64,000 nucleotides of DNA from Bolinopsis microptera (Eukaryota; Ctenophora; Tentaculata; Lobata; Bolinopsidae): positions 18,008,837-18,072,836 of the forward strand of contig NC_087073.1 in assembly GCF_026151205.1 (NCBI RefSeq), written 5' to 3'. Below the pieces are notes generated by a model. That model did not search any database, was not told where the DNA came from, and saw only the letters and a list, made by a program, of their open reading frames with translations. Below are positions 1 to 64,000 of the stretch, in pieces. Position numbers and translations under genes: made by a program. The stretch's first letter is position 1. Every line of letters begins with the position of its first letter.

Positions 1-1645
1 AGTCCCGGTCAATAGTCCCATCACTTGATATAATCGACCCAAGGTAAGTGAAGTTGCTGACTTGCTGGATAGCCGTGTCTCCTACTGTAATGTCCACCGT
101 TGATGCTTCAGTATACGGCCTCTGTGACGTATTCTTACCGATGGCCATAACCTCTGTTTCCTTCGCATTGATTCTGAGGCCAGCCTGAGCCGCATACTTG
201 CATAAAAGATCAGTCGTCTCCTGGAGACCGTCCTTGGTGTTGTCCATGATAGCCAAATCATCTGCATAGTCAGTATCCAAGACGACTGTATCCTGATCAA
301 AGCTGGTGGTAGCTCTCTGCAGTACTGCCCCGTGTGACAACACTTTGTTATCCTCAGCCCGCTGCGCAGGCAGGTTGATGCAAACATTAAAGATAGGTGG
401 ACCCTGAATATCCCCCTGCCCAGAGCCAGATGTAACGTCAAACCAATCTGAGAGCTCACCATTATGTCTGACAGCGCTGACGGTGCCGCAAAAGAATGCT
501 TGCATTATGCGAATGTATTTACAAGGCAAGCCATAATGACTGAAAGCTTTCCAGATAAACTCCCGATTAAGTGAATCGAATGCAGCTTTAAAGTCAACAA
601 AATTTATGTACAGGGGGAGGTTAAACTCAATGCTGTTGTGAATAATAGTACGGAGTGAAAAAATCTGATCAATGCAAGACCTGTTTTTCCTGAACCCGCA
701 CTGATTCTCTCGGAGCAGTTCTTCAAGCCCCGCATTCATCCGTCGCAACACTATTATCTGATAGAGTTTTGATGCCGTGGAGCGTAGGGTTATGCCCCTG
801 TTGTTCGAGCAGAATGATGTATCACCCTTTTTCGGGACAATAACAATGATACCCTTAACCCAATCCTCTGGCACATTCTCCGTCTCCCAAACACGTGCAA
901 ACAGTTTCTCAAGCATGTCTAAAAGACCAGGAGCCCCATACTTCAGCTGTTCGTTGAAAATTTCATCAATTCCAGGGCTCTTGTGATTCTTCAGACTCTT
1001 TAAAGCCTCAGAGATCTCTGTTCTGCTAGGGGCAAATCACTATCACTCAGATACGGAAAACATGGTGCGACCTCTAGACTGTCTAGGTCTGAAAGGTCCA
1101 CGTCTCCTATCTGCGGGTTTAGTAGTTCAGCAAAGTGCTCACCCCATCGTTTTCGTTAAGCAGCTGGGTCAGAAATCAACTTCTCGGTTTTATCTCTGAC
1201 AGCAGTTGACTTCCGACTCTTCTTGCCTGACAAGGACTTGATCATCTGCCAGACCTCCCTCTGCTGACCGTGTGAAGAAGCTGTTTCCAGATCGGCTGCA
1301 ACCCGTAAAGCCCAGTTCTCATCATCCTTCTTGCAGCTCTTCTTAACACGCTTATTAGCAAGAGAATACTCAGATCTATTGAATCCATCACTTGGGCATT
1401 TCTGCTTGACCTTACTCCGCTCCGAGATAAGATCCTCTGTCTCTTGTGACAAGTGCTGCTTCTTCCTCCGGCGCGGGCGTTGACCCAAAACCTCCAAAGA
1501 AACCTCCCTGATGCCCTCCTTGACCAACTCCCACTCTCCATCCAGACTCTCTTCCACCGGCAGACCACTGAATCGGTTATGCAGTGCGATGCAATACTCC
1601 TGCACCTTAGATTGGTCACGCAAATGCTCGATAGCTGGTGCTTTT
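1..1645 (-). mobile_element. Decayed RTE-type non-LTR retrotransposon (linker and reverse transcriptase)
   Basis: Reading leftward, an open frame at 1689-1159 encodes the region between endonuclease and reverse transcriptase (EVLG followed by a basic stretch). It meets an in-frame TAA at 1158-1156, continues in the same frame through WGEHFAELLN (about 1146-1117), then shifts frame by one base near 1018-1025. From there the reverse transcriptase is open to the window edge. Its landmarks are SLKNHKSPGID, FRKNRSCIDQ, FVDFKAAFDSLN, a GQGDIQGPP block and the catalytic YADD at 268-257, then LGSIISSDG. This motif set is that of RTE/BovB-like elements often mis-annotated as craniofacial development protein 2-like. 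One nonsense codon and one frameshift make it a dead copy. The upstream end is truncated near 1645 where repeat DNA begins, and the 3' end lies outside the window. Confidence 0.88.
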
Positions 1646-1860
1646 CTATGTACGATACACCAGACTTTAATAGCTCTAACGTTGTTCACTATTCAGATAC
1701 ACTATTGTTGAGTTACACCAGACGTAGACGTCACTAGTTCTTATATTGTTAAGATACACTATACTTCATTAGTATTTATATTGTTACGATACACCAGACT
1801 TTAGCAGCTCTAACGTTGTTCACTGTTCAGATACACCAGAATAGCTCTAATATTATAGAT
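1637..1860. repeat. Degenerate tandem repeat around ACACCAGACTTTA
   Basis: Variants of a ~60-70 bp unit recur: acgatacaccagacttta, then agctctaacgttgttcact, then ttcagatacac. The best two copies are near 1650-1705 and 1778-1835. It abuts the truncated end of the retrotransposon. Confidence 0.6.
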
Positions 1861-1911
1861 ATACTAGGAATATTAGAGGGGGCCAAAAGTGCCGTAACGC
1901 CGTTACTCACG

Positions 1912-2025
1912 TGTTCAATATTTTGAGACCTGTAATTTTGCAGATGGCATTATGTAACTATTCATTCGAGAAGTCCGTCGTCAACATTCGAAAATTCGAA
2001 TATTTCAGACAATATTAAATCCCAA
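1912..2025 (+). repeat. Dispersed repeat, copy 1 (partner at 26287-26400)
   Basis: The stretch containing tttgcagatggcat, gtaactattcattcgag and ttcgaaaattcgaatattt is matched with scattered substitutions at about 26287-26400 in the same orientation. It has no coding content and its family is unknown. Confidence 0.7.
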
Positions 2026-2405
2026 TAATGTTTTATAATGATTTATTTTTCAGAAACTCAGCAACCGCGGCCGGAATTGAAATGCCGAAATCATTTGAAA
2101 ATTCTCGTCGATATGGTTGGACCATGCGTTTGAAAATCTATAGAGATTGGAGGTCGCTCCGATTTAGTTATTGAAAAGGAAATGTAAAACCAAGGTATGT
2201 GATATATAGTATTCATTTCTAACCTCCGGTTTGTGCTACCAAGCATTGATTCAGTCGATATTGGTCGCTCTGCATGTCCTTTTAAGTTACTTTTCAAATA
2301 CATCTTAATGTTGGATTTTTATTAAGCTATAAATATAAAAGAAATCCTTTAGGGTATGCTTAAACAAATCTTTACGTATCATCTAATGTGGCTTAATATA
2401 TTTCA

Positions 2406-2613
2406 GGAGACTGAAGAAATCCAAAGATAGAGCCAATAAAGACAGTCAGAGGACCAATTTTATGAACAGAAAAAGGCCGAGCTGGATGAACAGATATTGC
2501 TCCGCAGCTCGTTTCCTGGACCTTACTTCATAAAAGTATCCCCATCCGAACCTACAGCAGAACCTCAACCTACAGCAGAACCTCAACTTCCAGCAGAACC
2601 CAAACTGTTCTAA
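2406..2613 (+). pseudogene. Decayed terminal exon of an unrecognised gene
   Basis: A good 3' splice site (atatatttcag) ends at 2405. The frame after it reads ETEEIQR, then two stop codons (TAG near 2427, TAA near 2436), then a 56-codon open stretch to TAA at 2611-2613. That stretch has a charged, helix-like part (EDQFYEQKKAELDEQ) and a tail of three EP(T/Q)-type repeats ending in AEPKLF. The protein-like composition on both sides of the stops suggests an exon broken by nonsense mutations. Alternatively the exon could start later, at acag/2446, which would be open throughout. I do not recognise the family and see no upstream exon. Confidence 0.3.
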
Positions 2614-4386
2614 TTGCCATGTTAGCTGAAGATTGTTCTATTATTAGAAAATAGGCTATAGATGGTAGTTGGGTATATTTTAATTGTTTTGGTAATAATG
2701 TGTAAGTAACTGAGCCGCCTACTTTAAAGGATTAGATTTAAATCTTGAATTGTTTCAGAACCAATTACTTCTGGGCTGCCCTGTAAAAATTAAACGGGCG
2801 TATAGGTTGTCTCGGCAAAGCCTCCTTAAATTATTGATACACGATCTTAAGGCGAACCTTTTGTAGTTTTTTTGCACATTTCACGGTGTGAAGATGTTTT
2901 TACCACGGTAAATTCGGTACACATACTCAAGTTCGACACGTACAACTGTAGTTCGACAAACCCTAAGGTTGGACTTTGTCGAACGAAAGTCCTCTACCTG
3001 GACTCAAATTCTACAGGAGAACTTCGACTATCAAACTTAAGTTTAAAATCTCTGGTCTCCAACAACAATCCTTTATGACCTTGAAATCTATTCGTATGTC
3101 TTTTTTCCGATTGTTTCATGCTACCCAATGATGTTAGAATTGTAGATTTAACGGAGAGATAAACGACTAATATAGGCGTGACAAATCTTACTTCGTTTTA
3201 AAGATCTAGAGTATGCTATATAAATATCTACCACATACCACCTTTTTATGTTATCACAAACGACAAGTAACAGAGTACCCGTCTAGAGATTTGGCTACTG
3301 GACCGAAAACAGTATGATATCAGTCTATTTTCCTGTTATCATGCCCTTTAATAGTTTACCCGATATGGACCCAAATATTAACTTTGAAACTTCTTCAAAA
3401 ACATAGTTCTTTGAAGCACTGACGTACGTAATATTGTTAGTTTATTATACAGATGAATTTTAGTTCTGTTAAATATTATGTATTATTCTTAGGATACCAA
3501 TAATACAATTTTGAATTATGTGGTTAGTTTGGAAGCTCCATTCTGTAAATATTGTGACTAAAATTATGGCTTTAACTGATTTAATAGTCTCAATACCAAG
3601 ACTTAAGTATTTATACAGTAAAGCCCAGGGTCCCCATGTAAGCAAGTAAGAATAATTGATTAAGAAAGTGCTGCAAGTCAAAAATTTAAAAAGCCAGAGC
3701 CCAGAGATAAGCTTTTTGTCAACATAGCGATCACATCATCAAAAACGTTAACACACAACATCAAATAGTCTGGAACTTTCTAAATGTGACTTTACGTGCA
3801 CGCAGTAACTATTTAGCACTGAGATTATCGTTTCGCGCACGCGAGTTCTTCTCGTACAGTTGCACCTGAGATTTCTCGTGCGGCTCGCAAATTACTTGAC
3901 ACCCACATAGTGAAACGACCGTGGGGGTCGCAACGTGATACAAGTGATTTTAACATACTGTGGATTTTCTGTTTTGGCGTTATTTTTGTCCGGCACCGAG
4001 TAGGTTATCTTGTACAGAACACCTGAAATTTAAAGGGAATAGTGCATACTGATACGATGTATTTTACCGACTAACGGAAGATGGTTTTATTGGCTGTTGT
4101 TGTTCTTAAGACGCAAATAAAAAGGGCTGGAATGAATTTTAGAGAGTGGCTGCAACAAAACAGCTGCGACCTCTCATCGCTTCTTGTTTGATTTAAGCTT
4201 CATATTTCTTTGAAACATTTTGGAATGCTGTCTTAAATGAATAAACGGAATATAATATCTAGCATTAAACGTCATGCTTCCTTGATTCCAAAGCGTGGCT
4301 ATCGCAAAAATACAAAGCTTTCACATTTAGTGGGCCAAATAAGGTGACTGAAAATCGTGCAATTGTCATATTCCCATTTTCCATTC
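2614..4386. other. Gene-free AT-rich stretch
   Basis: No convincing coding frame, splice-bounded exon or repeat array was found. The short open frames near 2872-3078 and 3469-3681 have no protein-like composition. A locally CG-rich patch lies around 3830-3940. Confidence 0.5.
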
Positions 4387-4920
4387 CTAGAAAGCTAGAA
4401 ACATGGCTCCACATTGTTGACCAGTTATTGCTATCTCGGATACACTAAACCAAAGACCCTGTGGCACATGCAGTTTTACCCTGTCTCCATATTTACAGTC
4501 AAGTGAAGTATCTACCTTTGTTCCCTGTGTATATACTATGAGTTTGACTCTGGCACAGTAACTACCTTCACAAATATCACAGTCACTCTGCTTGCAGGTC
4601 CAGGTCTGGACAGGTTTATCTTCACTGTCATACCAAATAAATTTATCAACACAGTGCACCTGGTTAAGATTTATCTCTAACCAAGAGGTTTCATCAGAAC
4701 CAGCTTCTTGCCAAGACCGGGTCCCCAGATCCTGGTCTATAGCGTACTTAGCAGCGTATCCCCCATCATTATCGTAGGTTTTAGAATGCGAGGCTGTTAC
4801 GGGTACTAGCTCTCTATCAAGTCTAGCTCTTAGTGCACTTAGTGAGGGAGGTATTAATGATAGGATAACAAAGATAAGCATCGGTATCACCCTGGTTACT
4901 GCGTTGAGGTTAATCATCAC
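4387..4920 (-). CDS. Secreted discoidin/F5-8-type C-like lectin
   Basis: A 177-residue single-exon frame. Residues 1-29 are a clear signal peptide: basic start, hydrophobic core around MLIFVILSLIPPSLS, then a small-residue cleavage site. The mature part has the start of a galactose/fucose-binding fold (ASHSKTY, AAKYAIDQDLGTRSWQ, then WLEINLNQVHCVDKF) and ends near a beta strand (LWFSVSEIAITG) and a final Cys. Six or more cysteines in the middle and C-terminal parts suggest disulphides. A strong 3' splice site (gttttcttcgcag) ends at 4957, 36 bases upstream of the ATG. It lies just downstream of the fucolectin-type gene on the same strand, so it may be a relative or even that gene's last exon, but its own signal peptide favours a separate gene. 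Ligand unknown. Confidence 0.7.
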   Translation of the reverse strand: MMINLNAVTRVIPMLIFVILSLIPPSLSALRARLDRELVPVTASHSKTYDNDGGYAAKYAIDQDLGTRSWQEAGSDETSWLEINLNQVHCVDKFIWYDSEDKPVQTWTCKQSDCDICEGSYCARVKLIVYTQGTKVDTSLDCKYGDRVKLHVPQGLWFSVSEIAITGQQCGAMFLAF

Positions 4921-5277
4921 TACCTTCTAGATTAACCTCCTATGCTAGGGAACTCTCTGCGAAGAAAACTACAAACTGATTGAAACCCTCGGAGTAGAGC
5001 GTTTAAAGTGTTATCGGCTCTCGACAAACTTTCAATGCTCAAACTATCACTAAACAAAGCCTCCATACGCCTGTTATGTTAAAATTATTACCTGTCACGT
5101 TACCTAGTAGGTTATTGTCACATGACCTATTTCAGCCTGTCAAAAAGCGCATATTTATATCTATATCAGTGATCTAATGCCAGGGGTCTAATCTACAGCT
5201 GAGCAGATGCCTAATTGTCCACGAGCCAGGGTGTCGCCTGTGAGATACTGAAAGTATAACCTAATGTCATCAGGTCT

Positions 5278-6262
5278 ACGATTTTAGTTACAGAATATGG
5301 GCACTTCTTGGTATTAATTCGTAGTTATCTCTTTGACATTTATCATGACTATGAAAAGCGCATCATTTAAGTTGAGGCTTAATGAGACCGCGTAAGCCTC
5401 ATAGTCATGTATTTCGGCGAAATGTGTAAAATAACTAACCAGGACTGTAAACTTCAACCTCTGATAGTATTACGAAGGAATTTCCACCCTGAACCTGCAC
5501 ACTTGATCCGTCCAAATTGAGATCCGGAAATATATACGGATTCTTTCTTGTATCAAAGTGAACGGTACCGACATTGGTTGCTCCATCATAGTTTCCTCCG
5601 GTCAAGTCTATCCCGACCCATATTTTAACTCCATCAATCCTTAAGGGTGATGCGTCCACTCTGTTATATATCTTTATCTCTCGTATGAAAGATACTTTGG
5701 GTAAAGTGAGTAGCCACCAAGCATTTTCTCCTTCGCATTTGGTGTGGGAGAAATCGGGGACAGGAAATTCACTGAAGAGATTGTATTTTAATTGCACGTG
5801 TAGTATAAGTTGTACAATGTACGTCTTCTGTTTCAAGTTTTTCTGAGTATTAGCCATTCTAATATTATGGCTATGCTTTGATGATGATTTTTGACTCGCT
5901 GAAAATCGTCTAATAATTCTGAACCGTTTGGTTCTTTGTCGATTAATATGCAGTCACTTACGTTCCGAAAGTCTTGCCATCTATCGCCTTCGATGCAGGA
6001 AATTTCCCATCATAAGTATCTATTTGCGTTGCGAATCCTTCAAGAGCAATGTTCTTCATCGTGCCTGTGTGCATATTCCACACGTACATATATAAAATTA
6101 AATGATAAATAAAAGTTGTTATCATTTGTTCACAATAAAAACATCTCAAATGAGCATAATTGAATAAACGTAAATAATCAGAAACTTACCAGTACCACAC
6201 AGAGATGGCGAAATCAACGGAGAGAAAACCAAAAGAAAAAATCGCATTCTCTAGTTTTCTGG
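5278..6262 (-). repeat. Segmental duplication, source-type copy (partner 13804-16070)
   Basis: Exons 1-3, the splice sites and part of intron 3 of the lectin gene are matched at 13804-14600 and 15998-16070. Exon 3 is the same length (332 bases) in both. The homology stops at about 5278, and the sushi exons that follow in the other copy are absent here. Confidence 0.85.
5440..6247 (-). CDS. Secreted fucolectin-type (F5/8 C-like) lectin, three exons seen
   Basis: Exon 1 (6247-6190) encodes a signal peptide of about 17 residues (MRFFLLVFSPLISPSLC) and ends in a GTAAGT donor. Exon 2 (6064-5962) starts the lectin fold (NIALEGFATQ, PASKAIDGKT). Exon 3 (5771-5440) holds the core (FSHTKCEGENAWWLLTLPK, IREIKIYNRVD, FVILSEVEVYSPG). 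Phases 1, 2 and 1 join without a break. NIAL-ATQ-ASKAIDG-WWLLTL is the signature of eel-fucolectin-like F-type domains, which bind fucosylated glycans outside the cell. Exon 3 ends in a donor at 5439; the next exon is not certain. A short terminal exon at 4956 (ESSLA, stop) fits the phase. A 3' splice site (catcatcttccag) lies 11 bases before the ATG. Confidence 0.82.
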
Positions 6263-6875
6263 AAGATGATGTTAGAAAATTGTTTTGTTATTGCACTTCC
6301 TTATTTGAAATTGAAATAAAATATAAGAACCGTTAGAAATAAGTTATGAACATATACAGGGATCGTTTAAAGGCAGTGAGTTTTAAATTCGGTAGGTAGC
6401 GCTTTATATATCCTATCCATACGGTCTGTCTCCATTTATTTTGTATTCTAAAATCTAAATAATGCAGAAGTACCGGCTACTGTTTAACATTTTATTGCTG
6501 TTTGTTGCCAGAAGGACATCCCTCTCATGATAACTATAAGTTAACCCAAGAGAAACTTTGTTCCTTTTCTCAGTCTTTACAACTTCTATCTCATAACCAA
6601 TAAATAGTTCAGGTCCGTAAAACCTCATTTCGTTCCAAATTTCTTTGGTCCGGTATTGACGTTTCACTGTATTATGATATTGATAGTGCAGTATGCTGGC
6701 CGTATACAACAACAAGACAACAAAGTTATAGTTTACAAATTACTATCACATATTTGGACAGCACAAGACAGCTTGTGCTCTCAAAATAACACTACAGTGC
6801 ATTATTATTCGAATCATCAAACCTTATTTCGAGATAGCAACTACCCAAAAAACCCATGGCCAAACTTTTTAGGGG
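6263..6875. other. Gene-free stretch upstream of the lectin gene
   Basis: AT-rich; no supported coding frame. The overlapping short open frames at 6455-6886 look random. Confidence 0.45.
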
Positions 6876-7035
6876 ATTGCCCGTGAGTAGGAACCGACCG
6901 GAATGGGCTTTTGGCTGTTGGACCGGATTTTGCCGGATATCAATCTATTATCCGGTTAGCCGGATTTTGCCGGACCGGAACCGGTTGTTAGGAAGGGCAA
7001 ATATAAGGCTGCCGGAACTTGCCGGAAAATTTAAA
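6876..7035 (+). repeat. CCGGAT-rich dispersed repeat, inverted partner at 10025-10150
   Basis: Dense in ccggat and tgccgg words, beginning gtaggaaccgaccgg. The reverse complement recurs at 10025-10150, which ends ggtcggttcctac. The pair is about 3 kb apart and may be the ends of one element or two independent insertions. Confidence 0.65.
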
Positions 7036-7920
7036 TTAATCCTTATTATTGGGATTTTGTCGTTATCAACTATGATATTAATTCTACTAAGCCATAGTTT
7101 GTAATAACACGATAAGTTCTGCATTCCTAAGAGCAATTTAATACAACCACACCGATGATATTTCCTGTTTAGGCCTAGCAGTAGATATTCACATAGGTCA
7201 AATATCAAATCAACAAGCAGCAAGTTGTAATCAGAGTAAACAAGAAGTAACAAGAGTAGATAAGTTATTATCAGAAATGATATGCAATTGGCATATCCTG
7301 CCAGACCCCTTGAGCGCGATTGGGCTGCACGACTTAGGGGACCCCCAATTATTAGGGGTCCCTCGGTGATCAGATCATGTCACCAATTAGTGACGTATAA
7401 TTAGTGATGTGATCCTTCAGTAGAATTCAATTGTAGATTTCACACACACAGTTAGTTGTGGACACAACAAGAAAATTGAGAATAATCTTGTGCGAGGGTA
7501 GGGACCCAGATGTCGTTTCTAACCCAAATAAACTTTAAGGAGGCTTCTCATCAGTAGCCGCACCTCCTTACTCGGTTTCTGAACTGGAATTCTATGGGCT
7601 TCCAGACGGCCAGACCGAGTATTACCATCCCATCCTTCTAGAGTTCATCACAAGTAGCACCCACCTTGAAGATATTTATATAGATATATATATATATAAG
7701 ATATTTATAAGTATAATCACTGTTATTGTTAATTAGCGGACTAACATGCCCCACGAAAAACCTCACCGAACCTCCACGCGGTGTGGGGTGGGTGGCTCGA
7801 ACGGGAGGTGCATGGGTGTTTCTAACCTATGCAAAGGAAGGGACTAGCCATCTCTACAACAAGGAAAGGCTCTAATAGCCTCTACTAATCTTAGAACCGC
7901 AGCATAACCGCTTTTCCCAC
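7036..7920. other. Non-coding stretch with a short strong hairpin
   Basis: No gene is supported. Near 7336-7365 an inverted repeat (gggacccc, nine-base loop, ggggtccc) could form a stem. An AT dinucleotide run lies around 7675-7710. Confidence 0.45.
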
Positions 7921-8790
7921 AGGCAAATAACACCTTCCGCAGGAAACTAACACGCTCACAGGCCCCCACATGACGTGTAACCCCAGGATTTGGTTTTGGA
8001 TCGGACACTGAAAACAACGATAGAGGAGCGGTCTACACGCTCACAGGCTACCATGTTTCGTGTAACCCCAGGATTTGACACGTTCACAGGCTACCATGTC
8101 TAGTGTAACCCCAGGATTTAGCACGCTCACAGACTACCACGTCTCGTGTAACCCTAGGACTCACTTAACAGACTCTAACACGCTCACAGGCTTCCACGTC
8201 TCGTGTACCCTAGGATTTGGTTTTGGATCGGACACTCAAAACAACGATAGAGAAGCGGTCTACACGCTCACAGGCTACCATGTCTCGTGTAACCCCAGGA
8301 TTTTACACGTTCACAGGCTACCACGCCTCGTGTACCCTAGGATTTTGTTTTGGATCGGACACTCAAAACAACGATAGAAGAGCGGTCTACACGCTCACAG
8401 ACTACCACGTCTCGTGTAACCCCAGGATTTAACACGCTCACAGGCTACCAAGTCTCGTGTAACCTTAGGATTTAACATGCTCACAGGCTACCAAGTCTCG
8501 TGTAACCCTAGGACTCTAACACTTAGCAGACTCTAACACGCTCGCAGGCTTCCACGTCTCGTGTACCCTAGGATTTGGTTTTGGATCGGACACTCAAATC
8601 AACGATAGAGGAGCGGACTACACGCTCACAGGCTACCATGTCTCGTGTAACCCCAGGATTTAACACGCTCACAGGCTACGACGTCTCGTGTAGCCCTAGG
8701 ACTCTAACACTTAACAGACTCTAACACGCTCACAGGCTTCTACGTCTCGTGTACCCTAGGATTTGGTTTTTGGATCGGACACTCAAAACA
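7921..8790 (+). repeat. Composite minisatellite array
   Basis: About 15 copies of a 40-45 bp core (acacgctcacaggctacca, then tctcgtgtaaccccaggat). Several copies carry an extra ~45 bp block (ggttttggatcggacactca, then aacgatagag). The higher-order period is near 90-170 bp. The array is read through by open frames, which is a consequence of the repeat rather than evidence of a gene. Confidence 0.9.
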
Positions 8791-9554
8791 ACGACAGAGG
8801 AGTGGTATACAGTGACGTTACAGGAACATTGCATACTCCTACGAGTTGCATGTAGCAGGCCATGACCGTCCCTGGAAGTCCCTGTCTCCTCATCGTTAAC
8901 CCGTAAGGGGTTGCACCAGGGGCGGTGGTAACAGAACTTCAAGACTCTCGGAGTCTGTTGTCGATATCTATGTATAATATAATTATGGTATATAACTTGG
9001 GAGTCTCTCTCTCTAGCAGCAGGAGTTGGAGAATGGGGACGCGTTGTGAAAGCCACCGCAAGGAAGGCTTACAGTCGACGCCGACCAATCAAAAGAAGAA
9101 CATCGCTCGCTCGCTTTTCCCATTCATTCACAGCCTACAAATAATTTATTATTGGCGAATGAATTTCCCAAGGGTTTAAGATCTTAAAAAGTTAAGAACA
9201 GCTGCCCATGCGCTACAGCTTGAGTTAGGCACTAGGCAGTGATTACAGTGATAACTGTTGATTGACCCTTCCAGATCGTAGAGGTCTGCAACACATGCTC
9301 GCTTTGCAAATGCATTGTTTTTATCTCTCTATAACTATAATAATAAAGTAATAAGCAATTAAAAGTTATGTCCGTAGCCCGCTCGCGTCGCACGTGCATA
9401 TTAATTATGAGTAATTAAACTTGCATGTTGTAGCATATTATTATATATTTTACCATAACCCATAATTGGGTAGAGTGGACCGTTGCCAGTGTTTGACAAA
9501 ACTCGGAGCCAAAAAAAACTGGATCATAATAATAAATTGTGATAAAGAGCATTA
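8791..9554. other. Non-coding stretch with dispersed repeat fragments
   Basis: The words cgctcgcttttcccattcat (about 9106) and gggtagagtggaccg (about 9468) recur at about 14819 and 14711, so short repeats are scattered here. No gene is supported. Confidence 0.5.
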
Positions 9555-9880
9555 CTAGAGCTACTGTTCGTAATAAGGTTCGGTTCTCCTCTATACTACA
9601 AGTACATAGGTTTTGGACTCGAGGCTTCCCCAATCCCCCTGGTAATGCGATCTCGGAAGGCAGGCCTCCCCTTTGCAACACAATGTCGGAAGCGGGAGCT
9701 CTCGATACAGGAGGTACGTATCGAGAATGACTCGGACCGAAAATGTTTTAAGTCAAAACTTTTTCAAAGTTTTCTGGAAATCACTTTTCTCCACGTTTCA
9801 TGCTACCATGTTCATTATTATCCGAAAATATCTGTTCGGTTTTTTGAATTCCGCACTTAGTCAAAACATTTTTGATTTTT
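9555..9880 (+). repeat. Diverged single monomer of the ~242 bp satellite
   Basis: It shares ggttttggactcgagg, tgcgatctcggaaggcaggc, gaagcgggagctct and gtacgtatcgagaatgact with the array at 26956-29003, with many substitutions. It is a solitary copy about 17 kb from the array. Confidence 0.85.
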
Positions 9881-9904
9881 CAAAAGATTTGAGTTAAAAA
9901 GGGA

Positions 9905-10012
9905 AGAAAAATATGCATTTCAAGATTTTAGTTAACGGGTGATACTCGTAAAATATCTGTTCCATACTCGGTGCGCGTCCTGGTAGGTTTTAAACCTACA
10001 AGATTAATTAGA
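9905..10012. repeat. Dispersed repeat; inverted partner at about 23328-23430
   Basis: Reverse complement of gtaggtttaaaacctacc, gacgcgc, gaacagatattt and acgagtatcacccgtt recurs near 23335-23430. A weaker relative lies near 58490-58560. No coding content. Confidence 0.65.
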
Positions 10013-10024
10013 AATACATTTTTT

Positions 10025-10150
10025 TGAAGAAATATCCGGCAAAAATCCGGCAAAATTTTCTGAAACCGGACCGGAGCCGGAACCGGATATTGAAGCCGGA
10101 TATCCGGCCGGATCCAGATTCAGCCGGATATCCGGTCGGTTCCTACCTGT
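10025..10150 (-). repeat. CCGGAT-rich dispersed repeat, inverted copy
   Basis: Inverted counterpart of 6876-7035, with tandem ccggatatccgg words. It ends ccggtcggttcctac. Confidence 0.65.
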
Positions 10151-11104
10151 GAGGCGGCCACGCCTTTGTTGAGTTTGTTTGGCCCAAAAATTCCGAACCA
10201 CTTCAACTTACCCATATAAGGAAGCTTGTGGTTTAGTTGTGAGCCGACACGCTATAGTCTATTAATGCTTTTCACGCAATACTATATATGGGTAATGGGT
10301 ATAGACTATAGACCCTATACCCATATATACGCATACATGACAAATTTGATACCTAGCTTTCAGCGCATAAATTGATCAAATATCTTTCGAATAAGACCAA
10401 CTTCATATAAATGGTAGGTCTAAATTATGTATCGTGTGTGATTCATAGCCCAATATCTGTAAAAATGAAAGAAATCGTCAATAACTCAGCTCAACTCCAT
10501 ATATATTTTGTATTCATAAAAGTTACGTCGATCTATTCGTAATCAATTTTTATTTTTTGATTCTTCAGAATCATTTCAAAGAAGAATCTTATTTTTTAAG
10601 ATATGAAGCTCTGACTAAATTTCGATTAAAACCTTTGATTACAAACATTTGGTGGCTAAATTCAGTTTTAGCAAAGAGGCGTCAACGGTCAAAGGGACCG
10701 TTTAACTTGGCGAGGTACTGTGTAACGAAGGAGGTCACCACTCATCATGATAGTGAGCATTCTGCTCAATGCGACGGGGTAACAGTGAACAGGGCACTGA
10801 ATTTATTAACATTAACATACGACAGCAGGTCTCAGAATGCTACTCTTTTGTTATAGTAATCGTGAAATCGCTCACGTACAGCAACCTTTAGCCTAGATTT
10901 ACCCCTCAAAGGGTCACCTCACGTTGTTCTCGTGTCACCAACCCAGGTGGGAACCATTGCTATTGCTATAGCAATCCTTTTTGGAAAAAGTATTTTTTTT
11001 GAAAAAAGTATTTTTTCTTTAGTAAATTTGCGATAAGTTCAGTCTGCTGCTACAGCGTAGTTTACCTTTGCGTGTGTACTTGTACATTACTATACAAGTA
11101 CACT
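10151..11104. other. Non-coding stretch with a SINE-like relative
   Basis: 10825-10965 aligns loosely with 33915-34055: both have ctcagaatg, gcaacct-tagcc and agggtca at similar spacing, so a short dispersed repeat is likely. The open frame at 10557-10856 lacks protein-like composition. Sequence just before 11105 could be the 5' leader of the ORF1-type gene. Confidence 0.45.
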
Positions 11105-11983
11105 ATGGCGGATGACCCAAGTTTGACCCGATCCCAGGAGTTAATCAAGGAGTTCAATTATGATGAACAGGAAGATGTGGAAGGCTGTGTTGCAAGGTGG
11201 TCCAGTCAGTTAGGAAAAGACCTGCACATGGACTACAGTGACATTGATTACGAAAGTCGTGAAAAGATCAAGACTAAGGATAAACAGACTCTGTCAGGCT
11301 GGCTTGTGAATGCAGTAGACCTTGTTCGTCGGCAGAATAGTCAGTTGTATCTCTTGAAGGAGATCATCGAGTGCTTCAAGACGGAAGCACTAGCAGACAA
11401 AGAGAAGGTGATCAGACTGCAGGGCCAACTGCTTGTGCAGAAGGATGAACAACTTCAGTTGCTTAAGACGTCTGTTGAGGAGACAGTGCAAACGACGGTG
11501 GAGTCAGGGATTAAGTGCTACAGTGCAGCTGTACAACAGAACAGTACAAGTGGTACGGTCTGCAACAGTAATATCCTGAAGAAGGTGATGAAGAGTGTGG
11601 CTGCAGAGGAGGACAGGAGCAAGAACCTGATTGTGTTTGGGCTAAAAGAAGAGGAGGAAGAACAGCTTCCAGCGCTAGTTACCGCAGTATTGGAGGAGAT
11701 CGGGGAGAAACCTCACTTCGAAGCGACTAGAATCGGCTGGAAGAGACCAGGTAGTACGGCTATCCGACCAGTCAAGATCACCGTCCCAAGCTCCACAGCA
11801 GTTCATCAGATTCTGATGAAAACAGGGAGACTGAGGCTAGTTGAGTCGCACAAAGATGTATGGATATGTCCAGACAGATCCTGCGAAGAACGAGCAACAA
11901 GGAAGCATCTGGTAACTGACCTGAAGAAGAAGAGGGCTGAACAGACTCATCTCGACCACTATATCCGGTACGGGAAGGTATAA
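11105..11983 (+). mobile_element. Non-LTR retrotransposon ORF1-type protein, intact frame
   Basis: A 292-residue intact frame starting at ATG 11105 (MADDPSLTRSQELIKEF). Residues ~70-150 are rich in heptad-like Leu/Gln/Glu and probably form a coiled coil (LLKEIIECFKTEALADKEKV). Residues ~175-290 form the RRM-like half seen in L1/L2/CR1 ORF1 proteins: SKNLIVFGLKEEEEEQ, RIGWKRPGSTAIRPVKI, VWICPDRSCEERATRKHL and a terminal YIRYGKV. ORF1 proteins bind the element RNA and act as chaperones in the retrotransposition particle. No reverse transcriptase follows within the next kilobase, so this is a solitary ORF1. The related 20507-21358 frame shares all these landmarks. Confidence 0.8.
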
Positions 11984-12743
11984 AGCCATCATGAGTTATT
12001 TATGTCTCTCGGACACTGATCAGTATATGTAGGAGTGATGAGAATTTTATGAGTTTTCGGATGTTATCTGTATTTGAGAGACAATTATATAATTTAAATA
12101 CTTTATTATTTGATTGTTTCACACTTATCATATTTCATAATTTTATTACTAGGTGGAGGTGATGTTATTGAGACTTTGGGCGGCCATAAAACTCCTGTTT
12201 TAAAAGTTGTTCTCTGTACTTGTTTCACTGACCCACGCTTTATAGCATTTATACATTTCGGCCCAATTTATATGTTGTTCGATTTGCTGTACATTTGTAT
12301 ATTTGCTATTTTGTAAAAGTTTCAAATCTATGAGATGGCGCGGTAAATTTGCATGCTGATAAGATACAGTTACCCCTCATTGTTCTACCATTAGTTTAAC
12401 TTCAACAGGGGAATCTCTCTTAGACAACGTGAATATTCATGGACAACATGCTGAACTAAACGCAGAAAAGTGGGAGATAGACCATCTGAGAAGTATGAGA
12501 TAGACCATCTGAGAAGCGTCATTTCTATGTTACAATTCGAAGCACCCAATTAATCATAGTTAACTTTGATGAGAATAAAGAAATGCCCGATTGAAATGAA
12601 GTCTATTTTCCGAAATCGAATACATTCAAACCCGATTTGTAGTGCCTAAATTCATTATTATTGTTGTAATTTGAAGATCATGATAAACATCGAGTACAAG
12701 CATACACTTTGAAGTAACTATGAAGCTTGATGTTCGAAATGTT
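11984..12743. other. Gene-free stretch
   Basis: AT-rich trailer after the ORF1 frame and before the lectin gene's 3' end. A short direct repeat (agtatgagatagaccatctgagaag-type) occurs near 12475-12520. No gene is supported. Confidence 0.45.
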
Positions 12744-15700
12744 TCAACCCGAACCTGTCCCTAGAGAGGTTGAGAAGGGACATTTCTTACATTTCTGCCC
12801 TAAACTATAAAGTGTTTACCTGAACATTGTTTAATAAACAACGCAAGATGGAATCTACTCGGAAACGCACTGACCTATTTTAAAGCAATCTGGAGATCCG
12901 TTGGTAAAGCTGATTACACCGTCTTCACAGACCGCTCTAACATTGCTGCCTTTTTTGGCGTGTTTCTTTAGGCAGCTGTAGGTAATTTCCATCCCATCTT
13001 CAGCTGGTAACTGAGAGTCTTCTATTTTGAAATCCGAATCAGGGTCGAAAATGGTACAACCAGCTGAAATTACATCATATTTAGGCTGTGTTACTGTTAA
13101 TAAATTCTAACGTACTTTAACTTATTTCAAACCAAAAATAATTTGAAAAGTGATTAACATTTAACCTTTATGTCAACGCTATTTTTGCCCCTTATTCTCT
13201 GTACGTACCACGACAAACTGAAATCTGACCATCTTGGACAAGTTGTCCGTCCTGACAAACTGCTTTGTCACCTCCCCTATTGGTGTAGTTCTCAGGACAG
13301 CTGAGGGTTACTTCCGTTTCGTGTTGAACTGGTAGCACTGGTTTCGTCACAATTTTCCTCCATGTTGCATCAAGAGTCTTGCAATTTGCTGAAAAATTTA
13401 CTACTACATAATTGTAATACAATATCTGAAGGATGTATTTTTTGATACATTTGCGAGAATCGTTTTTCGTTTGAAGAAAATGAAAACCTTTGTGCATACA
13501 TAGTACTATTTGGTCATACTGTAGTAACAGTTGCGAAAAAAGATCGTATAACTTGAGTAACCATTTGAAAGGTTTCTAGTTTCTACTCACCATGACAATC
13601 TGGAGTTTTGCCTGCTAAAACAAATACTCCGTCCTGACAAACTGCTTTGTCACCTCCTTTGTTGGTGTAATCTACAGGACAGCTGAGGGTTACTTCTGTT
13701 TCGTGTTCAACCGGCAGTGCTGGTTTCGTTAAAATGTCATTCCATGTTTGGTCTACAGTCTTGCAAATCTCTGAAATAATTATAATTCGAAATAGTTTCT
13801 AGTACCGATTTTAGTTACAGAATATGAGCACTTTTTGGTATTAATTCATAGTTATCTCTTTGACATTTATCATGAATATGAAAAGTGCATAATTTATTTT
13901 AAGTTGAGGCTTAATGAGACCGCGTAAGCCTCATAGTCATGTATTTCGGCGAAATGTGTAAGATAACTAACCAGGACTGTAAACTTCAACCTCTGATAGT
14001 ATTACAAAGGAATTTCCACCCTAAACCTGCACACTTGATCCGTCTAAATTGACATCCGGAAATATATACAGATTCTTTCCAGTCTCAAAGTGAACGGTAC
14101 CGACATTGGTTGCTCCATCATAGTTTCCTCCGGTCAAGTCTATCCCGACCCATATTTTAACTCCATCAATCCTTGAGGGAATTTCGTTCACTCTGTTATA
14201 TATCTTTATCTCTCGTATGAAAGATAATTTAGGTAAAGTGAGTAGCCACCAAGCGTTTTCTCCCCTGGTCGCGGTGTGGGAGAAATCGGGGTTAGGACGT
14301 TCACTGAAGAAATGGTATTTTAATTGTATTTTAATTGCACTTGCTGTATATATTGTACGTCTTCTGTTTAAAGTTATTCTGAGTATTAGCCAGTCTAATA
14401 TTATGCTTTGATGATGATTTTTGACTTGCTATAATTCTTCCAATTCTAAAATCTTCGGTTAATATGCAGTCACTTACGTTCCGAGAGTCTTGCCATCTAT
14501 CGCCTTCGATGCAGGAAATAAATAAGTATTTATTTGCGTTGCGGTTCCTTCAAGAGCAATGTTCTTCATCTTGCCGGCGTGCATATTCCCTATGTTTATA
14601 ATTATAATATTAAATAATAAATAAAAGTTGCGCGGCGTACATTATATAAAAATCATCAAACTATATATAATAATAATACGTATAACAAATTTGACCAAAA
14701 CCCATAATCATGGGTAGAGTGGACCGCTGCCAGTGTCTCTCTTTCCCAAACAAAAGGAAATGATATTAATTTGATTAACCGTTCTCAAATGCAAAATGAT
14801 ACCGAGAATGAAATCGGTCGCTCGCTTTTCCCATTCATTCACGGCTTACAATCAATCACATGCTGTAAAAATTCCTTTGGGTTGCGTTCGGGTCGATATA
14901 CCTAGTATTTCGGGATAAGGGTGGTACTGGTAGTTAGTGAATTAGCTGAAGTTTATTGATTCTTTATTGCTGAGTACAGCTGCCTTCGGGTAGTTCTTCT
15001 TAATCTATCACTCCGGCCTCCGGCCGGAGTGCACGCTTCGCGTGCACGAAAGAGGCGTGTAACGTGTACCAGAGGGGGTATAATAGTAAAGGGGGTATGA
15101 TAGTAAAGGGGGTACATAGTATACCCACAATAAATGCAACGGTCGTGCTTGCCAGCACTGTGATAGATAAAATCATACACAACAACTTTTGGTTCTGTTA
15201 CCTGGACAAGAATAGGTGTTACAAGATCGAGTCTGAGTGGCTGATCCGGTACAGTCGGTTCCTCTGCCAACTGGAGAAGGATTAGAGCAGGACCGGGTTC
15301 TTGTCTGTGTTTCTCCCCCACACTCTCCAGAGCAGGACGACCAGGAGGAGTACGAACTCCAACCTCCATTCACCGGGACTGAGAGAGAGAGATGTATTGA
15401 GAAATGAGAGACCGTATAGAAATAGAATAATCGAGGAATTGGTAGTGATAAAAACTTTTTGTAATGATAAAAACATTTTGTCGTGACGTTAGTGTCTCAT
15501 TAGCACATACTCATAGTAAGAGACAAAATCACTTGGGGCACAGTCGAGGCACACTCGTTGAAGTTTATCGATACATGGCCGTTGGGGCAAAACATTTCCC
15601 CAAAGGTATTCCAGTACAAACTTATTATCCAGGAAATAACAACTTATAAATTTCGGTTTATTTCAATTTCTATCGGACTCAATAGAAACAGATCACAGAT

Positions 15701-16057
15701 GATTGTAAAAAATACTCATTTTCCAACATTTTAGCAGCTTAACTTTCCTTCCTTACTTTATTGAAAATCGAGTTTTAGGATTTTGATATCAGATATGCCT
15801 CCGAGTTCGAGTGATTTTAATGTCCGTCCATGCAATGTCCGGACAAATTACGTCCGATAAGGTATCTTATAGTTATACCTCGACCAGTTATTGATATTTC
15901 GATCACAGTAAGTACAGCAGTACTTTCACTGTTTAGTTGGTAATACTAATTATATTTATAGTTGGTAAAACTAAATGAATAACGTAGATAATAACTTACC
16001 AATACCACTAGCACACAAAGATATCAACGGAGAGAAAATCAAAAGTAAAAATTTCAT
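12744..16057 (-). pseudogene. TSP1-fucolectin-sushi secreted lectin gene with a premature stop
   Basis: Eight exons can be phased: 16057-16000 signal peptide (MKFLLLIFSPLISLCAS); 15378-15202 one thrombospondin type-1 repeat ([10 protein letters not shown] and six Cys); 14589-14478 and 14303-13972 fucolectin-type domain; 13770-13591, 13388-13209 and 13063-12875 three sushi/CCP modules with four Cys each; 12760-12744 a possible tiny last exon (GTGSG, stop). All junctions keep phase (58+177+112+332+180+180+189+17 = 1245 bases). However, codon 14023-14021 in the lectin exon is TAG where the neighbouring gene has CAG. The stop would remove the sushi part, so I call it a pseudogene or a null allele. 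Exon 3 uses a shifted 3' splice site. Domain content is that of an extracellular glycan-binding, complement-like recognition protein. Confidence 0.82.
15011..15047. repeat. Two abutting hairpins
   Basis: ctccggc-ctccg-gccggag is followed immediately by gtgcacg-cttcg-cgtgcac, sharing one base. Both stems are perfect and GC-rich. They lie in the intron after the TSP1 exon of the lectin pseudogene. Confidence 0.7.
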
Positions 16058-16164
16058 TGTCTAGTTTTCTGAAAGATAAAAATAGAAAAAGTTTTTTATT
16101 ACCATGCCATTGCCAGTTTGTCACTATCATTTACTCAGCGATCTCAAATTAATCAAGAATCTTC

Positions 16165-18930
16165 ATTTTATATCTGCGCCATCCCGGAGTTGATGAATCC
16201 AGATTTTTGGAACATTTTTGGAACATTTTTGGAACATGTCCCAAAATTGTCCCAAAAGTGTCCCATGCATTTATTTGCCCTAATAAGCTCTAAATAGTGC
16301 CAAAAATAATTGTAAATGATGGATATAGGTAAAAACTAGGCCTAAGAGCCATCAAAACTCAAATAACATTACCCAGGTTCATGGAATGAACGAAAATGAA
16401 CAAAAATGAATATTGTCCTAAAAATGCTCAGAACGGTTTAAAATTGGTCGGAAAGTGTTTATATTGGTCCTATGACCACTCAAACCAAGTTTGGGAATCA
16501 CTGCATGTCTAGAACCGATGTTACCTATGTTCCAAAATGTTCCAATTTTGGGACAATAATCCTCCTGAGAATCCAGATTTTTGGAACATGGGCACATCGA
16601 AGTATTGGCTGTATTTAAGTGCTGGGAAGCCTCAATTCGGTTTTCTAAGATGGATATAGGTAAAAACTAGGCCTAAGAGCCATCAAAACTCAAATAACAT
16701 TACCCGGGTTCATGGAATGAACGAAAATGAACAAAAATGAATATTGTCCTAAAAATGCTCAGAACGGTTTAAAATTGGTCGGAAAGTGTTTATATTGGTC
16801 CTATGACCACTCAAACCAAGTTTGGGAATCACTGCATGTCTAGAACCGATGTTACCTATGTTCCAAAATGTTCCAATTTTGGGACAATAATCCTCCTGAG
16901 AATCCAGATTTTTGGAACATGGGCACATCGAAGTATTGGCTGTATTTAAGTGCTGGGAAGCCTCAATTCGGTTTTCTAAGATGGATATAGGTAAAAACTA
17001 GGCCTAAGAGCCATCAAAACTCAATTATATTTATAACATTACCCGGGTTCATGGAATGAACGAAAATGAACAAAAATGAATATTGTCCTAAAAATGCTCA
17101 GAACAGTTTAAAATTGGTCGGAAAGTGTTTATATTGGTCCTATGACCACTCAAACCAAGTTTGGGAATCACTGCATGTCTAGAACCGATGTTACCTATGT
17201 TCCAAAATGTTCCAATTTTGGGACAATAATCCTCCTGAGAATCCAGATTTTTGGAACATGGGCACATCGAAGTATTGGCTGTATTTAAGTGCTGGGAAGC
17301 CTCAATTCGGTTTTCTAAGATGGATATTATAGGTAAAAACTAGGCCTAAGAGCCATCAAAACTCAAATAACAATACCCAGGTTCATGTAATGAACGAAAA
17401 TGAACAAAAATGAATATTGTCCAAAAAATGCTCAGAACGGTTTAAAATTGGTCGGAAAGTGTTTATATTGGTCCTGCAACCACTCAAACCAAGTTTGGGA
17501 ATCACTGCATGTCTAGAACCGATGTTACCTATGTTCCAAAATGTTCCAATTTTGGGACAATAATCCTCCTGAGAATCCAGATTTTTGGAACATGGGCACA
17601 TCGAAGTATTGGCTGTATTTAAGTGCTGGGAAGCCTCAATTCGGTTTTCTAAGATGGATATAGGTAAAAACTAGGCCTAAGAGCCATCAAAACTCAAATA
17701 ACATTACCCAGGTTCATTTAATGAACGAAAATGAACAAAAATGAATATTGTCCTAAAAATGCTCAGAACGGTTTAAAATTAGTCGGAAAGTGTTTATATT
17801 GGTCCTATGACCACTCAAACCAAGTTTGGGAATCACTGCATGTCTACAACCGATGTTACCTATGTTCCAAAATGTTCCAATTTTGGGACAATAATCCTCC
17901 TGAGAATCCAGATTTTTGGAACATGGGCACATCGAAGTATTGGCTGTATTTAAGTGCTGGGAAGCATTTATATCAAAATATTGGAGGATTATTAAAACAA
18001 AAATATTTGCCCAATAAAATAATTTCTGTTTAATTGTACATAATTCTGAATGCAACTTTAAGACCCTGTTGGACGACAATATTGACTCTTTGCCACCATT
18101 TTTTAACCATTCTGAGTGCTTTGAGGAAAATTTTCATGTTCGTTGTTCATTCCATAAACTTGGGTAATATTATTCGACTTTTGATGGCTCCTCTATAAGG
18201 CCTAGTTTTTTTATATCCATCTTAGAAAACCGAATTGAGGCTTCCCAGCACTTCGATGTCCCCATGTTCCAAAAATCTGGATGCTCAGGAGGATTATTGT
18301 GACAACATTGGTAACATCGGGTCTAGACATGAAGTGATTCCCAAACTTTCCGACCAATTTAAAACCGTTCTGAGCATTTTTAGGACAATATTCATTTTTT
18401 GTTCATTTTCGTTCATTCCATGAACCTGGGTAATGTTATTTGAGTTTTGATGGCTCTTAGGCTTAGTTTTTACCTATATCCATCTTAGAAAACCGAATTG
18501 AGGCTTCCCAGCACTTAAATACAGCCAATACTTCGATGTGCCCATGTTCCAAAAATCTGGATTCTCAGGAGGATTATTGTGCCAAAATTGGAACATTTTG
18601 GAACATAGGTAACATCGGTTCTAGACATGCAGTGATTCCCAAACTTGGTTTGAGTGGTCCTAGGACCAATGTCAACACTTTCCGACCCATTTTAAACCAT
18701 TCTGAGCACTTTGAGAAGAATGTTCATTTTCGTTCATTTCTGGTCATTCCATGGGTAATTTTATACGACTTTTGATGGCTCCTAGGCCTAGCTTACGGCT
18801 ATATCCATTTTAGAAAACCGAACTGAGCCTTCCCAGCACTCAAATACGGCCAATACTGCGATGTGCCCATGTTCCAAATTTATGGATTCATCTACCGCCA
18901 TCCCGGCGCAGTTTATATCTCCGCCAAAAG
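16165..18930. mobile_element. Fold-back element with ~331-340 bp internal repeats
   Basis: Ends resemble each other in inverted orientation. The left has tatatctgcgcc-atcccgg-gatgaatcca-tttggaacat near 16170-16215, and the right has the complement near 18870-18925. Inside, five units start at about 16318, 16649, 16980, 17319 and 17653 in one orientation, each beginning gatggatat and ending ggttttctaa. After a ~115 bp unique spacer (17965-18080), one partial and two near-complete units run in the opposite orientation to about 18890. Open frames inside follow the repeat and are not genes. It lies just upstream of the lectin pseudogene. Confidence 0.85.
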
Positions 18931-19665
18931 CATCACATTTTAGCATTAATGCGCGTAGTTTTCTCAACTATTTTCACAGTCGCGCCTTCCTGAAGTTACA
19001 TTAAACAGCCTCTTTTGCTTCCTAACATACCAGTTTATAGGAAGAAAAATATTACATATAGCAAGAAACCGAAATCGAACTTGGCACATTAATAGCATGG
19101 GAGAAGATATTATACATGGGCGATATTTAGCAGAGATAAACCGGTACCTACGGTATACCTACGGGGGTGATATTAGTACAATTTTGTTAGCAGTTAGAAC
19201 ACCTCCTCCCGTATTATTGAGAATAAATTTACTTTTCCATACAATTGCTCACTTCAGTCGTATAGTAAACCGGCAGTAAAGCATGAAGTGCTTTAATGAT
19301 AAAAGATTCGTTTGATAATCATGCTTTTTTGAGTCGAGAAATACAAAATATGATGTTAACAAAACACAACTTTAAACTTTTAAAGAACGATCAAAATTCT
19401 TACAAAGTTTTAATATAAAACTCTGTGACTGTTAAAAAGTATTAGGTAAATGATTCTTTTAATTCTGCCTTGATGGTCTGTAGCTTTTTCTCCTGTTTCC
19501 CATTTTGAGGAAGTCAATCCTGATCTTCTTAGAAATTGTGCAGTAGAGTGTCGACGGGTTTGAGAACTCCAACGAATGAGGCATGATATCTTCTTCTACA
19601 GTCTTTTCAAAAACTTGTTAACATTCTGAGTTATATTATTGTCATAACAACGAATAGCATTTAAA
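18931..19665. other. Gene-free stretch
   Basis: AT-rich. It begins with ggcgcagtttatatctccgc-like sequence (about 18904-18935), which recurs inverted near 22925-22955. No gene is supported. Confidence 0.45.
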
Positions 19666-19669
19666 AAGT

Positions 19670-20287
19670 AGCTCAACTCTAATAACTAAACTTTATAGTC
19701 ATCTGATCGTGACAATCATTTTAGTTTTAATACTGTCAAAATAATAAATAGAAGTAGCTCATCTCTAATAATAATAACTAGACTTTATAATTATAGTCAT
19801 CTCGTGAAAATTACTAGATTTTTAATACTATCATAACAATGGATAGAAGTTAAGAAGAAGCTCGACTCTAGTCTCTAATGACTATAGATCTCGTGACAAT
19901 AATTCCTAGATCATAGTCCTTGTAATGACAGTATTAAAACTGTAATAGTTGTCACGAGATGTTTGATCTAGTTGTTAGAGTTGAGCTATTCCTAGTCCTT
20001 GTAATGACAGTATTAAAACTGTAATAGTTGTCACGAGATGTTTGATCTAGTTGTTAGAGTTGAGCTATTCCTAGTCCTTGTTATGACAGTATTAAAACTG
20101 TAATAATTGTGACGAGATGTTTGATCTAGTTTAAGAGTTGAGCTATTCCTAGTCCTTGCTATGAAAGTATTAAAACTACAATAGTTGTCACGAGATGTTT
20201 GATCTATTTATTAGAGTTGAGCTATTCCTAGTCCTTGCTATGAAAGTATAGCTCAACTCTAACAACTAGATCAAACATCTCGTGACA
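19670..20287. repeat. Inverted and tandem array of a ~79 bp unit
   Basis: From about 19905, four and a half units of ~79 bp (tagtccttgt-atgacagtat, then taaaactgtaatagttgtca) run in one orientation. Diverged units before 19905 and the piece at 20249-20287 run the other way. A further copy is at 21697-21806, so the array brackets the ORF1 frame at 20507. Confidence 0.85.
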
Positions 20288-20304
20288 AACCAATAAAAAA
20301 TAAA

Positions 20305-20425
20305 AAAAACCAGTAAACCAATTTGTATCAGTAAACCAATTTGTACCAGTAAACCAATTTGTATCAGTAAACCAATTTGTATTTGCACTGTCAGTTCGCA
20401 GTAAACCAATTTGTATTTGCACTGT
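20305..20425 (+). repeat. Short tandem repeat cagtaaaccaatttgta
   Basis: Five copies of a 17-18 bp unit, the last two separated by a ~25 bp insert. It directly precedes the ORF1-type frame and could be part of its leader. Confidence 0.9.
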
Positions 20426-20506
20426 TTTTTAGCTCGCTTATCAGTGATCGTTATCAGTGAAAGTGTTACTCGCCACGTCGACTTTCAACAGCGCCGACTG
20501 TGTAGC

Positions 20507-21358
20507 ATGGATTTTTCAGTGGACCGGCTCAACGCGATGGACCATGAGATGACATCAGAATTTCAGAAAATATTCAAGGTTGCCAATGTTTCATGTAGAT
20601 CTGACTTTACTGAGACCGCTTTAATGAAACTTAACAAAAATCCACTCGTCAAAATCATCGGCAGCTTAATGAAATTGGCGGAGAAGAATATTGAACTTTG
20701 TAAAAGTGCTGCTGGGAAAATTGATGTCATGAAATCGGAGAAAATAGCGGATCAGAAACTAATTATTGAAACTCAACAAGGACAGATGAATTCAGTTCAG
20801 GAGACAGTTAAATCAGAAATGAAAAGTTGGACGGATGTTGTCAAGAAAAACACTGCTCAGCGTCCTAGCGGGAAACCTTTAACAGAAAACTCTATCAAAC
20901 AAGCCGTAAGGACTGTAAATGAAGAGAAGAAACGATCGAAGTACTTGATGATCTACGGTTGCCATGAAAGTGATAAAGAAGCCGATTTTGAACTCAACAA
21001 AGTTGTCAAGGACATACTTTACGGAACTGACGCTTTCCCCGTGCTCCGCACTGGTGAGGTCTACAGAATCGGAAGGAAGGAACCGGGTAAGAATAGGCCT
21101 ATCAAGGTCGAATTTGGTTGTGCCAGTGAGGTAGACTTGATTTTGATGCGTGCACGAAACCTCAGAGACAGTGAAGTTTTCAAACATGTTTATTTGGGAC
21201 CGGACAGAACCAAAGAGGAACAGCTTGCGCATAGTAAACTTGTTAAGGAGATGAAACAGATGATCCAGAAAGACTCAAATAAACATTATTTCATACGCGA
21301 CAGAAAGATCTGCACGGCTGATAAAACCTTATCATCTCAAACGTCCCAAAGCTCCTGA
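20507..21358 (+). mobile_element. Second non-LTR retrotransposon ORF1-type protein, intact frame
   Basis: A 283-residue intact frame from ATG 20507 (MDFSVDRLNAMDHEM). The N-terminal half is charged and helix-like. The C-terminal half carries the ORF1 RRM-like landmarks in the same order as the frame at 11105: RSKYLMIYGCHES, VYRIGRKEPG-RPIKVEF, VYLGPDRTKEEQ, then YFIRDRKI. The sequence similarity to the first is clear but distant, so they represent different lineages. About 450 bases downstream, in the same orientation, a reverse-transcriptase piece begins (21815), but the endonuclease part is missing and repeat DNA lies between. Confidence 0.8.
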
Positions 21359-21696
21359 TAAGAGTTATTAATGTATGATGTATGTTGAGTGTTATTTGGT
21401 GCTGACTGGAGTTGCCGTGTGTAGATTTACCACTTTTTACAATTAATAAATGAACCGCGTTGAAAGCTTATTTAGTGTGTTTTTTTCAGTGCTGAGACTG
21501 GTAAATGTTAAAGTAACAGAACCTGAACTGCAACTCATATTTTTATGCTATTTTCTAGTTACGTCGACACACAAGGCTAAATAGTTTTCGGAGGCTTGCT
21601 AGAATTTTATTCTCTATGTTTCTCTATAATTTTATATTGTATGTTTTTTATATTTCGGTACAGACCAGCGCCCATTGGGCGTATTCAATCAAAAAT
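21359..21696. other. Trailer of the ORF1-type frame
   Basis: AT-rich, no coding frame. aattaataaatgaa near 21440 could serve as a polyadenylation-type signal. Confidence 0.4.
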
Positions 21697-21806
21697 CACA
21701 ACTATAATTGTAGTTTCAATACTGTCATAACAATAACTAGGAATAGCTCAACTCTAACAACTAGCTCAAACACCTCGTGACAATTATTACAGTTTTAATA
21801 CTGTCA
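21697..21806 (-). repeat. Copy of the ~79 bp unit repeat
   Basis: taggaatagctcaactctaa, then cctcgtgacaattattacag and ttttaatactgtcat are the reverse complement of the array unit at 19905-20249. It abuts the reverse-transcriptase fragment. Confidence 0.85.
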
Positions 21807-21814
21807 TTTTAAAA

Positions 21815-22404
21815 TCAAAGGTTTACTTGAAAATATTGATCCAAGTAAAGCGCAAGGGGCCGACAATATCCATGGAAGAATTTTAAAGTACTGTTCAGTG
21901 AGCCTGTCTAAGCCTCTTGCTATCCTTTTTGAAGCCTCTTATAAAACTGGATGTATTCCAGCAGATTGGAAAATGGCAAACGTTGTTCCAGTTCATAAAA
22001 AAGGCTCTAAAATTGAAGTTAACAACTATAGGCCAATTTCTCTGACAAGCATTATTATGAAAGTTTACGAAAAAGTAATCCGGGATGAATTGCTCAATCG
22101 ATGTGAACATCTTATTGATCAACGTCAACATGGTTTTATGAGTAGGAAATCATGTACAACTCAGCTAGTAAATTTCTGTGACAGCTTAGCCCTATCTCTC
22201 AATGACAATGTTCGCACTGACATAATATACTTTGATTTCCAAAAAGCTTTTGATTCTGTCAACCACGACATAATTCTGTTGAAGCTCAAAGAACAATATA
22301 ACATTGATGCATCTCTACTGAGATTCTTCAAGTGCTACCTTGAAAACAGATACCAAAGGGTTGTCATTGGAAATAAAATGTCTGCTCCCTGTCAGGTTAA
22401 TTGA
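21815..22404 (+). mobile_element. Reverse-transcriptase fragment of a CR1/jockey-type retrotransposon
   Basis: The open frame begins upstream of any ATG (GLLENIDPSKAQGADNIHG) and runs through PADWKMANVVPVHKKG, NYRPISLTSIIMKVYEKVI, HGFMSRKSCTTQL, then FDFQKAFDSVNHDIIL and RYQRVVIG. These are the finger and first palm blocks of reverse transcriptase, with the first catalytic Asp in the FDFQKAFD block. It stops at TGA 22402-22404, just where the GVPQGS-type block should begin. The YADD catalytic box and everything after are absent. A 3' loss is the opposite of normal 5' truncation, so a secondary deletion or insertion is likely. Confidence 0.85.
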
Positions 22405-22499
22405 ATGTATATATATTGTTTGACGCACTTTTACCTTAACTAATCTCTGTCACATAAAATACCGGAAATATAGTTCACAACTATGAACTCAAATGTATA

Positions 22500-22745
22500 T
22501 AAAACACACTCACAATTAATCGTACAGTTTAAAATGGAACAAAATAAGACAGAATAACTAATAAAATGTTAAACAATAAGCTGATTTAAGAGAAGAAAAC
22601 ATTAGTCAACTGAAATTCTAGTCTGATGAAGTGCACTGCAACTGTAAATTAAATGTATTAAACAAATTCACAACTGATCGTACAGTTTAAAATGGAACAA
22701 AATAAGACAGAATAATTGATCAAATGTTTTAAAAATAAGCTGTTA
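22500..22745 (+). repeat. Two copies of a ~80 bp repeat about 164 bp apart
   Basis: cgtacagtttaaaatggaac, then aaaataagacagaata occurs at about 22522 and 22679 with matching flanks on both sides. Confidence 0.85.
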
Positions 22746-23974
22746 AAAAATAAAGGTATCAGACGAGTAGCTTAATTCCCTCAATTGAAGGAATAAATAT
22801 TGTAATGCTGCAGCGCAGGGCGCCGGGGCGCGGCATAGCAACCATCCAATACGCAACCATCCAATGCGAAAATTTAAAATCACATTTTGATATAATGCGC
22901 GTGAGTGCTTACAAATTTGCTTTTGGCGGAGATATAAACTGCGCCTTTGCATCCCTCCCCTCCGTTATACACATTGACATAGATATTGTGCTAAATTATA
23001 CTATGTACTTCTACTAGTGTACGCATAATCATTTAAAAAACCCCTCCCTCCCCCTCAGTCAACAGTGATTACGTAATACTAATAGTAATAGTAATATGTG
23101 ATTGTGAACGACCCGGCCTAAATATCATAATCACGATACTCTACCGCTACGTGACTGTGAGTAAATCAGTTAAATGGTGGCAGATGATACTCTACTTAAT
23201 TGATTTTAAATGGCCATGGATCATGATTAATCACTGACACTCTACACTCGACTGTCACGTGACTTTTTCAACCCGTTCTCTAGCTGGCTCTGAACGACTA
23301 TTCGAAACCCTAAACCTCTAATCTGATCTCAACCTTGTAGGTTTACAACCTACCAGGACGCGCGCCGAGTTGGACTCGTCGACGCGGTTCCAATATATGA
23401 AACAGATATTTCACGAGTATCACCCGTTAAATCTCATCCCTAACCCTTGGCCTTACCCAGTTACCCAATCCCTAACAAAAGCATTTGCTGAAATCCTAAC
23501 CGGAACCCTAACGAGAAATTATACTAACTTCCTTATTGCTTTTAGTTTTACGGTCATATCACGTGATCGAGACAGTTTTTTGCCAATATCTTGATTTTGA
23601 TTTGATTTGAAACTTTTACAAATAGTACATTATACAATACAGCAAAGAGAATTAAAAATATACGACATTATTATCATGAGGCATTTGTAGGGTAAAAGTT
23701 GTAGTCCATATTGTATAAATACTAAAAGCATGGTTAAGTGGTACAAGTTCTGGGGGTATACGTATTACAAGTAATAGTTCTACTCCCAGACTCACTAACA
23801 CCACCTCCATCTAAACACACAAAATGTATCTAAAACACGCAAATTTAGAATTATCAAAATAAATACATAATGTATCCATGACCTGACTCATAGTGCGCCA
23901 AAAATTGCGCGCGTATCATCACACAGCGCTTAGAAGCAAGATAACAGTCGGATATAAAGTTCGCGTAATCCAGT
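22746..23974. other. Gene-free stretch with dispersed repeats
   Basis: 22915-22955 is the inverted counterpart of the sequence at 18904-18935 (ggcggagatataaactgcgc). 23328-23430 is the inverted counterpart of 9905-10012. The short open frames here have no protein-like composition. Confidence 0.5.
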
Positions 23975-24189
23975 CAGAAGACGTTTCCCTGAATTTTGTA
24001 GTGGATTTTGTAGTGGATTTTGCGCGCCGAACGTACGTTACAATATTTATAATTGTAGAATCTACGACGCTAGTAGTCAGAAGTCTCAATAAACTGCTCG
24101 TATTTATACTTTTATAGACACTGAGATATAGAAATCTAAGTAACACATCCAACCCCATTCAGGCCGCCCATCCAAAATAGCTTGAAATC

Positions 24190-26225
24190 TGTGACAAATC
24201 CCTAAAAATCCAGAGTAAGAATCTTTACCCCTAGGCCCAGAAAGAGATTTGTGTTGCTGAGTATTTGAAACATGTTTTGGTGGTTAAATAAGTAGTACAT
24301 ATCCATATCCCAAACCATCATAAAAATCAAGTTTCGACCTCTCAACCCACTCAATCTAGGTAAACTATAGGTAAAAATATAATATTAATCATAAGCTAAA
24401 ATGTACTAATCTTTGTATTCTAAATGGGGAAAAAGAAGAAACATTGTCAGTCAGTCGAGAAAATTGTCAGTCAGGCTATATGGCAGCTTTGTAGATGTTG
24501 TGACTATGCTAGTAGTGGTCCCAGGCTTGCAAGCCACTCCCAGAGGCCATGCCAATCCCAAAATTACTAAAATCCAGGTTAAATTCAGACTTTAAAATCT
24601 TTACCCCTGTAGTGCTTATATGTTCCGGGTAGGTGGGACATGTTTTAGTTTTAAAATGGGTTCTACCTGTCCCAAACCATCATAAAAATCAAGATTCGAC
24701 CTCTCAACCAACTCAGACCACTACAAGGGGCCACGCCCATCCCAAAATTACCGAAATCCAGCTAAAATCCAGACTTTAAAATCTTTACCCCTGTAGTGCT
24801 TTTATGTTCCGGGGTAGGTGGGACATGTTTTAGTTTAAAAATGGGTTCTAGCTGTCCCAAACCATCATAAAAATCAAGTTTCGACCTCTCAACCCACTCA
24901 GGCCACTCCCAGGGGCCACGCCCATCCCAAAATTACCGAAATCCAGCTAAAATCCAGACTTTAAAATCTTTACCCCTGTAGTGCTTTTATGTTCCGGGGT
25001 AGGTGGGACATGTTTTAGTTTTAAAATGGGTTCTAGCTGTCCCAAACCATCATAAAAATCAAGTTTCGACCTCTCAACCCACTCAGGCCACTCCCAGGGG
25101 CCACGCCCATCCCAAAATTACCGAAATCCAGCTAAAATCCAGACTTTAAAATCTTTACCCCTGTAGTGCTTTTATGTTCCGGGGTAGGTGGGACATGTTT
25201 TAGTTTAAAAATGGGTTCTAGCCTGTCCCAAACCATCATAAAAATCAAGTTTCGACCTCTCAACCCACTCAGGCCACTCCCAGGGGCCACGCCCATCCCA
25301 AAATGACCGAAATCCAGCTAAAATCCAGACTTTAAAATCTTTACCCCTGTAGTGCTTTTATGTTCCGGGGTAGGTGGGACATGTTTTAGTTTTAAAATGG
25401 GTTCTAGCCTGTCCCAAACCATCATAAAAATCAAGTTTCGACCTCTCAACCCACTCAGGCCACTCCCAGGGGCCACGCCCATCCCAAAATTACCGAAATC
25501 CAGCTAAAATCCAGACTTTAAAATCTTTACCCCTGTAGTGCTTTTATGTTCCGGGGTAGGTGGGACATGTTTTAGTTTAAAAATGGGTTCTAGCCTGTCC
25601 CAAACCATCATAAAAATCAAGTTTCGACCTCTCAACCCACTCAGGCCACTCCCAGGGGCCACGCCCATCCCAAAATGACCGAAATCCAGCTAAAATCCAG
25701 ACTTTAAAATCTTTACCCCTGTAGTGCTTTTATGTTCCGGGGTAGGTGGGACATGTTTTAGTTTAAAAATGGGTTCTACCTGTCCCAAACCATCATAAAA
25801 ATCAAGTTTCGACCTCTCAACCCACTCAGGGCCACTCCCAGGGGCCACGCCCATCCCAAAATGACCGAAATCCAGCTAAAATCCAGACTTTAAAATCTTT
25901 ACCCCTGTAGTGCTTTTATGTTCCGGGGTAGGTGGGACATGTTTTAGTTTTAAAATGGGTTCTAGCCTGTCCCAAACCATCATAAAAATCAAGTTTCGAC
26001 CTCTCAACCCACTCAGGCCACTCCCAGGGGCCACGCCCATCCCAAAATTACCGAAATCCAGCTAAAATCCAGACTTTAAAATCTTTACCCCTGTAGTGCT
26101 TTTATGTTCCGGGGTAGGTGGGACATGTTTTAGTTTAAAAATGGGTTCTACCTGTCCCAAACCATCATAAAAATCAAGTTTCGACCTCTCAACCCACTCA
26201 GGCCACTCCCAGGGGCCACGCCTAA
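24190..26225 (+). repeat. Satellite A, left array (period 185-187 bp)
   Basis: Eight good units between 24727 and 26225, each containing ccaggggccacgcccatccc, tttacccctgtagtgctttt and cccaaaccatcataaaaatc, preceded by decayed units back to about 24190. Copies vary slightly (tagctgtccc/tagcctgtccc/tacctgtccc; attaccg/atgaccg). Confidence 0.95.
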
Positions 26226-26955
26226 TCCAGAAAAGCTACAGGAAGTGGGGTGGGGCAAAATTAATGTTACATACGTTGAGTATTATACCATCACCGTGTT
26301 TCATATTATGGACCTGAAACTTTGCAGATGGCATGCTGTAACTATTCATTCGAGGATTCCGTCGCCAATGTTCGAAAATTTGAATATTTAGACTACGCCT
26401 ATATAATATTAAATCACCCATATTGTTCTTTCCGGACATGCTAGACGCCCATTTATTTCAGATTACTGCAGATAATTAATTGTTGCATCTGATCTGAAAA
26501 ATTGAGGCCAAACGTATTTGAAATGACGAAGTTATCAAGCATTTAATGTATCTCGTTAACAAAATTGATTGGGTGATTATGTGATAGGTCACCTTAATTG
26601 GGTTCCCTTGCAATTTGACGGGGCCATCTAATCACCTGAACAGGTAATCGAATCACCTGATCACACGTAATGGATAAACTCGTCATGCCTCGTATCTCGG
26701 TCATCTGAGAAGCTACAACTCTCATTTTTTCAGATCAAACGTAATTTGAATGGCCAAATACTATCCTATAAAATTTGGCTCGATCTGATTATCAAAACTA
26801 TCAATAAATGCGATCATGAACCTTCATTAAAAAAATGAAAATGAATATTCTTTGATTTAATATATTCCTCGAATGAGTGGTGATAGTAAGTCATACCAAA
26901 AAGAATACCCCGGAACATAAATCCCCTACAAGTGTAAAGATTCTCATTCTGTCTC
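26226..26955. repeat. Spacer inside the 8 kb unit, with a dispersed repeat and a satellite A fragment
   Basis: 26287-26400 matches 1912-2025. Near 26905-26940 a piece of inverted satellite A appears (accccggaacataaa, gtgtaaagatt). No gene is supported. Confidence 0.6.
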
Positions 26956-29003
26956 AAATGAAACTACTTTTGTTCATGTTTCATGCTACCCTGATCATTC
27001 TGAGCCAAAAATAATTTTTTTCGGTTTTCGAAGTTCGATATACGATTTTGGACTCGAGGGTCCCCTTTGTAATGCGATCTCGAGGGTCCCCTTTGTAATG
27101 CGATCTCGGAAGGCAGGCCTCCCCTTCGCAATACGAGCTCGGAAGCGGGAGCTCTGCTTTCAGAGGTACGTATCGAGAATGACTCGGACCGAAAATTTTC
27201 TAAGTCAAAATTTTTAAAAGTTTTTCTGGAAACTACTTTTGTTCATGTTTCATAATACCCTGATCATTCTGAGCGAAAAATAATTTTTTTTCGGTTTTCG
27301 AAGTTCGATATACGATTTTGGACTCGAGGGTCCCCTTTGTAATGCGATCTCGGAAGGCAGGCCTCCCCTTCGCAATACGAGCTCGGAAGCGGGAGCTCTG
27401 CTTTCAGAGGTACGTATCGAGAATGACTAAGACTGAACATTTTCTAAGTCCAAATTTTTAAAAGTTTTTCTGGAAACTACTTTTGTTCATGATTCATGCT
27501 ACCCTGATCATTCTGAGCCAAAAATAATTTTTTTTCGGTTTTCGAAGTTCGATATACGATTTTGGACTCGAGGGTCCCCTTTGTAATGCGATCTCGGAAG
27601 GCAGGCCTCCCCTTCGCAATACGAGCTCGGAAGCGGGAGCTCTGCTTTCAGAGGTACGTATCGAGAATGACTAAGACTGAACATTTTCTAAGTCCAAATT
27701 TTTAAAAGTTTTTCTGGAAACTACTTTTGTTCATGTTTCATGCTACCCTGATCATTCTGAGCCAAAAATAATTTTTTTCGGTTTTCGAAGTTTGATATAC
27801 GATTTTGGACTCGAGGGTCCCCTTTGTAATGCGATCTAGAAGGCAGGCCTCCCCTTCGCAATACGAGCTCGGAAGCGGGAGCTCTGCTTTCAGAGGTACG
27901 TATCGAGAATGACTAAGACTGAAAATTTTCTAAGTACAAATTTTTAAAAGTTTTTCTGGAAACTACTTTTGTTCATGTTTCATGCTACCCTGATCATTCT
28001 GAGCCAAAAATAATTTTTTTTCGGTTTTCGAAGTTCGATATACGATTTTGGACTCGAGGGTCCCCTTTGTAATGCGATCTCAGAAGGCAGGCCTCCCCTT
28101 CGCAATACGAGCTCGGAAGCGGGAGCTCTGCTTTCAGAGGTACGTATCGAGAATGACTAGACTGAAAATTTTCTAAGTCCAAATTTTTAAAAGTTTTTCT
28201 GGAAACTACTTTTGTTCATGTTTCATAATACCCTGATCATTCTGAGCCAAAAATAATTTTTTTTGGTTTTCGAAGTTCGATATACGATTTTGGACTCGAG
28301 GGTCCCCTTTGTAATGCGATCTCGGAAGGCAGGCCTCCCCTTCGCAATACGAGCTCGGAAGCGGGAGCTCTGCTTTCAGAGGTACGTATCGAGAATGACT
28401 AAGACTGAACATTTTCTAAGTCCAAATTTTTAAAAGTTTTTCTGGAAACTACTTTTGTTCATGATTCATGCTACCCTGATCATTCTGAGCCAAAAATAAT
28501 TTTTTTCGGTTTTCGAAGTTCGATATACGATTTTGGACTCGAGGGTCCCCTTTGTAATGCGATCTCGGAAGGCAGGCCTCCCCTTCGCAATACGAGCTCG
28601 GAAGCGGGAGCTCTGCTTTCAGAGGTACGTATCGAGAATGACTAAGACTGAACATTTTCTAAGTCCAAATTTTTAAAAGTTTTTCTGGAAACTACTTTTG
28701 TTCATGTTTCATGCTACCCTGATCATTCTGAGCCAAAAATAATTTTTTTCGGTTTTCGAAGTTCGATATACGATTTTGGACTCGAGGGCCCCCTTTGTAA
28801 TGCGATCTAAGAAGGCAGGCCTCCCCTTCACAATACCAGCTCGGAAGCGGGAGCTCTGCTTTCAGAGGTACGTATCGAGAATGACTAAGACTGAAAATTT
28901 TCTAAGTCAACATTTTTGAAAGTTTTTATGGAAACTACTTTTGTTCATGTTTCATGCTACCCTGATCATTCTGAGCCAAAAATAATTTTTTCGGTTTTCG
29001 AAG
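26956..29003 (+). repeat. Satellite B array (period ~242 bp)
   Basis: Units begin aaactacttttgttcatg at about 26961, 27230, 27471, 27719, 27960, 28204, 28447, 28689 and a partial 28931. The first unit is longer (269) because a ~26 bp stretch around ctcgagggtcccctttgtaa is duplicated. Each unit has a GC-rich centre with gagctcggaagcgggagctc. Reverse-strand open frames of 62-68 codons recur once per unit and are repeat by-products. Confidence 0.95.
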
Positions 29004-29036
29004 TCCGTACCTACATTCGAAAATTCGTGGATGTGA

Positions 29037-31915
29037 GTGGGTTGAGAGGTCGAAACTTGATTTTTATGATGGTTTGGGACAGGCAGAACCCATTTTTAAA
29101 CTAAAACATGTCCCACCTACCCCGGAACATAAAAGCACTACAGGGGTAAAGATTTTAAAGTCTGGATTTAGCTGGATTTCGGTCATTTTGGGATGGGCGT
29201 GGCCCCTGGGAGTGGCCCGAGTGGGTTGAGAGGTCGAAACTTGATTTTTATGATGGTTTGGGACAGGCAGAACCCATTTTTAAACTAAAACATGTCCCAC
29301 CTACCCCGGAACATAAAAGCACTACAGGGGTAAAGATTTTAAAGTCTGGATTTAGCTGGATTTCGGTCATTTTGGGATGGGCGTGGCCCCTGGGAGTGGC
29401 CCGAGTGGGTTGAGAGGTCGAAACTTGATTTTTATGATGGTTTGGGACAGGCAGAACCCATTTTTAAACTAAAACATGTCCCACCTACCCCGGAACATAA
29501 AAGCACTACAGGGGTAAAGATTTTAAAGTCTGGATTTAGCTGGATTTCGGTCATTTTGGGATGGGCGTGGCCCCTGGGAGTGGCCCGAGTGGGTTGAGAG
29601 GTCGAAACTTGATTTTTATGATGGTTTGGGACAGGCAGAACCCATTTTTAAACTAAAACATGTCCCACCTACCCCGGAACATAAAAGCACTACAGGGGTA
29701 AAGATTTTAAAGTCTGGATTTAGCTGGATTTCGGTCATTTTGGGATGGGCGTGGCCCCTGGGAGTGGCCCGAGTGGGTTGAGAGGTCGAAACTTGATTTT
29801 TATGATGGTTTGGGACAGGCAGAACCCATTTTTAAACTAAAACATGTCCCACCTACCCCGGAACATAAAAGCACTACAGGGGTAAAGATTTTAAAGTCTG
29901 GATTTAGCTGGATTTCGGTCATTTTGGGATGGGCGTGGCCCCTGGGAGTGGCCCGAGTGGGTTGAGAGGTCGAAACTTGATTTTTATGATGGTTTGGGAC
30001 AGGCAGAACCCATTTTTAAACTAAAACATGTCCCACCTACCCCGGAACATAAAAGCACTACAGGGGTAAAGATTTTAAAGTCTGGATTTAGCTGGATTTC
30101 GGTCATTTTGGGATGGGCGTGGCCCCTGGGAGTGGCCCGAGTGGGTTGAGAGGTCGAAACTTGATTTTTATGATGGTTTGGGACAGGCAGAACCCATTTT
30201 TAAACTAAAACATGTCCCACCTACCCCGGAACATAAAAGCACTACAGGGGTAAAGATTTTAAAGTCTGGATTTAGCTGGATTTCGGTCATTTTGGGATGG
30301 GCGTGGCCCCTGGGAGTGGCCCGAGTGGGTTGAGAGGTCGAAACTTGATTTTTATGATGGTTTGGGACAGGCAGAACCCATTTTTAAACTAAAACATGTC
30401 CCACCTACCCCGGAACATAAAAGCACTACAGGGGTAAAGATTTTAAAGTCTGGATTTAGCTGGATTTCGGTCATTTTGGGATGGGCGTGGCCCCTGGGAG
30501 TGGCCCGAGTGGGTTGAGAGGTCGAAACTTGATTTTTATGATGGTTTGGGACAGGCAGAACCCATTTTTAAACTAAAACATGTCCCACCTACCCCGGAAC
30601 ATAAAAGCACTACAGGGGTAAAGATTTTAAAGTCTGGATTTAGCTGGATTTCGGTCATTTTGGGATGGGCGTGGCCCCTGGGAGTGGCCCGAGTGGGTTG
30701 AGAGGTCGAAACTTGATTTTTATGATGGTTTGGGACAGGCAGAACCCATTTTTAAACTAAAACATGTCCCACCTACCCCGGAACATAAAAGCACTACAGG
30801 GGTAAAGATTTTAAAGTCTGGATTTAGCTGGATTTCGGTCATTTTGGGATGGGCGTGGCCCCTGGGAGTGGCCCGAGTGGGTTGAGAGGTCGAAACTTGA
30901 TTTTTATGATGGTTTGGGACAGGCAGAACCCATTTTTAAACTAAAACATGTCCCACCTACCCCGGAACATAAAAGCACTACAGGGGTAAAGATTTTAAAG
31001 TCTGGATTTAGCTGGATTTCGGTCATTTTGGGATGGGCGTGGCCCCTGGGAGTGGCCCGAGTGGGTTGAGAGGTCGAAACTTGATTTTTATGATGGTTTG
31101 GGACAGGCAGAACCCATTTTTAAACTAAAACATGTCCCACCTACCCCGGAACATAAAAGCACTACAGGGGTAAAGATTTTAAAGTCTGGATTTAGCTGGA
31201 TTTCGGTCATTTTGGGATGGGCGTGGCCCCTGGGAGTGGCCCGAGTGGGTTGAGAGGTCGAAACTTGATTTTTATGATGGTTTGGGACAGGCAGAACCCA
31301 TTTTTAAACTAAAACATGTCCCACCTACCCCGGAACATAAAAGCACTACAGGGGTAAAGATTTTAAAGTCTGGATTTAGCTGGATTTCGGTCATTTTGGG
31401 ATGGGCGTGGCCCCTGGGAGTGGCCCGAGTGGGTTGAGAGGTCGAAACTTGATTTTTATGATGGTTTGGGACAGGCAGAACCCATTTTTAAACTAAAACA
31501 TGTCCCACCTACCCCGGAACATAAAAGCACTACAGGGGTAAAGATTTTAAAGTCTGGATTTAGCTGGATTTCGGTCATTTTGGGATGGGCGTGGCCCCTG
31601 GGAGTGGCCCGAGTGGGTTGAGAGGTCGAAACTTGATTTTTATGATGGTTTGGGACAGGCAGAACCCATTTTTAAACTAAAACATGTCCCACCTACCCCG
31701 GAACATAAAAGCACTACAGGGGTAAAGATTTTAAAGTCTGGATTTAGCTGGATTTCGGTCATTTTGGGATGGGCGTGGCCCCTGGGAGTGGCCCGAGTGG
31801 GTTGAGAGGTCGAAACTTGATTTTTATGATGGTTTGGGACAGGCAGAACCCATTTTTAAACTAAAACATGTTCCACCTACCCCGGAACATAAAAGCACTA
31901 CAGGGGTGAAAAGCA
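29037..31915 (-). repeat. Satellite A, right array, inverted (period 184 bp)
   Basis: About 15.6 units, each starting gtgggttgagaggtcgaaac at 184-base steps from 29037 to about 31797. Units are nearly identical to one another, in contrast to the more variable left array. This points to recent amplification or homogenisation. Confidence 0.95.
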
Positions 31916-32132
31916 CTACAAATCCACTACAAAAATCAAGGAAACGTGCTCTCAATCCAGTTAAGTATATTAACTGAGGACTGCACCAGGGTCAAGTCAT
32001 GGTGACAGAACGTAAATGTTATTTAATATTATTTAATAGATTTATTTTTATATTATAGTTGTTATATTCAGTATCGTGACCGATCTATCAGTGGCGGGGG
32101 CCCACATATAAATATCATTTGCACTCATTAAC

Positions 32133-33375
32133 TTAGTCAGGGTCTGTCAATTTGTCCCAAAAGTGTTTTGCCAGGTTTGCCTTAAAAGTTCCGGCATCAC
32201 TTATCTCTTTAAGGTCAGTTGGTAGGTCATTCCAGACACTGTGTGTTCTGAAGAAGAAGCTTCTCTTAAAGGAGTGAGCTTTTGCTTCCACAGTACACTT
32301 CAGGGAAAGGTGGTCGTGTCTGTTCTGTCGCCTCTGGTTGATTTCAGGCATTCGAGATGTATCAACTTCATTATATCTCGAGGGTTGCCTTATGTTTGAA
32401 CGCAACCTACCCTGTTCACTGGTTGTTATCGGGGTTAAATAAGGTGGGAGCTTCAGAACAGATTGACCATTGTATATCTGATGGAATAATAGTAAGTCTG
32501 TGTATTCAAACTTCAGCTCCATTGGCAACATGTCTAGCTCTCTTAATCGAGCCAAGTATTCTAAGTCATTATAGTGATGATCCTGTTCGCCAATTATTAT
32601 TATTTGGGTTATCAGGATCCGGGGGGTGGGATCTTTTGGATCTATCCTTCCGATATATCTTGTAGATGCTATCAGGGAGGATCTCATTTTCCAGGTGCTC
32701 TTTTGAAAGCCAAGTCTCAGTCAGAACAATAACATCAGGCTTGTCTTCATAGATCTTAGATTGGAGCTCTAGTAGTTTACCAGCATCAAGCGGCATGTTT
32801 TTAGATGCTAGGCCACTAAAGGGGACAAGCCCTCTCAAATTTTGGTACATTACCTTTAGATGACTGAGGTTATTGTTATCAACTGGACCTGGGTTAAGTA
32901 TGCTTGTATTGCAGATAACAAGCAAAACTAAGTTCAGAATGGTCGTCCAGATGGTGAACATGTTACTTAGGAACTGATGTCCACTACACTTAGCGGAGGA
33001 GTAACGTCTGGGACAACCATACTTCACTATCCATAGGGCTATTCCATTTTGTTTCTTTGAATAGATGATCATTAGGACTACAAGATTTGCACTGTTCATA
33101 AGGCAGTCCCAGTCATTGGTCAGGTGTAGTCCGATCTTGTACGAGCGATGCATACGAAATGTTTGGTCTGAGTATTCACTTGCTGTTTCAATGGCCCCCG
33201 CCAATAACAGACAGATCATATACACATATACAACAATCACTACTCCATAAATCATCTTTAAAATAGCACTTTTCTCTATAGTGGTAGATGAATCTATATT
33301 TAATTTAGCATTGCATTTGACTTTGGGAGAGTATAGACCAATCACTGTTCTGTGTTGTAGAAACGTGACTCCCAT
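32133..33375 (-). mobile_element. Internally deleted CR1/L2-like retrotransposon ORF2
   Basis: The upstream part (33375-about 32640) has an unusual N-terminus with hydrophobic segments (MIYGVVIVVYVYMICLLLAG near residues 41-60, and IWTTILNLVLLVI near 142-154). NPGP follows at residues 161-164, then the first endonuclease blocks (LKVMYQNLRGLVPFSG, KPDVIVLTETWL). The downstream part (about 32687-32133) is the C-terminus after the reverse transcriptase (YLARLRELDMLPMELKFEYT, DLLLFHQIYNG, then HSVWNDLPTDLKEI, TFKANLAKHFW). The rest of the endonuclease and the whole reverse-transcriptase core are missing, and the two pieces are in different frames. The junction lies near 32600-32690. It is therefore inactive. 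Confidence 0.82.
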
Positions 33376-34163
33376 AAATTAGTTTAAAACTCAAAGTTAG
33401 GTGGAGACTGGAAAATATGTACTGATTATACTCTGTTAAAGAAGCAAGAAGTTAATGAATTAAAATATTGTCAATTAATAAATATGGGAACAAATTATGA
33501 GAGCATTGTTAAGCTATAATGTTCGTTAAAAATGAAAGAGTTCTCTGAATTCTAAAATGCCAGGGTAGCATTTTAATGTCATCGAGGCTGATTCAGAATC
33601 AGCGTCCGTAAATACATCGAGAAAAATCTCGAAGATCGACTGTAAAGTGATTTAGCACGCTCGATTAAAAATACTGAATTAGTGAATGGCCACGCTTCGC
33701 AGCCCGCCGCGCGGGTCTTGCAACGTGAGTGGTGAGAGTGCAGAGACAACAAAATTGCCGTGACAACAAAATTGCCGCGGCATTCAACATAAACTGAAAT
33801 AGTCACCATGCTGCTCAATGACTATGAGCTAGTATGTAGTAGGTTATACTTATAGGTTAGCATAGGAATAAAATAAAAATGGATTTTATGACAGCTACGT
33901 TTTATTTTACAGACGTTAACATCAGCTGCTCTCAGAATGTTAGTCTATTGTTCCATGAATCCTGAAGTTGTTGCGATCCGGCAACCTCTAGCCGAGAGCG
34001 ACTCTGTGGAGGGTCATTTCAACCAACTCAGGACCACAGCTCCCGTCGAGAACCATTACTTTATTTGTGCTGTAAACTAACAGGGTGGTTAGACAAAGTG
34101 GGCCTCATTGTTCGTTGGGCAGAGAACTGTCTTTATCTTATGTCTTAGACGCATTTGTAGTAA
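33376..34163. other. Gene-free stretch with a SINE-like relative
   Basis: 33915-34055 loosely matches 10825-10965 (see there). The rest is AT-rich without coding signal. Confidence 0.45.
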
Positions 34164-34169
34164 ATAGTA

Positions 34170-34567
34170 GGGGGGGGAGCCAAGTGGATATTTGTAGATA
34201 TTTGTAGATTAATGTAGAATGGATAATCCATGAAAAAAGTGGATGACATTCTACAAATTTATACATTTATCTCCAAAAATTCAGTAGAATTTCTGGGCAC
34301 ATATTTGAGATTACATTTTTTGTAGATAAATGTAGATATTTGTAGATTATTGTCAATGGATAATTCACGAAAATTCTACAAATTCTACAAATTTATACAT
34401 TTATCTCCAAAAATTCAGTAGAATTTCTGGGCACATATTTGAGATATACATTTTTTGTAGATAAATGTAGATATTTGTAGATTATTGTAATGGATAATTC
34501 ACGAAAAAAGTGGATGACATTATCCAAATATCTACAAATATCCACTGCCCCCCCCCCCCCCCCCCCC
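34170..34567. mobile_element. ~400 bp MITE-like element with G/C homopolymer ends
   Basis: The left end is a run of G followed by agtggatatttgtagatatt. The right end is the complement (aatatctacaaatatccact, then a long C run). atagta flanks it directly on both sides (34164-34169 and 34568-34573), as a 6-bp target duplication would. The interior repeats tgtagataaatgtagatatt and tccaaaaattcagtagaatt two to three times. Confidence 0.7.
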
Positions 34568-34619
34568 ATAGTAATACACATTGAACTTGTGCAGTCGATA
34601 GACTAGTGCGTCTTTTTTT

Positions 34620-34698
34620 TATTAGTCTACTTTGAGGGGGGGCCGGGGGAGGGGGAGGCCCTCCCCCTCCCCCCGGCCCCCCTCAAAGTAGACTAATA
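34620..34698. repeat. Near-perfect 79 bp palindrome
   Basis: Arms of about 38 bases start tattagtctactttgagggg and meet at a centre with almost no loop. The only mismatches are single-base differences in G/C run length. The inner half of each arm is nearly pure G or pure C. Confidence 0.9.
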
Positions 34699-35376
34699 GG
34701 GGAGGGGTTGGGACCTAAAATGGCATAAAATAGCATATATTTTTACTTCGAGTAAATTGACATTTTATGCCATTTATGCCATAGATTTTGGTCATCGAAT
34801 TGCATAATGCATATGTGACACCTAAATGGGACATCCTAGCATGTTTATTTACGCATCCCAGGCTACTCAAAGCTCATATCAACTTACTAGAGGCTCATAA
34901 CAGGCTACAGCTAGAGGCTCATATCTCGCTACTAGAGGTATGATCCGGTAGACTTTAGCCATCGATGCCCATTTGATCAAAAGTTGAGGAATAAATGGTC
35001 GATGGGGTTATTGCGACATTCAAGCAGAACACTGTGTAAAATATATACTTTGATAAGCATAAGATGTGTTGTGTTGATGTTAAATTCTAAAACATTCTTA
35101 AGCTCTGTTTTATTTTTTTGAAAATTCATGGAATATTAATTGGAATATTAGAAGTAAAGTTAATTTCTCTTTGAATACAAATATCTAAAATTCTTATTTG
35201 AAATAATTCTGTACATCATATATATTGGACTTTCATAAATTACTTCTGTTTCAATACAAATATTCTGTACATTCTGATTCTGTATACATATGTAAAAATA
35301 AAATTTGGCAGTTTTTCCTCCATTTTTGGCAGCGTTATTTTAACATAGATTCTAGTCTCGATTCAACGAAAAAAAA
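34699..35376. other. Gene-free stretch downstream of CCDC13
   Basis: Contains three loose copies of gaggctcata near 34868-34930. Otherwise AT-rich without coding signal. Confidence 0.45.
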
Positions 35377-38300
35377 CTACTGTGATGATCTCTGCATTTC
35401 TTTTAGTCCAGCAACGAAAATTTGCCTGGATTGGTCTAGGAGCTGTTTGTATTTCACCAGATCTTGCTGTCTTTCCGCTGCTATTGCTTCCACGTGAGAT
35501 TTCAAAACCATAACTTCATCCTCAAGAATAGCCAACCTGTAATAAAAATATGCATTTACTTTCATAAACATATTAGTGAACAAATGAAATAATTCCTTGA
35601 CAGTGAATAGAACATCAACCCCTTGAACATACATTGAGCTAACTTCAAAAATTGTACAGTTCGTCATTAATGCTTGTTTATGATTATAAAATTCAACTAA
35701 TTAAACATAAAAAAGAGTATACTGACTGTGAATTAGGGGGCGGGTGAAGCAGTGTGGCGTTCTGGTTACATCCATCACACCGGGGTACTTTCTTACTCTG
35801 AAAATTAGAGATTTTAGTAAAAATAATTGACTCCATTATGATATCTAGCTACCTTTTTATAAGTTCCACCATCTTATTTTCATCACACTGAGGATACTTC
35901 TCTGCTATACGACAAATTGTAACCTTCAAAAGGTGCTAAAAACTTCAAATTATCAATATCACTTTACTTTTAAACTGCCTCCATACCATCTATATTCTAT
36001 AATATAAATTCTGGTCAATCAACAGTTCGGTGGATTATCCTCCTCTTGGTCTTAGTTATTGTAAATTTGTTGAATATCAAGTATGATCTTCCTACCAGAC
36101 ATGTATTTAATTTACCTACTAACTAAAAATACATACCTTGAGATTTCCAACAAGTTTCTCCAAATCGACCACTTGTCTGGCGAACTTCTTGCTCTGTGTC
36201 TGATGAGACATCTTATCCTCTTCCAACCGAGACATCCTGTAATCATAATATGTTATATCATGAATTATATATAAATCATGTGAACTTGGGATACAGGAAA
36301 AATAAAATAAAAACTAATATTTTGAGTCAGGACTTATAGAACTGGTAATTGTATAAGGAGTCGAGTCAATAACATCAACTGATGAATAGCAAGTAAACCT
36401 CTGGTTAAGGACATCAGTCAGCTCGAACAGTCGATCCTTCTCCACTTCAGTAGCTCGGAGAAGGTAAGTGGTGTCAAATCCAGCTTCTTGGGGTTTAGAG
36501 GAACTCACTTCTGGAGCGGACCTCGGCGCTTGCACTTCCAACGGTCTGATGTTCATCTGAAATAGAAGACGTAAGCTGGAATTGTCAATCACGTACGGAA
36601 TAATTCGCATTCATATCTCGCAAAAACTTAAATGCTAACACAATTTAATAACTGTCCATTTAGTACATGGATGACCAAAGTAACGGATCGATTACTGGTG
36701 GAGCAACTTCTCGGTATTATGAAGGGTCCCAATTCACAATGATCAGTTCTCTTTGTCATTATCAATAGTACCTTCGCTATTCACCACTAACATAGCACCA
36801 AGTTACAAAACATTTACATAACAACAACACAACACAGCACAACGATTTCAAATAACCAAGCATTATATCTAAATATCTACAACTTCAGACTGACGTTAAA
36901 CTATGTTAAACTGACCGATATTTCTCGGGATCTCGTGATTTCCTCTTCTAACTGCGCAACACGTCGGTCTTTCTGACCCACATTCAAATGTAACATCTCG
37001 ACCTGATCTGACAATTCTCTTATCTGTTTAGCTTGCTCGTCCGAATCACCGCTCATTCCCCAATCCCCTCCAGCTTGCTCCTGGTCAAAATTCCGTAATC
37101 AGTAATGGTCAATGTTTATGCTATTAAAACTGACGCAATTTCAGATTATAGCTCTCGGTAGAGCTGATAGCTTTCAAGCGATCCAAATTTCGACAATTAT
37201 TATAACGAATAATGGTCACCTTCTCCTCGAGAAGTTGGGTGATAAGATTGTCGTCATTTCTACCCTTTTCGACCAAGGCAGCAACCTGGGCCCTCAAAGT
37301 TTTCATCTCGGAACTGAGAGTAGTATTTCTCGCTTTTACAGCGTCGTAGTTCCTCTTGCTTTGTACTAAATCTTGTGTGACAGTTTCTACCTCTTTCTGA
37401 CAGTCCTGAAAGAAAAACAATTAAAGATTCCATCCGCACGATATTCCAGCATAGCACCGAGTTCCATCCGCACGATATTCCAGCAATTATATAACCAAAT
37501 TTCAACCACACGATAAGAAATTTTAAATATTCCAGTTTAAAGGTTTCCAGTACCTGAAGCTGCTTTTTCCTATTCTTTTCTAAATTTTTGATATCTCTCT
37601 GCCTTTTCTGCTCCATTCTAGACGGAGGCGTCTCGTCGGCTTTCAAATTTGACAATTTGTTCTGAAGAACTGCAATCTGTTCGGAGCGTCCTCTCCAAGA
37701 GTTAGGATTAGCAAGGATAGACTGAACTGTTGTGCCTTCGCCAACTTCTTTTTGTAGAAGCTGAAATGTTAAGACGATTAGAACTACTTGATTCAATTAT
37801 CATTGCTCTGACGACAGAGTGCGCAAACTGAGACATAACGTACTCCTCATTCTTGTAATACTTGTAGATAAATTATAAAACATGGAGACCACGCAATGAA
37901 ATGTATCATGTTATAATAATTACAGGAAGTTCCAATTGAATTTTAAAATTACTCACTTTTAAAAGCAGCTTGTTCTCAGTTTTTGAGGTTTCGACGTGAT
38001 GTGACACCTCTGTAAGTTTATTTGATAACACTGTTACTCTTTCTCGCAGCAGTTTCTCGTTATCTTTCGCTGGGCTACCCTGTTACATTGACCATAATTA
38101 ATTCTCTGACGTCATAAAACGAACTTTAACTTGACAACGGAAATTCCACTACCGGTATAAACAGGTCTAACACAAAGCCGCGCGCGACATGGGAAGACGT
38201 GCGCGTCAAAACACAGCAAAGACAACACGAACGGTATGTCATAAATATTTGCGCGCGCTACAAATCACTTCAAAAGAAGACCGTTCTGTTGTGTACTTGC

Positions 38301-39145
38301 CAGAAACCACGCCGTATAACTATAACACAATAAAACTTACGTCAGACGATTCTTCTTTCCTTGCTTTGACTGCACTTTTCAACTTTCTCTGGACCGACTG
38401 GATATCATACAATGAGAGAAGGATCGTGATATTGAGGTCGTAAGGTTTTCTTATGTTTCTTAAGTTTTTTAATACGGATCAATGTCGTAACAGTAATGAT
38501 CTATAAAATTCGTTGAGATCATAGTTTTAACTATGTCTTTGTATCTCAAAACTAACCTGGTTGTTGAAGTTGTTTAATCTCTCTGAGAGCTTGTTTTTAG
38601 CTGCAGTCTCACTACCAAGTTTACACTGTAGGTCTCGGTTCTTCTTTGATAGTTCCACTATTCTTTGTATAGCTTTATCACTGCCCAGCCCACCGCCTAA
38701 TTGAATTTCATCATCAGATATTTACAACTTTTCTTTTAACAAAGCAGATTAATCGCACAGTAAAGCAACTTTTATCAAATCCACCACTAAAACTCCAAAA
38801 ACCTCGTACGATAACAAAATTCAGCAACTTCAAACCTGTAGTAGCTTGTTTAAGTTCATCGTACTCATTCTTCAACTTAAAAACATCATTTTCCCTAGTC
38901 CGCAACAACAATCTCAATCTCTGATTCTCAGACTCCAGCTCCATGTTCTTATCTCCAACAGTTTCAGCTTCATACTTCAGATAAGCTATCTTCTGCTTTG
39001 TTTCCTCGTCTTCTTCTAACCCGGTGTTAAATGATAGGTCCAAACTATCAGGTGTTTCAGTATGTGAGTAGTGGTCAGGGATTGGCTCTTTTGCACGTCG
39101 CGCCAGCAGACGCGCCATATTATGTTCTGATAAGTCTGCTGCCAT
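35377..39145 (-). CDS. CCDC13: CCDC13-like coiled-coil protein
   Basis: Eleven phased exons: 39145-38836, 38696-38557, 38397-38341, 38079-37957, 37760-37554, 37405-37220, 37080-36916, 36556-36399, 36236-36137, 35923-35853 and 35536-35377, total 1677 bases, 558 residues. Vertebrate CCDC13 is ~715. Recognisable family blocks are KIVELSKKNR-like IVELSKKNRDL, KEVGEGTTVQSILANP-SWRGR, LSSEMKTLRAQVAALVEKGR and ATEVEKDRLFELTDVLNQR. The C-terminal block ELIKRLAILEDEVMVLKSH is assembled across the last two exons. The protein is almost all coiled coil. CCDC13 is a centriolar-satellite protein needed for cilium formation in vertebrate cells; that role is carried over by family. An extra splice-bounded exon (35807-35742, SKKVPRCDGC) also fits the phase in place of 35923-35853. 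Confidence 0.9.
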
Positions 39146-39623
39146 CTTTCTTTAGTCTTTACATTTATTGTTGTTCATATCACATCATGCTGAGGAAAGC
39201 TTTATATCATAATGCCAAATACTTATGTTCTCATTAATATTACCAACGTAATTTAACTAATATTTGGCAGATACAGTTTACCATATTGACTGATAACACA
39301 AAAGTATCATTGCTACAACGCTGATAGGCAATTTATCAATTTAGAATAAAACTTCAAATGGTTTAGTAAGCAGAGCCCGAACAAAATTATTTATAAATAT
39401 TAAAATATAAATGTTATATCAATACCTACTGCAAATCTAATATCGAAGCAAAATGACCAGCCAATGGGCCATTAAACAGAATGTCCATAACATTTCCTAT
39501 AGCAAGATTTATAAAGCATTCAATAATTCACACATCAACTGGCGAGTGAAATGATATAATATAAAATTATTAAACAAAAGCATAGTTAAAAGGTTAACAA
39601 GGGGGAATTCAACTAAAAATAGA
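39146..39623. other. Intergenic, NAB-like gene to CCDC13
   Basis: 478 bases, AT-rich, no repeat or coding frame. No clear 3' splice site precedes the CCDC13 ATG, unlike the neighbouring genes. Confidence 0.5.
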
Positions 39624-41117
39624 TCAGTTGGAATGCATGGCAGCATGATAGTTGGGAATATCAAACCCTGGATCTTCTTCTTGGCTTGATAAATTCGAGT
39701 TGATAGTATTCGTAAAGACGTCAGTGAGAATATCTTGTTCCATCACACAGGGAGTTGGATTCTGATTTGATAGATCAAATTCACGCGATTGGGATATCGT
39801 ATTTCGATTGGCATAATCGTGTGATTGAGAGATTGTGTTCTGATTGGATACAACGAAGACATGTGACTGATCTCCAGTATTCTGGCTGGATACAGTGTAG
39901 TTATGAGATTGAGGAGCAGTTGTTTGGGTGTCAAGTCCGTAAGTGGGAACGGATGCGAAGTCACGTGTTACCGTTACAGAGTCAAGCTCATCTACATCCA
40001 GATCATCTAAACTCAGAGATGGATAGCTGGATTCTGGCCTGCTATGATTTGAGCTGGATTTCTTTGAGTTGGTTATTTTTATTGGGCCTTTGGGAGCCTC
40101 AAAATTGTTTGAATCAGTGTCTGTGGGAGCCGAAGTTTTGTCCTTATTTTGCTTCTTTACTATTTCATCAGATGACATCAAGTTCGACAATTTCACTGTA
40201 TAATACTTTTCTGATCGTTTTTGTGAGTTTTTCAATTTTGACAGTCGTTTTTTGGACACGTAAAGCTGTTCCTCAAGCGAGTCAAGTTTTGATCGAACAA
40301 AACCTATAGCTGCAGTGTTATCTTTATCAGTTTCACTTTTTAACCTCTCAAACAACCCTTCCTTTTCAAACATGCAACTATTAATAGTGTTCTCAAGTTT
40401 CTGAATCTCAGTGATACGCATCTCTCTATGCTTGTTCGCTAAAGCAAAGTTTGATTTCGAATTGTTTTCAGCATTGATCTCTTCGGGAGCAGATTTTGAG
40501 ATACTGAAACCTTTCCGGAATTTATACTGACCACCCCTGATGTTCGCTTCACGAGCCTTGGTGACAAGATCGCTTCGTCGCGCCAACAGCGTCGGGTCCC
40601 TAATAGCAAGTTCAGCTGCGCACGCATTGATGTACTGCTGATACTTATTTGGTTTATTAACCCTGTAAATAGCTGATAGCTGAGTGATCATGTCATTTGT
40701 TTCCTCCTCAGTTCTGACATCAGTCAAATCTGTAAATATCTCATTTGACGGTAACTTCACCTCACCATAAAAGGGCTTAGTTTTCCTCCGTTTAGGAACA
40801 GTCTCGAACACGTCCTTGTTGACGGAAGTAACAAACTCAGGCTGTCCCTGGTAGACAAGTTTGCTCTTCTCAGGTACAGGGGGCATGTCGTAATCAGGGG
40901 AGATACCCAACACGCTGTGGAGCGCATTGAGTAGCCGTGTCACGTGGAACGGTTTACTGGACATGCCCACGTGTTGCATGAGTTGGAGGAAGTGAGATTG
41001 GGACATGAGGGCCAGCTGTTTGGGGTCATCTGCCCCGTGTTTGATGAACTTGTCTTTGTATTGGGAGAGGTTTGATTCTTTTAGGATTGAAGCAATCGTG
41101 TGATTGTTGTAGTCCAT
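39624..41117 (-). CDS. NAB-like (NGFI-A-binding) transcriptional co-regulator
   Basis: Single exon, 497 residues from MDYNNHTIASIL. A longer frame to 41165 exists, but tctttctcaccag ends at 41123, five bases before this ATG, so I choose the shorter start. Residues ~5-73 are an NCD1/SAM-like helical domain (SILKESNLSQYKDKFIKHGA, then LMQHVGMSSKPFHVTRLLNAL) that closely follows NAB1/NAB2. Residues ~110-205 resemble NCD2 (INACAAELAIRDPTLLARRSDL). The remainder is low complexity with a coiled-coil piece (~215-305) and NQNT/QSHDY-type repeats (~420-470). NAB proteins bind EGR zinc-finger factors and modulate transcription in the nucleus. The NCD1 match is good; NCD2 is a weaker reading from memory. 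Confidence 0.65.
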   Translation of the reverse strand: MDYNNHTIASILKESNLSQYKDKFIKHGADDPKQLALMSQSHFLQLMQHVGMSSKPFHVTRLLNALHSVLGISPDYDMPPVPEKSKLVYQGQPEFVTSVNKDVFETVPKRRKTKPFYGEVKLPSNEIFTDLTDVRTEEETNDMITQLSAIYRVNKPNKYQQYINACAAELAIRDPTLLARRSDLVTKAREANIRGGQYKFRKGFSISKSAPEEINAENNSKSNFALANKHREMRITEIQKLENTINSCMFEKEGLFERLKSETDKDNTAAIGFVRSKLDSLEEQLYVSKKRLSKLKNSQKRSEKYYTVKLSNLMSSDEIVKKQNKDKTSAPTDTDSNNFEAPKGPIKITNSKKSSSNHSRPESSYPSLSLDDLDVDELDSVTVTRDFASVPTYGLDTQTTAPQSHNYTVSSQNTGDQSHVFVVSNQNTISQSHDYANRNTISQSREFDLSNQNPTPCVMEQDILTDVFTNTINSNLSSQEEDPGFDIPNYHAAMHSN

Positions 41118-41648
41118 TTCATCTGGTGAGAAAGATTTTAGATAATCAGAAATCCAAGTTAACAAGTGGTACGATAAATTATAGTGTAATTTGGAAAGAA
41201 TGGGGTATTAGATGCTTAGGTAGACAAATTATAACGAATTGTATAATTTTATGCATCAAATCAAATGAAACAACGGTATCTTGAATTCATCAATCATTTG
41301 AAACGTAAATTAATGGGAAAAAATTAATTTTCAAAAATGACTACAAAGTACAAACAATGCAATGGTTACTTTCAACTACTACCTCTTTAATAAAGGCTCT
41401 GTTTAAAATCCCTTAATAAACTTTGATTAAGTATAATCAAATGACAATTACACTAGATCAAGTGCAAACTGAAGATAAAACTCTTGATGATGTTCATGCA
41501 ATCGGTCAGGCCGCACGCAATATACATTTTAGCAACACTGGCATGCCGGTATGGGTCCACACAACTGTTATGAAAACAATATAATCGTGCTAAGACTGTC
41601 TCATTGGTACTTGGTAGGGGGTCAGGTAACACGTGATAACCACGTGTT
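41118..41648. other. Intergenic, ACADS to NAB-like gene
   Basis: About 530 AT-rich bases, no coding frame or repeat seen. Confidence 0.5.
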
Positions 41649-44142
41649 TCATTGTACCATTTCTTTCAGTAAGTTTCCAGCTATCACCAGACGCTGAATC
41701 TCGCTCGTTCCTTCGTAGATCTCGGTAATACGTGCGTCACGGTAATGACGCTCAGCAGGCATATCGCTCACATAACCCATACCTCCTAACACTTGGATTG
41801 CCTGCGGAGTAACAGTTATAGTATTGGTGGATCAGCAAATGTATCTTATATTTATCTTAACAGAACGTTTAGTGATCAAACTTATAAGTGGGTACAAATG
41901 TTCCTCATTGTTTAATGTCTATTCTCCAACTTATCATGTGGTGAAAATATTCAAACCTGATGAGCGCAGTAAGTCGCAGCTTCTGATGCGACTAGTTTAG
42001 CCATGGCAGCTTCCTTAGTGAAATTGTGTCCGTCATCCTTCAGTTTGGCGGCGTGCCAGTTTATCAGTCTGGCACTCCAAATTTTACACTCCATATCAGC
42101 TAGTTTGTTCTGTAAATTAACAGTGTAAGTGAGCAGGTAAACAACTTTAAAGTTGCACAACAAGAGCAGTGTTTCACCAGGATACTCGTCAGAAAGTGAA
42201 ATAGAACAACTTTAAAACCAGTTGCAGTATGTAAAACTGTCAAGTGTCAACTTATCTATTACCTGTATGGTGGAGAGTGAAGCGATGGGTTTGCCGAAAG
42301 CTTGTCTCTGTTGCGAGTAAGCGACAGCACATTCCAAAGATGCTTGTGCAATTCCCAGTGCTTGTCCAGCCACTCCAATACGACCAGCGTCCAACGTTCT
42401 CTGGGAGTTTTATTTGGTTCACGTTTTTTTTAATTTAAGTTTTTAACGCAGTTTATGATTTCAAATACCGATGTAAAATAACATAGCATACAGTCTCATC
42501 ATCTATAAAAACACTCACCATAGCAATTTTGAATCCGTCTCCAGCCTTTCCGAGAAGATTAGCTTCATCTATCATGCAGTTATCAAAGTTGATGACACAA
42601 GTCGAGGAGCCTCTGATTCCGAGCTTGTCTTCTTTTTTACCAAGAGACACACCTTGGGCTGGCTTCGGTACAACAAACGCTGATATACCTGGGGAAGTGT
42701 GTTAAGTTAAATATTTAAATCCTGATAGATAAAAGCACTATAGTTGGACCAATTCTTGTTAAAAAAATTTTTAGATTGATTATTAATAATACTGGATCTA
42801 ATTATCATCAGATAAGCACAGGCTTCTGGACGCTTTCTGCCAAGATACGAGGAAAATAACCTTTATGTTTGAGGGATTTGTCTGTGGTAGCGAATACTAC
42901 AGCAGCCTCAGACTCGTAGCCGTTTGTGATCCAGGCTTTACTTCCGTTCAGCTCGTACTGTCCATTGTCTCTGAGTGTTGCGTTAGTGCTGGCAGCTCCA
43001 GCGTCACTTCCGTTACCTAGGCAACATGTTGTTACTTTTCCTAGTAAGTTAACTATCCTAGTTAGTATCTTAACAGAGATCACAGTGACTCGCCATGGAT
43101 TAGTCATACCAAATCTTCAGATGTGTGTTAATATAATTAGTCCATGAAATGTAAATCAATTGTAAATTAATAATTAACTGATCATTTTTTACCTGGTTCA
43201 CTGAGACAGAAGCAGCCGACATGATCCCCATCAAGGAAGGGAGTTACCCACTTCTCTTTTTGTGCATCGTTACCGTTAGTTAGAAGAGGACCCAGGTACA
43301 GAGACTGTAAGTAAGAGACTATTATAGTCGGTATTTTAGCCAGTTTAGCCAGTATTATAGCCAGTACTACTGCATACGAGAGTAAATAGCAGCTAAGATT
43401 AATAAGAAAATTTATCCTGGATTCACGCCTTTATACAGTTTTATGTACAATTATGAGTTACTCTATATAAATATAATATAATATAAATATAATATAATAT
43501 TTATATTTATTTATAAAAGCTTTATTGCTTGTGAATATTTGTTAAGTCATTATAGAGTGGGCACAATGTGCCCGGCACATCACCACATCGCGCAATATAA
43601 CACAACTAACGCAATAACCTGATTACTTACATTGTTGACAGAGAGGATGACTCCAGCTGTAGCGCAACCACGTGATATCTCCTCCATAGCCACCGCGTAC
43701 GCGAGGTACCCCATACCAGCCCCACCCAGCTCTTCAGGGGCAACCATCCCCATCAGTCCTAGCTCTCCCATCATCTTTACCTGGAGATGAAGAAAGAATG
43801 AGTTAGTTACCACTAAGGACTTACTTGTACTAGATTATGTAATATGTTCGTTGTTTTGTTTGAGTTGCGTTGTAAAATAAAAATTAATATACGTAAATGT
43901 TATCCCTCAATCCGATGAACTCCCCAAACAATATCCTCCTACAATCCTACATTCCTACATACCTGATCAGTAGGGTATTTGTGTTCCTTGTCAATCTGTC
44001 CAGCTATCGGTTTCAGCTCATTTTCAGCAAAGTCCCAGCAGGTAGTACGAAGTAGCTCGATATCCTCCGGGAGAAGAGTGGTTGAGATGTGTCGTGCAGC
44101 TGCGCAGCGCTGTAGCACCGGTCGTACCAGTTTTCCTAACAT
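41649..44142 (-). CDS. ACADS: Short-chain acyl-CoA dehydrogenase, mitochondrial
   Basis: Eight phased exons: 44142-43963, 43780-43631, 43304-43193, 43016-42861, 42688-42519, 42400-42263, 42109-41957 and 41801-41649, total 1212 bases, 403 residues (human 412). It catalyses the FAD-dependent first step of beta-oxidation of butyryl-type CoAs in the matrix. Residues 1-20 are a basic/hydroxylated presequence ([20 protein letters not shown]). Visible motifs are [20 protein letters not shown], the flavin signature [44 protein letters not shown] and, at the C-terminus, [17 protein letters not shown]. The Glu in YEGT is the catalytic base. A 3' splice site (ttcactattatag) ends one base before the ATG. 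Nothing broken is seen. Confidence 0.96.
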
Positions 44143-45152
44143 CCTATAATAGTGAACCGTGGACTTGAGTATCTCAACCGTCAGAATATAAGAGTATAAG
44201 GTGAAATGTTTTTATACTACGTTGATGGACTCATCTTGATATGTGAAGACAGTGAAAATAGGTCAAATTGTAAAATGTGTCAACATTATTAAAACATTAT
44301 CCATTGCAAGTCCACCTCTTATCGCTAGGACACATTGCTTACTTGCACGTTCAGTTCCAACTCCTATTATGTTCGAATTCTAATTGTTAAAGATCGAAAT
44401 GAAAACAAAACATTTGGATAGTAGCACAAACCAAAACAATGCACAAATAAAATAATAAACACAATATTAAAACCTGTTAAATCGTAAATTGAATTATAAA
44501 TTCCTATAGCAGTGAATGTTCTCGTCAGCTTATTGAAATTTTTGTCGGACTGACATTGTCAAAAATAGCCAACAATAAAGTAAATAAAAGTAAAGTAAAT
44601 TGAAAGAAAATAAGTAGAGCTGTATGAACTATACTATTTTAAAGGTAATTTGCAATCGACTAAAATATAGCTATTTAAAGATATCGATCATAAAAATCTT
44701 TCAACAATCAACAAATAAACAGCAGATAAAATAAACAAAAAATTAACAAACATAAAAATATATAATCATCTCGTTAGATCCTTGTCTTGGAGCATTAGAC
44801 TTAAACAAATTTCCGTATTTTTTCTTCTTAAAGTAGAAAGATGAGACATTGATGACCAGCATCCTCATTTCTCTGACATATATATAGAAATTAAAAGATT
44901 TTTACAGACAATAATGATTGATATCTTATCTTCAGCTCATTACAACTAACATTTTTACAGACTTATATTGTCAAAAATGCCCAAAAAAGGGCAAAAACTT
45001 TGTAAATATCAAAATAGCAAAAATAGATATATATTGTAAAGGCATAAGTATTTAAGTACGTCGGATTGTGCAATCTATCGGCGTTCAATTTCAACTGCAA
45101 TATTGCAATAATTCAATTCAATTCAATTATAAAATTTAATTTATTTAATTAA
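44143..45152. other. Intergenic, zinc-finger gene to ACADS
   Basis: About 1 kb, very AT-rich. ccaaaaaagggcaaaaact-type words occur twice (near 44560 and 44975, gacttatattgtcaaaaatg). No gene is supported. Confidence 0.5.
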
Positions 45153-47040
45153 TTAATTTTTACCTAATTCACTGCACAATTGTTCCGAAATGTGTATTTG
45201 AGCGTGCATTTTGAGAAGAAACTCAAAGTCCGAAGAATAATCGCACTTGCCACACTGCCACAGCTTCTCATTTGACCTCGCGACAGAAGAAGATGCAGAT
45301 TTACCTAGCTGTGTTTGCAGGTGAGTTATGAGGTGTTCGTTAAATTTGTCAATAAAATAGGTTGTATAATCGCACTTAGGACACTTGTGAGTCTTCTCGG
45401 AATGTTCACCCATGTGGAGATCAAATAGTTTAGTGGTACTCGCTGTAAACTGGCAAACTGAGCAGGTATAAAGTGCAGCTTCTTGGTCGTGGCATTTTAC
45501 ATGAGCGTTCAAGGACTTTCTGTTAGCAAACGCCAGGTCACACTTTTTACATTTCCACTTCATGGTAGGCTTGTTGAATTCTTCTTCAGGATGGGATTTA
45601 TTAAAGTGGTCTTGTAAATGTTCAGCAACAAAAGATCTGAAGTCACACTCGGTACATTTGAGGGAACGAGCGTCAGGATGTCCGTTTATGTGAGCATCTA
45701 GTTGTACAGCACTGTGTGTGGAGTAATCACAGAAGTGACAGGTGTTCTGCTTCTCACTACCGTGACATTGTTCGTGAAAGATAAGAGTTTTTAGGCTACC
45801 GGTTGCAAAGTGACATTTGCTGCATTTCCAGGGTTTTTCTTGGGCGTGTTTGTCGTTGATGTGTTGTCTGAGACTTAGTTTCTTTCGTGTTGTAAAATCG
45901 CACAATTCACAGTCATAAAAGTTCTTTTTGTGCTTACGAGATGACTTTTTTGGGACCTTCAAATCATCGCAGACCTCTTCTGGTAGCACTTCTTCAAACT
46001 TTAAATTGTCCTCACCCTCTTGTGGTAACACTTCCTTAACCTTGTCAATACCTTCTTCTTGATCATGAAATTTGGCGTGAGCCTCTAGAGTTCTTTTACA
46101 AGTAAACGCAAGAGGACATCTATCACATTTCCAGGGATTATCAGCAGTACTGCTGTCTGCATGAGCTACTCCCAAGTGGTGGTACAAATTCTTTTCGATA
46201 CAAGAAATAAAATCACACTCGGGACATCCGTAGGTTGGCTGGTCTCCGGGATGTCCCTTGATGTGGGCATCCAGTTGAATGAGACTGATGGTGGAGTAAT
46301 CACAGAACTCACACAGATACAGATGATGAGAAGTGTGGCACTTGTTGTGCTTGTCTAGGCTGCTTCTTTTGGTAGTTGTGAAGTGGCATTTGTTGCACTT
46401 CCAGGGCTTTTCCTTGGCGTGTTTGGTATTGCAGTGATGTCTAAGTTTCAGCTTTAAATGAGTTCTAAAAGTACATAAAATGTTCAAATCACACTTGATG
46501 ATATTCTTATGGGTCTTTTTGCGCTTACGTGAAGATTCCCCTCCTTGAGAAGTACTTTTTCTTTTTAATGACGCTCGAGTTCGCAATGCTATCCAAGAAA
46601 TATGTTTGTGAGTAGCCATAACCAGCTCAATAGTGTTTTTATCATCAGGCTCAACCTTTACTGATTGCCCAGCAACTGGGGCTACAGAAGGATTTAATGA
46701 TGAGTCCAGTGAGTCCACTACAGGAGGATGGAATACAGTGTAACCAGCTTGCTTTTCCTCTGTTTTCATAACAAGGTTCCCATTCTGAGGGTTTACAGAG
46801 TAACCAGGATCAGGATCCTCAGATTTAACAGGACACTCCACATGTCTCATAACCTTGTCTAGCGGGATCAGGGTTAGTTTCCTGTGAGTTACAGGAACAT
46901 TCTAGCAACTCTGTCTTCACATGGTAAGATAGATCAACACACTCAGTCTTAATATCACACTCAATCTTAATATCTGGAGCAACACTAGGAGCTTTCTTGG
47001 AGTTATCATCATCGTGAGTGTTTCCTGAGTCATCGATCAT
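45153..47040 (-). CDS. C2H2 zinc-finger protein, frame break near 46,840
   Basis: The main frame (46850-45153, 565 residues) has twelve canonical C2H2 fingers plus one degenerate first finger. Fingers 1-5 and 6-10 are two copies of the same five-finger block, recognised by WKC(N/S)KCHF, C(D)YST-QLDAHI(K/N)GH, C-ECDF and WKC(D/K)(R/K)C-LAF. Three more fingers follow. An acidic linker (~270-310) separates the blocks. Upstream, 47040-46828 (ATG at 47040, one base after tatcattcag) encodes IKIECDIKTECVDL and VKTELLE, resembling VKVEPDD in the main frame, but it is in another frame. Either a one-base indel or sequencing error separates them, or the protein starts at 46850. Probable nuclear DNA-binding factor; orthology unknown. 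Confidence 0.8.
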
Positions 47041-47495
47041 ACTGAATGATAAATGGTTAGAATATCGAACTTGAAATTAAAACTTACAAATCAAGCATTG
47101 GTGTACATTATAATCTAGATGTTTTCTCGGAATTTCATTAAAAAATGCACACCAGATATAATACCCGATACGGCTTTGGTAACTAAGTTAATTCATCAGA
47201 TGATAAGACGATGAAGCACCATTTAAAAGCAGGTCCTTTAAAATTCTAAATTGGAAAATACATTGGATTTTGAATAAAACGTTTCATTTTTGTTATCTCG
47301 TAAAATAATTGGATATTATTATTACCTATTTTGAATAATATATCACCTAAAATGAGGTGCACAAAAAATTTACACCCCCAAAATTACTTAAAAAATTCTT
47401 TCTAAAATAACTTAAGCCATGTTCCAATAAAATAAATAAGTTAGGTAAAAACTAATGAAATAAAATTATCGCCCCTGTCAAAATAAGATGTTCCC
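47041..47495. other. Intergenic, THADA to zinc-finger gene
   Basis: 455 AT-rich bases. The first bases upstream of the zinc-finger ATG contain a branch-point-like ctaac and a 3' splice site. Confidence 0.5.
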
Positions 47496-50400
47496 TCAAA
47501 CATCAACCAAACTTAAAAACAATCGTTTGTCAAAGTGAGCATTGCTATTAATATCAAAACCTTCACATTTCTCTGACAAAACCTTCTGTCTAACCCTCCT
47601 TACCGCATTGATCCAAATTTCCTGCTCCTCGAGATCAGCGAGCAAAACCTTCACACACCCTACACCACATTCCATACCATGTCTAGCAGTCAGGTAAAGA
47701 CTGCTGACCCCAGTGGGGAGGAACACACAGAATCTGGTGGCTAGCTGGCGGAGCTCTTCGTTCTCAGACTGACAGTGCAACAAAGCACTGGCTAAGAGTC
47801 TGGAAGTGAGAATTATGTTGTGGGGTAGTTTCTGTATTTTGTAGAAATAGGATAGGAGTTTAGTGTTGCAGGTGTCGAATCTCAGGTTCTGGTCAAGTGT
47901 TTGCAGTAAGGAAGAGTTGTTAGTGGAGATGTTGTAAGTAACAGTTAGAATCATGCAGATGTGAGCGTATTTATCAGCGTTATCAGAGAGGAATTGGAGA
48001 ATGTGCGGAGGAACGTTAAAATCTGGTATAATGGAATGTTTGTTGAGAATCTCAAACACGCAGTTCGCTAAATAGTTGCTTACGTAGCGGTACTCTTGGT
48101 TCGTCAGTCCATCCAACAACCAAATCAACCCCATGTAGTCTACATTTGTATAAAAATCATCGTTAAGAGAGCTCCAGAATATTTCAGTCAGTTGTGGGCA
48201 ATGATTTTGAATATGAGCAAACGCGGACATGTAGTCTTTACTCACAATAAACCAAACTCCAAGATAATCTAGAATACTTGAAGGATATTTTCGAGAACCA
48301 GACCCATGCTCATTTATCTCTAAAACTTTGCCGATAACAGCATCACTCAAAACATCTTTTCTCCGGAGTGCCACATAAATCTGTAAAACCAGCGAAATGT
48401 TGATATCGAGCATCTCCTCAATACTCAGTATTTCCGTCATATCTTCAATAACATCAGACTCCACCAAGTCACCATCACTTTTACTGGACTCCAGAATAAA
48501 CATCAGGACTCCATTAACTTTGTTATGAGACGAACTTGTCAGCTCCCGGGCCCCTCTTCTGACAAACTCCCTCAGCTTGTCTTCATGACAAACTAACACT
48601 ACAGTTCGAGCAGCCACACTTCGTATTTTGTAGATCGGGGACGAGAGGAGATTGTAAAGACATTCCCCCAAGAAATCATCTCTATCTGTGGTATCTGGGT
48701 AGAGTTTGGAGGATATCATCAGAGAGAGGAAGATAGTTGGACAGGTTTTAGTACCAGATGAGTGCTTCTGTAGGTTACTCAGTACTTGTTGGTAAATTCC
48801 TCTGTAGTGCTGTTTTAACTCCCCTATTGATAGGCTAGACCTGTGAAATATAGTAAGTTTATTTCATAGATTCGAAATTTTGTAAAGAAGTAAGGAGCAT
48901 GGTATTCCAAATTTGTTAATTGAAACACAAAATATTAAAATTAAATTGATCTCTGGTTGGACAATGAGAAGTATTTAAATAAGACGTATAAAACAAAAAG
49001 GAACTAAAAATAAAACCTGTATCCACAATCAAACTCAGAGTTGAGATGGCCCAGAATGTAGTTCAGCAACTCAGCAAAGAGAAGAAAACTGGCGTTTCTG
49101 ACTACCCAGAACGAGTGTATGAATCCAGAGTAACAAAGTTTGCAGATCTGAAGATATTGTTCATATGATATAATTAAAACAGGATGTCATGAAAAGTATC
49201 GTCACAGTGACACAACATTTTTCTTGGAACACGTTAATCCGCAATCAAATTATCAGTGTTATGAGTTATCATAGTGGAAATTGTTTCCAAGAATATAGGT
49301 TCCGGAATCTAGCTGATCCGGTTTTATTTTGATCCTGTTTTATCTTTATCCGGTTTTACTTGGGTCGGAATTATTCACAGTAAACCGAAATAATATTTGT
49401 TTTTAAAAAGAAAGCTGGCTCGGACCTGATCAGAGAAAGGAATCAAGTGATGTCTGAGTTTAGCGGAGGACAAAACAAGTCTCAACATGTGTAGAGAGTG
49501 TACCTGAACCAGGTCCTCAGTCTCAGTACATTCCTCAGGGTAAGGAATGTTGGCTGCTTCCAGCAACTTCGTTACAGTTTCATGGGTCAGGTGCAGGTTA
49601 TTACACTGTAACACTGCTTCTATCGCTTCAGGGAGTCCAGCACTGCGTCTTGATAAAGATGACGCTGAAGTGGGTGAGATATTATCAGTATACAATTAAT
49701 ATACATTATACATGTGACATTTGTATTGAAACGCGGCGGGTTTTACTAAATGAAGACCTTAAATGTCTCAATCATAATCATTTTTAAACCCTTAAAACAG
49801 GAAGCACCCTCTTAAATTGAGAGAATCTCCAATAAAATAGTAAATAAAATCCAGAAAACTAAAGGACATACAAGTAGGTGTATGTAAGACGTTAAGAAGA
49901 GTGGTGACCCAGCGTGAAGGTAGCTCGTGTGTAGGTGGGTGAGAGGAGGTTCTGACTGAGATCACCTTCAGTGTCTCACACAAAGCTTTTATTACTGATC
50001 TATGTCTGCACCTGATAGATAAAAGTTTAACAAACGAACAATTTCTATGGCAAACGTTTATCCTATATAATACTATAATACTTTTGACTATAATACTTTT
50101 GACTTTGTTCAAGAAATAAAAGTAAATAATGATATGAGGATGCCGCAAAACTTTTTCTCAAAATTACGATGGAAGTTACCTGAAGACACATTTCAAGCAG
50201 ACATCCCCAATAGAGTAAAGATCAGAGACAAATGTGCTCCCATCTATCAAGTAACCCTCCATAGTTGAATCAACTAGCGCACCACAAGTGCCACTAAGCA
50301 GCTCTAACAAACTAGCAATAGCATTCCAAACTGTCTGTCCAGCATTCTTACAAAACGTTTCATCTCCACCTGTAGCTGTTTGTATGATAACAAACGTCTC

Positions 50401-52511
50401 CTCAAAGGACGGAGCAGTGTAAACCTGATCACTTTCAATGTCTCTGTGTGATATCATGTCGAGGAAAATGTTGATAAGGCAGATGGAGACCCTGGTGATG
50501 GAGACAATGTTTTGTGTGGACATGTTGGATAGTTCAGTCTTTAGAGGTGATACTTTACAGGGGATATCGGTCTGTAATATGTTTTGGAGACCTGTTACTT
50601 TCTCTATTTCATCCATGAAACTGGTGAGAAAATCGGTTGTGTCACTTGTATCTTTGATATCATGTCTATTTGACTTCTCTTTGATAAAGAAATGCTTGTT
50701 GATCTTCTTAGCTAACGAACAGACATCATTATCATTATGCTTCATTAGTTCCAATATCTGTTCCTGCAGCTTTTCTCGTTGCAAAACTGTCAAACTTTCT
50801 TTGTCTAAGTTGCTCAACAAAAAGAAGTTCAGAGCTGTAACTATCGAATGATAAGGGGCTTCTATGTAGGTGTTTTCCAGAAAAAGCTTCACCAGGGGAG
50901 TGATAGTTTTATCCTTCGATTTAACTAAAGGTTTGAGACTCTGAAAGGAAGCGATGGCGTGAACTCTGACGGTAGGGCAGGGTATTGTTAGGAGGTTCTT
51001 GTAGGTTGTAACAATGAAGTCGTTATCTGTAAAGTCCTGCATGTTTCTGGAGATGAGTGTGATAAGAGAACTCTGTACTTCTGATGAGCTCGACTTATTT
51101 AGCTGAAACAAACATTGTGATGGGCTAAGATCTAGATGATATCATAGAAAATTCAGTTTTCAGCTTAATTGCACAATATCTATTAAAACGACCGAATAAA
51201 TTTACCGAATCCAAAAATTAAAATTACCTGTGAAGAAAGCAGTTTTTGATGCAGATCTTCTTTGAAACAAGGGTAGAATGTCTCAAAGAGGAAAACTTTT
51301 CCCTGATCAGATATATCACCACTATCTATCATCTTGAAAACATTTTCTTTCAGATCATCGGGAAAAATTTCCCGTTTAGTGAAGAAGGGTGACATATAAT
51401 CAGACAGAATTCTCGAGAAAACAGGATTCGTACCAACACAGGAAACACAGATTCTCAGAAGGGTGACAAAGTTTTCTTTGTTCATTTTCTTGCATAGAAG
51501 AGTTTTTATGGCTTTGAGATTGTTGTGGTCCAATCGGTTGTATCCCAGGTGACCAACAAGACTCTTTAAAGTAGAGGACACGATCGCAGTTTCTAAGAAC
51601 TTAGATTCGCTCAAGAACAAGTTAAGGAATGAAATTGTCTTCCTGCTGTACCATGGTCCAAGAGAAATATCCTCGACCCTTTGTATGAGTTCTGGTTCAA
51701 TTGTCAGACAGGATTGTATTATATCCTCACAAACGTTTGACACATTCAATCCACGATCATCGTAAAAGAGAGTTACCAAAACAAATACCGCTGGTACAAT
51801 CTCTTTGAATTCAAAGCAACGGTGTTTTCTCAGACACATTCGAATCGAGTCTAGGTGTACAAATTGATACCACACAACATTTTCTCTGACTTTCTCAACA
51901 CTGTCCTGGAGCATCATCAACACGACCTCTCGATCGGACTCAGAGAATTTGCAAGATTTCAGGAGGCAATTTTTCCACCATGCAATCAAATATTGATTTC
52001 CAGAGAAAAATTTCAAACTAAAGTCGTGTTCAGTTTTAGGGGAACTGTTGTGATATTCTATATTGATAAAAATAACAAGTGGTATGATGAGGATCATGAC
52101 ATCGCGTGGAAGCTGTTTTGTAGCCAACAAAAATGACATCAACTGTTCTGATGTGGTATTTAAATGACTGATATCGAATGTATCAGACAGCTTAGATTTC
52201 AAGAACAAGTGTAAGCCATGACAACTGACACTTAGCAATGTAACTTCTTCCAAGCTCTTATTACTATTTGTCAAAATATTCTGACAGTTTTTGTCTAACG
52301 AATGAACGATAAGCTGGACCAGAGAGACATCAAGAGTAAGTTTCTTACTTTTGAAACACTCAGTTAGAGGTTCACTTAGATAAAGCAACTGGGACGATGT
52401 GCTACTTTTTAGCAGTTCTGTAAACCAACCCAAATCTTTTGAGCTTTTTAATCTCTCGGTTATCTTCTTACGTTCATTTGACGTGTAAAGCTTGCCAAGG
52501 TCTACATCCAT
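47496..52511 (-). CDS. THADA: THADA-like HEAT-repeat protein (tRNA 2'-O-methylation cofactor family)
   Basis: Six phased exons: 52511-51228, 51102-50180, 50011-49872, 49664-49426, 49147-49017 and 48840-47496, total 4062 bases, 1353 residues (human ~1950, so this is short). The protein is helical-repeat throughout. The diagnostic core lies in exons 4-6: SLSRRSAGLPEAIEAVL, VHSLHMLRLVLSSAKLR, HSFWVVRNASFLLFAELLN and MISSKLYPD, then SPIYKIRSVAARTVV. Family members (yeast Trm732, human THADA) partner the FTSJ1/Trm7 enzyme to methylate position 32 of tRNA anticodon loops; fly THADA also affects energy balance. The N-terminal 428 residues are weakly conserved. gtgtatag ends directly before the ATG. 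Its first 220 coding bases are duplicated at 55170-54951. Confidence 0.85.
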
Positions 52512-53642
52512 CTATACACTTATTGAAGTATTACCAACAATGAGATGTGTATCCAGTCACTGTGATTCACATTGATTTGATCATGTAATATTCACAACAG
52601 AACCATCTTTACTTCCCCAGCAGACGTTTGTCGAATTCTGTTTTCTTACAATGGTTAGATTTGATTAAGAATATTACAAATTTGTATTCAAATTTAAAAG
52701 AATTGAAAGGCAAATTCAATTTCAAGGAATGGAAGATTACTTAATATCCAAGAAAAACTTTCCAATTAGTCAATTAGTCAGAAAAGCATGAGTGTGCATA
52801 ATATAATTGATCAAATTATTCTTTTAACATAAAAATCAAACATCTTAATTACATCAAAAATCTGTCAATTTCATCAAATCATTAACAAACAATTTCATAA
52901 GGTATAAAAACATGCAACCATGTGAGCTGAACTGCAACTTAGAGGATTGTAGGACAAAGGTGGTAGACGGGACTCTAAATCGTATACAAAATTATGAACC
53001 TTTGGTAGATCTTATCATTTGCTCAATCATATCCCATTGGTCGGGGGTAATTTCAGATAATCCATTAAACATTCCACCCATATAGTTTGCTAATCCTCCG
53101 TCAAAGTCGATTCGCTGGCCTGTCAACCATGAAGATGCAGGGTGAACAAGATAGCAGGCTAAATTAGCCAATTCCTCAACCTCCCCCTCACGTCCAACAG
53201 GAACTTGATCGACCATCTTATTAGTTCCCTCTCCACCTGGATCAAGTCTGGAGAAAGCTCCTTTTGTATAGATTGGTCCGGGTCCAATACTGTTCATCCT
53301 AATACCATATCGTCCCCACTCTGATGCTAGTGAGTGTGTCATTGCATCAACTCCGGCTTTTGCACAAGCAGATGGTAGCACAAATCCTGTTCCTTTAAAT
53401 CCAGAGACGGTTATGTTAAGAAATGTTCCTCCTGAAATAAGATATGTTTAAAGAGATCATCCCTTAAACTAATCATATTAGTTTACATAATTCTAAATTT
53501 ATAGCATGTAATATAATAAGCTTGCTCTAACCTGTCTTTTCTTCAATCATCTTTTTACCAAATGCTGATGTTACATTGAATGTACCCTGCAGTACAATGC
53601 TTGTTACAGCATTAAAGCCTTTAGCTGACAGTCTCTCTGATG

Positions 53643-54801
53643 CCCCTATCAAGATTCTAAAAAAAGTGCGATGAGATTGGATTTTGACACTAGAAGTGCG
53701 ATTTTCACGAAATGTACTCCCCACCCCCCCCCCCCCCCCCCTCCAGCCTGCAAGATTTCTTGCCCCACAAATTATTTTCTATTTAAAAAGATTTCGCGAG
53801 TCCCTTTGTAAGCGAGAAGTATGTCACTATTATTGGATCCATAAATAACGAAAAATTAACGTGCGTATTTTCATGAATTATATTATGTTACATATTGTAA
53901 TTATGGTAAGCCTCACGTAGCACGATGGTTGAGGGCGCGCTCGTCAAGCAGTTGACTCGGGTTCGAGTCTCGTCAGCGGTCATTCTTTTGGCAATTATTA
54001 ATTATTTTACTAAAATTATCATCAGAGCACCTTGTAATATACGTTATCCGATAGATTATACTGTTCGTACTTCATCTAGAGAACTAAGAGACTGAGAAGA
54101 CCGGCATTTAAGGATTTGTCCGGGGAAGGCCTCGTTCACACTGGAACATGTCAAATTATTGTAAACGGAGTTATCTGGTAATGTTTGTTTTGTTTATGGC
54201 TAGAATTTAGAATGGAATCAATGTGATGAGGATCCAGAGTTAATTACCTGCTAGGATTAATAAGTCAGTTCTCCAGTTGAAGAGACCCTTTCTCAAACTT
54301 TTAATGAAGAAATATTCACTATGCCTATGGCAGTATCAAGTATATTCTGAGAAAGAATATAGCCAGGAATAGTACCTCCTTTAATGGTAACCATAGTAAC
54401 TATAGTAACCACTGTGAATCTTGATCTTATAACAACTAGTATCCTTTAAGACTTAGACAGTACAGTGAATAAACACGCTGAAAAGCGATGAAAATGCAAG
54501 CGCGCGACCGAATATGTAGTGCTGAAAGAGGGTGCCGAAATCTCGCGGAGAATCTCACGATATTGTGAGCCTAGCTATGAGATTTAAACGAAACTCGCAA
54601 AAATCTGGCAAAAATCTCGCGCGCGTTACGTCGAAGTTTTCACGCTATAAACAAGTGATAAAATACACGTTAAGAGTATAAAATACATGTTAAGTTCCTA
54701 ATTCCCTCAACTTTTAAGTTAAACTTTTTCTGTTTCCTCATTTATTTACAAATTTTGTGCGATGAGTCCGGCTCGCAATCTCGCATAAATCTTGAGCTGG
54801 G
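53643..54801. mobile_element. 1,159 bp non-autonomous element with 8-bp target duplication
   Basis: Comparison with the uninterrupted duplicate at 56290-56310 defines the insertion to the base. ctctgatg stands at 53635-53642 and again at 54802-54809, and only once in the other copy. The ends are weakly inverted (cccctatcaagatt at left; ccc-agctcaagattt read inward from the right). No open frame for a transposase. It includes a C-run (53725-53743) and a tRNA-like piece. The 8-bp duplication suggests the hAT superfamily, by inference. Confidence 0.88.
53908..53985 (+). repeat. tRNA-derived SINE head
   Basis: tagcacgatgg resembles the RNA polymerase III box A and gggttcgagtc matches box B, about 40 bases apart. 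The T-arm pairs at four of five positions, but the acceptor arm does not pair, so it is a relic, not a working tRNA. It lies inside the 1,159 bp element. Confidence 0.55.
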
Positions 54802-54949
54802 CTCTGATGGGGCAATGAAGTTTCCTGCTGCATTATTTACAACAGCATTTGGAATTCCATGATCTTCTACAAATTGATCTGCCACAGCAGAAACCTGCAA
54901 GACAGTAATATTATGTAAAGTGATAGAAAAAGTAATTTGTCATGAAGTT

Positions 54950-56447
54950 TTGTCTAACGAATGAACGATAAGCTGGACCAGAGAGACATCAAGAGTAAGT
55001 TTCTTACTTTTGAAACACTCAGTTAGAGGTTCACTTAGATAAAGCAACTGGGACGATGTGCTACTTTTTAGCAGTTCTGTAAACCAACCCAAATCTTTTG
55101 AGCTTTTTAATCTCTCGGTTATCTTCTTACGTTCATTTGACGTGTAAAGCTTGCCAAGGTCTACATCCATCTATACACTTATTGAAGTATTACCAACAAT
55201 GAGATGTGTATCCAGTCACTGTGATTCACATTGATTTGATCATGTAATATTCACAACAGAACCATCTTTACTTCCCCAGCAGACGTTTGTCGAATTCTGT
55301 TTTCTTACAATGGTTAGATTTGATTAAGAATATTACAAATTTGTATTCAAATTTAAAAGAATTGAAAGGCAAATTCAATTTCAAGGAATGGAAGATTACT
55401 TAATATCCAAGAAAAACTTTCCAATTAGTCAATTAGTCAGAAAAGCATGAGTGTGCATAATATAATTGATCAAATTATTCTTTTAACATAAAAATCAAAC
55501 ATCTTAATTACATCAAAAATCTGTCAATTTCATCAAATCATTAACAAACAATTTCATAAGGTATAAAAACATGCAACCATGTGAGCTGAACTGCAACTTA
55601 GAGGATTGTAGGACAAAGGTGGTAGACGGGACTCTAAAATCTAAATCGTATACAAAATTATGAACCTTTGGTAGATCTTATCATTTGCTCAATCATATCC
55701 CATTGGTCGGGGGTAATTTCAGATAATCCATTAAACATTCCACCCATATAGTTTGCTAATCCTCCGTCAAAGTCGATTCGCTGGCCTGTCAACCATGAAG
55801 ATGCAGGGTGAACAAGATAGCAGGCTAAATTAGCCAATTCCTCAACCTCCCCCACACGTCCAACAGGAACTTGATCGACCATCTTATTAGTTCCCTCTCC
55901 ACCTGGATCAAGTCTGGAGAAAGCTCCTTTTGTATAGATTGGTCCGGGTCCAATACTGTTCATCCTAATACCATATCGTCCCCACTCTGATGCTAGTGAG
56001 TGTGTCATTGCATCAACTCCGGCTTTTGCACAAGCAGATGGTAGCACAAATCCTGTTCCTTTAAATCCAGAGACGGTTATGTTAAGAAATGTTCCTCCTG
56101 AAATAAGATATGTTTAAAGAGATCATCCCTTAAACTAATCATATTAGTTTACATAATTCTAAATTTATAGCATGTAATATAATCAGCTTGCTCTAACCTG
56201 TCTTTTCTTCAATCATCTTTTTACCAAATGCTGATGTTACATTGAATGTACCCTGCAGTACAATGCTTGTTACAGCATTAAAGCCTTTAGCTGACAGTCT
56301 CTCTGATGGGGCAATGAAGTTTCCTGCTGCATTATTTACAACAGCATTTGGAATTCCATGATCTTCTACAAATTGATCTGCCACAGCAGAAACCTGCAAG
56401 ACAGTAATATTATGTAAAGTGATAGAAAAAGTAATTTGTCATGAAGT
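54950..56447 (-). repeat. Tandem duplication, distal copy (uninterrupted)
   Basis: Partner of 52297-54949. The junction at about 54948 joins DECR1 intron (catgaagttt) to THADA coding sequence (tgtctaacgaatg), with a few bases of shared agttt. Confidence 0.95.
54951..55170 (-). pseudogene. 5' fragment of THADA exon 1
   Basis: The first 73-74 codons of THADA, identical in protein sequence to 52511 onward, run into DECR1 intron DNA and a stop two codons later. It includes the THADA start and about 140 bases upstream, so a promoter or splice site could also have been copied. Confidence 0.95.
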
Positions 56448-57003
56448 TTAAAAAATATAAATTGTTGTCATTCTTCCATACGTCTCGATCATAGGGTATG
56501 CTGATAACTATTTTATGACCAAAAATTAAGTATTTATGCTTCATTAAACAGCAACTGCTTACCTTTTCATGATCCCTGATGTCCATTGAATAATAAAAAA
56601 CTTCATTTTTGGTTATTTCACTGATTTCTGATGATGTATCTTGAAGGGCTTGTACATTTCTACTGGCAATGCACACTTTGGCGCCCTAAATTAGACAGCA
56701 TTGTTGCCATGCCTTTTCCAAGACCTGTGGCTCCACCAGTCACCAAAATAGTTTGACCTGAAATTTTTGTTAATATTCTTTTACAGTACAATCAATCAAA
56801 TATAAAGACAGTAATGTTCCGACATATTGACTCCTACTATTCCATGAGGGAGAAGGTATGTTGATAATTTAAGAATTACCTTTAAAGCAATCAGCAGCCA
56901 GCATTGGCTGTTTGAAAGCAGGAAAGTGAACATGCTGTGGATTGGTCTTTATGCCCCTCGTCAGTAGTTGATAGGACACTGAAGTAGATAATTTCCGAAA
57001 CAT
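55658..57003 (-). CDS. DECR1: Mitochondrial 2,4-dienoyl-CoA reductase, with a +1 frameshift
   Basis: Four exons: 57003-56880, 56757-56563, 56393-56198 and 56097-55658, about 317 residues (human 335). It reduces 2,4-dienoyl-CoA with NADPH so that polyunsaturated fatty acids can complete beta-oxidation. Visible are a presequence (MFRKLSTSVSYQLLTRG), the nucleotide site TGGATGLGKGM, NNAAGNF, the SDR lysine block CAKAGVDAM and GPGPIYTKGAFSRLDP. Exon 2 is 195 bases where the phases need 194. The extra base is at ttagggcgcc (about 56682-56688), where LGAK is expected. This is either a sequencing error or a disabling mutation in the only complete copy. The active-site Tyr of the human enzyme has no clear counterpart (SGFKGTGF). 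tttctag ends two bases before the ATG. Confidence 0.9.
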
Positions 57004-57214
57004 AGCTAGAAAGTTTTAGTCAGGGAAACACAAGCAAATTGTTAATTATTAATAGTTTCGTCTATTGCAGTCAGAAAGTCTGTTTTTCCTGTCTAATTGA
57101 ATTTCGGCCATGGCCCTTTTGGTACATGTACAGCTATCAATATAGCATAGCTTAGGCAGGCACAACCTCAAATCCATATGCACTCGTGTCATTTTCGAAG
57201 CAATGAGTGCATCC

Positions 57215-57345
57215 AACGATCACACTTTCGTTTGGTTTCTGACCTTCGTTCAACCAAATCAGTCGGAATTGAACCCCTGTCTGACTGTCTGTATAAGAGA
57301 CGCTCGTGTAAACCACTACACTAACCGACAAACAAATTCATAGTC
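57215..57345 (-). repeat. tRNA-like SINE head (Asp/Glu-tRNA-like)
   Basis: On the minus strand gtcggttagtgtagtgg resembles a tRNA 5' half with box A, and ggggttcaattcc matches box B about 45 bases later. The arms do not pair as in a functional tRNA, so a SINE-type relic is more likely. Confidence 0.5.
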
Positions 57346-57529
57346 TAATGTTTGAAGAGAATTGACTCTGGGTAACTTCTATTATAATATAAATTTAAAT
57401 TTTCAACTATGTCAAAGAAAATGTCACATCAGGTGTAAGATTGAACTATTTAAGTAATAAAATAGTAAAACAAATTTTATTTTATACCCACAATCAATTC
57501 ATATTTAGTTTGACCATTGTTAATGATCT

Positions 57530-57605
57530 GGCCCGGCGCGCGCTACTTCGTAGCACTTGCCAACATTTCGAGAAGAAAGCGGCGCGCGCTACTTCGAAAT
57601 TTAGA
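57530..57605 (+). repeat. Dispersed GCGGCGCGCGCTACTTC repeat (also at 59225-59290)
   Basis: gcgcgcgctacttcg occurs twice here about 50 bases apart, and again, preceded by the same agaaagcg, near 59250. The CG-rich core stands out from AT-rich surroundings. Confidence 0.6.
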
Positions 57606-60584
57606 CGAGTAACATCCGTCAAATATTTAGTTCAAATATTTAAAGTCAAAATAACCATTTCACATAAGTGGTTATATTATAATAAAATAATTTGTGATAA
57701 ATTGATAAATTAATTTACACTCAAAAATGAACAAAATATACACAATTTTTACCTAGTGCAACACTGGCTCAGCGCGCGGCTGATCGAAAAAGTTTGGTTT
57801 GCATTTACTAACTACAGTGTACAGCGTACCAAACTAATGCCTTTCATTGCTTTATAAAAAAATAACTTACTGAATCTTTTAATACTAGACACATTTTAAT
57901 TCAGATGTTGTTTAATGAGTTAACCACAAAAATGTTCAAATTATGTAGGAGGGTAAAGGACACAATTGCTAGTAGTGCTTCTTTGAGCCCGGAAAGAAGC
58001 GCAGGAAGTCCAGACTGTTGACTGGCAGCAGTAAAGTAAGCAGTTAAAACACAAAGTAATAATATAATATTATTATATAATAATATAATATAAAAGTTTT
58101 AATAAATATAAGGCAGAAACACCTCATAGCAAGTAGAAAAAATGGCACTAGTCTTTTTTACAGATAGGTTACCTAAATGAGTCACAAGAGGATATTATAT
58201 CATGAAGTTTGATAAGTGTCTCTTTGGTGTGATAATCCTCCAGAATTTTAAGAGGATGCTATGAAATCTATGTAAAGATGAAAGTGGTATTATAACATAC
58301 TAACGAAAGGACCAATACAAGTTACTTCGCAACTCATCTACAATGTGATAATTCACATAAATACTGTACAGACAACAGATATTACCAGTTCAAATAGGTA
58401 ACTGGAAAATGGAATCAAAAGGAACTAATAAATGCCCGAATGCGGAAAACATAATGACCAGAAATAAAGTTGATATACGTTTTTATAAATGATACTCGTA
58501 ACTATTTGTTTCAAACCTAACATTATCTCGGCGCATGGATCGGTGAGTTATAAACCTACAACACAAGTTGCATTTTCATTTTGCACGTTGACTGGCACGC
58601 CAATCTAAATGCGGGCGCTCTTTTCACTTTTCGAGCTTTTTTTATGATTATGATACTGATAGTTATGTATAAAACTATAGTTCAAATCAGATTCTTTCAC
58701 GAAAACCGGAGGTCCTGTATGCTACAGAATCGTGATGTGATTTAAAAGTAAATTATGTTATTTTAAGCTAAAATCGGATAATTAAGTGAAATAAAGTGTC
58801 CTTATCTATGATCTAGGGACTTATCAGTATGATTTATGATTTAAATAACTTATTTGGCTAAAAAATAGAAATCGAATAAAGTGGTTGCTTTTGTGTTGTG
58901 TAGTTTTGTGAGGTGTTATTTGTATTCGATTTGTTTGTAGCGTTTACGTAATAAGGGACTATCGCACTTAACTTGAGTAATACTGAGGAGAACGTACTTG
59001 ATTATTCATAGATTTGTATGTGAATTTTGAATGTTGTATAGAGTTATGAAATCTCATTGATTTAGGATAATACAAATTTGTAAAGTAAGATGTGCTTCTT
59101 GCACACTTCTAAATAAAAGAGATCAAGAAATTACAGACTAGCAAACGTGCAGTATGCAGTATAAATAAGTGCGTCACCAGTCACGTAGCACGAAAAATCT
59201 CGTGGTTAGGTGAAATCCAAAGTCGGGCCAAAAGTATTTTGAAAAGAAAGCGGCGCGCGCTACTTCAAAGAACGTTAGAAGAGTATCATTGCGCTAATCA
59301 TTTGTCTTAGATCGCCGACAATACAAGTACAAAGTAGACTATATGTCGAATAATATCATAAATAGACAATTTTGTTTTCTTCAATAACAAATATGAAATA
59401 AAAAATATGATCTGACGTGTGTTGTAAATTATAAAATTCGTCGACGGTATCCGAAACAAATATATTTTACAAATATGAATCATATTTAATATGATCACCA
59501 GTTTCATATAACCATGAGTCTTTGCGTACTACGTGACGTGATTGTTTGATCACGGGCGCGAGGGCTCTAATTAAAGCAAATCACCAGTCAACATTAACAG
59601 TTAAGTTTTATTTGACAGCACGAGAAATTTTATTACAGCAAATTGATTGAAAAGGTAATACATAATACTCGTACGACATTCATATGAAATATTAAAAACA
59701 TTGTTGAGTTGCGAAGCAACTTGGCGCGCGGCGTTGAGAAATATATGAAAACGTTGATTATAAATTATGGATTATCGACGCGCGTCGTCTTAAAAGGTTA
59801 TAAACCTAGAATAATTTATTCATCACATAAAGCCGCGACTATTATACCAAAACATTGTGTTCTTTCATTAAATAGAAATTTCATATGATACGGTAAGGCT
59901 ACCTACTATTTTCTTTAAATGGTTAGGACTTGTCATTTATTTCAGATCCAGCGAACAAAAACTACGTATTTATTGCTTCATTTCGCGCCGCGCACTAACT
60001 CATGTTTGTTTACGACGATTGTTTGCGGAGTAAAAATTTTCGAATGCGCGATATTCGTCATTTGGCAAGCTGAACAGTAGTTGTTGTCATGCCTGAGAAT
60101 ACCGACCTGAATGAACTGAGAACGTTTCCCACGAATGTGTCACGTGACAACTTGTTTCACTTTGTAGCCAATGCTACCAATCATTTCTATTGTCCATAAA
60201 GGTAATACCATGTGAATTTCGAAGCGGGTCAAGAAATCTGACCATTTCTATTAATTTCACTCCAAATTGTGTTGTTTGACTAAGGAGGTATTATTGAGTG
60301 TATTTCAGTTGACTTGCTTGCTTTAGTGCTTCATGTCTGACGTCCGATAGGTTTGATAAGACCTTTTATTGTGAAATGAAACCTGTGAACACTCATTTTG
60401 ATCGTTCATTTCCGTCCTCTCGTCGTTAGCAATGTCACTTATTTCTGTGCCATTTTACAATAATTTAATCGTCAAAATCGAATGACTGAGACGTCTTATC
60501 CGTATTGCCTTGCTGGGAATTTCTCTTAATTTACTTTTCTGACACTGTATATCTTAGTTTTATTTTACATTCGATACCGTTTAG
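57606..60584. other. Long non-coding stretch upstream of the right-hand gene
   Basis: AT-rich with scattered CG-rich patches (57770, 59250, 59725, 59985). A weak relative of the 9905/23328 repeat lies near 58490-58560. A 35-codon frame starts at ATG 60089 (MPENTDLNEL) and stops just before a gtaatacc donor; it could be a leader ORF of the next gene, but I cannot support it as an exon. Confidence 0.45.
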
Positions 60585-63500
60585 CAATGTGGAATACAGC
60601 GAAGGATTAAGCTATGGGCTGTCTTGGATGGCCCTGTTAGAGATTGCTCGACCGTTGCCGCGTACATTGGTCTACATGTCCCCGGGGAGCTGCTGCATGT
60701 GTGGTTTGCCAGTTAGAGATCACGCCAAGCATCTTTGTACCGATAAAACTAAATCTCTTGTTTCCCCGAAATCTCCCATCAAACCTGTCATTGAAACTCA
60801 GGTGAATATAAGCTGCAGCTATAGAGAGTATAGTTTAAACCTCCGTTGATTGTGATTGATTTGTTCCTATGCTTATAAATTAACGTTATCGAGTTGGCAA
60901 GAATAAGCTTGTTTTCGGTTTTCCGCTCTGTAAACCCCAATTATTCACAATGCTACCATTTGTAAAGCCTTGATAAATAAGTTAATTTGTGCCAACTCTG
61001 AACATATATTTTAAATATATTGTGTAATAGTAAAGTGCCCACCTCACAATTCATACGATTGCTTATTGTAGAACACACTGCTCCAAGAAATTCTAAACTC
61101 CGGAACACATTCATTTGTTCAATTATTCATCATTTTCGATACGTACAATCGCGATCGGTAATGTATTTATCAACTTTATCCAGTACATTGCATCGGCCCA
61201 GAAATACATAGTAATTTGTACGCATTTCTACGACCATTATATAATGTCCATTGTTTATAAACTAGAGGCGCTCACAATTTCTATTGTTCGTTTGATAATC
61301 TAATGAATTATTAACAGATTCAAACTACGTTCCCCATCATGATCTAACTTTTAATAACCTCGCGTCCATCACATCACACCATTCATATTGTTTTTCACAC
61401 TGGAACTGTTTCATCTGATGAGGGCTCACAATATGCTCGTAACACCCTAGCATGTGACACAGTCCTTATCTAACTTCAATTTCCAAATTTGTTACCCAAC
61501 ACCCTGAATATTTTATACTTGTACTGCAAAGCCAATTCCTTGGAAAGTTCTAGAGTACTTTCAGCACTTTCCGCTGCTCATCGAATCCCGGATATTGCAT
61601 GGACGAAAGCTCTAAAGTGCCTTGAAGATGTTTGTTTAAGTTGTCACATTTTATATGGATTGTAGATGAAAGTAAGTAATAGTAATCACAACATGAATTA
61701 CAATTCAAATGTGTGCTCTAATTTTCTCGGTTATCAGTGTTACATTGACATTATCTACTCTGGTAATCAGTCGAGTACACGACGATAGGCAGTAATATTG
61801 TACGTTTATTATAAACAGCTACCTCTCAGAATAAGACATGTTACCTCTAATAATCGTATTTAACTCATTTTATAGTTTCCATATCGAGTTAAATGTCTAG
61901 TCTTACGACGCCCATTACAAACGTTTAATAGATTGTTGTGTACAGCACGCAGAGTCTATTGCATGAATTGGGATGTATATAATTTCTGATATTAATTGCA
62001 AACTTTAACATTGCACGACGACATCAAGCGAAGTCATAATCTATAAGTAACAGTAATATCTCTCGAAATTTCCAAAAAATGCAGACCTTATTCTCGACAT
62101 ATTCGCTTCGCGATGTAATTGTTTGTAGAGAAATGCAACGTAATCGTCGGGGAATAAAATGAAAAGCAATCTAATTATCAGCCATGATCTCATCGTAATA
62201 GCTGGTAACGGCCACAGAATTTGATGTCTTGTCTTACTGTGTATCCACGAAAACAGGCATTAGTTCTACACGCGCTCATTACATGCTCGACATTCTTCCA
62301 CGTAATCTATACGTAGGATGATACACACTCATCAGTCAGGCACAGGTAGATGTAGAGGTATCAGGAAGATAATTCGCAGATGAAATCGTTTAGAAAATTT
62401 TAGAAATGTCTGAGTGAAATCATCAGGAATGTTATCCTTTGGCGCGTCAAGTTTTTCTTGTGTTTCAGTACTCAGAAAATACATCAATTAAAGGAAACAC
62501 TCAGTAACAGTGTAGTATATTAACTCTCAACATCCTCCGCCATGAAGGATAAATCCTCTTTCATTTATCAGATATCTCATCTGAAAGCTATAGTGACATG
62601 CGTAGAGGTAGCGCTGGATTCGATTGTAGGCTTCAAAAACTAGTACACACTACACTGGCCACCTTGTCAACAGCATCTTGTCCAATACGTAGCACTGCTG
62701 CTATGTGCTTGTTGAGCCCGTGAGTGCAGGACTACGCTCCGCGATATCATTAACACATCGTATATTGTATCACATTAATATCGGAGATGATATTAATAAT
62801 GCCATTTGTTAAACAGGAGATGCTTTCTCAATTCAATCACTGCACTGGTGTAGTGCTGTAGCGATGCAAGGTATTCATTTTGTGTTCCACTATGGCATGG
62901 CTTCAAATATCCGCCCACTGTAGCGATGCGAGGAATCTGGAATAGTAATAACATTTACGAGAATTCTCTACCCATCAGTATCGACCGTACAGTTAATTGG
63001 CCGATTTGAAGCGGATCAACTGTCAAACCTAAAATCATTTTCCACCGTCACAACACCATTTAGTGGGATAAGTATTCACCACGTTTTTGCTTCATCGTCT
63101 AGTCGTAACATTTCCTTCCAGACTTAACAGGCATATTGTCAGAGACACACAAAACCATTTACCATTACTGTGTTGTGTATCATTAATTATCACTGACCTG
63201 TCTCAATGTGTCACAGTTATTTTAATTCTACCCAGTCTTACAACCAGTCTGCTATCTCCCTGGCCACTGACTCTCAACTCGTTTCAGGTTCCCCCAGCGA
63301 TCAAGACTTCACCGCCTCTCATCAAGAAAGATGACATCACTACCAAGCCGCAGAACGACGTCACAAAAAGTACCCAGCCCGTTAAGAAAGAGGAGCCCCC
63401 TACGACGGGACTGGTGGTCCCACACATTGTCAAATCAACTCCTGTCCTAGCGCCAGCTCCAGCCCCACCCGACGTGGTTACCCCAGATGTCCAGCTGTGG

Positions 63501-63623
63501 CTCAATACCATGTCCCGCTCGCCTCATGCCGAGCGCCACCCGCCCTCTCCTTCACCCTCCGTCTCCAGCGAGAACAGTCAGGTGTCTGGAACTGTGGTGA
63601 AGACTATCGCTCAGCACTCTCCG
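60585..63623 (+). CDS. Two exons of an unrecognised gene with a Cys/His knuckle and Pro-rich region (partial)
   Basis: Exon 60585-60801 follows a 3' splice site (gataccgtttag) and ends in a gtgaat donor. Exon 63288-63623 follows ctcgtttcag and ends in gttagt. They join in phase 0 and stay open. The first carries LLEIARPLPRTLVYMSPGS, then CCMCGLPVRDHAKHLC, which looks like a small zinc knuckle (two Cys, two His, Cys). The second is Pro/Ser/Lys-rich with PVKKEEPP, APAPAPPDVVTPDVQLWLNT and a Ser/Pro stretch (HPPSPSPSVSSENS). The composition suggests a nuclear or scaffold protein, but I do not recognise the family. The start lies upstream of 60585 and the end beyond the window. The 2.5 kb intron between shows nothing coding. 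Confidence 0.7.
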
Positions 63624-64000
63624 GTTAGTTTATTTTTTGTACAGTAAATCCTCTGGTCAGTGTTATCCATAGTCACTCCATTGCGTGTGCTGAGGCACAC
63701 CTTTGTTGTGATATTATATTATAAGAAATCACATAAGATCTTTCATTTTTTTGTTTCATATATGTGCGCCCTGTTTTTGATATTAATACAACTGCACTGG
63801 CATGGCAATCATTCCTATTACGGTTACTACCTCACAAACTCTGTTGCTCATAGTTATACTATCAACAGATTGCTTGCTCTGCACAACTTTTCACAAACAT
63901 GAAGAATAGTGTTGAGATGGATTTCAACGATAATATCACCTGTCCAATATTAATTCATTCCACTACAATTCAATTTAAGGCTTCAATAAATAGAACATGA
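63624..64000 (+). other. Start of the next intron of the right-hand gene
   Basis: Begins with the gttagt donor. No coding continuation; the open frame at 63660-63902 has no protein-like composition. Confidence 0.5.

Follow-up and report, generated by a model that had tools for sequence, protein, structure and literature searches.

A foldback-type transposon family with satellite arrays as its arms in the ctenophore Bolinopsis microptera

It has long been asked how tandem repeats come to occupy new sites on chromosomes, and in the genome of the ctenophore Bolinopsis microptera a vehicle can be read directly. Within the window, which is the whole stretch of 64,000 nucleotides of contig NC_087073.1 analysed here, a unit of 7,979 bp (23975-31953), directly abutted at each end by AATCCAGT, is very probably one copy of a non-autonomous, foldback-type family served by a transposase supplied in trans, where a motif of the ends, as the putative binding site, would have been amplified in the arms, and the satellite would have spread with the whole element. 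In class, it is a foldback-type, non-autonomous DNA transposon, with long inverted repeats that bear tandem units, a discrete insertion with duplication, and no transposase gene found in the copies scanned. Its occurrence in a ctenophore host means that the device is not confined to flies. The window element is composed as follows:

23967-23974, no strand: left target-site duplication, AATCCAGT, present two times at the filled site and a single time at each of the 15 empty sites read
23975-24161, plus strand: left terminal domain, its first 34 bp forming the inverted repeat, with two copies of TGTAGTGGATTT
24162-24532, plus strand: left arm, degenerate outermost part (the outermost monomers are the most divergent ones in 13 left arms of this subfamily)
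24533-26222, plus strand: left arm, satellite A array, 186 bp x 9.1 (about 9 monomers of 185-186 bp)
26223-27052, plus strand: spacer; this middle module recurs in the family and lies in both orientations among other copies
27053-29004, plus strand: satellite B array, 243 bp x 7.9 (about 8 copies), belonging to the middle module; the tandem array proper spans 27079-29004
29035-31907, minus strand: right arm, satellite A array, 184 bp x 15.6, opposed to the left arm
31908-31953, minus strand: right terminal domain, its last 34 bp forming the inverted repeat
31954-31961, no strand: right target-site duplication, AATCCAGT, with the same counts as the left one

The array lengths are those given by the assembly. 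A first-pass annotation had delimited a unit at 23967-31961, with imperfect terminal inverted repeats, a matching 8-bp direct repeat exactly outside both ends and satellite A opposed in two internally tandem arms, and these boundaries are right to the base. The inverted ends agree at 29 of 34 bases; when a 7,979-bp segment is placed at each of the 56,022 possible positions in the window, no other placement does as well (the runner-up reaches 20). Within the 64 kb, AATCCAGT has just two occurrences, starting at 23967 and 31954, and none on the opposite strand. The accompanying caution, that satellite A could produce the 8-mer by coincidence, is void given these two sole occurrences and a satellite A that holds AATCCAG, not AATCCAGT. 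Monomers of the left and right arms are 97-98% complementary (25 longest of 492 pairs), and the element contains no open reading frame of 110 amino acids or more. As for the middle, the description as satellite B plus a unique spacer holds for the satellite but not for the spacer, which recurs as a family module.

The flanks of the window element are part of a genomic repeat, and the search for an empty site was run on paralogous sites of the same assembly. The joined flank is covered in full by 24 genome matches, of which 20 have 92-99% identity, and all 15 that were read are uninterrupted and carry a single AATCCAGT. The element entered a known repeat as a single piece of 7,979 bp and duplicated 8 bp there, and its ends, its duplication, the empty sites and the relatives at other loci all agree with the early suggestion that it behaves like one transposed element. 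For two more copies, the assembly contains an empty counterpart at another place (C93 versus C11, and C19 versus C74). The absence of any transposition, with an ordinary dispersed satellite bearing coincidental end repeats, or a segmental duplication, finds some support in the AATCCAG within satellite A, but its likelihood is practically nil: the single target in the 15 empty sites refutes it for the window copy, the duplication differs from locus to locus, and the ends are exact at many unlinked loci. A chance match of the 8-mer is ruled out by its two occurrences in the window and its single copy in the empty sites, and segmental duplication by the target duplications together with the empty sites.

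The survey of the genome (264.65 Mb, same assembly as the window) for other copies of the ends, as had been proposed, found a 24-bp end pattern 162 times when up to two mismatches were allowed, against none for the reversed control. From this and further end searches, 54 inverted end pairs, the window element included, were assembled by hand. These relatives, inserted likewise at other sites, have the same asymmetric ends, a left one starting with CAGAAG and a right one with GAGAGC, and an end sequence ACGTTTCC; the first 76-77 bp of the window element recur with 100% identity at six other loci. Fifteen short copies of 0.4-0.8 kb (L049-L063) mostly have the same flanks, so they were treated as copies of a single old insertion that had been amplified within another repeat, and the count of duplications uses the remaining 39 pairs; within this short group, L051 shows an exact duplication and L056 one with a mismatch. 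Exact 8-bp duplications flank 26 of the 39 pairs (18/30, 3/4 and 5/5), and 3 of the 13 others have a 7-bp duplication or one offset by a base. Two elements, E03 and E04, lie at paralogous, non-independent sites, neither with an exact duplication. E03 also holds a nested element, whose junctions were read off the sequence and alignment.

Many members of the family bear opposed arrays of the 184-bp satellite, with up to 42 monomers on the left and 58 on the right, and the longest elements reach 20.8 kb. Short copies exist with 0-4 full monomers, and tandem repeats inside long inverted repeats characterize the whole family except the shortest copies (E14, E16 and E30), which have no full monomer. 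Genome-wide, 506 of 761 satellite A anchors fall within 30 fetched elements, and the 100 listed of those 761 come from four loci, all of which contain one family end or more. In a second listing of monomers (100 of 1,628), 8 of the 100 adjoin no family end seen, in arrays of up to three listed monomers. Among the matches listed in both searches (100 of 761 and 100 of 1,628), nearly all satellite A sits in family elements, and no long array was found apart from them. The idea that a mobile element with a satellite body is a route for the spread of tandem repeats gains from these data, with the same satellite lying between the same ends at dozens of sites.

A motif formed by TGTA, a variable tetramer or so, and TTT is repeated in both ends, and most satellite monomers contain it once. 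For the main subfamilies, the version of this motif that is most frequent among the monomers (AGTGC, AGGGG or ATGCG) is also present in the ends, and the sequences indicate that end motif and monomer motif change together between subfamilies, although with so few subfamilies this agreement amounts to a handful of events. Based on this recurrence, the left end of the TGTATGCG subfamily was predicted, and the prediction found 24 matches (21 at two mismatches and 3 at three; control, 0), which pair with 13 of the 17 listed right ends of TGTATGCG type. There are mismatches as well: the outer end motifs of subfamily T are AGTGG-ATTT, its inner end motif and its monomers have AGTGC-TTTT, and in at least 10 of its copies the outermost left monomer has GGAGGGGATTT; the left end of E18 has AGGGG, L100 monomers have ATACG and ATGCA, short copies mix motif versions, and the E11 left and E29 right arrays are decayed. 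The motif changes significantly faster than the rest of the monomer in one of six comparisons, T versus the TGTATGCG subfamily (p = 0.0005).

This motif may be the binding site of the transposase, in which case each arm would be an array of binding sites. A transposase acting in trans, putatively of the hAT type, would move the elements of the family, unequal exchange would have expanded the arms out of the terminal region of the element itself, and the satellite would spread through transposition of the whole element. Opposed arms may also recombine and flip the middle, as suggested by copies at different sites: the middle module is found in both orientations, and in E27 and E02 the middles, 1,340 bp long, are inverted relative to each other and align over their full length at 97.2% identity. 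A bolder version, to which we give slightly less than even chances, would have the satellite as an amplified putative transposase-binding site under selection, with ends and monomers switching specificity together (AGTGC, AGGGG, ATGCG) and so driving satellite turnover, and with recombination of the opposed arms yielding two isomers. If true, the satellite would spread itself and offer a living model for the origin of transposase-bound satellites, of which the CENP-B box of centromeres is an example. The way in which end motif and monomers match from one subfamily to the next makes the proposal of extra transposase sites testable genome-wide.

A serious alternative, although we favour it less, is that transposition involves elements whose arms hold just one to a few monomers, and that arrays later grow in place by slippage or unequal exchange, the satellite being a by-product and not a cargo. 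Array size varies greatly among copies, down to the short ones mentioned above, and some arrays are nearly uniform within one insertion (15 full monomers in just two sequence versions in the right arm of the window element, 19 in two in the right arm of E27, and 22 in three in that of E15). Comparisons of monomer order and of shared polymorphism do not establish that arrays moved as wholes. Across 36 array pairs, the best of 30 shuffles was beaten by 9 of 27 same-arm pairs and by 8 of 9 opposite-arm pairs, which disfavours an arm-specific order, although the uniformity of the arrays makes this test uninformative. Polymorphic columns shared by left arms without E20 numbered 5 in at least three arrays (null mean 0.94, maximum 6) and 8 in at least two (null 9.7); with E20 they were 20 in at least two arrays (null 42.9) and 4 in at least four (null 0.63, maximum 4), and right arms likewise gave 3 against 4.3 and 1 against 0.0035 (maximum 1). 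Against growth in place, 9 of 18 copies with exact duplications in the 30-element set have at least 10 monomers in both arms, and growth would have been needed many times. Moreover, many arrays have a common consensus instead of private fixed changes (8 right arms have one, 7 left arms another, and others differ by 1-3 sites or more), a weak argument, since young copies would look alike under either reading.

For the superfamily of the transposase, hAT is our guess. Elements of the hAT superfamily produce 8-bp duplications and have short inverted repeats beginning with CAG or TAG, which fits the 8-bp duplications and CAG-starting left ends of this family, its right ends reading GAGAGC, and the genome abounds in hAT domains (365 candidates, of which 150 were scored). 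None of the 150 scored domains lies inside any of the 54 + 13 end pairs, and close to the hAT domains near the orphan left ends C9:12530264 and C6:20317589 no right end was found within 2 kb at up to four substitutions. The 17 open reading frames scanned, from 8 of 30 whole elements, contain no transposase domain, a scan that a split or decayed gene would escape, and correspond to LINE reverse transcriptases, a few cargo-like genes and unknowns. A transposase from another superfamily with 7-8 bp duplications (P/Galileo, KDZ or Merlin) is a credible candidate, if the less probable one: the 21 tabulated duplications have no hAT-like consensus, and tandem repeats within long inverted repeats are likewise present in Galileo, a member of the P superfamily (PMC3573991), and in Tetris, the two elements closest in structure. 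The duplication length, the left ends and the abundant hAT domains speak against such a source, although none of the 150 scored domains is tied to the ends. Helitrons are not known to have inverted terminal repeats or target-site duplications. A Helitron-like element with a captured satellite, as in bivalves and Drosophila, is ruled out by the inverted terminal repeats and 8-bp duplications of the family, and its two arms of opposed arrays also make this extremely improbable, even if central satellite arrays are frequent in Helitrons according to the excerpts of PMC12628747.

The window contains a second satellite transposon, built on the same plan and belonging to an unrelated family:

16179-16186, no strand: target-site duplication, CCATCCCG
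16187-18897, no strand: second element, 2,711 bp, with ends GAGTTGATGAATCCA / CGGTAGATGAATCCA
16318-17965 and about 18068-18889: opposed arrays of a 331-bp satellite
18898-18905, no strand: target-site duplication, CCATCCCG

Flank searches did not find its empty site: on the right, the flank matches a repeat beginning exactly at the junction, and on the left it matches only itself. Under the bolder version above, two unrelated families within 64 kb would imply a standing mechanism in this genome.

Among foldback elements, FB and the sea urchin TU have inverted repeats of short tandem units, whereas the units here are of 184 and 331 bp. A sea urchin foldback element is also cited in the excerpts of PMC4079207. 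In miDNA4 of Xenopus, a Tc1/mariner MITE of variable copy number, as well as in Xstir of the same genus and in Donax MITEs, a satellite monomer or array lies inside a small inverted-repeat element, as it does here, where copy number also varies; two opposed arrays carrying the end motif are not described for satellite-bearing MITEs in the excerpts of PMC12628747 and PMC9659126. The closest known systems, from the excerpted reports, are Tetris and Galileo, and the present case goes beyond both, as there described, in its scale, in the presence of two neighbouring, unrelated families built alike, and in the match of end motif to monomers from subfamily to subfamily. Galileo, a Drosophila element of the P superfamily, also has long inverted repeats, with two or three copies of ~210-bp tandem repeats in one subfamily, and secondary transposase sites are stated for a related Galileo; its transposase is known and its repeats are far fewer (PMC3573991). 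Tetris, the Drosophila virilis foldback transposon with TIR-220 tandem repeats, is likewise non-autonomous, with opposed inverted repeats, internal tandem repeats of ~220 bp, a variable middle and duplications of 8-9 bp, and its repeats are thought to derive from the terminal domain and are likened to transposase-binding repeats, which parallels the family described here (excerpts of PMC4079207). There, three structurally complete copies with inverted repeats of up to 1,735 bp are reported, in contrast to tens of copies here with arms of up to 58 monomers, and satellite-like arrays of kb size, in contrast to no long free arrays among the matches listed here. In the same excerpted text, larger arrays are proposed to have possibly disrupted Tetris transposition, whereas four copies of 12.8-19.7 kb in the present family have exact duplications.

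The first-pass annotation had proposed that an ~8 kb unit at 23967..31961 behaves as one transposed element, and its position is borne out: AATCCAGT lies at 23967-23974 and again at 31954-31961, with no third occurrence in the 64 kb, and encloses an element of 7,979 bp (23975-31953). The imperfect terminal inverted repeats claimed for it are also real, since CAGAAGACGTTTCCCTGAATTTTGTAGTGGATTT and GAGAGCACGTTTCCTTGATTTTTGTAGTGGATTT agree at 29 of their 34 positions, the top score among 56,022 equal-length placements in the window (the runner-up being 20). The arms of satellite A, a 184-bp repeat, are indeed opposed, and a spacer (26223-27052) and satellite B, a 243-bp repeat, occupy the middle. 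The features, together with a second, unrelated element of the same plan, are:

24533-26222, left arm, satellite A
27079-29004, satellite B, with the spacer, between the arms
29035-31907, right arm, satellite A, inverted relative to the left arm
16187-18897, second element, opposed arrays of a 331-bp satellite, ends matching at 22 of 28 bases, exact duplication CCATCCCG

Some arrays of the family are nearly uniform, among them the right arm of this 8-kb element (15 monomers, two versions). No ORF of 110 aa or more was found in this copy.

The unit was inserted. An empty site was sought, as the annotation had suggested, in 264,652,675 bases of genome in 232 contigs (about 258 of 264.65 Mb in thirteen of them), with 250 bp from each flank joined by a single 8-mer. 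This 500-bp query has 24 full-length matches, 20 with 92-99% identity and 4 with 80-81%, and in all 15 junctions read of these 24 there is a single AATCCAGT and no element. A further copy, on contig C93, has a 7-bp duplication and an empty counterpart at C11:9643767-9643919 (99%), and one on C19 has its own on C74 (93%), with one ATCTAATT; both pairs come from one assembly and may be alleles or duplicates.

The unit also belongs to a family. A 24-bp end pattern has 162 genome matches at ≤2 mismatches, 100 of them listed, and its reversed control none. The search for other copies of the ends, likewise proposed earlier, gave 54 left and right ends paired in inverted orientation, the window included, which were assembled by hand from the ends listed by this and other end searches; many further family ends remained without a partner. 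Thirty pairs were read whole (E01-E30, window included), as were fifteen short ones, which are excluded from the duplication count because most have host-repeat flanks in common; for the other nine, reading was limited to the ends. Exact 8-bp duplications flank 18 of the 30, plus 3 of 4 and 5 of 5 others, that is 26 of 39 pairs, against a chance expectation of ~0.0006 (4^-8 each). Near-duplications (7 bp, or one base extra) flank E21, E29 and the C93 copy, and the remaining ten of the 39 pairs show no recognisable duplication. Left and right ends each retain their own distinct sequence in the copies read.

Satellite A anchors number 761 genome-wide, with 506 inside the 30 elements and two in the fetched flanks, beside E12, at the position of E13. 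The 100 anchors that were listed fall in four loci, all of them with one or more family ends. With a looser monomer pattern there are 1,628 matches, and 8 of the 100 listed lack a seen end adjoining. Separately, a solo monomer ~80% identical to satellite B lies at window 9611-9859, outside any element seen.

The 30 elements range from 308 to 20,805 bp and hold 736 full satellite A monomers, 0-42 in the left arm and 0-58 in the right. The 18 copies with exact duplications carry 4-85 monomers each (median 28), nine of them with at least 10 in both arms. Subfamilies T, G and TGTATGCG differ in the motif version in ends and monomers. The left arrays of subfamily T have a strongly diverged outermost monomer, with a mean of 61 differences from the array consensus (13 arrays) against 3.3 for monomers in the middle; no such diverged edge monomer was found in right arms. 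One consensus is common to eight right arms and the left arm of E15, another to seven left arms, and an intermediate one to five arrays. Among the 17 elements with comparable arms, the two arms differ at 3-5 sites in 13; three elements show a single difference and E11 has 43. Arms of mixed type occur in E02, E10, E15, E25 and E29. In E15 (L026), the left end and at least 30 bp of flank are tripled in a 325-bp tandem array at 100% identity, which is a nascent array spanning the insertion junction.

Motifs like TGTAGTGGATTT occur in two or three copies per end and once in most monomers. Subfamily T has AGTGG ATTT as the outer motif of its ends, AGTGC TTTT as the inner motif of the right end and AGTGC TTTT in its commonest monomer, and subfamily G has AGGGG ATTT in ends and monomers alike. 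In a group represented by loci L099 and L100, the right ends bear ATGCG ATTT, which recurs in all three full monomers of L099, the two of L100 being ATACG and ATGCA; every listed row of the array at C2:22441430-22443670 has ATGCG except one with ATGCA. For this group the left end was predicted from the motif rule and then searched in the genome, giving 24 matches (21 at 2 mismatches, 3 at 3; control 0). In those 21 the mismatches fall outside the motif, and the 24 matches include C2:22441005 and C2:22984029, which lie 425 bp ahead of arrays known beforehand to carry ATGCG. Among the listed right ends of this type, 13 of 17 pair with a predicted left end. The agreement is imperfect. At least 10 T copies have GGAGGGGATTT in their outermost left monomer; in E18 the right end and two monomers show AGTGG, the left end AGGGG; the short copies combine AGGGG ends with AGGAG and ATGGG monomers; and two arrays, E11-left and E29-right, have decayed. 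Only one of six comparisons shows the motif changing faster than the remainder of the monomer. We take the motif as the putative site of the transposase, matching what is stated for Galileo and proposed for Tetris in the parts consulted of two reports (PMC3573991, PMC4079207).

The middle of these elements is found in both orientations. Of 12 subfamily T copies with the spacer body, seven carry it one way and five the other (some matches reaching just 75-76% identity); in subfamily G it has a single orientation (6/6). E27 and E02 have middles of 1,340 bp that align in inverted orientation along their length at 97.2% identity, and large parts are mutually inverted between E10/E21 and E13/E17/E20. 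Recombination between the opposed arms would flip the middle.

Two unrelated satellite-transposon families are thus represented side by side in the window. The ends of the second element differ in sequence from those of the 8-kb element, and 53 right ends of its family occur in the genome at ≤1 mismatch (control 0); its terminal motif GAATCCAGATTTTTGGAACA recurs in the forward monomers. No empty site for the window's second element was found in the genome. A relative is nested in E03 with its own duplication GGGGATTT (junctions read from printed sequence): E03 and E04 (L011, L012) occupy paralogous sites 137 kb apart, E04 being an uninterrupted element of 559 bp and E03 interrupted by the second-family transposon. 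E25 (L040) and E22 (L036) lie 5-7 bp from a second-family right end, perhaps reflecting a target preference.

No transposase domain was found among 17 ORFs scanned from 8 elements. The genome is rich in hAT domains, and none of 150 scored falls within the 54 pairs or 13 further TGTATGCG-subfamily pairs. An 8-bp duplication and a CAG start fit hAT, and for this reason our guess is that the mobilising transposase is of that type. The window unit is confirmed as a clear, large case of a foldback-type transposon with a satellite-DNA body; its novelty lies in degree and in the evidence from motifs and flipping, and the general idea is already published. For Bolinopsis microptera, whose genome is reported as 265 Mb in 13 chromosomes, the word "transposable" was not found in the portions consulted of the main texts of PMC11797021 and PMC10232365, and no such element in a ctenophore was found by title or abstract start in a small part of the literature.

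Some elements carry other sequences. E24 (L038-L039, 17.8 kb, exact duplication) has a 475-aa ORF in its middle. Among named proteins its nearest relatives come from Mnemiopsis leidyi, and LDL-receptor and rhodopsin-type receptor domains occur in many related ones; the ORF is either a host gene carried by the satellite transposon or was inserted later. E28 (L044) contains ORFs with NERD and helicase-like P-loop domains. Elsewhere in the window there are two additional tandem arrays, at 7948-8802 (43-bp based) and 19914-20249 (79-bp), and a 2,4-dienoyl-CoA reductase-like ORF occurs twice, at 52992-53447 and 55658-56113, one residue different and 2.7 kb apart, probably through recent duplication.
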